A program made the position numbers and the translations under genes. A DNA stretch of 64,000 bases from Plumapathes pennacea. Taxonomy: Eukaryota; Cnidaria; Anthozoa; Antipatharia; Myriopathidae. Numbering within the stretch: position 1 is the stretch's first letter; every line of letters begins with the position of its first letter. The notes below the pieces were generated by a model. The model was not told where the DNA came from and made no database searches. It was given only the letters and a program-made list of their open reading frames with translations. This document shows, piece after piece, positions 1-64,000 of this stretch. The stretch spans positions 27,083,759 through 27,147,758 of the forward strand of contig OZ038462.1 of NCBI GenBank assembly GCA_964036295.1. The letters run 5' to 3'.

Positions 1-279
1 ACTTCTAATATATGCCAGTGCAGGACGGAGTGAGGGGGGTATCTGCGATTATCGTATTTCTAGTAATGTAACTGTGTGTGGAAAACAACAACAATAAAGA
101 CAAAGAAAACCACGCTGACGCCATCTTGTGCGGGACCATATATAGCTCCTTACATAAGAGGCTGGTTGTTTTTCTTGTCTGTTTTAACTGTCCAATGTAG
201 CATTGTGGAAATCCAATGTAGAAAGTAAAACTTGAACACAGCAAACGAAAGTCGAATTTTGGCGGGGATACAACGCCAT

Positions 280-345
280 GGGGGGGGGGGGGGGGGAGGG
301 AATGAACAGAATGGGGGGGGGGGGGGGGGAGGGAATGAACAGTTA
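280..345. repeat. two-unit G-tract repeat
   Basis: Two copies of a 33-bp unit, each a run of 17 G followed by AGGGAATGAACAG. The first run is 280-296 and the second 313-329. Such tracts slip easily and can form G-quadruplexes; the exact G count is sensitive to sequencing error. Confidence 0.8.
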
Positions 346-418
346 CAATGCGATCGTATTTGTCACTGATACATGCAGCTAAAGGCAATATAGATTATCA
401 CTGTCTACTCTGACTGAC

Positions 419-719
419 CTTTCTTGTCTGTTTTTGCTGAGTCATGGTGCTCGAGCTGTTGAACAATATCACTCCGATAGATCGCTCGGAGGACTCCAAT
501 CAGAAAAGACATATCATCGACGGTCAGATAGCCACGAATCTGTAACTCGGAGATGAGTTCGTTCGCTGCCATGTTTTTGCTAGCATCGACCATGCCGACC
601 AACAGAAAGCGTATTCTGCACACATCTTCCTGTCTGAGGTCTCTCGATACCGAAAGCAACAGCTCTCGAGTTTGCAACTGTGAGCCACGCTCGGCCATCG
701 TCCGTTCTTGTATTTCCAA
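419..719 (-). CDS. death-effector-domain exon of a partial gene (third DED locus)
   Basis: The exon encodes about 100 residues that align with the first DED of the two NLR genes at 13.5 and 21.4 kb. Shared features are the LLLSVSRDLRQED-type helix, the RIRFLLV core, the MAANELISEL helix and a final RxDI motif. Translation can start at 719 or at a second Met at 698. The frame ends at a good donor, AAAG followed by GTCAGT, with GT on the minus strand at 418-417. This leaves phase 1, the same phase as the DED exons of the two complete genes. The rest of the gene would lie to the left of the window. It may be a third NLR on the opposite strand, a free-standing DED adaptor, or an orphan exon. Domain call firm; gene identity unknown. 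Confidence 0.6.
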
Positions 720-826
720 ATGTTCTCTAAAGCTTTTGAGTATTTGGACAGCAACAAATGAATGGACGATTCACTAACAAACGCCTCGATCAACCGTTTT
801 TCAACGATTGAACAGAATGACGTCAT

Positions 827-3143
827 TGTACCGGGAAAATTCTCTGATTAACAAAGAAAAAGAGAAACTCTGGACTACGGAAACTGGAAAGATGAACACG
901 GGAATAGCACAAAAAAGACATATTTCGGTTGTCCAGTGTCCCCAATCAGCTAGTAATGATTTCAAAAGACTTATACTTAAAAAAGTTATCTGGTAACAAT
1001 AACATACACATGGTACAATAGTCTCTCGAAGTTTCTCAATGTTCTCCTTCTCACCCTCACCTACTATTTTTTAGATACTCGTGACAACACGTTCCGCTGA
1101 ATCCCGACACCCCAGTGCGTAGCGATTTGAAATACTTTCGGCTTCGCAAAGCAACAGGCGGAAAATTTGCGTCTGTTTTCGCAGGCTAAGCGGCATGTTG
1201 CACAAAAACCAGTCACGTACACATGAGGCAATTTGTCGCGGGGTCACTGAAACATGTCACCTCTTGTAACAGGACCTTATAACTATATCTCTCACAGACA
1301 AAATAAGACAAGATAATTAAGATATAATAAAGATATATAGCCCAACACCGCCAGCCCAGCCTAGCCCACAACACCCGACCCCACTCCAATGAGTAAAGCC
1401 ACGCATGCAACCCACTCGAGCACAGTTCCATCAACATGCAATGAAGCTTTACGGGAATATACAGGAGCTACAAAATTCTGCCAAAATCTTAGACCGTGTT
1501 CCGGCATGGAGTTCAAAGCTAATTAGCTCAAGCAGAAACCCAAAGTTGTGATACGAAAAAATCTAAAATCCGTGTATGTGACTCAAAACGTTCGCAGTAG
1601 TATAGGCATTAACAGATGTTTTGATTCGGCTGCTATCACACTATGAGGCAAATATGACTTAGCAAATACCTCCACTGAATATATAACCTGATGATGAGCT
1701 CGAATCACCGATCTTTGTTGAATCAATATCATATAGGTATTTGAGCTATTTGCATTTAATGATGACTCAAATTAAATATTGTTCACAAGGGTGAAGTGGT
1801 ATGCAAATAAGAGTCATCACAACGGACAATTAACTGTGAGCTTTGTGGTTCAGTGCACTGAATCTATATATTATGCAAAGGATCAATAGAAAGATCGCTT
1901 TAGTCAGTGTACGTACGTACGTTAACTTTTAACAGTTAAATATCTCCTCTCCTTTCCGAGGAAAAACGCGGTAACGCTGAGCAGGTGGAAACAGCGGTAT
2001 AAAGGGTCAAGGTACATTTTCTTGTGTTTTTCTTTTTTTTGTTGTTCGGCAATTTTGTTGAAATTCTATTCCCCTCTAACTTATGGAATCTTTGCATGCG
2101 TTAGCCCAGCGTCGGTTCGAAAAACCGACCCGACGCTAAAAAGGGCTCGGCCTTGTCAAACCGATCAATGTCAAGCCTAACTAATGAAGTAACTCAAAGA
2201 ATGTAATTGACAAGTGAACCACATGCACAAATTTGTCTCGAGCGAGATACATTTTTCATACGCCTCTCGAGAATATCATCGGGCTGACAAGAAAATATCT
2301 CCGAGTTTATACAGTACGGTCTGTATGTTCAGTTAGCCGAAGCGCCGAAATATTATCAACTCGAGCTAAATATCGTTATTGTTAGCACCGACTGTAATGT
2401 GCTTTATCATTTTTAAAATAAGTTGATTTAGGTATTAATTTCGTTTGATTGCTGACGTGTTCACAAATGGAGTGCAACCACAGTTACCGCAGTTGAATAT
2501 GTCATCGTTGATTCAGTAGAATAAAACGGCAGAAAAAGCCAAGAGAACCATTACGCAAGTCTGACGAATAATTGAAGCGATTAACGGCTCAGAGGTGAAA
2601 TGGTGTGGATTTGAATGCACGTAAGCGGCAAAGTGCCCCTTGAATTCGGTTGACTCATGAAAACAGTAGTGTTCGCTCTGGTAAATTATGTGCACCACAT
2701 GTAGTATAAGAGACTGCTTCTTTCGACGCATTTTTTTAACCCTTCAAGTCCTAGCAATGCTCAAAATGCAACTTCTCCTTACCACCTCAGAGCAGGAACA
2801 TGTAGTGCAGTATGGAGACCTTAGCATCTGATCATGAATGAATGGTGAGGAGAATTTGTATTTAAAAACTCAGGACCTAAAGGGTCTGAGAAAACCATGG
2901 AGATAAAGCCTAGAAACGGTGCCAAATTTCAAGCCTTTAGAACATTTTCCCCCTTGCGTGGGACACGTTCGCTATTATTGGTTTGCGATCAACCCCTGGA
3001 GACTCAGAATACAAAAAAACCGTGACTACCGTCGGTTTTTAAGATTTGTTAGAGACGTGATATGTTCTGTTTCTTTTTACTCTCGTTTACTGACAGGAAC
3101 CTTGTTTCTTGGAGCCTAAACACGCAACCATCAATTCATTAAC
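827..3143. other. intergenic, upstream of the NRPS
   Basis: No convincing gene in 2.3 kb. A short hairpin-like sequence with CGACGCT arms lies near 2108-2140. A TTAACCCTTCAAGTCC sequence at 2736 opens a worn member of the dispersed TTAA-ended MITE family, running to about 2892. A TACTGACAG acceptor-like site at about 3097 precedes the NRPS start, so the 3098-3143 stretch may be the last 5' untranslated exon. Confidence 0.5.
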
Positions 3144-6100
3144 ATGGCCGAATCCCCGGTAAATCAGTTTACTCCACTTTCTCCGTCAGAAGAAAGATTT
3201 TACCATCAGGCGAAAATCTATCCGGAATCAGGAGCTTTCAACGAGAGAAAAGCAATCGTCATTCGAGGTCCACTGAACATCGAAGCTCTTCAGAAAAGTA
3301 TCAACACCGTTGTCGCTCGACACGAGGCATTACGCGCGCATGTTCAGATTGGAGAAGACACCGGAAAGGATTGTCTGTGTATTCAATCAAAACTCGAGTT
3401 TTCCCTAACTGTTGTCGATGTCGAGACCGAGATTTCCCAGCAAGAGAGAGTTTATTTATGGCAACTCTGCAGTGAGGAAGTGGCTCTTCCTTTCGACTGC
3501 ACGTCGCCTCCGCTGTTTCGAATGAAGCTCTTCCGAGTTTCGGAAAATGAGCACGTGCTTGCTATGAGCATGCATCACATGATCTCCGACGGTGATCCGA
3601 GCTTCCGAATTATCCTTCGAGAGCTGTCGACCTTCTACGAGTACTTCTCGGGCGTGACAAATGAGAGCCCGAGCCTTACGACGCCTGTACCTCGCTCCAA
3701 GTTACAGAGCTCGGCGCACGCGAATGTAGAATTTTGGAGAAAGACCTTGGAAAACTCAGAGGGACATGTAAATCTCACCTGGAAATCGTCAACGCAGGAG
3801 TCTCAAGATTTCAAGGGTGGGACTATTCGTGCTACTTTGTGTCAAGACACGAGGGAGGCTGTTTCGTCAATCTGTCAGCAAGTTGGAGTAGCGGAAGCCA
3901 AGCCCGTGGTTTTAGCTCTGTTCCAGTGCGTTCTCGCCAGGCTTATTGGCCAACGTGACATAAGTGTCGGCATACCTGTGTTCTGTCGTGACACCACAGA
4001 TCACGTGAGGGAAACTCTGGGTTACTATGGCAATGTCATTGTCGTTAGAACATTGATCGACCCGATGGAAACCTTCCAAGATTGTGTTCTCAACGTGCAG
4101 GATTTCCTGAAAACGGCGAAGCCTTACGAGCGCGTGCCATTTCAGGAAATAGTGAAAGCGCTGTTCCCTGATTGGAGGAGTCGCTGGAATACCCCCTTCT
4201 TTAACGTATTGTTTGTTTTGGACGAGGTGTCGGATCATCACGTGACTAGCGGCCAGACCTCCTTCGAGCTCACAGACGTCGATCTTGGCCAGGTTCCTTA
4301 TGACGTCATACTCACTGTGCGCGCTCCAGAAACAGGCGCGCTGAAAGTCGTACTGGAGTACAGACGCGATCGATTGACAGACACCTTTGCGAGCTCGATT
4401 TTGGAGTGCTTCGAGAATTTCACCCTAGAAGTTGCGAAGCAAGTTCAACAGAGAATTAACGCTATCAAGCTGATGCCTGTAGAGAAAGCACGTTCCGCCT
4501 TACTCTCCCTAAACCATGGTGTTAATGTTTCATATCCAAGGGATAAAGCGGTACATGAAGTTTTCGCAGAACAGGTGTCACGCACACCTGGCTCTCCTGC
4601 CGTGACCGACTGTCGCGCAATAACACTGACGTATCGCGAGCTTGAGAACCAGTCAAACCGGTTATGCCGCCACCTTCTGTCTGTCAACAGAAAGAAGCAA
4701 GTCGCAGTTGGGATTCTGATGGAGCGATCTCTGGATTTCGTTGTGGCCGTTCTAGCGGTGTTGAAGTCAGGAGGAATTTATGTTCCTTTGGAGCCTGGAC
4801 TACCTTTGACCCGCCTTTCGTTGTTTGTGAAGAAGTCTGGTATGTCAATCCTCCTATCACAGAGGACCCTCAAGCCGTGTGCAGAAAGGCTCATGTTAGC
4901 GGTTCCTGAGCTCGTCAGCATCGTACCAGAAGAGCTGAAAAGTCTCCCTGACCCGGAATGTCGGTTGGAGCAGCCATGCGCAGTACAGGTTCAACCGGAA
5001 GAACTCGCCTACATCATGTTTACATCTGGTTCAACTGGCGAACCCAAAGCCGTCGAAATCCCACACCGAGCAATCGTCCGACTGACGAAGAGTACGAAAT
5101 GTGTCAAGTTTGATGACACCACTACTTCGCTTCTTCATTCACCGCTAACATTCGATGCGAGCACCTTTGAGCTGTGGGGGCCATTATGTAATGGCGGCCA
5201 GATTGTCATCGCCCCACCGGGAAAGCTCTCCGCCAGTGAGCTCTCCAGTTTCTCTTCAAAACAGGGTGTCAACCTGGTGTTCTTTACGTCAGGGATCTTC
5301 AACATCATGATCGATTTTCATCCTGAAAATCTGCATTCAATCCGACAACTTGTGACGGGTGGAGACGTGATGTGCCCTCGGCGAGCTGCTAAATCCGTGA
5401 AGGTCCTGCCGCCGCATTGTACGATCACCAACGGCTACGGTCCAACCGAGTGCACCACTTTCTCTTCGTTCTACAGCGTTTCAGAGTCAATCTCACCCAG
5501 GGATAGCGTACCCATAGGTGGACCACTGGATAACACTCGCTTGTACGTTTTGGGCGAGGATATGTCCCCGGTACCTCTCGAAGCAATAGGAATCTTATTC
5601 ATCGGCGGTGATGGCCTTGCAAGAGGCTACAGACCTCGTGATGACGTCAGCAATAAGAAGTTTGTCCCAGCGCCTGGACTCATCACCTCAGTTTTCCCTG
5701 ACGAGACAATGCTTTTCAGGACGGACGACCTTGTACGCGTGTCAAGCGATCCCAGTGGCGCTGAAGAACTTGTCGTTCAATTTCTTGGCCGTCGCGATAC
5801 TCAGGTTAAAGTGTCTGGCATTCGGGTGGAGCTGGGTGAAGTGGAGGGCCACGTACGTTCCCACAACGCTGTGCATGACGCTGTTGTCGTCCAAGAAGGT
5901 GAGGCGGCTGGGCAGAAGATTCTCGTCTGTTACGCTGTACTCCTTGGCGACATCGAAAGCTCGGAGATGAGAGAGTTCCTGAAGAGGAAGCTACCGGAAT
6001 ACATGATTCCTTCTAAGTTTGTTAGTGTCGGTGAGATACCCCTGACAGCGAACGGCAAGGTCGCCCGACGAAACTTGACACACCTGACGTTAGAAGCGCA

Positions 6101-8294
6101 GCCTCGTTTCCAGTTCACAGGTCCCGGATCTGCCAGCCCGCAAAGCTCCCTGGAACGCTGCGTGGCCTCGTTGTGGTGCGAGGTCCTTGACATGAAAGGC
6201 GCGATGCCGAATATGGAGGACAATTTCTTTAGCATTGGTGGCCATTCGCTCCTCGCTCAGCTGGCTGTGGCCAGGATATCTAGTCAACTTGGAGTGGAGA
6301 TCCCCCTTCTGGCAATCTTTAATCACCCGACTTTGTCATCTTTCGTCAAGTACATCGAGCAAGCAAGGGGCACACTTTCACAGCTGCAGCCCGCCTTGTT
6401 ATCCTCTTCGAGTTCAGCCCCGAGCGAGGAAACGATGTGTTACAAGATTTCACAGCAGCAGGAGGAATACATCGAGGTGTACAAGAGTGGCAAACACACT
6501 TCCGAGTACCATATCAGTGCCGTGTTCACCATGCCGGGTAAAATCCGCGCTGAGCCTCTGCAGCAATGCATTGACCTCCTGGTGAAACAACACGATATTT
6601 TACGTGCTGTTTATAAAACAGCAGAGTCAGGAGAGACATTGCAAGTCATCACACCGACAGATAAAGTCAAGAATCTCGTAAAAGAGGAAACAATTTATTC
6701 GGGCATCGAGGGAGGCTGCGTGAACGAGGCGAACAAGCGAGCAACAGAAGACATTTTCGTCGAGTTTGACTTCGAGAACGGGCCGCCGTTACGCTGCTCC
6801 GTCTACTACAGAGAAGATGACGACAACACCACCGTCGTCCTTTCCTGTAATCACATGGTAATGGACGACGTAGCGCTGTGGATATTTGCTCGCGAATTGA
6901 TGGCCTACTACAGGGATGTCACAGCAAACAGACCAGTACCCTTATCAGTGAAGAGGCAGCAATACACCACCTTCATACGCACGCAAAACGTCACGTCTGC
7001 CTCGAAAGAATTCCGCACAAGCAAGGACTTCTGGGAACGCGAGCTGACGTCACTACCCAAACCGCCGCTGTTTCCACTGTCGACACCAGTTTCCAGGAGT
7101 GAAGGGAGAAAGCTGATTAGAGTCGTAACTCTCCCAGTCAGTCAGCTAAAGAAAGCTTCTGCTTTGCTGCAAGTCTCGCCATTTGCCATTCTCCTGGCGG
7201 CCAACTACGTTTCCGTGTACCACTTGACAGGGTCCTCGGATTTCAGCATCAGTTTCCCCGTAGCTGCCCGCGATGTCTGGAACCAGCGTACTATCGGTAC
7301 CTTTGCCAGGCGCATTGCTGTTCGGCTTAGCTCAGCGTCGAGGGACGTAAGCCTTGACGTCATGGTCCGAGATATTGCGAAGAGTCTGGTACGGGTTTTG
7401 GAACATCAGGATTATCCAATGCCAAGAGGGAATCACGAGCAGTTGGTGTCCATGTTCAAGTTAAGTTACATTGACCTGAGCACGCAGTATCTTCCAGAAG
7501 GCGCGGTATTTCACTGCCTCCCCTTAAACTCGCTCACGGAAAATCTCGTCCTGTTCCTGGACGCCTTTGCCGATGAGACCGACGTACACATGAAGATCTG
7601 CTATCTGGAGGGAGTGCTAGATGACGTCACAATTGACGCACTTGTAGTTGTCATGAATATGCTGCTGCGTTGTCTGTCGTTGGAGCCGAGCATGTGCTTA
7701 AACAAGCTGTTATCGGAAGACGGAAAGATCGCAGACACGCGGGAAGATTTCTCGATGTTTATCGCCCGGGATGATGGTCCTGTCTATTCCATTGGCTGTG
7801 TAGCAGAGCTGTTTGTGAGAGTGAAAGACGCCTGTGGCAGGACACACTTGCTGGGACGGTACGACAGCAAGGAGGACGATACCATTAGCTTGATGCAGCA
7901 TACCTCCCGACAAGTTGAGCTAAACCAGCATATTGTCGACTTGGGTTTCATAGAAAGCATTGCCCTCTCGTTAGATCAAGTGCAAGACTGCGTTGCCATG
8001 GTGACGAAGGCGGGCCTTGTGGTTTTCGTCCAGGCCACTTCCAAGACAGTCGCTGGTGCGCTGCGTTCTGGTGTCCTCACGTCAGTCTTTGACGAGCTTC
8101 CTGGTTCGCAACTGGTTCGACTGTCACATATCCCCTTAACTCCAACTGGTGCTGTCGATGAAGAGGCCCTCCACAGACTTCACGAGGAAGAAGCGGGCAG
8201 TGATCACAGCGAAACTTTCAGCCCGAGGTGTGTTCATTTTTATTGCTACGCTCAAAATGGTAATTCTCCCGACCACCTTACAGGAAATTACTGA
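3144..8294 (+). CDS. non-ribosomal peptide synthetase, C-A-T-C with partial second A
   Basis: A 1716-residue multidomain enzyme in one uninterrupted frame; the ATG has A at -3 and G at +4. Residues 8-430 form a condensation domain: LSPSEERFY, RHEALRA and an intact MHHMISDG with catalytic His145. Residues 455-980 form an adenylation domain: TYRELENQS; YIMFTSGSTGEPK with Lys635 followed by Ala rather than Gly; FDASTFELW with Asp671; NGYGPTE at 763-769; FRTDDL (Asp for the usual Gly); GRRDTQVKVSG; NGK with Lys972. Residues 1000-1075 form a carrier domain whose FSIGGHSLL places the phosphopantetheine on Ser1035. A second condensation domain, about 1105-1520, has NHMVMDD at 1236-1242, keeping the second His. 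Residues 1545-1690 resemble only the C-terminal subdomain of an A domain. There is no thioesterase or reductase. Expected role: activate one amino acid, acylate it, and pass it to another amine. The product is unknown. Confidence 0.9.
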   Translation: MAESPVNQFTPLSPSEERFYHQAKIYPESGAFNERKAIVIRGPLNIEALQKSINTVVARHEALRAHVQIGEDTGKDCLCIQSKLEFSLTVVDVETEISQQERVYLWQLCSEEVALPFDCTSPPLFRMKLFRVSENEHVLAMSMHHMISDGDPSFRIILRELSTFYEYFSGVTNESPSLTTPVPRSKLQSSAHANVEFWRKTLENSEGHVNLTWKSSTQESQDFKGGTIRATLCQDTREAVSSICQQVGVAEAKPVVLALFQCVLARLIGQRDISVGIPVFCRDTTDHVRETLGYYGNVIVVRTLIDPMETFQDCVLNVQDFLKTAKPYERVPFQEIVKALFPDWRSRWNTPFFNVLFVLDEVSDHHVTSGQTSFELTDVDLGQVPYDVILTVRAPETGALKVVLEYRRDRLTDTFASSILECFENFTLEVAKQVQQRINAIKLMPVEKARSALLSLNHGVNVSYPRDKAVHEVFAEQVSRTPGSPAVTDCRAITLTYRELENQSNRLCRHLLSVNRKKQVAVGILMERSLDFVVAVLAVLKSGGIYVPLEPGLPLTRLSLFVKKSGMSILLSQRTLKPCAERLMLAVPELVSIVPEELKSLPDPECRLEQPCAVQVQPEELAYIMFTSGSTGEPKAVEIPHRAIVRLTKSTKCVKFDDTTTSLLHSPLTFDASTFELWGPLCNGGQIVIAPPGKLSASELSSFSSKQGVNLVFFTSGIFNIMIDFHPENLHSIRQLVTGGDVMCPRRAAKSVKVLPPHCTITNGYGPTECTTFSSFYSVSESISPRDSVPIGGPLDNTRLYVLGEDMSPVPLEAIGILFIGGDGLARGYRPRDDVSNKKFVPAPGLITSVFPDETMLFRTDDLVRVSSDPSGAEELVVQFLGRRDTQVKVSGIRVELGEVEGHVRSHNAVHDAVVVQEGEAAGQKILVCYAVLLGDIESSEMREFLKRKLPEYMIPSKFVSVGEIPLTANGKVARRNLTHLTLEAQPRFQFTGPGSASPQSSLERCVASLWCEVLDMKGAMPNMEDNFFSIGGHSLLAQLAVARISSQLGVEIPLLAIFNHPTLSSFVKYIEQARGTLSQLQPALLSSSSSAPSEETMCYKISQQQEEYIEVYKSGKHTSEYHISAVFTMPGKIRAEPLQQCIDLLVKQHDILRAVYKTAESGETLQVITPTDKVKNLVKEETIYSGIEGGCVNEANKRATEDIFVEFDFENGPPLRCSVYYREDDDNTTVVLSCNHMVMDDVALWIFARELMAYYRDVTANRPVPLSVKRQQYTTFIRTQNVTSASKEFRTSKDFWERELTSLPKPPLFPLSTPVSRSEGRKLIRVVTLPVSQLKKASALLQVSPFAILLAANYVSVYHLTGSSDFSISFPVAARDVWNQRTIGTFARRIAVRLSSASRDVSLDVMVRDIAKSLVRVLEHQDYPMPRGNHEQLVSMFKLSYIDLSTQYLPEGAVFHCLPLNSLTENLVLFLDAFADETDVHMKICYLEGVLDDVTIDALVVVMNMLLRCLSLEPSMCLNKLLSEDGKIADTREDFSMFIARDDGPVYSIGCVAELFVRVKDACGRTHLLGRYDSKEDDTISLMQHTSRQVELNQHIVDLGFIESIALSLDQVQDCVAMVTKAGLVVFVQATSKTVAGALRSGVLTSVFDELPGSQLVRLSHIPLTPTGAVDEEALHRLHEEEAGSDHSETFSPRCVHFYCYAQNGNSPDHLTGNY
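5996..6300 (+). other. NRPS A-domain end and carrier domain with phosphopantetheine serine
   Basis: Marks the part of the synthetase that sets chemistry. Lys972 (6057-6059) is the A10 lysine that contacts substrate carboxyl and adenylate. Ser1035 (6246-6248), inside GGHSLL, is the attachment point for the 4'-phosphopantetheine arm added by an Sfp/AASDHPPT-type transferase. Both residues are present, so the single complete module looks competent. Confidence 0.8.
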
Positions 8295-8563
8295 GTGTGT
8301 TGGTGAGAATTAAAAATTGAATCAGCTTCTGCCCGTTTTCTTTATTGTCTTTTTTTTGTAGCAGAATATTTGTGGATAGTATCCGACAGGAGACACTTGT
8401 GTAAGACCTGACAAAATTTAAAGATAACAGATTGAACAAGCTTTGTGAAAAAGTTTGGTGTTAAAACATTTGGTACCGAAAGGTGACCAGTGGAAATACA
8501 TTCTTCCTTCGTGCTTTTACAGTTGCTTAGATTTGAAACACTTATCTTTTAAAATTCGAAACC
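8295..8563 (+). other. gap between NRPS stop and ketoreductase-like piece
   Basis: AT-rich and non-coding. It follows the TGA that ends the NRPS frame. A possible donor, CCGAG followed by GTGTGT at 8228, sits just before the stop. AG acceptors at 8574 and 8598 would join in frame to the downstream open frame, but both have weak pyrimidine tracts. Whether this gap is an intron or a spacer cannot be settled by eye. Confidence 0.4.
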
Positions 8564-9331
8564 GTGCATTCAAGCGATCGGAAATTAAGACAGCGTAGAG
8601 CTTTTGAGACTCTTAAAAGAAGAACATTTGTCGATTGCATTCATAGAATTCCCGTTCTCCTGAGTAATGGCTGCAACGTGCAGGCGAGTTCCAACACTCA
8701 CCAAACGACTGAAGCTTCACAGGCCGCCCAGAGCGAGACCGGCAACCCGACCCCATCAACAGAAGAATGGGTTTCTTGTAAAATCCGTCATAGATCCCCA
8801 TTTACAAGCAAGCCACTTCTGTATTACCCAAGCAGCACGGGAGACGGCAGCGTCTTGTCAGATCTGGTGACACTGTTGAAAAATCTCCGCTTCACTTGCA
8901 CTGCGGTCGGCGGCAGAGAACACAGGAACGAAGGTGTGACGTCTCCTGAGTTATGCCCTGGTCTTGATGAAACGGTCGCCACTTATATTTCAGCCCACCA
9001 GCCGTCGGAGAAATACGGCGGGAAGGAACGCCATCGCGAGAGCCTGCAAGTGCTAGTCCAGAACGAAGCAAGAAAATGCCGGTTCATTTGTGTCCACATT
9101 GTACCTGAAAATGAGATCCAAGGCTTCCCTCTCTGTCAGGCCGTACATGACGTGTCTGCCAAACCAAACGTCCAAGCTATGGAGGTGCGCATGCCTGAGC
9201 TGGGCAGTAGCAGTCCACAAATACAGGCGGCTCAGCTTGCCACCCTTGTCCGTGAAGTCATTAGTCCACAAAAGGAGAAAGTCGTTGCCTTTCAAGGAGG
9301 TGTGCGTAAAGTACTTCGGCCGAGAATTTGA
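8564..9331 (+). pseudogene. polyketide ketoreductase structural-subdomain-like fragment
   Basis: An open frame of 255 codons whose first in-frame GTG is not a believable start. The last 90 residues carry the pattern of the non-catalytic half of a PKS ketoreductase: a SLQVLVQNEARK helix, a CRFICVHIVPEN strand, a CQAVHDVSAKP turn, AAQLATLVREV, and a closing KVVAFQGGVRKVLRPRI. In intact enzymes this ending leads directly into the catalytic Rossmann domain, and no such domain follows here. An upstream segment, PLLYYPSSTGDGSVLSDLV, may be part of the same fold. It lies 269 bp after the NRPS stop in another frame. It is either a downstream exon of an NRPS-KR hybrid or the wreck of a once longer synthetase. 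The assignment rests on motif memory only. Confidence 0.45.
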
Positions 9332-10195
9332 GGGAGCAATTTAGAGAAGTTTACAACGCTCGTTATTATATGGTTTGGGCTCAATTAAGGTCTCAATAAA
9401 GGTTCGCGAGTCTCTCTTGGAAAAAAGTCGTAAATGCTACAATGTAATTTAGTCAATTTATTAGGAATTGGATAAAATTTGTTTTTTAGCAGTTTCGAAT
9501 AAAATTTCCAAAAGGTTTGATTTCCGAACCGGTGGTAAATTTCAAATAAAGCCATAACATCAGATCTACATTCTGCAGTCCACTCCTTTACAACAATATA
9601 TACCGTAATACGTGTATGTACCTTAAATTGTAACGCTGCAAGGATTTTATTCCGAGAAGGACTCCTGAACCTTATTGAGACCTTAAGCTTGTCCTTCAAG
9701 ATTTAGGTGACCAGAAATCAATGTGAGCGTCGATTGGCTTATTGAGCCGAATCTTAATGGGCGTTTAACTGTAGTGTCGGTTTAGGGCTGGCAATATCGC
9801 TGAGAGTAGGACGATGACGTCATACGTTTTAGACGATGACGTCATACTCTTGCACTCCCTTTTAGGCTTGATTACCAGCCGCTGCCTCGGGGAAGTGAGC
9901 CAGACCGGACTCGAGAGAGCGGCGGAAATCGAGCCTAACTCTCTTTGCACTAAGAAATAGAGCAGAATTTTGTTTCATTTAATCCGAAACATGGCCAGGT
10001 TATAAAGCTATTATTTTATTCTAGTAATCTTGGAAAACAACCTTACTAAAGTTCTTGGAAATGATTGCAAAACGCTTCCGATGCTGTGTCTTTTGCGATC
10101 GCACCAAACAGATCTCAAAGATTCCTGGGTCTTGAGCCCCCATCAAGCGGTGAATGTGGATAGCTGATGATAATTGTGGGATCGTAACTATCACC
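9332..10195. other. intergenic; left part of the duplicated segment
   Basis: No gene seen. From about 10000 the sequence (for example around 10060-10130, TTGGAAATGATTG and CTTTTGCGAT) is recognisable again at about 20697-20818. This marks the left edge of the tandem duplication that contains the NLR genes. Confidence 0.6.
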
Positions 10196-10383
10196 TAGTA
10201 TATACCACACAAGTGAATAGTGCTTTTCGCGCGCTCTGATTGGCTCCTCAATCTCGGAATATCAAGTACTATTCACCTCCCGGTGGCTTCCGGTAAAACA
10301 AAATGAACCCAATTTTTGTCCACTTTCGTCGGAAATAAATAGTTATTAGGGAGTTGGCTATTAAACTTGTGTGGTATATACTA
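10196..10383. mobile_element. MITE with 19-bp terminal inverted repeats
   Basis: The ends TAGTATATACCACACAAGT (10196-10214) and ACTTGTGTGGTATATACTA (10365-10383) are perfect inverted repeats of 19 bp. The element is 188 bp long, non-coding, and begins and ends with TA, which would suit a Tc1/mariner-type target duplication. Confidence 0.75.
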
Positions 10384-10384
10384 A

Positions 10385-10491
10385 AACAATTATTCGCCTC
10401 AGTGTCGGTCAATAGCGGTGGATATTTACCTCGCCAAAACGGCTCGGTAAATATCCACCGCTATTCACCTCCACTTCGGCGAATAATTGTT
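10385..10491. mobile_element. fold-back element next to the preceding MITE
   Basis: The outer arms AACAATTATTCGCC and GGCGAATAATTGTT are inverted. An inner pair built on AATAGCGGTGGATATTTACC is inverted around about 10437. The 107-bp unit would fold into a nearly complete hairpin. It starts one base after the end of the preceding MITE. Confidence 0.7.
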
Positions 10492-10825
10492 AACTATCAT
10501 TGACCCTATCATGGAAAGCTCGAGCATCCCCAATCGACTATCATGGAAAATGTGAACATGTTCAAAGCGGAAGATAGTTGATAATAGTCCATAAGAGTCC
10601 ATGATAGTCCATTATATAGTAAATGATAGTTCGTGTTCAAACGAACACGAGAGTTCGAACTCTCATCGAATATCACTTCCCCGCTGGTTTGATTGACATT
10701 TCACCACATTTGCCAAATAATGCATGATGCGTTGACAGACGCATAGAAAGTTATTTCCTTGCAACATATATATCACAGCGTACAAATGTAATGAAGCCAA
10801 TGTCTAAACGTCTCCTTTCGAACTT

Positions 10826-13238
10826 ATATATAACAAGACAGGACCGTGGCCAGTGCGCTTGTGACGTCATTAGTACAATGAATAGAGACACGCGGGGTCC
10901 CGGGAGAGGAACTTTTGTCGTGCGTTTATATGCAAAAGATATTATAGCCGAGTCAGTTTTTGCACATGACGGATCCAAGAGCTCCCTTTATTTTTCTTGC
11001 CCTCTTTTCTTCTAATTTCGGTCAAACAGATATTCACGAAAAAGTGTATTATAATAATTGAAAGAAAACAATTATCGAAGGCCCCGTAGGAATATTCTTC
11101 GTTTGCAACAACTCAGTTTTCATTGCTTTCCGATGCACGTGACAGTACTTGTGTGACGCTTGCTATACAACCTGGTAACCTTGTTGAGTGAATTTTCAAG
11201 CTGACATGTTTTGTGGAGGAACTGTGTTGTCATTTTGTAATGGGATTGACTGGGGAATACCCGACATCTTAAGTAGCTGTAAGACAGCGTAATAGCCTTA
11301 TCTCATCTTCCCAGCGTGTGCATCATGTTCAAGTAGCTGTAATTGAAAGCTTTCAGACTTAACTCTGTAGCACATTAAAACATGACACTTCCCATGATGA
11401 AATTACTTCGTATGAAAAAGCCATCTCAGACGTTACTCATCCTACATGTACAAGTCTGATTACTAATATGTTCAAGACTGCTATGCATTAAGCTTTAACG
11501 CAAAATTCTGGGTCGATACGAAATTAATCTCTATCGGAAGCTGCAGACGTTTGAATACCGTGACAACAAAGGCGTGCATCACGGGCTTGTGGAGCGAACA
11601 TTACGGCTCGGATAGTCGGATATCAACCTTGGGAGCTTTTGAAGACTTCGAGGTATTCAGTGACAAATATTCTCGATGTAATCGACTCGTCTTGTACTAC
11701 TTATTCGATGTTCTTTCACACAAATATTGCTCAGAACACAGATACATTGGTTGAAGCGGTATCTATAATTGAGCATTTGCAAAACACAACCCTTCGTACT
11801 TTACGGGGGTCCCGCTGGTAACACATCAAGCATTTGTGTACGGCTATTTTCAAGTCTTCCGACGCTTAAAAACAATGCAAGCCAAAATCGCTCTTAAAGT
11901 ATGGCTTCCGTGCATCCAGAAAGCCAACCAATGATCGTTTTGTTTGAATCAACAACTGAAGGACCGGAATTTTTTTCTATATCCCTTGACAGAGAAAACC
12001 CATTGTACTTGGTTCTGTGATTTTGATCTCTGAGTACGTCTGATCTTGCAATGCCTGTTTTTTAACACATTTTAAAATACAAACGTATCTTTAAGCACCT
12101 CGGTTACTTTTGGCAATCTTCTTTTTGAGCTTCTAGCTTTCTCGCAGCGATGGTTTATTGATCCTAATTTTCTCTTTCCATTTCCATCTGTTGCTTTTTA
12201 TTGTTTACATGTTGTTTACATGCACGTTCTCGAAACGCATTAGCATTGTGAAGTACGTAAGCTCGGGTATAACCATGGACTTTTGACGACTTTGGGACAT
12301 TCTTTGAAATGTATTCTTGTATTAGTCGCCTGCTTTTTCTACTCTTGTTCAAAATGCGTGAAAGGTTATTCAAGGGTACGTGGCTTGGCTCACGACTTCG
12401 TCTTGCAGGACTTCGGTTTTCTTTCACATAAACATTTGTGGGAATACAATAAAACTGAGCGAAGCGAGATCTACCAACGGTCACTTTTTCCTCAGCCATT
12501 TCCCAATTTTCAAATAACAACGCCATCTGTTCCACTGATTGTTTGACCTTCATGGCACCGAGCCAAAATGTCGCAACAACAACATAAATGCACAGCAGAG
12601 TGAAATTTTGATCCCAAACAAAAGTCAGATTTTCTGACGCTTTACTTGTATCAGCAAGAATAATACAAAGTAAAAGAATACAAAGTACCTTCAAGTTCAC
12701 CCTCATACTAAACAGTTCCATATAATCCGCTATCAAGCGCTTGTCAAGAATCGCCGTCTTTACACAGGTTCTCGTCTTTGTATGTCGAGCGGCTTCGTTC
12801 AGCTTGTTCCTTCAAGTTCTCAAGGTTCTGGATGTCAGATTCTTCGTACATTTCTGTACAGTTGTGCATAGTTATGCAGTTCATTGATAAACTCATTGCA
12901 TTTGCTTTCATGGCTTTCAATATGGCTTTTGAGGCTGAACGGACCGACCCAAGCCAAAACCGCTCAATGAAATTTAGTATGGGTCTACCGCAGCCGGCGT
13001 ATGCGTTTGTAAGTAAGATGAGCGGTCCATAAAATAATCCACAGAGCCAACTAAGGCAAGCAACTTGCTGTCTTCAAAATGGCGAAACTGCTCGCCCGCC
13101 AAGTCACTTGATCACAACGTCATCACAAATCACATGATAATATGAACCAATCACCGCATGCAGATTTCTAACCCAGAAAAATAAAAAAAAAAAAAAAAAA
13201 TTGTTGCATTTTAAAGCTTGTGACGTCACAAGCAATAA
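10826..13238. other. 2.4 kb present in copy 1 only of the tandem duplication
   Basis: Copy 1 reads CTCCTTTCGAAC at 10811-10824, and the sequence homologous to copy 2 resumes at ACCACAGATGTGTAG near 13239. In copy 2 the two blocks are joined directly at about 21001. The block between them therefore entered copy 1 or was lost from copy 2. It contains the 190-codon open frame at 12164-12736 (-) and an A17 tract near 13183. Confidence 0.6.
12164..12736 (-). CDS. hypothetical membrane or secreted protein, 190 residues
   Basis: I do not recognise the family. Residues 13-32 (VNLKVLCILLLCIILADTSK) look like a signal peptide or first membrane helix, and residues 45-63 (TLLCIYVVVATFWLGA) like a second hydrophobic helix. 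The remainder is basic and polar, with RSPARRSREP and KSRKSRRL clusters and a lysine/glutamate-rich tail. No introns are needed. It lies in the block found only in copy 1 of the tandem duplication, between two NLR promoters, on the opposite strand. It could be a real single-exon gene or a chance frame; length and hydrophobic layout favour a gene only mildly. Confidence 0.35.
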   Translation of the reverse strand: MIADYMELFSMRVNLKVLCILLLCIILADTSKASENLTFVWDQNFTLLCIYVVVATFWLGAMKVKQSVEQMALLFENWEMAEEKVTVGRSRFAQFYCIPTNVYVKENRSPARRSREPSHVPLNNLSRILNKSRKSRRLIQEYISKNVPKSSKVHGYTRAYVLHNANAFRERACKQHVNNKKQQMEMEREN

Positions 13239-13404
13239 CCACAGATGTGTAGTCAGTCATTATGGAGAACTTACATACACTTTTTGTAAAAACTATAAAG
13301 AATGGTTACTTAGGTTTGTATTTCTGTTTTAAAAGGATTAAGAAATACTCACGGCATTCTTCAAAGGCTACTAGTATGTTTACAATGATATTTGCATATT
13401 TTGA

Positions 13405-13540
13405 TTGGAGGGTTTTCCCCGAAAATGACGCCATCTGCTCTCGCAGCACGTGATATTTGAAGCGATCTTGAGGCGCGAAATTTGCGGAACGTTGGTTTTC
13501 AGAAGGCCGCTGCCTCCGATCTTCCTGTAAATTACTCCAG
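13405..13540 (+). promoter_or_regulatory. conserved upstream block of NLR copy 1
   Basis: The sequence GATTGGAGGGTTTTCCCCGA, then a GAGGCGCGAAAT motif and AATTACTCCAGATGGCG at the start codon, is repeated before copy 2 at 21223-21377. GATTGG is a CCAAT-type box, and GGGTTTTCCCC resembles a kappa-B-like site. Conservation over an otherwise drifting spacer suggests the proximal promoter and 5' untranslated region. Factor assignments are inference. Confidence 0.45.
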
Positions 13541-16500
13541 ATGGCGGTTTACTCGACAGCAGATCCACTTCGAGTACTTTTGCTTCGATTATCAGACGAA
13601 CTAAGGCCGGAAGATGAGTCAAGAATGCGTTTTTTGTTGGTGGATGTGGTTGATGCTCGCTCGGACATGCGTGCGGCGGAACTCTTCAGTGAACTGAAAT
13701 CTCGCGGTCTTCTGACCGACGATGACTTGTCCTTCGTCAGGAGCCTGCTTGACGCCATTTTACGGAAAGATCTCAGTCTAACAGTGGCTCAATGCTCACG
13801 CGAGGGAATCGTCATGAAAGGTGATGAAATTCCGGCAAAGCTGTGTTTTGGGCAGCGCCACTGATTGCAAGCTGCCGTGGTTTTTCTCCGAATGAACAGA
13901 GCCGTATTTAATATATTTTGAAAGATGTAGCATTGGCGGCAGTGTCCTAAGAATAACGCACGTTTGGCCTTAATATGACTTACCCGGAGTCGAAAGATGG
14001 AGGCGGTCATGCCGTCATGCTCTGACACGCTCATGTTTATAGTCGAATCTGGGCATTATAAAGCTACGAAATATCGGCCATGCTTTTGCTTTTCGATTAA
14101 TTTCGTTTCCAATTTTGTTTATTGTTTCGTGAGGTGATATAAAAAACAGTAGAAATTTGTACTAAAGGCATTTTCAGTTTGACACAATGATATATTGACC
14201 AGTAATTAACGCAACACAGTCACGCCACACAAGTGATGTTTGTCAAAAGCATCGTAAATTGTAAATTACGCAAAGCAAGGACTGTTCTAACTGCACGAAG
14301 ATATGAAGAATCAAAACTGGACAAAACAAAACATGTTGCTTGTGAGAAGAACTATTCCTGTTGACCAAATAACAGGTCCATGATATTCACATGGTTTCAC
14401 TTTCACTGCGGTAGAAGATCATTCTGTATAAATTAACTGAATCCCAGTTTGTATCCGATATACCATTGCATAGCTATATTTCATTACGTCTATACTACAA
14501 CTACTACTAAGAGTGTATTCTTCGCAATTCAACAACACTGAATTACGTCATCGGAAAATATTTTTATGTAATTAACGCTACAAAATGACTAATGTTATTC
14601 TGATTGGTCTTACCTTTAGAGGAACTTTCTCAAAAGTACCCACTCAGCAGCTACAGGAAATTCCTCGTCTCTCTGTCATGTTCTCTTGAAAGCCAAGATG
14701 TCAAAAGGATGACGTTTCTTTGGAATGATACAATATTGCCTCGAACACAGGAGAGTATATCCTCGGCCTTGTTGTTATTCACTGCACTAGAGCAACACGG
14801 CATCATAGGACCACAGAAACTTGAAAACCTAAGGGAGACACTGGATATTATTCCTCGTAAAGATCTAGTGAAAAAATTGGATACATTTGTCTCAGAAGAG
14901 AATGGACAAGGCAACAATAAAGGTAACGTGAAATATGCGACATAACCCTTTCATTTTCAAGATCGAGTGTTCAACTTGAATTTTCTTCTCCCGTTTCTCA
15001 CCAGAGTTATACCACACAGTAAGGAGAACTTGGCTTTTGATAACTTGCCCAGATGAAACCTGATTAAAATATCAATTCTCACTACATTGCGTACACATTT
15101 GGTTTCTTAAAAGAATACTTTTTAGGAGAATCATTCGGTTTAAAGGGTTAAACAGTGCTGGTATGGGGTGGGTGGCTGAGAGAGGAGTCTGTAGTAATGT
15201 GTTTGAGGACCTTGACAGCAAGACCAAAGAATAAACACGACATATTGTTAAACCAACAACAACAACAAAACATACTCGATAAAGTATAGGACCCAACAAT
15301 TGCCAGTCATTGCACAAAACATAAAACTTCATTCCAGTTCAGTAAATGTGCAGGTTTTTGAATCGTGTGAGTTACAACCAATCAGTGTATGGCCTCCCTC
15401 TTCCTAATAGACCACTCACTCCAATATAATTATAGACAAGATAAATGAATTCACTTCAGTTAATCAGATAAATGAATACAAATTATCTTACCATCTAAAT
15501 CTGACATATGCAACACTGACTTGCATAATGAACTGCGGACCAGATATTGTGTGAGGAAGGACGGGCTTTCCGCTTTTATACCAAAACGTCCTGTTTGAAA
15601 CCTCGGTACATATTCCTATAAAATTTATTGACTCGTCTAAATGTTTTTGTCTTATAGTAGTCCCCAGTTCCTTCGGTCTCCGTCATCTCCCTGCTGATTA
15701 CGTGAACAGGTCGTCAGATGTGGAACAAGTGAAGCGACTCTTGCTGTCTGGACAGTCATCTGTGGGTGTCGTGGGAGCGCGTGGTAAAGACGTCGTGGGT
15801 ATCAAAGGCATGGGAGGAATCGGCAAGACAGTTCTAGCTCAAGCTGTATGCTGGGAAATACGTAGCACTCGTCAAGTCATCTGGATCAACGTTGGTCAAA
15901 CGCCTCAGCTACTATCTCTACTAAACATGGTGGCCACCGCTATCAGTGGGAAACAGACGTCTTTCAGTGACAAAGTGAAAGCGCAGGACTGGATCCAGGA
16001 GAACACAGTAGATAAAGACAGCCTTGTTGTGTTAGATGACGTGTGGGACGTAGAGCACGCTTCAGCTTTTGATGTGCTGAGTGGGAACTGCCAGCTTCTC
16101 ATAACAACACGTAACTCAGAAGTGGTGCATGGGCTCCGTGGCTCAGAACTGCACAAACTTGGCGCCTTGAGTAAAGATCAAGCGAGACAACTGCTGGCCA
16201 AGTGTGCTAAGGTAGACTTAAACCGGCTGCCACGAGAAATCAAACTCGTCGTAGAGCAGATCTTAGAAGAATGTGGCGGCTTACCTCTGGCTATAGCGCT
16301 GATTGGTTCAAGTTTGGTGGAGACACAGAATGAACAGGCCTGGAGGGACAGACTAGAGGAGCTGCAAGACGCTGACCTTGAAGGGGTTCGTTCTTGTTTC
16401 CCCAAAGACGTCTACCCCTATGAGCACCTAATGGCTGCCATTGATGTAAGTTTCAAAGCTCTGCCTGAGCAATACAGGACCTGGTATCTAGACCTGGCAG

Positions 16501-19500
16501 TGTTTCCTGAAGATACCGAAATGCCGTCTCACGTCCTGGAAATGATGTGGAACAACGCATCGTTTAATCGTGATGCCAAACAACAAAGAAAACTCCAGAG
16601 ACGCGTGAGGGAGGCACTGAGGTTCCTTGAGAAGCGCTCGATGCTACAAAGTGGAACAACTGAGGGTAGCTATCTGGTCCACGATATATTGCTGGATTAT
16701 TTGCAAGGAAAAATCGCGCATGAGCGTGGAGAGAGTGCATTGAACGACGCACATATCGTTTTACTGGATAGGTACAAGAGCAAGTGTGATGGTGAAGGTT
16801 GGTCGGGAGGACCTAAAGGAGACATGTACTTCTTCAAGAACTTGGCGCACCATCTTTGTGCTGCAGGGCGAACCCATGAACTTGTTCGCGAGCTGAGCAA
16901 CTTTGAGTGGCTGCAGAACAAGCTGGAGGAGACAGACCTTGCCTTCTTGTTGTCAGACTTCACTTCTGTGAAGGAGAAACACAAAGAGCTGGAGTTGATC
17001 CGCTCAGCTCTGGTGTTATCTTCAAATGTCGTCAACCAACGCAAACAGCAACTAGGACCTCAGCTCTTGGGAAGACTTCTAGGTTTCACAAAGTCCGAGA
17101 ACGTTTCTTGTCTGGTGAATCAAATCAAACAGCGTAGCAGTCATTCTGCGCCGAGTTTTGTTCCTGTGAACGCTTGCCTGAGCTATCCTGGCGGACCTCT
17201 GATTCGCACAACTGACAGCCGTAGCCGGACGATCATGGCCATCGTTGTAACCCCAGATCGAAAGAGAATTATCACTGGAGCTACCGATGGAAACATCAAA
17301 GTTTGGGACTTTGACAGTGGCAAGGAACTAAACACTTTAAGTGGTCATACAAAAGTGGTTCACGCTCTTGCTTTGTCCCAGAATGGTCGACTACTTGTGT
17401 CAGGTTCCTTTGATTTGTCTTTGAAAGTGTGGAACATAGATAACATGGAGAACGTCAAGACCATTCACGGCCACAAGGACTGTGTAAATGGAGTTCTGTT
17501 AAGCCCAGACGGTCAACGAATAGTGTCTTGCTCCAAAGATTCCACCATTCAACTTTGGGATCTTGGAAGTGCCACCTGGTTGCACACCTTTAATGGTCAT
17601 GCTGGACCTGTTGATGCTGTTGCCATGGCAGCCAACGGTAATCACGTGGTCTCAGGAAGTGAAGATAGTACCGTTAAACTTTGGAATCTCAACGAATTTA
17701 CTTTGGAGAAGACGTTTCGGGGTCACTCAGGAATCGTTTACACCGTCTGTTTCTCGCCTGATGAGACGCATGTTGTTTCAGGGTCCGAAGATAAAACAGT
17801 AAAAATCTGGGACGTCAGCAGTGACGAACCAGTGCGGTCCCTAACTGGCCATACTGGTTCGATTTACGGGGTTGCCATGACACCAGACGGAAGGAAAGTC
17901 CTTTCTGGTAGTGAAGACATGAGTATACGTGTATGGTGGTTTGATAGCGGCAAAGAGGCATGCATTCTTCAAGGGCATAGTGAGGCTGTGCGCACTGTGA
18001 CTGTCACGGGCAGTATTGCTCTCTCAGGGTCTGAAGACCGCACGTATAAAATGTGGGACTTGGAGTGCAACCAAACCACGCCTCTCTTTGCTGGGCACCG
18101 GAGAAGCATCAATGACGTCGCCATGTCGACAGATGCAAGCATGTGCGTATCTGTGTCTGATGACGGTTTGGTAAAAGTCTGGGATTGTCGCTGTGTTGAC
18201 GAAGTTACCAGTTTAAAAGGGAGCTCTGAAGAAATTTACGCCGCGTCACTTCATCCTCATGGAGCTCTCGTAGCGTTCGGAGGTTTGGATTGCCAGGTAA
18301 AACTCTGGGACATGAAAGGTGAGCAGGAATTGTGCAGCTTCACAGGGCATGATCATCCAATACAAGTGCTCAAGTTCGTCAAAGATGGCGACGTGTTAGT
18401 ATCCGCGTCCAGAGACAACACATTTGCACTATGGGACTGGAAAAACGGATCAAACCTGCGATGGATAAAGGCATCCATTTATCACATCAATGACTTTGTC
18501 CTGGTTGGAGAAGTCCTTCTGGTGTGCAATGGTTACAACAAAGCTTGTTCGATAAGGACAGATACGTTGGACAGTATTGATCCCGCCATTCTCACTGGAC
18601 CCGACAGCCGCCCGTACCCGGCCCAGGTGCGACCCGACGGTTCCTACATCTTCAGTGGAAGCAATCAATTGAGCAGCTTCTTGCGTTCTTGGGTGGTGAA
18701 GACAAGCTTCGAGGTCAGGATTCCGTGCAGTCATCCTGAGAACTCGATGATAACCGCTTTGGCCGTGACTTCCGACGGTCAGGATGTCATCACGTGCTCA
18801 AATCATGGAAGCATCACGAAAGTTCACCTTGAAGATGGGGCGGTTCTTATGAAGTATGCATTCTCTTGCAGAGATGGCTCTTATATCACAGATGTCGTCT
18901 TGATGCCACCCGATGAACAGAACTTTGTAACTTCCGATTTCCTGGGTGACTTGAAGCTTTGGTCAGCTGACGGGTCACCACCAAAAATCTTGCGCAAATG
19001 TGAGGCTGGGGTTGCAGCATTGTGCCTATTGCCTAACGACAGAATTGCAGCCGTTGACGAGAAGGGGAAAATACATTTAATCAGCGTGAAGGAGGTAAGC
19101 CAAGCGGCTGTGATTGACGCCCACAGTGAACCCATCAATGCTCTCGCAGTGCAAGCAGAAGAAGAACAGTTGTTAGCAACTGGGTCAGACGACAAAAGTC
19201 TAAAGATCTGGAAGATCTCTGACTCAAAGAACATTCCTTCGTGTGATTTAGTTCTAGCTGTGACAAACGCTCACCCACACAAAGTCACCGCCCTGTCTTT
19301 CGTCGAGGGATCCAGTTCTTTGATTTCCGGTTCACTGGACAACATTCTTATCCAATGGGATTTGAATGACGGTCACAAAGTCAGAGAATTCTGTTCCACA
19401 AGTTTTGGAGTCAATTGTATCTGGTCCCTGAACGACCAAGTCATCAGCTGTTTCTACGACTCTACCGCAACTGTCTGGTGTCTCTCTGAAGGCATAGAAC

Positions 19501-19871
19501 TGCAAAGAGTTCTGGGTCACCGAGGTCAACACCACGTGTCCAAAGTTTCGCCGGATGGTAAACAAGTATTCTCAGATAGCGTCAATTACACTGTGAAAAG
19601 ATGGAGTTTGAAAGGTAGAGCCCAAACCTTGAGTACATTTCGTGGTCACACAGACGAAGTGATTGCGTTGTGTCTCGCCCCAGACGAACGTCACGTGATC
19701 ACTGGGTCACGTGATAAAACAGTGAAGATGTGGAGAGTCGAGGATAGCGAGTTGCTGAGTGAGTTCTATTTTGAACAAGCCGTTAAAGTCGTGACGTTGA
19801 GTGCTGATGGTAAAATGGCTGCCGTCGGACTTCATAACGGACAACTTTGTTTGTTAAACGTCAAATACTAA
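13541..19871 (+). CDS. NLR copy 1: DED-DED-NB-ARC-WD40 protein, 1598 residues
   Basis: Three exons, all joined in phase 1: 13541-13820, 14620-14922, 15658-19871. Exon 1 is one death-effector domain (RKDL at residues 75-78) and exon 2 a second (RKDL at 173-176). Exon 3 carries NB-ARC: P-loop GMGGIGKT at 245-252, kinase-2 SLVVLDDVWD near 315, LLITTRNSE, CGGLPLA near 402, and a VHD in the winged-helix region. After a helical linker come about 21 WD40 units, ten with clear WD ends (KVWDF, LKVWNI, KLWNL and others). This is the Apaf-1 layout with paired DEDs in place of a CARD, so DED-mediated recruitment of a caspase-8-like or FADD-like partner after ligand-driven oligomerisation is the likely job. 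It is the upstream member of a tandem pair. All motifs are intact. Confidence 0.88.
13821..14619 (+). other. intron 1 of NLR copy 1
   Basis: A 799-bp intron with donor AAAG|GTGATG and acceptor TTACCTTTAG|AG. No mobile element seen. The matching intron in copy 2 is 2394 bp because of a retroelement insertion. Confidence 0.75.
15649..15662 (+). promoter_or_regulatory. TAGTAG tandem splice acceptor of NLR copy 1 exon 3
   Basis: The acceptor reads CTTATAGTAG|TCCCC. Either AG gives an open frame; using the first (exon from 15658) adds one valine. In copy 2 the first AG is changed to AA, so only the second is available, at 24622. This is a NAGNAG-class site. Confidence 0.6.
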
Positions 19872-20170
19872 TATATTTGCTCATGTGACTATTAAAATTC
19901 ATTTTGAAGGACGAAAAATGTAAGGACGGCTTCATCCCGATTATGGCTCTTTTACAATGCCGGTTTACACGAGTACTGCAAACCAAGCGTATTTGTATAA
20001 AGTAAGCGCAAACGTGAGAGCAAGAGAATCGTTTTATCTCTTGGGTGCTTGCGTCTGCTCTTACTTCACACGGTCTAAGTTATTATGTACATGTACAGAT
20101 GCGGAGTTTAAAAATGTGGACAGAGTAACAAGGACAAGAAATTTGTTAAACTATAACTTATGATCACTAA
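19872..20170 (+). other. 3' flank of NLR copy 1
   Basis: Homologous to 28831-29390 after copy 2. An ATTAAA polyadenylation-type signal occurs at 19891, in the string GACTATTAAAATTC, shared with copy 2 and with its duplicated tail. Confidence 0.55.
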
Positions 20171-20350
20171 GGGTGTGTTTCTTTTTAGGAATCCAAATCC
20201 GGATCACTAATCCAAAAACAGGTTCTCTGTTTCTTTACTGAAATCCAAATCCGGATAATGAATCCATGTGATCCACACTAAGGACGGATTCACTGGATCA
20301 TATCCAAAATTGGATACTTTGGATCATGGATCTATTAAAGAAACGCACCC
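20171..20350. mobile_element. PIF/Harbinger-type MITE with TAA duplication and known empty site
   Basis: The ends GGGTGTGTTTCTTT and AAAGAAACGCACCC are inverted. The element is flanked by TAA at 20168-20170 and 20351-20353. The homologous place after copy 2 (29388-29393, CACTAAATAT) has a single TAA and no element. The insertion therefore followed the tandem duplication. Interior repeats of the ATCCAAATCCGGAT type are also inverted. Confidence 0.85.
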
Positions 20351-21222
20351 TAAATACTTTCACTTTCAAACTCAGCGGAGTTGCTTTTTGTCACGTGGCT
20401 ATGAAAGACGTCACTATAGCAAATTTTCTATTTATAAAAAACTATCATTGTGTGATAATAAAGGTAATATTTATTTCAGTGCAGACGTGTCAGTTGATTC
20501 TGAGATAATTTTCTGCTCGCCGGCATAACGCCGGGGTTGATCACTTTGAAGACTACTCGGATCAAGACCAAGAAACCGTTTGCCAGCCGCAAAATTTACG
20601 GTGCGGTGGAGAACTAGACTTCAGCGATGTTAAGGCCGGGTTTTTACTTTGCACTGAGAAAGGGCAGACGTATGTTCTATTTATATGGAAGCATACCTAG
20701 ATTATAAAGCCATTTATCTGCTTGTAATTGTGAACAGCAAGTTTACTTTTCTCAGTTTTTGGAAATGATGGCATCTTTTGCGATTGAACAACAGAGATCT
20801 CAACGATTTTTTTTGCTGATAATCATATAATATACAGGGACGGCAATTTAATAATTTTTTCTGCAGCTTACCCAAAATTACATCTCCATTTGCCAGACAA
20901 CGTATGATAGTACATTTAACAGATATACCAGAAAATTATTTCCTTGCAAAATATATTTCAGGAGTGTAATCAAGCCATTGTCTAAACGTCGCCTTTCGAA
21001 CCTGTGACCACAGATATGTAGTTAAGTTCAGTGTGGAGACATGGTTTCAAACAAAACACGATTGAAAGTCGCTCTTATACTTTGTGAACAAATGCGAACC
21101 CATCAGTGATTTATAGATGTTTTACGCAAAACTGCTAAAAAGGCTAAGAAATAAAATGCATTCTTGAAAGGCTGATATCCGTGTTAAAAAAAAAACCCTT
21201 TAATCGACCCCACTTATAATAG
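20351..21222. other. junction of the two tandem segments
   Basis: No gene. 20390-20530 matches 29410-29540 (right flank of each copy). 20697-20818 and 20880-21010 match about 10000-10130 and 10680-10825 (left flank of each copy). The repeat junction therefore falls between about 20530 and 20697. Confidence 0.6.
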
Positions 21223-21377
21223 ATTGGAGGGTTTTCCCCGAACAATGACATCATCCGCGCGCGCGCGCTGTCTCCAGTTAATTATAAAAACCGACTCTGA
21301 TCGCGAGGCGCGAAATTCTTTTAAGTTAACATGAAAGATGGCCACTGGAACTCTGATCTGCCTGTGAATTACTCCAG
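21223..21377 (+). promoter_or_regulatory. conserved upstream block of NLR copy 2
   Basis: Matches 13405-13540: GATTGGAGGGTTTTCCCCGA, GAGGCGCGAAAT and AATTACTCCAGATGGCG. It contains a short CG-alternating tract, CGCGCGCGCGCG at about 21256-21268, that is absent from copy 1, and an ATTATAAAAAC TATA-like box about 90 bp before the ATG. Confidence 0.45.
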
Positions 21378-24300
21378 ATGGCGATTTACCCGACAACAGA
21401 TCCTTTTCGAGTACTTTTGCGTCGATTATCAGACGAACTCAGGCCGGAAGATGAGTCAAGAATGCGGTTCTTGTTGGTGGATTTGGTTAATGCTCGCTCG
21501 GACATGCGAGCGGCGGCACTCTTCAACGAACTGGAAGCTCGCGGTTTTCTGACTGACGATGACTTGCCCTTCGCGAGGAACCTTTTTGACGCCATTTTCC
21601 GGAAAGATCTCAGTAAAACAGTGGCTCAATACTCACGAGAAGGAATCGTCATGAAAGGTGAAATTCAACTTGTATTCTTGTTTTATGAGATTGCAATGTT
21701 GCCGTGGGTTTTCTTCGAATCACCATATAAAAACACAAAATACAATATTATGCTCTTGGTTTCCGATTACTAATGTTACTTTGCAATATCTGTTTATTTT
21801 CGTGAGGTGATATCACCAGTAGAAAACTGCTTTCAGTTTGACAATAGAGCTCTGATGCAGTAGCGTGAGGTCGCGGCCGATCGGCTAACAAGGCTTTGTG
21901 TGAGAGTCTATTTAAATCTCAGGTTACGCATTAATAGTAACAATAATGAATACTAGAATTACGATATTCGCAGATGTATCGTCCTGACGGTTTCGGATGC
22001 GGGATGAGCGACTTCGTGACTCGAGCAAAAATATTCCCACAAAGTAAACCTGATGAGTTCATTGCCAAAATAGGTTTTATACCACAGGGGTTCCCAACAC
22101 GCGGCAGTCAATCATGTGCGAACGCATAATTTAACCCTTTCACTCCTAGGATTAAAATGCAGATTCTACCAACCTTTTAAGAGTAGTCTAAGTTTGATTA
22201 GTTGTAAGAGTAGGCTAGCCAAGCAAGGTTTGTGTACTTAGATACTAGATATTTTCTATCAATTTTGATTTTATTTGAATGGATTTAGGTTGTTTTGGAG
22301 TTTACAGGAGCGATTAAATCGACCACTAAATTACTGTGAATTAAAAGCCAAACTTCATTAATGTGCATGTTCAATCACGCGTGGATTACTGCTTGCGTGG
22401 TTTACGGCCGCGTGTTGGGAACTCTATACGCTCTATTACAATTCAGAATAGGTGACGTTTTAGCCTGTAACTTAGCTTTAGCCTGCGTCTACGTGACTGT
22501 AAAGGCCCTCAAAGGTGCCCGTGGATCACGATGCTGTGCAAAGACTTGGCAGCTTGCTCGAAACCTGGATCAGTGTAAAGCGGGCCGACAGGCTCGCTCG
22601 TACAGAACCTGGCGTTATGCCTTTTCTAGCTTTTCCTGTGGTTTGTGTTTCCACACGTAAATGCTGCGCTGACCTTTAACAACTAAGCTCTTAAGGAGGT
22701 GTTGTAATCCTATTAGAAGGTCAAGTTTAAGTTCTTCCGTTTGCAAATACAAGTTCGTTAGGATAGCCGAAAGAATCCGTAGAAGAAGCCGTGCATGACC
22801 ATGATCAGAGTATCCGAAAGCTCTTCCAGGGATGCAGAGAAAGAAGCATCACCTTGAGCAAAGAGAAGTTGAAATTGAGGATGACTGAAGTACCCTACAC
22901 TGGCCACGTGCTGACCCAGGATGGCCTTAAACCAGATCCGTCCAAGGTGGAAGCCATCCTAAACATGATCAAGCCAACTAATGTGAAAGCAGTATAGCGA
23001 CTGATTGGCCCGGTGAACTACCCAACCAAGTTCCTGAAGAAGCTTGCCGATGCCGACATGCATCTGTGAGCCTCTGAGACAGCTGGCACGCAAGGAAATG
23101 GAATGGCAATGGACTGAGTACACAATGATACAGTTTCACAAAGATTAAAAGGAAGCTGTCACCACCGCCCCTGCCCTAAGGTACTTTGATCCTAACGAGG
23201 GCTAGACGTGTACTGCAGTGTTTACGCCTCCAGCACCGGGTTAGGAGCAACCCTGATGCAAAATGGCCAACCCGTGACCTATGCACCCCAATCCTTGACC
23301 GATACTGAAAAGACCTTAGCACAAATTGAAAAGGACCTGTTAGCCATAGTATTTAGCACAAAGAAATTCAACCAGTACACATTTTAAGACCTAGTTGAGT
23401 CATTGTAGAAAGCGACCACAAGCAACTGGAAACAATCTTCAAGAATTAAGCCCCTAGTTTTAGCACCTAAGAGGTTGCAGAGTTAGACTACAGAAGTACG
23501 ACCTAGACATCAGTTGAACCTGGCAGACACATGTACCTTGCAAGCGACACTATCAAGAGCACACCAAGAGAACACAAGCCATGCTCGTCAACCAGCACCT
23601 GAGCATAGAAAAAGAATTGGAACAGATCCACATTTTCCCCAGATTTCCTACCAATCTTACAGCCCCGCATAGAAGAAATACAAAGAGAGACGGAGAATGA
23701 CAGAGTGATGCAGATCCTAAAGTCGGCACTTCTTAAATGATGCCAAACACAGTCACAGTTTGGAAGTTGATGACACAAAGTCACAGCTTTCTCCAGAAAA
23801 ATGACCATATTGCTGGATCTGAAAGTTACCACGACTGCCAGACAGACAAACCTGACTGACGAACGTTAAGAATCGAGATAGCGTCTCCTTTAACCTCTCG
23901 AAAGAGCGAGATAGCGTTCCTAGTGGCGTCTCGAATATTACCCTCGTAGAGCTTGATAATGAACATTAAATTACGTCATCGGAAATTACTTAGTCGTTGT
24001 TTCAAGGATGGCTACATGACTCACGTAATATTATTCTGATCTTACCTTTAGATGAACTTTCTCAAAAGTACCCACTCAGCAGCTACAGGAAATTCCTCGT
24101 CTCTCTGTCATGCTCTCTGGAAAGCCAGGACATCAATAGGATGACGTTTCTCTGGAACGATACAATCTCGCGGGAGGGCACAACTTCGGCCTTGTTGTTC
24201 TTCACTGCACTAGAAAAACACGGCGTCTTAGGACCACAGAAACTTGACGACCTCAGGGAAACACTGGATCTTATCCCACGTAAAGATCTAGTGAACAGGT

Positions 24301-27300
24301 TGGATACATTTGTCTCAGAAGAAAAAGCCTTCCAAGTTTCTCAATGCAACAAAAAAGGTAGCGTAAAAGAAGGACTCTTTGTTGGGAATCGAGAGTTCAA
24401 TGCAAATGCAACATAAGCAAGAAATATTAAGACTTTGATTGAGATGTTGACTGTAAATATTTGAAGTAGAAGCTGGTGGGGTGGGTAAATGCAACACTGG
24501 CTGCCATGTAATGAAATGCAGATCACATAATGTCTGCGGGAGGAGGGCTTCCGGCTTTTATACCAAAACCTCCATCCCTTTATTAATTGTTGACTTGTCT
24601 AAATGTTTTTGTCTTATAATAGTCCCCAGTTCCTTCGGTCTCCGTCATCTCCCTGCTGATTACGTGAACAGGTCGTCAGATGTGGAACAAGTGAAGCGAC
24701 TGTTACTGTCTGGACAGTCATCTGTGGGTGTCGTGGGAGCGCGTGGTAAAGACGTTGTGGGTATCAAAGGCATGGGAGGAATCGGCAAGACAGTTCTAGC
24801 TCAAGCTGTGTGCTGGGAAATATGTAGAACTCGTCAAATCATCTGGATCAACGTGGGTCAAATGCCTCAGTTACTATCTTTACTGAATATGTTGGCCACC
24901 GCTATCAGTGGTAAACAGATGTCTTTCAGCGACAAAGTGAAGGCGCAGAACTGGATCCAGGAGAACACAGTAGATAAAGACAGCCTTGTTGTGTTAGATG
25001 ACGTGTGGGACGTGGAGCACGCTTCAGCTTTTGATGTGCTGAGTGGGAACTGCCAGCTTCTCATAACAACACGTAACTCAGACGTGGTGCATGGGCTCCG
25101 TGGCTCAGAACTGCACAAACTTGGCGCCTTGAGTAAAGACCAAGCGAGACAACTGCTGGCCAAGAGTGCTAAGGTAGACTTAAACCTACTGAAACCAGAA
25201 ATCGAACCCGTCGCAGAGCAGATCTTAAAAGAATGTGGCGGCTTACCTCTAGCTATAGCACTGATTGGTTCAAGTTTGGTGGAGACACTGAATGAACAGG
25301 ACTGGAAGGATAGGTTAGAGGAGCTGCAAGACGCTGACCTTGAAGAAATTCGTTCCTGTTTTCCTAAAGATAGCTACCCTTATGTGCATTTAATGGCTGC
25401 TATTGATGTGAGTTTCAAAGCTCTACCTGAGAAGTACAGGACCTGGTATCTAGACCTGGCAGTGTTTCCTGAAGATACCGAGATACCGTCTCACGTCCTA
25501 CAGATGATGTGGAATGAGGCATCGTGTGATCGTGGCGCCAAACAACAAAGAAAACTCCAGAGGTTGGCGAGGGAGGCACCGAGTTTCCTTGAGAAGCGAT
25601 CGATGCTACAAAGTGGAACAACTGAAGGTGGTTATATGGTTCACGACATACTGATGGATTATTTACAGGGAAAAATCGAAAAGGAGCGTGGAGAGAGTGC
25701 TTTGGAGGACGCACATAACGGTTTACTGAAGAAGTACAAGAACAGGTGTGATGGTGAAGGTTGGTCCGGGGGACCTAAAGGAGACACATACTTCTTCAAG
25801 AACTTGGCGCACCATCTTTGTGCTGCAGGGCGAACCGACGAACTTGTTTGCGAGCTGAGCAACTTTGACTGGCTACAGAACAAGCTGGAAGAGACAGACC
25901 TTGCCTTCTTGTTGTCAGATTTCACCTACGTGAAGGAGAAAGACCAAGAGCTGGAATTGCTCCGCTCAGCTCTGGTGTTGTCTTCAAATGTTGTCAACAA
26001 AAGCAAGCCGCAGCTAGGACCTCAGCTCTTGGGAAGACTTCTAGGTTTCACAAAGTCCGAGAAAGTCTCTTGTCTGGTGAAACAAATCAAACAGCGTAAC
26101 AGTCCTTCTGGACCGAGTTTTGTTCCTATGAACGCTTGCCTGAGCTCTCCTGGCGGACCTCTGATTCGCACAACTGACAGCCGTAGCCGGACAGTCATGG
26201 CCATCGTTGTAACCCCAGATCGAAAGAGAATTATCACTGGAGTGACCGATGGAACCATCAAAGTTTGGGACTTTAATATTGGTAAAGAACTGAACGTTTT
26301 AAATGGTCACACAAAAGTGGTTTACTCTCTTGCTTTGTCCAAGAATGGCCGACTACTTGTGTCAGGTTCCTTTGACTCAACTCTGAAGGTCTGGAACATG
26401 GATACCATGGAGAACGTGAAGACCATTTGCGGCCACAAGGACTGTCTGAAGGGAGTTCTATTTAGTCCAGACAATCATCAGATAGTGTCCTGCTCTAAAG
26501 ATTCCACTATTCAAATTTGGGACATTGAGAGTGGCACTTTACTGCATACCTTCAAAGGCCACACCAGACCAGTTGAAGGCATTGCTTTGACATGCAATGG
26601 AGTTCACTTGATCTCCGCAAGCGCAGATTGCACCGCGAACCTCTGGAATCTCAACACGCTCAGATTAGAGAAGACCTTTCGGGGTCATTCAGGAACCGTT
26701 TACACCGTTTGTTTCTCGCCTGATGAGGAGCATGTTGTTTCGGGATCTGAAGACAAGACTGTTAAAATATGGGACAAAAACACTGGCAAACAAGTTAGGT
26801 CCCTGGCTGGCCATGGAGGTTCAATTTACAGGGTTGCTGTAACACCAGACGGACGGAGGGTCCTTTCGGGCAGCGAAGATATGACTGTACGTGTATGGTG
26901 GTTTCACAGCGGAGAAGAAGCGTGCATTCTACAAGGGCACAATGGGCCGGTACGTACAGTCGTGGTAGCGGGTAACGTTGCAATCTCCGGGGCAGAAGAC
27001 CATACGTACAAACTTTGGAACCTTGAATGCAATCAAACCACGGCTCCCTTTGCGGGGCACGGGAGAGGTATCAATGACGTTGCTGTGAAGTCAGATGCAA
27101 GCATGTGCGTATCGGTGTCTGACGATGGTTTAGTTAAAGTCTGGGATTGTCGCTGTGTTAAGGAAGTTAGTACTTTAGCAGGGCACACAGACGCAATTCA
27201 CGCCGTTTGCCTCGATGCCGATGGAAGGTTTGCAGCATCTGGAGGTTTGGACCTTGAAGTGAAAATCTGGGACCTGAAATGTGGGGAAGAAGTGCGCAGC

Positions 27301-28830
27301 TTGAGAGGGCATGAGTTTCCAGTCCAAGTGCTGAAGTTTTTCCAAGATGGCAACACGTTAATGTCCGCGTCAAAAGACAACACTATTGCGCTGTGGAATT
27401 GGAAGAACGGATCAAAGATGCGCTGGATCAAAGCGCCCATTTATGGCATCAACGACTTTGCTCTCGTGGGAGACTCCATGGTTTTCTGCAATGCGCACAA
27501 CAAAGCATGTACGATCAGCAACAGTGATGCCAATCCCGATGACGCTGAAACCTTCACTGGGCCTGACAGCCGCCCGTACCCTGCGGTACTCCTCCCTGGT
27601 GGCTCTCATATCCTCAGTGGCAGCAACCAATATTGCAACCTCCTGCGCTCCTGGGAATTGACAACCAGTTTCGAGTCAGTGACTTCCAGCGGTCACTCTA
27701 GAGGTTCTTTGATAACCGCTTTGGCCTTATCTTCCGACGGGCAGGATGTCATCACGTGCTCGAATCATGGAAGCATCACAAGAATTCACCTCAAAGATGG
27801 GGCGGTTCTTTCGAACTACGAATTCTCTTGCACAGATGGTTCTTACATCACATCTGTCGTTTTAATACCACCCGACGAAAACAACTTCGTAACTTCCGAT
27901 TCCCTGGGTGACTTGAAGCTTTGGTCAGTTTCCGAGGGATCACCAAGGACCTTGCGAAGATGTGAGGTTGGAGTTTCAGCTGTGCGCTTTTTACCTAACG
28001 ACAGAATTGCAGCCGTTGACGAGAAGGGGAAACTACATTTGATCAGCTTAAAGGAAGTAAGCCAAGCGGCTGTGATTGACAGTCACAGTGAACCCATCAA
28101 TGCTCTTGCAGTGAGAGCAGGAGAACAGTTGTTAGCAACTGGGTCAGACGACAAAAGTCTAAAGATCTGGAAGATCTCTGACAAAAAGGCCATTCCTTCG
28201 TGTGATTTAGTTTTAGCTGTGACAAACGCTCACCCACACAAAGTCACCGCCCTGTCCTTCGTCGAGGGCTCCAGTTCTTTGATTTCCGGTTCACTGGACA
28301 ACATTCTTATCCAGTGGGATTTGAATGACGGTCACAAAGTCAGAGAATTCTGTTCCACAAGTTTTGGAGTCAACTATATCTGGTCCCTGAAGGGCCAAGT
28401 CATCAGCTGTTTCTACGATTCTACCGCAACTGTCTGGTGTCTCTCTGAAGGCAGAGAACTGCAAAGAGTTCTGGGTCACCGAGGTCAACACCACGTGTCC
28501 AAAGTTTCGCCGGATGGTAAGCAGGTATTCTCAGATGGCGCCGATTACACTGTGAAACGCTGGAGCCTGGAAACTAGAGCCCAAACCTTGTGTACGTTTC
28601 GTGGTCACGCGGATGAAGTAATGGCAGTGTGTCTTGCCCCAAACGAACGTCACGTGATCACTGGGTCCCGTGATAAAACAGTGAAGATGTGGAGAGTCGA
28701 AGATGGCCAGTTGCTGAGTGAGTTCTATTTTGAACAAGCCGTTAGAGTGGTGACATTGAGTGCTGATGGTAACATGGCCGCCGTCGGACTTCATAACGGA
28801 CAACTGTGTTTGTTAAACGTCGAATACTAA
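21378..28830 (+). CDS. NLR copy 2: DED-DED-NB-ARC-WD40 protein, 1597 residues
   Basis: Paralogue of the gene at 13541. Exons are 21378-21657, 24052-24357 and 24623-28830, all joined in phase 1. The two DEDs lie in exons 1 and 2. Exon 3 has P-loop GMGGIGKT at 245-252, LVVLDDVWD, LLITTRNSD, CGGLPLA and about 21 WD40 units, so every functional motif of copy 1 is kept. Intron 1 is 2394 bp and holds a broken Gypsy retroelement; intron 2 is only 265 bp (735 in copy 1). The NB-ARC and the last five blades are nearly the same as copy 1, whereas blades 3-4 and several central blades differ at many positions. It probably recognises a different ligand through the same output machinery; that is inference. 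The frame is intact, so it is likely active. Confidence 0.88.
22785..23830 (+). pseudogene. broken Ty3/Gypsy retroelement pol fragment
   Basis: Pieces of reverse transcriptase end and RNase H in several frames with stops: a VPYTGHVLTQDGLKPDP segment near 22890, a TGLGATLMQNGQPV-type RNase H start near 23235, AQIEKDLLAIVFSTKKF near 23320, a VESDHKQLETIFK segment near 23408, and the tether region EEIQRETENDRVMQILKS near 23670. No LTRs were recognised. It lies in intron 1 of NLR copy 2 in sense orientation, is absent from copy 1, and is non-functional. Confidence 0.8.
24358..24622 (+). other. intron 2 of NLR copy 2
   Basis: A 265-bp intron with donor AAAAAG|GTAGCG and acceptor TTATAATAG|TCCCC. 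It is shorter than its 735-bp partner in copy 1, which holds extra sequence including a worn TTAA-family MITE near 15005-15152. Confidence 0.7.
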
Positions 28831-29069
28831 TATATTTGCTCAAGTGACTATTAAAATTCATTTTGAAGGACGGAAAATGTAAGGACGGCTTCATCCCGAT
28901 TAAGGCTCTTTTACAGTGGTGACAGTGAGTGCTGATGGTAACATGGCCGCCGTCGGACTTCAAAACGGACAACTGTGTTTGTTAAACGTCGAATACTAAT
29001 AGATTTGCTCAGGTGACTATTAAAATTCACTTTGAAGGAAGAAAATGTAAGCACGGCTTCATCCCGATT
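28747..29069 (+). repeat. tandem duplication of the NLR copy 2 gene tail, period 169 bp
   Basis: The last 84 coding bases and about 85 bp of 3' flank (28747-28915) are followed at once by a second, slightly diverged copy (28916-29069). The second copy includes the terminal LCLLNVEY codons, stop and ATTAAA. The extra coding end has no upstream gene. Confidence 0.85.
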
Positions 29070-29115
29070 TCCACTTTTGTCTCCATGGAGATAACGGAGA
29101 GGACTCCCTTAACGC

Positions 29116-29173
29116 TAGCCTGCGCCGCATCCGAACTAAACCCCGGGGTTTAGTTCGGATGCGGCGCAGGCTA
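29116..29173. mobile_element. perfect 58-bp palindrome with 9-10 bp target-site duplication
   Basis: Two 29-base arms meet without spacer at CCCC|GGGG (29144/29145) and are exact reverse complements; the ends are TAGCCTGCG and CGCAGGCTA. CCTTAACGCT occurs at 29107-29116 and again at 29174-29183. The same place after NLR copy 1 (about 19952-19975) lacks the palindrome. It has the size and ends of a minimal fold-back transposon. Confidence 0.85.
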
Positions 29174-29273
29174 CCTTAACGCTGGTTCACAAGTTTAGAG
29201 TAAGCGCATTTACAAAGTAAGCACAGACGATTTTATTCTGTTGCGCTTTGCAAAACCATTGTTTGAGTTAATA

Positions 29274-29325
29274 TGCGTTAGGTTCGGCGCAAGTAAGGAG
29301 GGGCGTCTGAACTGGGCCTAACAAG
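29274..29325. mobile_element. fragment of the TTA-flanked Harbinger MITE family
   Basis: GCGTTAGGTTCGGCGCAAG followed by GGGGCGTCTGAACTGGGCC matches one terminus of the complete element at 48791-49177 with a few changes. Only one end was found. Confidence 0.6.
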
Positions 29326-29548
29326 GCAGTGAAAGGGCTAAGAAACGTCTTGTTAAACTAACTTGTATTAAGAAACTTCAAAGCAATCACTAAATATCTG
29401 CACTTTTCGGTTCCTTTTCGTGGCTATATTTATATTTAAGTATTTTAAACAGACGTCGTTAATTGTCTATTTATAAAGAACTATCACTGCGAGAATAAAT
29501 GTATTATTTAGTTGAAACTGATATTGATAATGTTCTGCTCATACAACG

Positions 29549-29584
<36 letters not shown>
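29549..29584. repeat. (AT)n microsatellite
   Basis: A run of alternating TA/AT, about 18 units, in an AT-rich spacer. Confidence 0.85.
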
Positions 29585-29586
<2 letters not shown>

Positions 29587-29599
29587 TCAATCCCTAAAA

Positions 29600-30166
29600 G
29601 ATTGTCCAGTCTAAATATAGAAATATAGAAATATATCTGTCACGTGACGACCTAAAACTATTGTGTTTTAAACTGGAAATACTCCAAATGCTCTTGGTTT
29701 TATCATTCTGATGACTAGCATGCAACCATAAAATTATATAAACATGCCGACTTAATGCATTTCTATATATATAAATATATATAGAAATTACACTTACACT
29801 TTCTATGTATTACGTCGGTTAGTTGCTACCAAACTTCAAAGAATCCGTCTCCTTGCTCTGGATGCTGAGTTATTATAAACTATCCGTCTAATGCAGCAGC
29901 GCCCATGGTCGGGAAAACATAAACTTATGCCTGTGCTTATGCTTATGTACGTCGCCACTGTTGCTCTCTTGTGCTTATGTTTATGCGCTACTGAAAACCA
30001 GGTGAGCCGTACGACAGTTTGCGTGCCCTGCGTGTTGATTGGAATGCAAGAAACTTGTTATGACGAACATTGGTGTTTTGAGAACCGAGAACGGATAGCA
30101 GACAGCGATGTTATCCGAGAGATTAAAGTGGTGGTCATATACACAATCAGCAAAGCGAAGCCGTAA
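29600..30166. other. intergenic with a doubtful small open frame
   Basis: No convincing gene. A 91-codon frame at 29891-30166 (+) has a hydrophobic, Cys-rich stretch (VATVALLCLCLCA) and six further Cys. It lacks supporting context and overlaps GCTTATG-type simple repeats, so it is not called. Confidence 0.4.
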
Positions 30167-30272
30167 AATGCGTTAAGTTAAGCAAAGAATGCGTTAAGTT
30201 GAGCAAAGAATGCGTTAAGTTGAGCAAAGAATGCGTTAAGTTGAGCAAAGAATGCGTTAAGTTAAGCAAAGA
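30167..30272 (+). repeat. 21-bp minisatellite, about five units
   Basis: The unit AATGCGTTAAGTTGAGCAAAG is repeated about five times with G/A changes. As the unit is a multiple of three, one frame stays open and reads a repeating CVKLSKE heptad. No gene model uses it. Confidence 0.85.
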
Positions 30273-30386
30273 CGCAAGTAGCTGTGCCGTGAATAAATGT
30301 GATGTTTACCCCGTCTCGGACGAGAATGTTTGCTACGGCAAACGTCTAGTTTTGCCTAACTGGTCAGAAGTCGCATTTTAAATCTG

Positions 30387-30560
30387 ACGTCACACTATTT
30401 ACCTGCAATTCAATTAAACATTCCTTGTTCAAACGAGCTCCGAGTACATCGAGGGCGCGGAAAACGGAGACGTCTCACATCACACTATTTACCTGCAATT
30501 CAGTTAAACATTCCTTGTTCAAACGAGCTCCGAGTACATCGAGGGCGCGGAAAACGGAAA
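30387..30560. repeat. 90-bp direct duplication
   Basis: The segment starting CACACTATTTACCTGCAATT at 30391 recurs at 30481 almost unchanged, through GCTCCGAGTACATCGAGGGC and CGCGGAAAACGGA. Two adjacent copies. Confidence 0.85.
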
Positions 30561-30984
30561 CGCAACTCATCGATGTGCATACGACGCGGTTACACGTACA
30601 TTTGGACGTGGAATTTGCATGAACATCATGATTATTTCGGCGTCACTGCTATGAAATGTTCGGAAAATAGCGCAAGGACGACGGAAACTACCCACGAGAG
30701 CCAAAAAAGATGTCCTGCACAAAGCGTTTCTTATAATTGTACAATTTACTGTTTTATACCATTACATCAAATCATCATGCAATAAAAGTAGATTCGTTCG
30801 AAAGAACGTACATAATTGTCTTCTTGACAAGGCTACAAATACCGACATCGATGCGACTTAGCATCCTTTGAATTGTTTGGATAATACTCCAAAAAATTGT
30901 ATACACTTTTTCATATTAAATGCCCTTACTATTGTCATTATTTAAAACAATTGACCTGCAAGGAATGCTGGATTTAGCACTGAA

Positions 30985-31192
30985 TGCGTTAAGCCTGGTT
31001 TTCATGAGTGACGCAATCACAAGTACAACTGTACGAGAGTCGTTATTTCACAGTGAAAACAGGCTCGACTGAGACAAGCGCAAGCAAGAGTGATTTTCCT
31101 TTTAATCGAACTTATGTTTGCGTAGCTCGTTTTCACTGACGCAGATTTCTTGTGCTTGTGCGTCGCTTTGATCGTAAAAACCAGGCGTAATC
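30985..31192. mobile_element. MITE with AGCCTGGTTTTC ends
   Basis: Left end GTTAAGCCTGGTTTTCATGAG, right end CGTAAAAACCAGGCGTAA, with inner GACGCAA / TTGTGCGTCG also inverted. A similar left end stands alone at about 32318-32345. Confidence 0.6.
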
Positions 31193-31734
31193 GGTTTCCA
31201 AAGAAAGTTCGAGGCCACCTTAGTTATATTGATGATGAAATAATTAATTTCTTATTGTTTTTAACTAATGTAATAAATAAGGACAAACAGCTTACATAAG
31301 CTTCGAGAGCAAGAAAACAAATATTAAAATATATAAAAATACGTTCATACGATGTTTCGCCTTAAAACACTGGTCAGGAATTAAAACGCGTGTCGACTAG
31401 CTTACTCCAACCTCTCCCCAGTCTCATTCCTGTGGCCTTGTAATGTGATGGAGGAAACATCAAGAATTACCCAATACCACAATGCTTTGTGCCCTCAGTC
31501 GGCAATCAGTTCGAGGATCTGATTGCCGACTGTGTATACAGTAAATCTAAACATGGAAAATTGCTTTTTGTTTCTGTTTGTTCAAACGCTTGCCAAATGG
31601 TGTGCCGGTTTCCGAGTAAAAAAATAAACAAACAAAAACAAGCAAGCGCGCAAAGCATCGTGGATGAGAGGAGTGATTACGTCATACGTTATAACAGTGT
31701 TATAAGTGTATTACTGAATTGACAAACGGTGAGT

Positions 31735-34700
31735 TTACTCTGTCGGTATGTGTCCATTTACGCCATTTGAGTAGAGGGTCTTGGTTTTACTTCTCTCCTC
31801 GACGCCGCTTGGCAAGACCTTTTCACCAAGGAGACTGAGAATGACGTCACCCACAGTAGCGGGCAGGCGGGATATCCAGACCCACAAGAGATGCGCGTCC
31901 CATCCTACCACGTACCGCGTCTTCGGCCTCGACGACGCCAGGGCGTGCACGATGACGTCGACAACTTTTCCGATGCGCGGAGACGCGCACGTGTCCACCA
32001 TTCCTTTCAACATGTTGCTCACACCTGAAACAGAAAAAAAAAAAAAAAAAAAGAAAAAAAGAAAAACATAAATTCTAAAGGTGAGATTAGACACTGCAAT
32101 GCACCTTCTTAACTCTTTCACTTCCAAGCTCAAAGTACAGATTCTCCCAACCTTATTAAGAAGAAAATATATTATCGGTGTAGTGAGAAGTGACAGCTAA
32201 ATCAACTTTCACCTGAGCAAGCTATCAGGTGACAAATCCTCATTACTGTATGATAAATCTCTGGTGAAAGACTGAAGGAGAAAATTGAAGTTGATCACTC
32301 TTGGGAGTAAAAGGGTTAAGCTCGGTTTTCACGAGCGACGCAAGTAGGAGCAGTCCTGCCAAAGCTCAAAGTAATTTATTTCAAAAGACCTTTGTGTCGA
32401 ATGCTTAATGCTTGGCCAAAAAGTTTGGCCAAAAGTTTCGCTTTTCCTCAAGTGAAGATATTTTCTATTCTGTAACTGTACTCATTAAGAGCTTCCATTT
32501 TAGTGGCCACAGCTTTCGTCTTTGACAATTCAGGAGTCAAAGCTTCAGTTACATTAGACCAGCGGAGAAACGGATTTTATCAAACACACTAAAAAAAAAA
32601 CAAACAAACAAACAAACAAGCAAACAAAAAGCTTGTAGCCAAAACCCAGTTATTCAAAGAACAATCAGGTTAATCCTGGATTAAGTCCAAACTGTTTTGT
32701 CATTTTTAGGCCTGAAAATGAGAAGATTTCGCTCACATTACGACTTCCTTGCTATGTTCTGAGCTAGAACAAGCTTGTTAGTTAGTCTTTTGATCATAAC
32801 AAGATGTCAAAAGAAAGAATTTTGTTAGTCTAGGGTTAGCTTAATCGAGCATTTGAACAACCGGGTTCAGATGAAAAACTCTGACGCTTGTTAAGTGGGC
32901 TAGCCATACTTACTTGTCTGGTAGAATTTCTCGCCGTATTCTTGCCGAAGACTGGGACTAAGCTTGTGCCAGAGCTGACTCCACGTGTTTCTGAGGCGAT
33001 CTTTATCAGTGATATTTGTCTTAAAAAATCCGGGCTCTATGATGCTGACCTTGACCCCACTCGGACCCAGTTCCCGACGCAGGCCGTCCGAGAACGCCTC
33101 CACGCCAAATTTGGAGATGCAGTATGCGGACGCGTGTGGCAGACACGCCCTCCCTGAAAAACATGACAACATACTTGTAAAATATTATGTTTGGCTGCCT
33201 AACCTCTCTTTAAACTGACGAAGGGCCAACTTTCGAAGCTAGCACTTGGGAGAAGTAGCGTCTGACTGGGTCGGCGCGGAGAAAGACGTATAAATATGAA
33301 TCGAATATATAAGGATCGATGTGTGAAAACTGGACGCCATTATCCCTTCGTTTTTTAAGGACCAACGGTCGAAACGTTAGCTAAAACATTCTTTACGGCG
33401 TTCAGCATCGCTTTATGTAAGCACAGTATTTTCGCTGTCTTTTTAACGTGAAGTTTATCAGAGAATCAGCTTTCATATGTTTAAAACAAAATTTATGGAC
33501 TTCTCAAGGCCAATTTTCATTTTTTTTCAAGGACTTAAAATAACCTATTGGCCCGAGTAGAATGATTTGCATTCTTTGAAGATTTTCAGTATCTTTATAG
33601 GCTCTCCTCAACTGACTGCTTCTGAACAGCTTTTTCCGAACGCTGTTCTTCGAAATGCGGTTGACTTTGTGACCAGGTTCAACTTGTCAGTCGATTCATT
33701 TTGGGGTTGTTTTAAGCCATTCTGGTCAATACTTTCCAGTTACCATGCAAATTCAAGGACTTTCAAGACAAGCAGTCAAATTCAAGGGCCTTTCTAGATC
33801 GTACGATCCCTGCTATCAGCAATAAACAGTCCACATACCTGCAATACTTGCCATGTTGACAATCCGGCCCTGTGCAATCTTCAGCAGTGGAAGAAACTGT
33901 TTAGTGACGTCAACCAGACCCCACAGATTGACGTCAGCGACGTCTTTGATGTCTTCGAGCGACTGCCATTCAATTGGCCCAACCTTGGCGATACCAGCAT
34001 TGTTCACCAGTCCCCAGATACCTGAAGTGACGTGATCATGAGAAAGGAATGAGTTGATCGTCACACACAAACTTTTTTCAACTCAACAAATTAACCCCCT
34101 GCAAGGAGCAAAGTCCACCGGTAAAGCTCAAATTTCTTCCCGACAATACGAGAGTGAGGTTTTGGAGATTTGGGGTGCAAATCCGCAAGTATTGCTGCAG
34201 AACAAAAGAGAACTGCAATAATGTATAAAAGACTGGGCTGCGTAATAGCACCGGGGGGGGGGGGGGGGGGGGAACTCCCATATATATAAAGTCATACAGG
34301 TATGTGCCACCCCAAAGGGTATCATTTTCAGCATTTTAGTCTGAAATAGGGATTTTGAGGCTTTGGCCTGGAATAGGGTACAACATCTTGATATTTGGTC
34401 TGAAATAGGGACAAAAATTGCAAATTTTGGTCTGAAACGGGGTTGAAAATTGCAAATTTTGGTCTGAAAGTGGTCGAAAATTGTACATTTTGGACTGAAA
34501 TAGAGTCAAAAACCGCACATTTTAGTTTGAAGCAGGGTCGAAAATCGCCAATATTGGTCTGAAATAGGGTAAGCCGGGTTTTCAGTCCTGGGCGGCACAC
34601 TCCCACCCAAAATTTGGAGGAGTTATTAACGTCAGGGGTAAGAGCTATTAGTATAAATTCTCCCGACTTTAAAGAAATATATTTAGTGATGTAGTGAGAA

Positions 34701-35581
34701 TTGATAGTTCTGTCAAATTTTAGCTGAGCAAGCTGTTAATTGCAAAGTATAATATACCTTCGAAGTGTAAAATATATCTTCTTTAAAGAAGCCAATACAG
34801 AATGAACATTTTAAGTTGCAGGTGCATCCATAAAAAGTTAGACCCTCTCGTTTACGAAATATTTGTTCAATCAAACTTCGAACAAAAGATACAAAATATT
34901 GGGCCTGGTTTCGTGCAAATTGCCTCAAACCGGAAATAGGACTGAGCAGCGAAAAAGAACAGCTCCCCATGGGGCCCAGTCAGCAATTCTTTCGAGGTTT
35001 TTAATATCCTGGGGCGAAGTCTTGTGAAAAACAACATTATCATAATGCGAGTCCTTGAACTTTCAACAAGTGTGATTTTACTGCGGAATCTCTCAGCAAA
35101 GCCTCTGAATTTATCGCAATTATTCGTCGGTTAGTTTTAAAGCGATGAGTCCTTAGCAGGAAGCATTACAACTGCGAAACTTTACCCAGCACAGCAGGAA
35201 CTGTCAAGAATGGTCGTTCTTACCTTTCTCAGCCGGAAGGCTTCTTCTGACTTCCTTTACAGCTTGGGCTATCTCCTCAGATTTTCGTACATCCAAGCGT
35301 ATGGTCTTGAGCCGTTTGCTACACAATCGTCTGAGTTCTTCTTCGCCATCACTGGTCAGACAAGTCGCGAACACGTTAAATCCAAGCTGATCTAATTTCA
35401 CCGCGAACGCTTTGCCAAATCCCGAATCACAACCGGTTATGACAAGGAACTTGTCGTGGAATTTGTCAAGGAAGTCACTGTAGAAGATTCTCTTTAAGAT
35501 ATAAAACCAGAGGGCAGCAAAAATCACAGCAAGGCAGAGTAGTAAAGATTGAAAGTCGGCGGCCATTCCTTGCGGCTCCAT
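31735..35581 (-). CDS. SDR9C-type short-chain dehydrogenase (retinol / 17-beta-hydroxysteroid dehydrogenase-like), 356 residues
   Basis: Four exons on the minus strand, each join in phase 1: 35581-35224, 34021-33839, 33153-32914, 32024-31735. An N-terminal membrane helix (about residues 13-29) precedes the NAD(P)-binding TGCDSGFG at 49-56. NNAG is at 126-129. Catalytic Ser178 sits in VNMASIAG, with Tyr191 and Lys195 in YCISK. PGFFKT follows the active site, as in this family. TGCDSGFG together with DVNLWGLVDVT is typical of the SDR9C group, which oxidises retinol, steroids or 3-hydroxybutyrate at membranes. Length is slightly above vertebrate RDH/HSD17B6 (about 320) and near BDH1. Substrate cannot be told from sequence. 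All active-site residues are present. Intron 3 carries a TTAA-ended MITE. Confidence 0.9.
32038..32070. repeat. A-rich tract next to SDR exon 4 acceptor
   Basis: On the minus strand this is the long pyrimidine tract (T with a few C) directly before the TTTCAG acceptor of the last SDR exon. Confidence 0.7.
32109..32319. mobile_element. complete TTAA-ended MITE (piggyBac-like ends)
   Basis: Left end TTAACTCTTTCACTTCCAAG, right end CTTGGGAGTAAAAGGGTTAA; 211 bp. TTAA at both ends followed by CYCTTTCACT / AGTRAAAGGG resembles piggyBac-type non-autonomous elements. Worn or partial relatives lie near 2736-2892, 14943-15152, 22131-22200, 34623-34760, 39890-40040 and 51925-52106. Confidence 0.7.
33335..33408 (+). 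repeat. Penelope-like motif fragment
   Basis: Carries GGTCGAAACGTTAGC followed by TTTACGGCGTTCAGC, a word pair seen again at 47.9 and 58.8 kb. It lies in intron 2 of the SDR gene. Confidence 0.45.
34253..34272. repeat. G20 tract
   Basis: Twenty consecutive G in intron 1 of the SDR gene (C-tract on the coding strand). Confidence 0.8.
34336..34590. repeat. minisatellite, about 36-bp units, six to seven copies
   Basis: Imperfect repeats of a TTTTGGTCTGAAATAGGG / TGAAAATTGCAAA unit. They lie in intron 1 of the SDR gene. Confidence 0.8.
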
Positions 35582-38240
35582 GGAATGTTGCTCTCTGAAA
35601 TGAAAACAGTTAGCCAGCCTGCATATTAGACCACCCGGCGATTAAACCAAGCGCGCATCTGTTATTTTTAGATTCTCTCCTAAATCAAAATACGTGGTGC
35701 TGATTAATATAACATTATTCATGAAATGGACAAAATTCCTTTTATTCTTCTGGGCTAAGGACAGTTGCTAGTTCAACTTCTTGACCAAGAAACTGTTGTA
35801 AACAACAATATACATACAAGTTTGTTTTAGCTAAACAACATACTATAAAAGAGGAAGTCAGTAGTGGGAGCAAAGGCAGGCAGCGAAAGCTGACTGAGCC
35901 CGTCTAGCGATCGATTGGACGGGGCCTTTCACTAATTTTGGGAAGTACAATAATATGACGAAATCAACGTGGCACGCAGTTGTATAAAGCAACTTTTCTT
36001 GAATACTAAATTGAGTAGTCCGGGCCCTTCATTGTTTTAAAGCAAATTAGGCTAATCCTGGATTAGAAGAAAATACATTAAAAGAGTTATCCGTAAAACT
36101 TACACTCGAGTTCCTACCGTCGCTTCGTGAATGGTTCATGTGTAAACCGACTCACTCGTATAAACATTCTTTGTTGCCTTTTCCTTATCATTGAAATGTG
36201 GTCATTTCGCAAGTGTTCGGTATTGTCTTGCGTGTTTTGTGAGCTATAGTTTTTACACAATAAAATAGGAAGCAAAACAATTGCCCGAGTATGTCCGTAC
36301 TTGTATATAAATATTTTAGATCCGACAGATTTCCGACCATTACGGGAATGCTTTGAAATGTTGTCATTTTTAAATCTTGGCCAAAGTACTTGAAAGAGTG
36401 TATCAATCAAAGCATGCCGAAAAAGCTTGGCCATTTTCGCAAAGTTAAAAAATGACTGCGGAATCAGTCCGGCAAATGTTAAAGAGAGGTCAAAACAGCC
36501 CTCAAGGCTTACTCTTGAAATGTCACAAAATCACGAAGCTCAGTGCCATAGTGGTCTTGTTCACACAGAAAACGTGCTGTCACGGAATCGCCGCATTATG
36601 CAGGGCGAAAGGAAAAATACTCAACATTACGAAAGGACCACACGCGTATCAGATACTATCTTCTCTTTACTGATACAGTCAAGTTTACCTTGTTCAGAGA
36701 AAATTATAGGTGATCTGTTGCTTTGGTTCAAAAAGGCTCGCCAGGGAAGGTTGGGGGAATTTAGCGATTGAAAATTTCTGGATATTTTCGGTTCAAAAGA
36801 TATCGAGTCAAAAAATATGCATGAAAGTTAGAGGAACCGTAAAGTCTGACTGCCAATCGACTTCATTACGCCGTTTTAGTGGAACGGCGCTTCGTTTATC
36901 TGCATTTCTGTAATATTTGAAGTGAAGAACCCAGAAGATGTCTTCCTGAGATTGCATCAAGTACCACTGAAACGACGGAATAATATTATGCTGCAGAAAG
37001 AAATGAAATGTAAACCAAATATATCAAGTATAATAAATTACACTTTACTTTCGGATGGCATGTGCAGAGTAATTTGCTAATTGCACGCGGTGTTTTTTAA
37101 AACCTCCTAATTGGACGTAATGAACACGATAAGCAATTCAAAACGATATTGTGCAATGTCAACAGTCTAGAAAACACGAACAGTCTCACGCTGATTTTCC
37201 CGTTTGTGTGCAGTTATCTTTCTTTCCTTTCATTATTTATTTTTTTGTCACCGGAATGTGCGTTTGTGTTGTGCAGGGATTCATCGTAAATCCGCTCCGA
37301 TAATGAGCCTTCGATCACTTCCGTTCATAACGAGTTTGACAACGACATCGCACCGCGATTGAATGACTTTGAAATTTGAATATAGCCTTCGAAACAATTA
37401 AGGCCATTCTGGCGAAGCAAAAGCGCGCCGGAGAAAATCACACCGGAAACGGATATTGTCCAAAGAGTTCAACTGACATGCGAGAAAGGTGTGTGACTCT
37501 ATACAGATATCTGACGGCGGAACACATAGTATGATTTGACAAAGACGGGGATTGAGAAATGCTGAGTTTATGTGTCCTATTTTTTAAATTATTGCTAAGT
37601 GCATATGCTTAGCTATAAGTTTGAACATCATCGCGCAATCCAAAAACGCTCGTCTTACGGATGTTCTGGATTGTTCTAAACGCGAGTCGGCCTTTCGTAC
37701 AAAACGCAGTTTTCCGTGATCACTGTATTCACGTTGAATCCGAAACAAGGTCGAAAGTGTTGTGGAAACATATTAAAGGCCAAATCTTACCTTCTTAGGG
37801 CGACCAAACTAGCGGCTTTTTCTACTCCCAGTTCGTTGACCATTGTGAAACTATCGAGGCAATGTCTGAAGCAGCTATGATGCGAAACAGGTTTGTCATG
37901 ACAATATTCTTACGTCATGTTAGGTTTGAGTGCTTCCGGCGTGCGCACGCACATCATGTAAAAGACAAAACACGCGGAAATTGGAGGATGAGGCGGGATC
38001 AGACCACGAAAGAAAGAAAGAAAGAAAAAAAAAGAAAATACAAAGAGGCCGAACATTCCATTGATTGTGTGAAAAGGTTTCCTTCCGCAAATAATAATAA
38101 AAAATCAAATCAAAACAAAACAAAACAAAACCCTCAAAACCCTCCTCTGTCAGCGTGGGCGCATGGGACGAACAAAACTTGTTATTGAACCGTTTTACTT
38201 CTGAGAATCAACTTCAGTTTTCTCTTTCAGCCTCTCGCCG
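35582..38240. other. intergenic, upstream of the SDR gene
   Basis: About 2.7 kb with no recognisable gene. A short AGGCTAATCCTGGATTA word near 36050 recurs at 38330. 37995-38150 is low-complexity (GAAA and AAAC runs), which explains the open frames there. Confidence 0.5.
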
Positions 38241-38248
38241 ATCTGTAT

Positions 38249-38537
38249 TTATAGTACGTATTCCATATATGGAACAAGCGGATGGGCAAATACCTGGCCC
38301 TGGGCCCGGTTTTTCAAAGCACAATTAGGCTAATCCTGGATTAGGGTTAGGATTAGAGTTATGGTCAGGGTTAGGCCGTAATTTTCGTATATGTACATGT
38401 ATTTCTCACTCGCATCAATTCAATTTACGGCTAATTATTATTCAAGGTTGCGTATTTGCTCATTGGGGCAATGTATTTGCTCATCAGGGCCAGGTATTTG
38501 CTCGTCCGGTTGTGCCTTATAAGGAATACGTACTATA
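38249..38537. mobile_element. MITE with about 50-bp inverted ends
   Basis: The left arm starts TATAGTACGTATTCC and continues to GGGCAAATACCTGGCC. The right arm, GGCCAGGTATTTGCTCG to GGAATACGTACTATA, is its reverse complement with a few changes. The centre holds an AGGCTAATCCTGGATTAGGG sequence also found near 36050, suggesting a nested insertion. Confidence 0.65.
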
Positions 38538-38559
38538 TATACCTATCCTCTCACCAGAG

Positions 38560-41404
38560 ATTCATAGCACAGTATGGAGAATTTGTCACTTGATTAGTTA
38601 GCGTGCATGTCTGATGACACGTTTGCCCACGCAGTCGTCCAAAAACGCCCAAAAAATGCAGCTGGCATGGCTGAATTATCTTTTCTATTTTGTCATCTTG
38701 GACGAACTAAAAGTTCTTCGCAGGCGCGGCATCCATCTTGACCAATTTAAACTGAACTTCAAACTGGCTTGCGAATCACAGGACTCGTCCCAGGCCTTCT
38801 TAAAAGTTCGCGTGCGCGTGGGATTGTTTTGCCTGCTCAATCGCGCGGTTTAGTGGTTTGGTTTCTCAAGTATGGAAAAAGTTGGCGGCCATGATGTCTA
38901 TTTTAAAACACTGTTTACTGCTAGTCAACTGAGCACGCAATGCAAACTTTATGAAAGAAGAAATTGCACAATGCAAACTTTACGAAGAAGAAAATGCTTG
39001 AGTAAATGTAGCGAGATTTAATTCAAGCTATCAAAAGCCAAGTTCTGTTTACTGTGTGACACATGTATCTCTGGTGATAAAACTGAAAGAGAATATTGAA
39101 GTTGAGGGTTGAGGGTTGACCCAAGGCGGACTTGTCATTCGGATCCACTCCAAAAATAAAATGAGGCGTCGGCGGACCCTCTAGAACAGACGCGTAAACT
39201 CGTCAGTTCGAGATGAGTCAAATTTGGGAAATCGAGACACTTTCTTTCGAGAAGGAGTTACGTTCTTTGAGAAGGAAGAAAAGGAGTCACATTTCAGGAC
39301 GAGACGCGTTCTTTGACCGAGGCAGTATGAAAACCGAGTAACACTTCAAAACGAGATATTATTTTTTTGTCAAGAACTTGTCACACTCTACAACGAGCAA
39401 CACAGTTTGAGTTGAGTGAAAAAGAACAAGCAACTTGTTCAATTATCCAGCTTGATATCTTCTACTCCGTACACGATGAGTCATCAAACTGGTTTTTCTA
39501 AAACTAAAGACTCGATTCCCTAAACGCTGAACTGTCAACTGAGGTTTGACCACTCAAACAAAAGCTCAATACTCTGGATATTCTGCTAGCTGCGTTCACG
39601 CTCTTGTTGAGTGGATTGCTGGACTTCGACGGAGAAACTAAGCTGATGAGCTTTTTGCATAAAAGTATAACCATACCCGGCGATCCAGAAGAGAACTCTT
39701 ACTTCGAAGCTCAAAATGAAGATCCTCCCAACTTTCTAAATCAATCAATCAATCAATCAATCATTCAATGAAGTTTAACAATACTTTTACAACTAATTTC
39801 TTCTACACCTCTCTTATGGAGTAGGACTCTCAATAAACCCTATGGGACTTTACGAGGAGAGCCCCTGTTACAATGACTGCTGTTCTAAAACAATGTATGC
39901 CGATTGATGTAGGTAGAATTGATAGCTTTCACTTCTAAGCAAGCTGTCAAAAGCCAATTTCCCCATATTGTATTATCTATTTGTGGTGAGAAACTAATGG
40001 GGAAAGTCGATGTTGGTCACTCTTGGGAGTGAAAGGGTTAATGTGCCGATATATTTGTACTGTTAACATCCCCCCGTGGGGGGGGGGGGGGGTGGCATAC
40101 CCCGGGCATTTGACACCCTCCCCTCTTCCGAGAGTGGGGAATTTGACCTTTCAAACCGCTATTGGGGTAGTGCATTTGACACTAAACCACGGGACGTGGG
40201 GCACACGTGCATCATGACACCATTAATTTTGACAATACCATCATTCAAGAGGGGAACCTACACTGTTGATGTCTTAGCCAAGAAGTGCTGCCTGACCACC
40301 GGCGAGGTGAAGATGTGGCTACAGGACCTTAAGAAGAAGAAAGCCACTAGGCAGAAGGCAACCCGTGAGAAGAGGCATCAAGCACGCACTGCTGAGTGAT
40401 TCAAGTGATTCGTGGTGAATTTTTTTAGGGGGGAGGGGGAGGGGGAGGGGGCGCATAATGCACAGGTTATTCCGCACGTCGCCCACAGATCGGATGCGGT
40501 AAATATAGGAACTGTTTTGCAGTCTAAACTTCATTTTATCTACTGTGATATCTCGAGTATCCACTTCACTGTGACAAAGTATCAAGGGTTAATGACAACA
40601 AAGATTTCAATAATGTGCGCATTTTGCCGCATAGCACAATACCATATATCAGTTCAAAAATAACTGTAAATGCCATTCGCCCATATGAATTCCAGCAACC
40701 TCTCTTCAACTGTCCACTTCAATTTAAAATAAGGCCTAGCGCAATTCATATGAAACTGAGTTTGATTTTGCATGAGAATATTTAATAAAGGCAGTGGGCA
40801 ACAGGGAGTTCAACCAACAATCTCAGAAACATAATGTTAACTCACCTATGTGGATGCGCGACCTTTCTCAAATAGCAAGGACTTCCTTTTGAAAACGAAA
40901 GAAGATCGGACCGTTGTGCCAGACCGGTTTTGCAATCATTAGAGTTTCAGATTTATCTTTTTCTAGCCGTTTGATAAGATCATTCTGGCTCCGACTTGAC
41001 ATTTCGACGTTCCTGTGGGATTTCGTGGGCAAAGTCACGAAAATGAAAACTGATTCGAGAGATTTCCCGCGCTATTCATAGTTTCGGAATAGAAAAAAAG
41101 GCTACGATGGTAACTTGAACCAATACACTGAAAATAGCGCTTCACTGTCATTTGATTGATTTATCGACAAGTGATGATGGATTGCCGACCAAACGTCGAT
41201 TACGCAGAGCAAAAGATCACACTTATTTTGAAGATTTCAAAACATCGTGCAGAACTCAGCCAGTCAGAGCTTCATACAATAATAAACTTAGGGTCTATAT
41301 AACGCCAATTGACACTCCCGTTAACAAAAAGACAGACAGCATAGACAGCACCACTCAGGAGGAAAGCCAGAATAAAGCATGGATTGTACAACAGGCAAAA
41401 CTAA
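38560..41404. other. intergenic, repeat-rich
   Basis: No complete gene. It contains an (AATC)n run near 39742-39765, the right end of a TTAA-family MITE (GGGAGTGAAAGGGTTAA ending at 40040), a G15 tract at 40078-40092 and a G/A-rich tract at 40429-40451. Also present is a short coding-like stretch at about 40245-40399 (+) reading VDVLAKKCCLTTGEVKMWLQ and then a Lys/Arg-rich tail. It resembles a repeated mobile-element tail rather than a gene. Confidence 0.4.
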
Positions 41405-42313
41405 GGCCTGTTTATACAGTTGGCCCGGGGACCCGAGTTGGGTGGCGGGACTCAACGTTTCTCCATCGCCAGAAATTCCGGACATTTTGCGTCCACGATT
41501 GCTTCCGGTCTTTCCCAGCGGCGTGCGGTATGAGCATGCGCCATTCACACATTCAACATTGTTACGTACTTTGCCTCAGTGGGGTGGGGGAGGGATGGGT
41601 TTCTCCGGTTCAAAAAGAGACTGCTACGTTTAGGAGACGTGCCGCTGAACGACCTAGTTGAAATTAGCTTTCGTTTGGTGCAATTTTCATGCGATTTGGA
41701 GCTTCCCAGCCCAAAATATCAACATCCGAAGTCAGCGTATTTCACGGGAGGTATTCGCCATGGCTGGCTGTGAACTGCAAATTCAAACACAAAAAGTACA
41801 CATCGAATTTGCTCCAGGGGACTGACGGAGGCTTCACAGGAGATGTTCAATCCTTCGACAATCAGGTACGGGGTAGACATTTTGCGTTTTACCCAAGGTT
41901 CTTGTATTAAATGCAGCTTAAAAAGTGACAGTAGCCGGTTTTGAGCGTATTCTGCTATCAATCCCTTCTTACGTCGGCCGAAATTTTAAATTCAAAAAAG
42001 TACACATCGAATTTTACCGGAGATAAATATTTTTTGTACTGTTGTGTTTAGGAAGCTTCCCTCTTCCGAATGCTGCCCAGACATTTTTACGAACGTGCTT
42101 CAGTTAAGTGAAAAGCGCAATTTATTATCAGATCCCATACATTTCTTTGTTATTTCTTGAGCGGCTGTCAGCGTGAAACCTGATGCCTCTTCCGAGATGG
42201 CGCAACCGGATGTCTGTAATTTCTGGCGATGCCATATAAACGCTCGGCAATCTTGGCTCAGGGAGGAGGTGACTCTGTTCCCCGGGCCAACTTTTTCTCA
42301 TATAAGGAAGGCC
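41405..42313. mobile_element. 909-bp PIF/Harbinger-type non-autonomous element
   Basis: Long inverted ends. The left reads GGCCTGTTTATACAGTTGGCCC, later ATCGCCAGAAATTCCGGAC. The right carries GTCTGTAATTTCTGGCGAT and GGGCCAAC, ending in AAGGCC. TAA flanks both sides (41402-41404 and 42314-42316). No transposase is encoded. It sits immediately before LINE remains. Confidence 0.7.
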
Positions 42314-42316
42314 TAA

Positions 42317-43980
42317 GATGACAGGAAACCAAACTCATTGGGCCAGGTTTAGAGGATGTGGAAAACAAATGCATCAAGATTTAAAATCTGCTAGAGAAAC
42401 ATATTATTCTGACTTCTTTGAACATACATTTGAAAAAAATCCCGAAAAATTTTGGACAAATATCAAACAGCTCAGGTAAGATAACCATGGTGTGGCAGAT
42501 TTTCAAGAATGGAGATGAAATAATTAATAATGGTAATAGGACTGAGTGGAGTCCGATTTGGTCTGTTATCATACGAGTGATTAAAAAGTCGGACGACCGC
42601 GCTTCGCGGGAGTCCGATTTTGTAATCATGAGTATGATTACAGACCGACATCGGACGACACAAAGTCCTCTTACTAATTAATCATAAATTTGACAATTTC
42701 TGAGAATGGAATGATCATATAGTTTCAGCGCCTTATGCTGTATTATACATAAAAACAAAACATCAAGAGGCACTTTATCGCCGATCGATTTTAACACGCG
42801 CGTTTCACTCTTGCTTATGATTGGTTAAGCCAACTGTCCGATTACAGAACAAAGAAGTATCCGATTACAGAACAATAAGTGTCCAATGAATGATTAATCG
42901 GGGTTTATGAACCAATCACGTTCGAGGAAATTGTAATATTTATGATTAATGATGAAAGGCGCAAATCAGAGGTCTTTACCAAAGAAACCTTTGGCAATAC
43001 TCCAGAAGTTGGTAATGATCCCAAACCAAACATCAGTTATCTTAAAATCACAAACAGGGGAGCAATCGAACAACTGAGATCACTGAAATCCCATAAAGCA
43101 TGTGGCCCTGACGAACTCCCACCATGGTGCGAAGAAATTGCTCCTGTGCTAACCAACATTTTCCAGGATTCCATAGCACTGGTGTTCTGCCTACCCAGTG
43201 GAAAAAAGCAAACATTTGTGCTGTCTTCAAGAAGGGAGAAAGATCTGACCCTTCTGAGTAAATACAGACCCATCTCAAACTACAAAGGACAGTGTTAGAT
43301 CCATTATAATTCCTGTTGTGTGTCAATGACCTACCAGACGTGTTGGAATCCTCTATCAGGCTCTTTGCAGATGATACTTTGTTGTATGAAATTATCTCAA
43401 GTAATGCTGATAGCAATGGACCGAGGCTCCACGATGATTTACTACTGCTGGAGCAATGGCAGACTAAATTTTAAATGAGCTTTAATCCATGCATTTAAAT
43501 GTAAGATCGTCTGAATATCCATGAGAAAGAACCCATCCCAAAGGACTTATGTCTTCTGTGATACTCTCCTGGAACAAGTTAAATCTACACAGTACCTTGG
43601 AATGACCTTAGAACACCAACTGAAATGGTCACAGCTAATGCAAAACATCAAAAGAAATGCCAACAAACAAGTCTGGGGCTGGTGAGACGAAATTTTTTGA
43701 GCTGTCTATAAAAGGTAAAGGAATCAATGCACAAAACCATCGTCAGACCCAAAATGAATAAGCCAGCGAATCCTGGGACCCACACAACAAAAAAGACTCA
43801 CTTAGAAAGAACCCAACGGAAGGCTGCACGATTCTGTACGCAAAACTACCAGCAAACAGTCAGTGTTACCAGCATGTTAGATGAACTAGGCTGAGATACT
43901 CAAGACGAAAGAAGGTCAGACTGATTGTGATGTATAAATTGAACCCGCATGCCGCAAGAGACATTGATACTATATTAGCG
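42317..43980 (+). pseudogene. broken LINE (CR1/Jockey-type) reverse transcriptase
   Basis: A linker segment, SARETYYSDFFEHTFEKNP then FWTNIKQLR, lies at about 42390-42477. Reverse transcriptase resumes at about 43060 with LKSHKACGPDELPP and APVLTNIFQDSI, then SKYRPISNYKGQC near 43260. LFADDTLLYEI (the catalytic FADD box) is near 43360, STQYLGMTLEHQLKWS near 43590, and further tail pieces follow to 43970. Frames shift and stops intervene. About 450 bp of AT-rich repeat sequence with AGTCCGATTT words (42530-42930) separates the first two parts. Non-functional. Confidence 0.8.
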
Positions 43981-44060
43981 GCGACATCGAAACCGAAATA
44001 AGTTGAAGCTGACGTTTCGAGCGCTATCCCTTCGTCTGAGCAAAAAACTTTGAAATCTGT
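43981..44060 (-). repeat. Penelope-like motif copy
   Basis: The minus strand reads CAGACGAAGGGATAGCGCTC then GAAACGTCAGC, the same block as at 47927-47961. It directly abuts the end of the LINE remains. Confidence 0.5.
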
Positions 44061-44211
44061 CCAGCTTTACAAAAGCTTTCATGTTCTCTTTTAAAAGACA
44101 GTGGAATGATATGAAGTCATTCATAACGTAAAGACGAATTATAAGCAAAAACAGCGAACAAAAAGCAAACTCACCTGAGCTGACGTGTTGCTGTCCGTTG
44201 CGAAGTGCATC

Positions 44212-44290
44212 CTGGCCCAAAAATTTGCGGTGCATTGTGGCCCAAAAATTTGCGGTGCATTATGGCCCAAAAATTTGCGGTGCACTCTGG
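44212..44290. repeat. 26-bp tandem repeat, three units
   Basis: TGGCCCAAAAATTTGCGGTGCAT(T/C) repeated three times. Confidence 0.85.
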
Positions 44291-44469
44291 GATGAAAACA
44301 GGATTTTTTCCTACCTTTCAAAATGTATTGTCAAGAATATGAACTGCTGCTCCGCTCGCTTCGCTAGCTGCGCAGCAATTATCTATTTCCACATACTGAG
44401 ACACGAACTTAAGGCAACCATGTTTTTAAATTTAAAATTCCACCTTCTGGAACAGATGTTTTTAAATTT

Positions 44470-44650
44470 TCTTTTTTCCGGCCAAGAACCACTAAAGAAT
44501 GGAATTCTCTTTCATCAGATTTAGCAACTTTAGACTCCATTAATCTTTTCAAGACTAAAAGTTTTATGTGATGCTTTTATTTTCTTATCAATATTGGTGT
44601 ACTGAATTTAAATTTGCTTTCATTTATTGAATGATAGTATTTGTAATCGG
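44470..44650 (+). mobile_element. LINE 3' end
   Basis: The frame from about 44483 reads RTTKEWNSLSSDLATLDSIN then LFKTKSFM and stop, the usual end of a CR1/L2-like second open frame. An AT-rich 3' tail follows that matches 45855-45965. Confidence 0.6.
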
Positions 44651-45026
44651 CAAAAATATACATTATGGGGAGACTTTTCTCAATTTTCTTGCAAAAAGCA
44701 AGGCATTGTGGTCAGCGGAGCAAAGGATTGTGGTTATGCGCAAAGAGATGAATCGACATGCGCAAGGACCACAATATGCGACGTTCTCAGATGTGCTTTC
44801 TCTTTCTCAAGCGGAGTTCGTGGCATTCAGAGGTGAGCGTGTTTTCTGTGCATTAACACTTTTGCATGCACGCTTCAGGTCTCTTAAGAAGTACGCCACT
44901 CTGCTTTGCTTCCAAAAGAAAATCGCGTTTGAGGGAAGACCCTCGCTTGTAATGTTTCGCAGGCGATGTTAACGATAACAGTGAACCGAAATTGTGCGAG
45001 TTTCTCATCTTTACAGGAAGGCATAG

Positions 45027-45375
45027 GAACGGTATTGTTGCCACTGAATTTCAGTTATTTCCACTTTTTATTTTAATGTGGGACGAGTATTCTTTACATC
45101 TTTCCCTTTAATTTTAGGCTAAAAGGTTTTGTGGACAAAACGTGATTACGTAACACAGTTATCTTTATTTCAGCCTTCGGGACAAAGAACAGTATTGTTG
45201 CCATTGAATTTCAGTGCTTTCCACTTTTTACTTTACAGAGAGACGAGTACTCTTTACATCTTTCGCTTTGATTTTAGGTTCGTAAATTGTTGCCGTTGAA
45301 TTTCAATGCTTTCCAGTTGTTACTTTACAGACGGGCAAGTATTCTTTACATATTTCACTTTGACTTTAGGTTCTT
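45027..45375. repeat. three imperfect tandem copies of about 110-150 bp
   Basis: Blocks starting TTGTTGCCACTGAATTTCAG (45037), TTGTTGCCATTGAATTTCAG (45195) and TTGTTGCCGTTGAATTTCAA (45287) each continue through a TTTCCACTTTTTA-like part and TATTCTTTACATCTTTC-like part to TTTTAGG. Confidence 0.75.
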
Positions 45376-45784
45376 AAAAGCTTTGAAAACATTTTCATAT
45401 TCGTTGTCAGTTTGTCAATGTTCTAGTGTTTAAAAATGTAATCATTTAAATGAATTTTGTTTTCAACATATATTTTCTGACTCCTGGGCCACAGTGTATT
45501 GAATAGTAACACAGTTAGATATGACAACAGATATGCTGAAGTTTGTAATGAATTAGTCATTTTGTTATCAATGATTTACTACTATATACTTTCTTACTTT
45601 TAGTACATGTTAACAAGGTTTTAATCAGTATCAAAATGTTGCAGTTGTTAACAGAGCCGGTTACTGTTAGATGTTCTATTATGCTTGAAAGTTGTGTTCA
45701 CTAATGCACAGAGTGTCGTCTTTCTTTGAACGCTACTCAGCAGCCTCAACATAGTTTAACACTTGCCCTTTTAGCAACTGTTTT

Positions 45785-46036
45785 CAGCTAAAATGCTTCC
45801 CTGGGCAGCAATCCATACCGTTTCGGTACACTAGACAGATTTAGTAACCTGACTCCATTAATATTTTAAAGTCTAAATTGATTGATGTTTTTATTACCTT
45901 ACCATCATTAGTCTTCTAAATTTTAAATTTGCTTTTATTTATTGAATGATAGTACTTATAATTTAGTTGGTAGGTTGGTGTGTTGTCGAAAGACTTTTAC
46001 CGACTTTTTAAAATAAAATGTAGATGTAGATGTAGA
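45785..46036 (+). mobile_element. second LINE 3' end with GTAGAT tail
   Basis: Contains GACTCCATTAATATTTTAAAG and TTTAAATTTGCTTTTATTTATTGAATGATAGTAC, as in the 44470 copy. It ends in AAAATGTAGATGTAGATGTAGAT, a short simple-repeat tail typical of CR1/L2-type elements. Confidence 0.6.
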
Positions 46037-46039
46037 TAT

Positions 46040-47865
46040 TGTACTGTACATTGGGACATTCCTTACGTTGGAAGATTGCACCAACACAACTGATTACCCT
46101 GACGCAATTGGTCCAGTCATGTTATTTGTAATGAACACAGTTATCTTTTGAACTATCAGATAGATGAATGGGCAAATTTCAGGTTGCCGTTCTTTCGCCG
46201 AACAGTCTCCTTTAAAATGAAGCCTTAATGCATGAAGTGTACACTGAATGAAAAAGTTAGCCCCATCTGAAAGGCATTGCACCAGTAACTGCCTCTTGCT
46301 TGCAAAACTAAACTTACATTGAAACGAACGGGAACCCCCTGCACTGCGGGTTATGATAGTAAGAACAATAAAACAAAATTGAAAGGCAAGCAGACTGTAA
46401 CTGAGAAATGGCGCCTTAATCGTTAAGGAATATATAAACCGCTAAAGGAACTTATAACCAATGTCGAAAACTGCAACAACAACAAAACAAGCTATATGTT
46501 TTGACGCGGAGAGGGAACTTAGAAAGTGCATCTAAATACGCTAAATACCTGGTTAGTCACGCTTGGAATACGTCAGATATCATCAGAGGTCCTTTGGCCA
46601 GAATTGGCGGTTGCGCTTCACTTTTCGAAATGAGTGAAGGTTTATTTTATTAGTTACTAGTCACTAGCATGCGGTCAGGATATGAACGCTAGACCCGTGC
46701 TCGAAATCACGCCCACGAAATACGCATAGAGGAGGAGTACACGTACTTTGCGGTGCTGTCAATAATGACAGTTCTCAAGAGTTTGGCTGCTTGCATATAT
46801 TAACTACAAAGGATGTTACGCACCGACGAAATCGAATAGATATTAGAGAGGTTAACGTGAAATTCTAATATTGATTAGTTTGCCCTTAATTCAGTTGTTA
46901 TATGTTCGGGAATCGTAAATATTTTCGGGATAAAAGATTTCTAGTGTCCATCTGGAAGAGCGAGTATAATGTTAAGATCGAGTAAGAGATAACACTCACC
47001 TGCCCTCCAAAGTCCCTTCGAAGAGCACGTTTATTTAACCGCTTGCACTACACCCACCTTCGCCTCTCTGACCTCTTCTCTTTTTTTCTGTCTGTCTTGT
47101 CTTGTCTCTTCTCTCTGCCACTAAGCTGCTGTCTGGAAAAGGAGTATATTAAGCGAGAGTCGTGCCCACTCCCCCGGGGGGTGGGGTGGGTGATTCCCAT
47201 ATAAAAAGGACGGGCATACTCGACGGGAATTTTCGTTTTGACCCCTAAGAGGTACGACGAGCATCCCCGTCCTTTCTTATATGGAAGTCCCCCCCCCCCC
47301 CTCCCCCGGGATAGCAGTATATAGTGTGGCAAGTGGTTTGAACCCAGGAGCGTGAACAGTACGTTGGTTGTGATCGTCCGGGTTTATAGAATAGTCTCCA
47401 AGAACACTGTGTCAAGTGCCCTGTCTCTAAAAATGACTTCTGGTCAGGGAGTCAAAACGTTACATAGTGAAACATAGTGAAACATAGTGAAACATAGTGA
47501 AAACGACATTCTTCCCTGAGACTACTCTTACCCGGACGATCACAGCCAACCCGTACTGTATATAGTGCAGTAGATATAGCTATTTTACACAGTAATTTAT
47601 ATTACGCGTTCAGACGCAGTAAGTCAGTAAAGTTAATTTTATTCAATTTTCACGCAGTAACAATACCAGATTAGATAAGAAAAACAATCCACCTAGCGTC
47701 TTGCTGATTAAAAGATAAGGCACACCTGAGTGCTGTGCTGACTGATAGAAGCTCGCAGAGTTTGTAAAAACACGAGAGAAGCGTGGAGAAGTACACAGCG
47801 CTGCTGCGAGTTCTTCTCGCCACACTTCACGAGTGTTCCTACCGTATTACCAACTACTTATTTAT
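46040..47865. other. intergenic
   Basis: No gene seen. A pair of GGGAATTTTCGTTTT / CCCCCCGGG-rich hairpin arms lies near 47165-47310, where ATATAAAAAGGACGGG and CCCGTCCTTTCTTATAT are inverted. AACATAGTGA is repeated at 47462-47503 (four units). Confidence 0.5.
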
Positions 47866-48099
47866 GAAAACGCTGGTGTATCAACAAAAAGTTGATATAG
47901 GTACTGGAACGCCGTACGAGTAACAGTAGCTGACGTTTCGAGCGTTTAGTCTTTCGTCAGGGCGAAGGGCTAACGCTCTGTTACTGCTACTGTTACTCTT
48001 ACGGCGTTCCAGTACCTATATCAACTTTTTGTTGATACATTAGCGTTTTTATCACTACGCCGACGCAGTTGATCTAGTTCTCTTAAGAGATGGCACCAC
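47866..48099. mobile_element. fold-back Penelope-like element with 13-bp target duplication
   Basis: ACTACTTATTTAT occurs at 47853-47865 and 48100-48112. Between them, TGTATCAACAAAAAGTTGAT...GGAACGCCGTACGAGTAACAGTAG (47877-47929) is inverted against 47986-48039. The minus strand of the middle reads CTGACGA, a short stem, and GAAACGTCAGC. Confidence 0.65.
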
Positions 48100-48232
48100 A
48101 CTACTTATTTATAACACAACGCTGCACGCTGACAAGTACTCTGACTATATTCCTTTCATATAAGGGATCAGTCGCACTAGACTTCTCTTTCGTTTACCTC
48201 CCAAATTCTCCGCACTGAAGACAAAGTCTCAA

Positions 48233-48256
48233 CCCCCCCCCCCCCCCCCCCCCCCC
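48233..48256. repeat. C24 tract
   Basis: Twenty-four consecutive C. Confidence 0.85.
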
Positions 48257-48790
48257 GATCTCCTCACTACACCCAGAAGGACAATTTCTCTATCACCCTT
48301 ACTATCTGGTCTAAATAAAATAATCTTCGCATGAAGCAACGCAAAGAAAGTCCAGAAGAAAGAGGACAGAGGTGGACTCATAACATATCCGTGATGCTGG
48401 TGACGAGCTACGTTGCCGGGGAGAAGGTCAAGACAGTTCAATATTCCTGTTATAATGCACAAGGACACTCAAAGAAACCGGGGGACAAATATCGTTGTTG
48501 TCAAACTGTTTGTTCTTTTTAATGATTTCTGCACATTTCATTGCGCATTGTGAATGCGGGGCGCTAACTCCAAGTCCGGCTGGCTAAACAGTTGGAACAC
48601 CGTGGGATCGACACTTGAAGGATTTCCAAGTTTCGAGAGATGTTCTGCTCATTTCCTTAGTACCGCGCACAATATTTTGCAGACGCGGCGAATGTTTAGG
48701 TGGTGTAATAATGCTTGTACGCTTAGCCGACCAAGCAACATCTCTAGAAAACGGGGGGAATGTTTCGGCGGTTCGTCTGAAGACGTCTTA

Positions 48791-49177
48791 GGCCCGGTTC
48801 AGACGCCGCTCCTGACATGCGCCGAACCTAATAGTAATAGATTCGACCCTGGTTCGACATAGGAGCGACTGTTGATTCAAACGGCGAACTTTTCCTGCCG
48901 CACCAAATACGCAATAGTGCTTATGTTTAAGGATAAATGTTTTTAATTCAAAATAATTTAAAATAATTCATGCAATAGGTACGACACATGTGAAGAGCGG
49001 CGTCTGAATCAACGTCGCTCCCAGGTCTGATTATGCGACAGCGTCAGTCGAACCTAATACCGCTGCCGTACCTAATTCAAATATGCCGAACCTAATTGAT
49101 TCAGACGCCGCTCTTCTGCCGTACTTAATTCAAGCATTAGGTTCGGCGCATGTCAGGAGCGGCGTCTGAACCGGGCC
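48791..49177. mobile_element. PIF/Harbinger-type MITE, 387 bp, TTA duplication
   Basis: Flanked by TTA at 48788-48790 and 49178-49180. Ends of about 44 bp are inverted: GGCCCGGTTCAGACGCCGCT and AGCGGCGTCTGAACCGGGCC at the extremes. Extra inner copies of the AGACGCCGCTCTTC / GAAGAGCGGCGTCT type give further pairing. Confidence 0.85.
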
Positions 49178-49871
49178 TTAGATCTTCCCGCATGTGTTTC
49201 TATCGCTGTGTTTCTCTCGAGAGTTAGGAAGTCTCAATAAATCCGCAACGAGTAGAGCTGGAAATTTTCTTGAACACTCAAACGTTCAGCGGGAACCGTG
49301 AATGTATACGCACGCCTGCACGCGTCTCCTTGCAAAACAAGTTTGCCGGTGTATTCAGTGAGCGTTGGTCTATAATTCAACGTGTATTCCGCATAAAAAA
49401 AACATTCTCCCTTCAGGATCTGGAGAACCTGAATGTGATCAAGGTAGATTTTCTCCTTTCAAACTTCGTTTACAGTGAGGAGAACATGGTATATGATCAG
49501 GAAAAACTGACGTTAACTCTCACCTTCGACCCACTCATACATTTTACTATAAAGCCCTGGCAAAACGGACTCCGCATTATTATCATAAGACCCATTGCAT
49601 TAATCACTGCGTCACGCGAATTCTTGCGTTGACTTGTCCAATAGCGTACCTGTTCGTCATGTACGTCACACGTCACCGTGAGCTTTCTCTTTTCCTTTCG
49701 AATGCGACCCAATCAGATTCCAGTACTGAACCACGTGGTACGGCGCACGACACAAGATCTTCAAAGCGCATGTCCGTAAAGCGCGGCGCGGGAGACCTGG
49801 AAAAAAAAGGACATCGATTGCGATGAGAATTGTCAGTTGTCAGGAAATAGCATAGTGGAAGACCACACTTT

Positions 49872-50737
49872 TTAATTTGCCTTCTGTAGTTTATGTACTG
49901 TTTTCTGAAGCATGTACTGGGAGTGCCCTAGCAGGCCTGGAGAAGAGCGCTGCGGACGTACGAACAAGCGTAGAACCCACCTCTCCTCATGTGGTATGAC
50001 GTCATGTAACTTCATACCCAACTGGGGAGGCCCAAGGGCCACAGAAACTTGATGCTGATGAAAGAAGACATGCCACTTTAACTGGAACAGTGTCATCTGT
50101 ATATCTAGCCTCCTGACAGCAGACCTACGAGCGGTTTCCGTTTTACTTTGCCACCCGTAGTAAAACGGAAGTCACTCGTGGGTCTGCTTTCAGGAGGCTA
50201 CCGTGTATCCAGTGCTGTGTATAGGATTAAAAATACAGTATCTTGCTTTAGTCTGGTTATAATAGGCAAAAAATAGAAATGCCAGAGACTAAAATGTTTG
50301 AAGCTCTGGACGGACAGATGAATCGGTAAAGTCTCACGTACCAAGTCGTCCAGCTTGGTCTCTTCAAAGCGCCAGTTTTTAAGTTCTTCTCCGTCCAAAT
50401 AAAGCCGAGTGTCAGTTGTCACAACCTAAGTGGAACGAATGGTTATTTGGATATGAGATCAAACAAAGAAACCTCCTTTACGTTTACACTTTCAGAAAAA
50501 AAAAGACAATATTAACAGACAACAAGGAGCACAAATACAAACAACTACAAAAAATAGGAAGAAGAAACTCTGGTAATAATATTCGCGGAGGCTTTGGCGG
50601 TCAGATGGTTCGTGTTGCGATGTGCTTACCTGTTGACGTAGTTCGTGTGTATTCATCCTGAACTCTATGGACTGTAAATCATGACCTATTCCTACTCCAG
50701 TTGCTTTGACATAGCTTTCTTTCAGGCACTAAGACGT

Positions 50738-50776
<39 letters not shown>

Positions 50777-53382
50777 AACAATAACAATGACAACAATATT
50801 GTCATCATGCATGGTGGTGCTAGTCATTTTAGTAAAAGCTCTACCTACATAACAACAACAACAACAACGACAACGACAACAATAATATTGTCATCATACA
50901 TCACGGTACGTTGGGTTAGAGTAGCCTCCAAAACGACAGTTGCTTGACGTTTCGACTTATGGTGGTATTTATGTTTCTGGTCGTTGATGTGATTAGTCCG
51001 TTTTGTTGTCATGTGGATGGTCGAGGCGAGTCGGTTGTGTTTTTCTGTTGTCCTCTGGATTCGTCTGTATTGTTCGTTCGGTTCGCTTGATACATGACGG
51101 TGTTAATCATTCAGTTCTAGTGTTCGCTGTTCTCACCCAGTGTCTGTAGAACATCTCAAGCTGAGTCCACTCTGAACCCTGACCTTTGACTACGTCCCAT
51201 TCGGCGGACGTGAATTGTTTCCTCATGGTGTGGAAAAATCCTGGCACTGTGCTTCCGCCTAAAACCAGGGAAAGTTTCCCTCAGTTAAAAACCAAAAGAG
51301 AAGTTCCCCAGTTGTTACTGAGAGATGTCCTGAACTTTATGATCCTACCAACACATCGGCCGTTTGGTGCTTGCTAGTAGGCTGTTTGTCGCTTGCTAGT
51401 CGGCCGTTTGTCGCTTGCTAGTCGGCTGTTTGCCGCTTGCTAGTCGGCCATTTGTCGCTTACTAGTCCGCCGTTTTTCGCTCGCTACGCCGGCTGTTTAT
51501 CAGCTCTTAGTTGTTGGTTGGATCGCAACGTTCCGGATTTCCCTTATTGAGTATGATTAATTTAAAAGTAATTGTGTTATCGGCTTTTGATCAGATAAAG
51601 TCTGTATAGTCAGTCCATCTGAGCATGACTTGAGTTGTCTCTACCTGATGGTTCGTGCACAGACGTATCTCGCTGCCTGTACATAGTGATCAGACCTACC
51701 TGGGTAAGTAGTCTTCATGACATCAACTCCAACTGCAATGAAGTTGCAGTTTGGTGAAATTTGTTTCTAGTTATAAGTAACTTTCAAAAAATGTAAGTCT
51801 TCGCAACTAATATTGTATCTCCTGCTCCCTTTCTGTATTAAAAAAGCTGACAGCTCTAATTCTCACCTTGCGCCTTTGGCTCAGCACCCAATACACAGTA
51901 GTCTCCCTAGGAAAGAAAACAAGAGTCATCGACTTCGATTTTCTCCTTCAGTTTCTCACCAAAGATATAATAATTGCACAGTGTGGAGAATCTGGTTTTT
52001 GATAGCTTGCTTAGATTAAAGCTGATTAAACCATCACTTCTCACTACATCATTCATGCATTTTCTGGGAAAACCCATATTCTGAGCTTGGAAGTGATAGG
52101 GTTAAACAGCAAAGGCAAGCTTGTTCTTTCAGCCATCAATGCAAACCTTATCATAACTTCAGAACTCTTAGAAGCCAAAGGATGAAGACATGTTAAGGAA
52201 TGATTGCACATACCTGATGAGATATGTTAAAGTTAAAGTTGCTGAGAGTAGTATCAACAATCTTGTTGTCCTAAAAGCAAAAATGGAAACCTTTAAAAAT
52301 TACAATAAGTTATTATGATTTTAAAATATATAGTTCTAGAAAGAAAATTATAATAACCTTGGTAAACATAGACTAGTATACACATGTGTAGCGCTGTGAA
52401 AAAGTACAACAAGAGAAGCAAGGAAATGTACAGTACATAAATATATCTATTCCTTGGTGACAATAGATGGACTTCACTGTTTATGCTTGTTTCAGTTTTC
52501 TTTTATTAGAAGGAGGGAGGAGGGGAAGTGGCAGTTTTAGAGAAAATGAGGGTCTAAGACTACTATGTCTACAAGTTAAGATTAGGAGACCAGAATAATT
52601 TTTAAGACTTGGTGGAGAAAACACAAAAAATACTGCACTAGAATACCATTCAGCATGATTCTCATAGATGAAGGTGTAAATTATAAACAAAACAAAAGCC
52701 TAATGTACATATATAATTATGTATATCTGGACAAACAAACTTGTGATGATTGTCTAGTTTATAGTGTAGTTCAATCTATAATTACCATATAAGGCTTTCC
52801 TTTTTCTGTCCTTTTCAGTTGGATGTCAGTGTAAGGAATCTGCAAGTACTCACTAATTACCTTCCTGAGAAGCAATCGACCTGCCTGCAAAAAAGTTGAA
52901 AATGGCCCTGAATCAAACTAATGGTTGGCTGAGTCATTGCAGAGACCTCAACTCTTCTGCATAGATGTATGAGCCTCATCTCCCTCTCCCCCCAAGAGAC
53001 AATCTCACAGCAAAAGTTCCAAACTTTACTGTACTGTAGCTTGCCAATCTGCCCTAAACCCCACCCCCTGAGATATCTTTCTCTTTCCCAGGCTCTTTTC
53101 CCCACTGACCAAAAAATTAATGGGCAAAAAGCTTCGTCTTGGTGCTTTTATTGTTTCAGGTGTTTGGAATCCCTCATCACAGATGAAGCATGAGTGTTTG
53201 AAATAACTTCTCAAAGGAATGTATCCAAATTAAGCATTTTTTCCCCCACAGCTGGAAATCGAATCAAACACTCAAACCAGTGTTTGAGCCTACACCAAAG
53301 CTTATCGAACTGACCAAAGACTAAAGACATTCTTCAAAGCCTGTTTACTGTTGTCATGCAGCAATCAATTGCTGCATGATTC

Positions 53383-53420
<38 letters not shown>

Positions 53421-53706
53421 CACTCTCCCCCTCTCGCAGATGAGCTTGTGCTAATATCCCCAGCTAACCCACCAGTGCTGATTTGGCATCTTTTTTGAAC
53501 ACAAACTTCATGACTCTCTCCTTTTCTTCCGGCTGCACACAAGACAGTCCCAGAAGCCACTCCTGTACCACAAGAAAACACGTCATGCGGTCTTCAGGTA
53601 TGAACAGAACAGACAAGCCGAATTTTTTACACCTCACCTGCTTCGTCGGTTTCCAAGCTCCACAACGGAAGGCCCAGCGAATACCCTCCATAGCTAGACA
53701 AATCAT
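49872..53706 (-). CDS. AASDHPPT: 4'-phosphopantetheinyl transferase, 291 residues
   Basis: Transfers 4'-phosphopantetheine from coenzyme A to a serine of acyl/peptidyl carrier proteins, in the cytosol. Ten exons on the minus strand: 53706-53638, 53562-53469, 52880-52786, 52270-52214, 51906-51867, 51732-51700, 51258-51137, 50728-50630, 50425-50342, 50054-49872; all joins agree in phase. Landmarks: MEGIRWAFRCG near the start, QPEEKERVMKFVF, NFNFNISHQ (97-105), the Mg-binding GVD with Asp122, and WCLKESYVK with Glu174 and Lys178. The 52-residue spacing between Asp and Glu matches the human enzyme. GEELKNWRFEE and HQVSVAL close the fold. An upstream ATG at 53793 opens only a 12-codon frame, so 53706 is taken as start. 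It is the natural partner for the NRPS carrier at 6246 and for fatty acid synthase. Shares a divergent promoter with VPS36. Confidence 0.92.
50106..50200. mobile_element. palindromic MITE, TAGCCT ends (AASDHPPT intron 9)
   Basis: TAGCCTCCTGACAGCAGACC at the left and GGTCTGCTTTCAGGAGGCTA at the right differ at one base. Inner TTCCGTTTTACT / AGTAAAACGGAA are also inverted. A near-identical flank (CTGTATATC / CCGTGTATC) suggests a 9-bp target duplication. Confidence 0.75.
50739..50883. repeat. (AAC)n microsatellites
   Basis: AAC runs at about 50739-50776 with AAT variants after, and again at 50850-50882, in AASDHPPT intron 7. Confidence 0.85.
51342..51500. repeat. 22-bp minisatellite, about six units
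   Basis: The unit CTTGCTAGTCGGCCGTTTGTCG repeats with small changes, in AASDHPPT intron 6. Confidence 0.85.
51925..52106. mobile_element. TTAA-family MITE, partial
   Basis: Carries the internal CTCACTACATCATTC sequence of the family and the terminus GCTTGGAAGTGATAGGGTTAA ending at 52106; the opposite end is worn. In AASDHPPT intron 4. Confidence 0.55.
53386..53419. repeat. C34 tract
   Basis: Thirty-four consecutive C in AASDHPPT intron 2 (G-tract on the transcribed RNA). Confidence 0.85.
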
Positions 53707-53872
53707 ATACACGTGCCCCTTCCCCTACATTCAAATTCAGAGTTTAAAATCTCTCTACCAATACGGCACATACGTAGCACCGCCGTCCGCCATTTTGGCT
53801 TAAAAAATAACACTGCTGATTTCCCAGATCGCTGGCGCATTCGAAAATAAACATGGCGGCCGAGTGAGGAAA
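53707..53872. promoter_or_regulatory. divergent promoter of AASDHPPT and VPS36
   Basis: Only 166 bp separate the two start codons. An ATGGCGG word (YY1-like CCGCCAT) occurs on each side, pointing outward: minus strand at 53793 and plus strand at 53853. No TATA box. Each ATGGCGG opens a short upstream frame, 12 codons on the minus strand (53793-53755) and 4 codons on the plus strand (53853-53867), so both mRNAs may carry an upstream frame. Confidence 0.6.
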
Positions 53873-56800
53873 ATGGATCGGTTCTCTTGGACTTCACTCG
53901 GGGCTCTTCTTGTTGGTGAATCTAGCGTTCACCAACAAGCAGGAGTTAGAATATACGATGGAGAAAAGAAGGTGACATATTTTCAGCAAATATGATGTTT
54001 AGATTAAGTATGGGAGAATGATGTTGTGCTTTAATAATCAGACCACCTTTGACAATGGGAACCTGAGGTTGACAACACACCGAATAATTTGGGACGATTT
54101 GGAGCAACAGGTTAGTTAGGGTGAGATAGCGTAAAACCATTGCATGCCTTTGAAGTAATACCCGAAAATCATGAGTGTCCAATTCGATTTCCTGATCGAA
54201 TGTTTGGATTGATGATATTTATTATACTAATGATTGACTTGACGAAGTAACGGATTGATATTGATGGTGTATCAGTTATTCCTTCAGTGTGATTGTCTGG
54301 GTTGATTGATTGATTGATTAATCGATGTGTCTTTCATACGCTCGATGGGTTTGACTGGTTTGTTCATTGATCAACTATTGATTAATATTGATTAATAACT
54401 GAGATTGATTATTTGATTACCTGGACTGACTGGCTGTTTGAGTCATCGATTGATGGATTTATGGATTAATTATAATTTACTTTATGTCTTTTTGCACATA
54501 TGGAATATTTCTAAAGCATCTTGCATTCTTTCAAGGATCGTGCCATTGCTCTACCACTGTCCTTGGTCACTCTTGTGGAGGAACATGGTGCAGGGCTCAT
54601 GAGCAGGTTAGTTTATGGCCTCTGGAGGAAAATACCAGTCTAGTGCAAACTAGCCTCCTGGCAGCATCTAGGGGGGTGGGAGGAGGGACAAGTAAAACAG
54701 AAGCCACTCGGGTCTGTTGTCAGGAGACTAATACAAACAGGCCTTACTGCTGACAACTTCTAACAACTGCTGATAAACTAAGTGTACCAGCTATGGAGGG
54801 AGGCAGGCACACCATCCATGTACATGTCTTCACAAAACACTGCTATGCTAATTTTCTATTTTTCATGTGTGGTGTCCAACATGCTTGTAATTGTTGTGCA
54901 TTTGCAGTGCCAAACTTGTCCTTCACCTCTATCCTGCCCCACCCAACAAGGAACAGGGTCCCTGTGTGTCAAGTGCAAGCACATATATTAAGTTTTCTTT
55001 TAGACAGGGGAGACACTCTGAGGTATAGTGTAAAACTGCTTTTTTTTTTTTTTTTTTTTGTTGGTGTCTTCTGCTTCTTTTCTATGATACCAATTTCATT
55101 CTACTTTCTTTGTTTCTTTTCTTCTTTAGTTTCAAGCTAAACTGTTGGAACAGATGACAAAGAGATCCTGGGAACAAGTGAAAGGGCCTCCTAGCAAAAC
55201 AACTGTAAGAATATCCCTTAAACCATACAGATATCTGCATGTACCAAAGGCTCAGTTGAGTCTGTAACCCACCTAATTGGACACCTCTAAAGGCTGGTTT
55301 TTACCAGCAATGTTAAGCATAAAGAACCTTGTAAAAGCTAATGCAACATAAGGGGAAGAACATTGATCAGACATACATGTTTACAAGCAAAGTATAGCAA
55401 ATTTTACAACTGGCATGTTCCTCAGAACTGTACTGCAAATATTTTAAGAAAGTGCTTTTTCTTTGCACAGTTATTTGATACTGACTTTTGGTCGATCACA
55501 GGGAAGACCAAGGGGTGTTGGAGGAATTGTTGGCATAGAGAGAAAGCTTGAACAAAAGTCACAGGAGACAGATGCTCATATAAACAGAGTGAGTAGCATA
55601 CAGCTGTATGCTGCAAAGAGAGCTCAGATTTTTGTTGGAAAGTGACCACAAATAGAGCAATCAAAATGTACTTGTGTGTAGTGGAGTTGGTGCAAAATTT
55701 CAGGGCCTGATTTCTTAATTCCTTTCATCTTCCTGACACTTCTATTTACCTGTTACAGTAGTGGTTATTAGACAATGTATTTTTTTGGGAAAACGTTGAG
55801 CCTTAGTTTGCAGCGGACCGGCCTCATATTTGTTTCTTTGTTGTTCACAGGCATTTAAAGATCTCGATGCTTTAATGGAAAAGGTATTTCTTCTCAATTT
55901 GATTCTTCCTTTGTCACGAGTTTTCTGGATGTTAGGTGAAGTCAAAATATCACAAGAAAAATATCAATGTACAATACTTGATTTTTTCTTTTAGGCTAAG
56001 GAAATGGTAGCGATTGCTGATAAGGTTGCTTCAAAGTTGGAAGAAAAGAAGGGCTCGATAACCGAAGACGAGGTATCAATTCTCACAATACTACACATAC
56101 ATAAAGTTTAAGACAGGATGGGGATATTAAGACCTAGATCATAGAGATTTAAAAAGGGCATAAATGGCGGTAATGAAATTATCAAATGCTACTTTTTTTC
56201 TATAACCCTTTATCCTGCTTTCTTGTCTTTGCAGACAGTGATGTTCAAGTCCTATCTTCTAAGCATGGGTATAAATAACCCAGTGACCAGGTAGATGTCT
56301 ACGTAAATTTTGTTCTTTCCAATCTTTTTTCATCCCTCACCCTTTGCAGCTGATCAAAAACAAATAATGGTTGCAAACAGACATATGACGGTATGAACCT
56401 GTATGGCCAATAGTCTTTCTTCTGTGATTTTTTTTCCTCACTAATCCCACTCGCTGTCATTTTTCTTTTAAGAGATACGCACGGTTCAGGAGCTAAATAC
56501 CACACAGAGCTGGCAAAGGAACTTGGAACTTTTCTAGGTCAACTGATAAAGGTATGACAGCAATGAGTATACGATGTGGAAGAATGCAAAGCTTGACATG
56601 GGACAGACCCTTAAACAGCGTAAAACGTTGATGTGGATATTTTGAATGTCGTAGATAATGTGTTTGCTGACGTTTTGAGTGTCAAGTTATTGAATTGTCA
56701 TTTTTAAAATATTTTTCAGGATGAAGGTGGAATGATGGCTTTAACCGATGTGTATTGCCGGTTCAACAGAGCGAGAGGAATGGAGGTGTGACCCATAAAC

Positions 56801-59536
56801 AACTCCCCTGCGCCCTGTGCTATTACTGACTGTTCTCATATTTAGTCTTTTGTTTTGTTATAGCTTGTCTCACCAGAAGATGTCGTCAATGCGGCTAAGC
56901 TGTTTGAGTCAGTGAGTGTTCCCCTGAGGTAAGCATTTGGTAGAACATGAGTCGAAAAATAGTTATACATCTCTCTGCAGCCTGTCATGGCAAGAAAACT
57001 GTCATCATGAAACATAGTGTTCTTATATCTGGGGCCAATTCAAGAAAACATTTACAAGTGTATTTTACAAGTTGGGCCAATTTCCCCACACGTCAAAACA
57101 CACTTTAATCCAATATCATGACCAGATCAGTTTCAGTTATACAGTTGAGACCTGTATCTGTAATGTTTTGCAAACTTTTGTCTGATTGGAGTTCGTTTAG
57201 TGGTGTTGGAAAAATGGTCCAACCTGTTTAATACACGTGTAAATGTCTATTGAATTGGCCTCTGGTCTTTGGATGAGATACAGTACAACCCTGCTATCTC
57301 GAACTCGGTTATCTCGAAGTCCCCGCTATCTCGAACAGAAATCGATTTTCCTTGAAAACGAACTCGATAGAAATTCTCCCTTGGTAGAACCCCGCTATCT
57401 CGATCCCCCGTTATCTCGAACTATTGCTCGGTTCTCTTGAGAGTTCGAGATAGCGAGGTTTTACTGTGACTGTTTCTCCTGTTACGCGGCAAAATAAAAG
57501 GTAATAAACTACAGTGGGGTAGACTCGAACCTGAAGTGAGGGTTAGTGACATTCTGCAACAGAGCAAGAAATAAATTAACAGACACTGCGTCCAATGTCT
57601 TCCAACTTCAGGCGCATTTCCTTCCCTTTCCCCATTCTTCTCTCTCAGTGTCTGCCCCACCCCCTCCCCCTCTGCACTTCCTACTTCCTCCCTTCTTTCA
57701 TCCATCCTTCCTTTCTCTCGTTTCCTTCTTGTGTTTCAGACTGCGTGGATTTGACAGTGGAGTACTCGTAATTCAGTCCGTTTCACACAGCGACGAGGAA
57801 GTCATAAGAATAGTCAAAGAAATGGTGCGTATATATTTGGACCCCGCTACTAAAACAACTGGGAACGCAGACCGGTTTATTAGACAATACTAGAACATTT
57901 GCGACTGATTCCTAGTCCTGGGGCCAATTCAATGTACATTTACACGTGTATTAAGTTGGACCATTATTCTAACACCACTAAACGGACTACAATATAACAA
58001 AGTCTGTACAATATTACAGATACAGGTCCCCAGTGCACAACCACACCATACTATTTGGTTAAAGTGTGTTTTAACGTGTGGGGAAATTGGTCCGACTTGT
58101 AAAATACACTTGTAAATGCTTTATTGAATTGGCCCCTGTATTGAATTCGTCACATACAAGAAAGGATGTCAGGAGAATGAAACAGGACTTGCATCCCAGT
58201 TGATATCCGCCTCCCAATAAAAACCTATCATAGTAGCAAAACCTATAAAAGGTTACAAAAACCTACCTTAATTGTAATTAAACTAAAAAATCTATTTAAT
58301 TTGAAACTTTAGAAGTCTATCTAAAAGTCTGCACTTCATAAGAACTAGTTTTGGTCTGCATCAACATGACGTACTACGCTCTATCAACGAAACTTGTTGA
58401 CGTGGATAAGCTAAACTAAACGCCGTTAAGAATGTGTTGGCTGGCGGTTCAAGCGTTAATAGCTCTTTGTCAGAGCCCTGCGCGATTATCAAGCATAAAC
58501 AATTGTGAAAGTGCCATAGCAAAGATGCACCGATTGAAGGTCTCTTGCTTTTATTAACTTTGCTTGACTTTTTCTTAGTGTCTTGCTAGTACAGTTTGTA
58601 ATACTGCCAACTCGAAACGTCAGCCTTCAACACAATCTTTACCACACAATGGAATGCTAGTGAGAACTAATTTTAGACTGCGTCGGCGTGGAAATAAAAC
58701 TTGTGATAAATAAACACAACATTGATGTGGGAAAGCTATAAACGCCGTTAAAAAAAGTTTATGCTGACTTTTCGAGAGCCAGCCGGCCTCCGTCTTGCTC
58801 CGAAGAAGGGATAACGCTCGAAATGTTAGCTTGAACTTCTTTAACGGCGTTTAGCTTTCCCACATCAACTTTTAGCTGATTTACAATCGAAATGCTTATT
58901 AACGACACATGGCGTATAGGAATCGACCATTTGTTGGTACAGTGCTAACATCATGCGCATTTGATATTCAGTTGCACCAACAGGGATCTTTGACGGCTGA
59001 CGAACTTGCTCGACTTACGAACGTCTCTGTGATGCTCGCCAAAGAAAGGTAATTATAATGTTTCCGATATTCGAAGCTCGGGAACGTGCGGGATTTGGTC
59101 TGGGGGCCCTTCACACTTGGGCTGTCAAAATGAGATCGGTACGGCGCTGTCTGATCGCATTAGACCTGGATCGTTCCATAAAGCGCCCAACGTGAACGGT
59201 CCCTTAAATCGTGTTTCAATCTATAAGCCAAGTACAGGAAGATTTATCTCTTCTTTGTTTTGAGCTAAAACAAACTCTTCAACTGGTTTTTGACCAAACT
59301 GTGGTCTGTTTTCTCTCAAGATCTCCGAGAGAAACAGGTAAGTACCACCGTCCACCGACATCTGATTAAAAAAGGAACCCGCTGATTTTGTACATTGCGT
59401 GCTCACGTAAACCGCTGACACAACTTTTGCTTCACCCAGGCTGTCAGTCACCGAACAGGCAGGCAAAGCATGCCGGGATGACAGCGTAGAAGGCTTGCGG
59501 TTCTATCCCAATGAATTCTTAGAAAGATCAGAGTAA
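53873..59536 (+). CDS. VPS36: VPS36, ESCRT-II subunit, 383 residues
   Basis: Part of ESCRT-II, which sorts ubiquitinated membrane proteins into multivesicular endosomes. Fifteen exons: 53873-53971, 54042-54110, 54536-54606, 54908-55022, 55130-55204, 55502-55588, 55851-55883, 55995-56072, 56235-56290, 56473-56551, 56720-56785, 56864-56928, 57740-57824, 58972-59048, 59440-59536; every join keeps frame and the length is close to the human protein. Residues 1-140 are the GLUE domain ([48 protein letters not shown]). [13 protein letters not shown] (about 150-162) opens the helical linker. Residues 170-383 are the two winged-helix domains ([57 protein letters not shown]-like [18 protein letters not shown]). 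Exon 7 is only 33 nt. Back to back with AASDHPPT. Confidence 0.95.
54651..54730. mobile_element. TAGCCT-ended MITE copy (VPS36 intron 3)
   Basis: Starts TAGCCTCCTGGCAGCA and ends TGTTGTCAGGAGACTA, matching the element at 50106-50200 with a changed centre. The flanks GTGCAAAC and ATACAAAC suggest a worn 8-9 bp target duplication. Confidence 0.65.
55041..55059. repeat. T tract in VPS36 intron 4
   Basis: A run of about 19 T directly after the exon 4 donor region. Confidence 0.75.
57031..57262 (+). mobile_element. MITE with GGGGCCAATTCAA ends, first copy
   Basis: Starts GGGGCCAATTCAAGAAAACA and ends TGTCTATTGAATTGGCCTC. The interior (AAAACACACTTTAATC, ATACAGTTGAGACCTGTATC) is found in the opposite orientation at 57920-58136. 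In VPS36 intron 12. Confidence 0.8.
57281..57466. mobile_element. pogo/Tigger-type MITE
   Basis: Begins CAGTACAACCCTGCTATCTC and ends GAGATAGCGAGGTTTTACTG. CTATCTCGAAC words recur within. CAGTA...TACTG ends with the TATCTCGAA core are characteristic of Tigger/pogo elements. In VPS36 intron 12. Confidence 0.75.
57920..58136 (-). mobile_element. MITE with GGGGCCAATTCAA ends, second copy, inverted
   Basis: Same family as 57031-57262 but opposite orientation (GTGTGTTTTAACGTGTGGGG against CCCCACACGTCAAAACACAC). It lies in intron 13, so the pair brackets exon 13. Confidence 0.8.
58370..58890. repeat. Penelope-like sequences in VPS36 intron 13
   Basis: GTTGACGTGGATAAGCTAAACTAAACGCCGTTAAGAATGTG is followed by GGCGGTTCAAGCGTTAATAGC. 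A second block reads GAAGAAGGGATAACGCTC, GAAATGTTAGC and TTTAACGGCGTTTAGC, with AACATTGATGTGGGAAAGCT inverted against AGCTTTCCCACATCAA. Same words as at 47.9 kb. Confidence 0.55.
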
Positions 59537-60153
59537 TGTAAAGTACGATATGGTTCTCTTCCAATTAAAATACTGTTTGTTTGTATTTGCTTTTTAAATT
59601 TTTAAACATTCCTGGCTCTGACTCTCTTGACTTCTGGAGTGATCAGAAGACTACAGTTATCCGAACATAGTTAGTTGTACGTAGTTCAGTACGGAGAAGA
59701 TGCCAAATGAACTCTTGTTTGGCCCAAAACTGGTCACTTTTTGACAATGTTATGACGCGTTTCATGATCAATAAGAGGACAGACACATAAAAAACTGACG
59801 TCAATTTGTTAAATTGCAAACCTTTTTCGATCAAAATAACGGTTGACATCATTACTGCTGGAATGTCATTGGTTAATTTATTTTTGTAAGGTTGCAGAGA
59901 AATGCTGCTGCCAGTGTGTAAAAGTACTAATGGTAACTCGACTTTTTGTTTCATCCGTATGCAAACACCAGGTTACGCTTTGGTAACAAGTAAATATCAC
60001 TCACGAGGGAAGTGGTATTTAATAAACTCTTGCGAACACGCAAACTTCGTCCCTTAACTTCATACTTACCTGAGCGGCCGGTCACTAACTAGTTAGTCCT
60101 AATTGGCCTGAGGGGAAAATTTGGGCAGCGAACGAGAAACCAAAGCAATATAA
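59537..60153. other. spacer between convergent VPS36 and ABCC genes
   Basis: No gene. Both genes end toward this spacer, so it holds two 3' untranslated regions. A 103-codon minus frame at 59643-59954 shows no coding pattern and is not called. Confidence 0.5.

Positions 60154-64000
<3,847 letters not shown>

Follow-up and report, generated by a model that had tools for sequence, protein, structure and literature searches.

A predicted reduced dimodular NRPS with a core-less second adenylation domain encoded in an animal genome

The window analysed here is a stretch of 64,000 nucleotides (contig C1:27083759-27147758) from an assembly of 290,015,204 bases in 24 contigs, the contig itself being 42.4 Mb in length. 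Its forward strand holds an unbroken open frame of 1716 codons that starts with ATG (3144-8294) and encodes a protein in which Pfam recognised Condensation in two stretches (E 2.2e-106, a value for the whole protein), AMP-binding (residues 474-829), AMP-binding_C (899-972) and PP-binding (1007-1071; E 9.5e-13), all of them matches far above chance. The NCBIfam model TIGR01733 (amino acid adenylation domain) returned 335.1 bits against a cut-off of 317.4, and, among solved structures, the best scores against the protein came from microbial NRPSs, linear gramicidin synthetase among them. The original prediction of a single frame carrying two condensation (C) domains, one full adenylation (A) domain and one carrier (T) was accordingly upheld by the Pfam domains present in this frame.

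Reading along the forward strand, the first condensation domain (C1; 3162-4490, residues 7-449) bears the active-site motif HHMISDG (144-150), and is followed by the full A domain (4533-6098, residues 464-985), with Lys635, the catalytic lysine Lys972, the amino-acid pocket aspartate D671 and the pocket code DAFFVGGTFK, and by the carrier (T/PCP) domain (6150-6368, residues 1003-1075), in which Ser1035 lies within GGHSLL. Thereafter come the second condensation domain (C2; 6441-7694, residues 1100-1517), with the motif NHMVMDD (1236-1242), and a remnant of a second A domain, termed A-sub (7794-8183, residues 1551-1680), corresponding to the C-terminal subdomain only. The layout had been described as C-A-T-C, and all four of those domains were found, but the description missed the core-less second A domain that comes after C2; the sequence is best described as that of a reduced dimodular NRPS, C-A-T-C-(A-sub), rather than a plain C-A-T-C. 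The residues named at the outset as catalytic (His145, Lys635, Lys972 and the carrier Ser1035) are all present and, together with His144, are invariant in two orthologues described below, as is the motif HHMISDG, found in all three sequences; the view that the enzyme looks usable still appears sound for C1-A-T, judged from its domains and residues.

A complete second module, namely a C domain followed by a full A and a T domain, was not found, a six-frame HMM scan having matched after C2 only positions 392-499 of the 499 in the A model (E 9.9e-6, at residues 1576-1676). For a further T domain, the best score over the window's 2139 six-frame segments was no better than E 0.48. No partner module was detected in the window or in the 8.76 kb upstream, and a scan of 2800-3200 for promoters and terminators, the patterns for which were bacterial only, returned nothing. 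With regard to the retroposition raised as one option in the original prediction, a repeat search gave an imperfect 39-nt direct repeat (77%) flanking the NRPS exon at 2754-2792 and 8245-8283, which may be due to chance.

Several other comparisons bear on the identity of A-sub. In a BLAST search with residues 1521-1694 (121 proteins), bacterial A domains were matched over their C-terminal part, with E 5e-8 for the best bacterial protein, and hhalign aligned A-sub with a set of 280 bacterial A domains, reduced to the 100 best, at 97.1% (E 6e-11). A PDB search yielded 13 sequences at E<=1 which, although individually weak (E 0.003-0.69), were all NRPS/adenylation-domain or carrier-domain proteins, five of them gramicidin synthetase A entries. 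The remnant has evidently diverged, since Pfam gave no A-domain match for this piece; the A10 lysine is gone (PLTPTGAVD), and a linker of ~33 residues (1518-1550) sits where ~400 residues of A core would be. These alignments identify residues 1551-1680 as the C-terminal subdomain of a second A domain from which the catalytic core is absent. A structure model of C2 plus the tail (pLDDT 36.3) was too poor for searching.

The motif of C2 reads NHMVMDD or, as in orthologue P0001, NHMIMDD in all three sequences; relative to HHxxxDG, the second histidine and the aspartate are kept, the first histidine is replaced by asparagine and the glycine is changed. C2 retains the arginine and the glycine of columns with a (rounded) conservation of 1.00 in 137 bacterial C domains, sampled and length-cut from 450 bacterial C-like domains; another arginine, 95% conserved in the bacterial rows, is absent. 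C2 might therefore be inactive, because both this arginine and the first histidine of the motif are missing. In the C-domain tree, C1 and C2 did not group together and both lay on long, deep branches; C1 had no specific kin, while C2 paired with a single bacterial C domain (P0067; support 0.90), which may be a long-branch effect, and was 23-26% identical to its ten best-scoring bacterial counterparts.

The gene had been claimed to be intronless, and indeed 5.08 kb of it lie in one exon, but a conserved downstream exon is very likely to be spliced on. Resemblance between the protein and both orthologues ceases at residue ~1694, where a candidate phase-2 donor occurs (AG|GTGTGT, GT at 8228-8229), and GGPK, with which P0001 closes, and the end of P0002 (GPRYV) fit a donor of the same phase, as judged from the proteins rather than from DNA. 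Exon 1 would thus span 3144-8227 (1694 codons plus 2 nt, on the basis of this inferred donor), the open frame itself running on to a stop at 8292-8294. Beyond it, an open frame at 8564-9331, without an ATG near its start, matched P0121 (14 members) at 51% identity over 88%, the sole match among 510 candidates. The NRPS gene probably continues past 8294, because this conserved frame lacks an ATG and can be joined in phase: the putative intron is 8228-8574 (forward strand; acceptor uncertain) and the putative terminal coding exon 8575-9331 (forward strand), with in-phase acceptors allowing the exon to start at 8575, 8590, 8599, 8620, 8623, 8647, 8665, 8689 or 8734 (AGs to ~8760). A poly(A) signal AATAAA (9395-9400, forward strand) starts 64 nt past the exon 2 stop. 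Shorter transcripts could also arise, either via a strong-looking acceptor at 8362/8365, which would terminate the protein ~13 residues later, or via ATTAAA at 8309, just past the stop at 8294, which could serve an unspliced transcript.

No recognised domain was found in the downstream exon, for which a PDB profile search gave one match (E 0.91) and Pfam none at E<=10, while a structure model of the exon-2 protein (mean pLDDT 37.5) was too poor for searching. Two sub-cut-off Pfam matches of P0121, to YgbA_NO (E 0.00083, 20.2 bits against a cut-off of 25) and Reovirus_L2_4th (E 0.16), were judged to be chance. A thioesterase (TE) reading of the exon, prompted by eye (PLLYYPSSTGDGSVLSDLVTLL), was rejected: hhalign gave a probability of 1.1% (E 0.049), a TE HMM had no match there at E<=5, and Pfam returned nothing for the window sequence. 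Across the whole window no TE match was better than E 1.6.

A search covering ~5.8 billion proteins produced 3064 matches, of which 120 were listed. Two of these were orthologues, P0001 (1715 aa) at 69% and P0002 (1728 aa) at 68% identity, each with 99% coverage, and the remaining 118 of those listed were NRPSs at 25-34% identity, the named ones being bacterial. The layout C1-A-T-C2-(A-sub) is preserved in both orthologues, with identities to P0001 and P0002 of 70 and 68% for C1, 75 and 72% for A, 81 and 75% for T, 72 and 71% for C2, and 62 and 65% for A-sub. By comparison with the 62-65% of A-sub, the two longer linkers reached only 21-38% (1076-1099, 21 and 38%; 1518-1550, 38 and 34%), and the 14-residue linker 450-463 showed 64 and 50%. 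The two orthologues share 51% identity with each other over A-sub, compared with 62-70% over the full domains. The open frames and this domain-by-domain conservation point to purifying selection, and on the best reading of the sequences the gene would seem to be under selection now. Two scans for a bacterial donor constitute weak evidence, because each used just two short peptide patterns: with C2 plus the tail, none of 113 bacterial stretches was related, and with the whole protein, two of 166 were distant NRPSs of deer-associated Lachnospiraceae (23 and 25%).

At the usual ten pocket positions, the protein and P0001 both read DAFFVGGTFK and P0002 reads DALWLGGTFK. In published work, similar codes are linked to valine for DAFWLGGTFK (PMC9113097) and DALWMGGTFK (PMC3943440), and DAFFLGVTFK occurs at positions holding isoleucine or valine (PMC2533009). 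On the best reading of the pocket code and of its bacterial neighbours, the A domain is predicted to activate Val/Ile.

The ancestry of the A domain was approached with a FastTree analysis of 538 A domains, which placed the orthologues in sets of 12 (support 0.67) and 24 (0.88) made up mostly of Val-type rows. An 80-row tree drawn from the 538 comprised the three orthologues, 36 of 90 Val-type rows (30 of them the nearest) and 41 of 445 others, and in it the orthologue clade (SH-aLRT 100) fell inside a 59-row set (SH-aLRT 99) containing 3/3 orthologue rows, 36/36 Val-type rows and 20/41 other A domains. The orthologue stem measured 1.13 changes per column, a length which suggests that the gene is old in its lineage, and the ten best-scoring bacterial A domains were 39-42% identical to that of the window. 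The tree was rooted at its midpoint, beside two long-branched fragment rows, with the window row flagged for unusual composition, and the nesting among bacteria holds only for a root placed beyond the 59-row set; so read, it favours a bacterial ancestry of the A domain. Both the A and C trees contain bacterial rows, with no fungal, protist or other animal NRPS. The separate C- and A-domain trees proposed with the original prediction were thus informative in part: the A domain fell in a bacterial Val/Ile-type set, but C1 and C2 were deep and without firm placement.

When the protein was searched against its own genome, 14 candidates were scored and three matched, namely the gene itself, an A-domain stretch at 30% identity and one weak match; as far as that search goes, the gene is single-copy. 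The A-domain stretch (C1:30058118) belongs to an intron-rich animal gene of A-T type that lies on this chromosome too, at a distance of ~3 Mb (L012, 2061-8757, reverse strand), and a scan of 9.9 kb around it found the A domain in seven pieces and the T domain in two. The same kinds of domain are thus intron-rich in a resident gene, where no fewer than seven pieces make up the A domain, while 5.08 kb of the NRPS gene lie in one exon. Seven further partial C-domain matches occur in the same genome in open frames of 480-605 aa: six were read and found unbroken (L003-L008; C9:263145, C9:264141, C1:10698820, C1:15913608, C1:15959639 and C8:1737709), and appear from their sequences to be stand-alone single-exon C-like acyltransferases; the seventh is at C1:15917618. 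The earlier caution that a lack of introns is suggestive at most was well placed, long unbroken frames being present also in the NB-ARC/WD40 and C-like acyltransferase genes.

The surroundings of the NRPS gene comprise pieces of SDR and ABC transporter genes, death effector domain (DED) frames (414-695, reverse strand; 13535-13861, forward strand) and two NB-ARC/WD40 frames (15702-19871 and 24481-28830, both forward strand). Eight pieces of the window were submitted to Pfam, which identified two neighbouring frames as DED and one as NB-ARC plus WD40; the frame at 24481-28830 was named by similarity. The neighbourhood looks innate-immunity-like. A palindrome at 10385-10491, with 51-nt arms (86% complementary) and a 5-nt loop, resembles a small transposable element of the inverted-repeat kind.

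The explanation preferred overall, with a probability of roughly 0.7, is that the nuclear genome of the animal encodes a reduced dimodular NRPS, gained long ago from bacteria either directly or via another eukaryote, and now conjugating Val/Ile via C2 in trans. By this mechanism, a host PPTase would phosphopantetheinylate Ser1035, the A domain would adenylate valine or isoleucine and load T, and C1 would join the T-bound residue to an acyl or aminoacyl donor which, because no upstream module was found, would come from another protein or a CoA thioester. C2 would then release the product from T by passing it to an acceptor, an amine or a hydroxyl supplied in trans, since the C2 module, lacking a second A core and T, can presumably no longer activate an acceptor of its own. 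A-sub would probably persist as a platform for C2, whether structural or for docking, and the downstream exon as a C-terminal extension; the predicted product is a small amide or ester of an acyl- or aminoacyl-valine. A more speculative proposal, which may well prove wrong, is that a once-dimodular bacterial NRPS was remodelled, its lid subdomain being selected as a docking element and its terminal C domain becoming, because the second A domain had lost its catalytic core, a trans-acting transferase making a host-encoded valyl/isoleucyl conjugate for signalling or defence.

Old animal inheritance would instead make the gene a survivor of an early animal NRPS lost in most lineages, its bacterial likeness reflecting deep shared ancestry. 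The long orthologue stem is compatible with this, as is the scattering of NRPSs over animal phyla, not all of which can be transfers, as the authors of one survey argue (PMC10531068); the grouping of the A domain with bacterial ones of Val/Ile type, and the intron-rich structure and mere 30% identity of the other A-T gene of the genome, render it unlikely. The horizontal gain raised in the original prediction appears to be the better explanation of the A domain (SH-aLRT 99 for the bacterial Val/Ile-type set) and of the lack of introns. Another alternative is a contig of bacterial or symbiont origin joined into the chromosome during assembly, and cnidarian samples often carry microbes. The composition of the frame lies near that of its neighbours but is slightly richer (GC3 0.57 against 0.50-0.53, GC 0.51 against 0.48-0.49, CpG ratio 0.99 against 0.72-0.84), and the correlation of its codon use with an ABC transporter exon is only 0.66. 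Against such a join, however, stand codon use close to that of the two NB-ARC/WD40 frames (0.83 and 0.86), a position within a contig of 42.4 Mb, flanked by DED and NB-ARC/WD40 genes, the occurrence of the orthologues in records of their own, with a 344-kb contig carrying one of them, and splice-compatible ends of the NRPS exon. Contamination is on these grounds extremely improbable, and the NRPS is probably a conserved chromosomal gene with broadly host-like codon usage.

The remaining alternatives concern function. Were the gene a decaying relic, NRPS-like in C1-A-T, with a second half breaking down and an enzyme that makes nothing, then the loss of the second A core and T, the change of the first C2 histidine to asparagine, the missing A10 lysine, and the divergence of A-sub between P0001 and P0002 below that of the full domains would all be expected; but three sequences share the truncation at near-equal length and with no stops, C2 is as conserved as A (71-72% against 72-75%) and A-sub exceeds the longer linkers, so that decay appears very unlikely. 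An equally poor prospect is that the gene encodes the fourth, NRPS-like enzyme of the pathway to shinorine, a mycosporine-like amino acid, that has been reported from the anthozoans Acropora and Nematostella. The NRPS-like homologue described in that work could be the present gene or a different one; the pocket here, however, is Val/Ile-like. For a shinorine enzyme serine is the expected substrate, and the cyanobacterial NRPS-like enzyme is A-T-TE, as opposed to the two C domains, and the absence of a TE match, described above. A search of this genome with one Pfam model gave no DHQ synthase match, although exon-split genes can be missed in this way.

Under the preferred reading of an old bacterial gain, a conserved single-copy NRPS with a simple predicted substrate would offer a tractable route to a metabolite made by the host rather than by a symbiont, few animal C-domain NRPSs having a known product. 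Retention of A-sub without its core would show an assembly line trimmed, after capture, to a stand-alone conjugating enzyme and, should the host be a reef coral or an anemone, the gene would bear on which member of the holobiont makes which compound. NRPSs in animals are already known, and the conserved layout with a core-less A domain is a variant. Among the matches listed, and in open-access titles and the starts of abstracts, no C-A-T-C-(A-sub) layout was described for a cnidarian. A survey of 1059 genomes considers C-domain NRPSs rare in animals, and mentions Cnidaria once in its overall list and once in the Sm-NRPS/Ebony clade, into which cnidarian A domains found with Sm-NRPS fall, while its discussion does not count Cnidaria among the phyla named as NRPS holders (PMC10531068).

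Among known systems, bacterial dimodular and multimodular Val/Ile-type NRPSs (myxobacteria, Streptomyces, cyanobacteria) are alike in their C, A and T types and in pocket-code class, but the present gene differs in having no second A core or T, largely host-like codons and a likely intron. The NRPSs of bdelloid rotifers, nematodes and springtails are in the main multimodular or PKS-hybrid, and the Ebony/Sm-NRPS enzymes have A and T domains. The former group, which includes the nematode enzyme for nemamide, is likewise animal and C-domain-containing, and in some cases likely to be of horizontal origin (PMC11258130, PMC8363725, PMC10531068); a conserved core-less A domain, not mentioned in the accessible parts of those reports, is a feature of the present gene. 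The Ebony/Sm-NRPS clade provides a likeness of another kind, in that these too are animal genes whose products release an aminoacyl-T onto a partner in trans (PMC11214079, PMC10531068), although they join beta-alanine to monoamines whereas the present NRPS has two C domains, one of them before the A domain, and a Val/Ile-type pocket. Ebony and the schistosome and planarian NRPSs conjugate an amino acid to an amine (PMC11214079), and the transfer in trans proposed for C2 would resemble the action of these animal enzymes.
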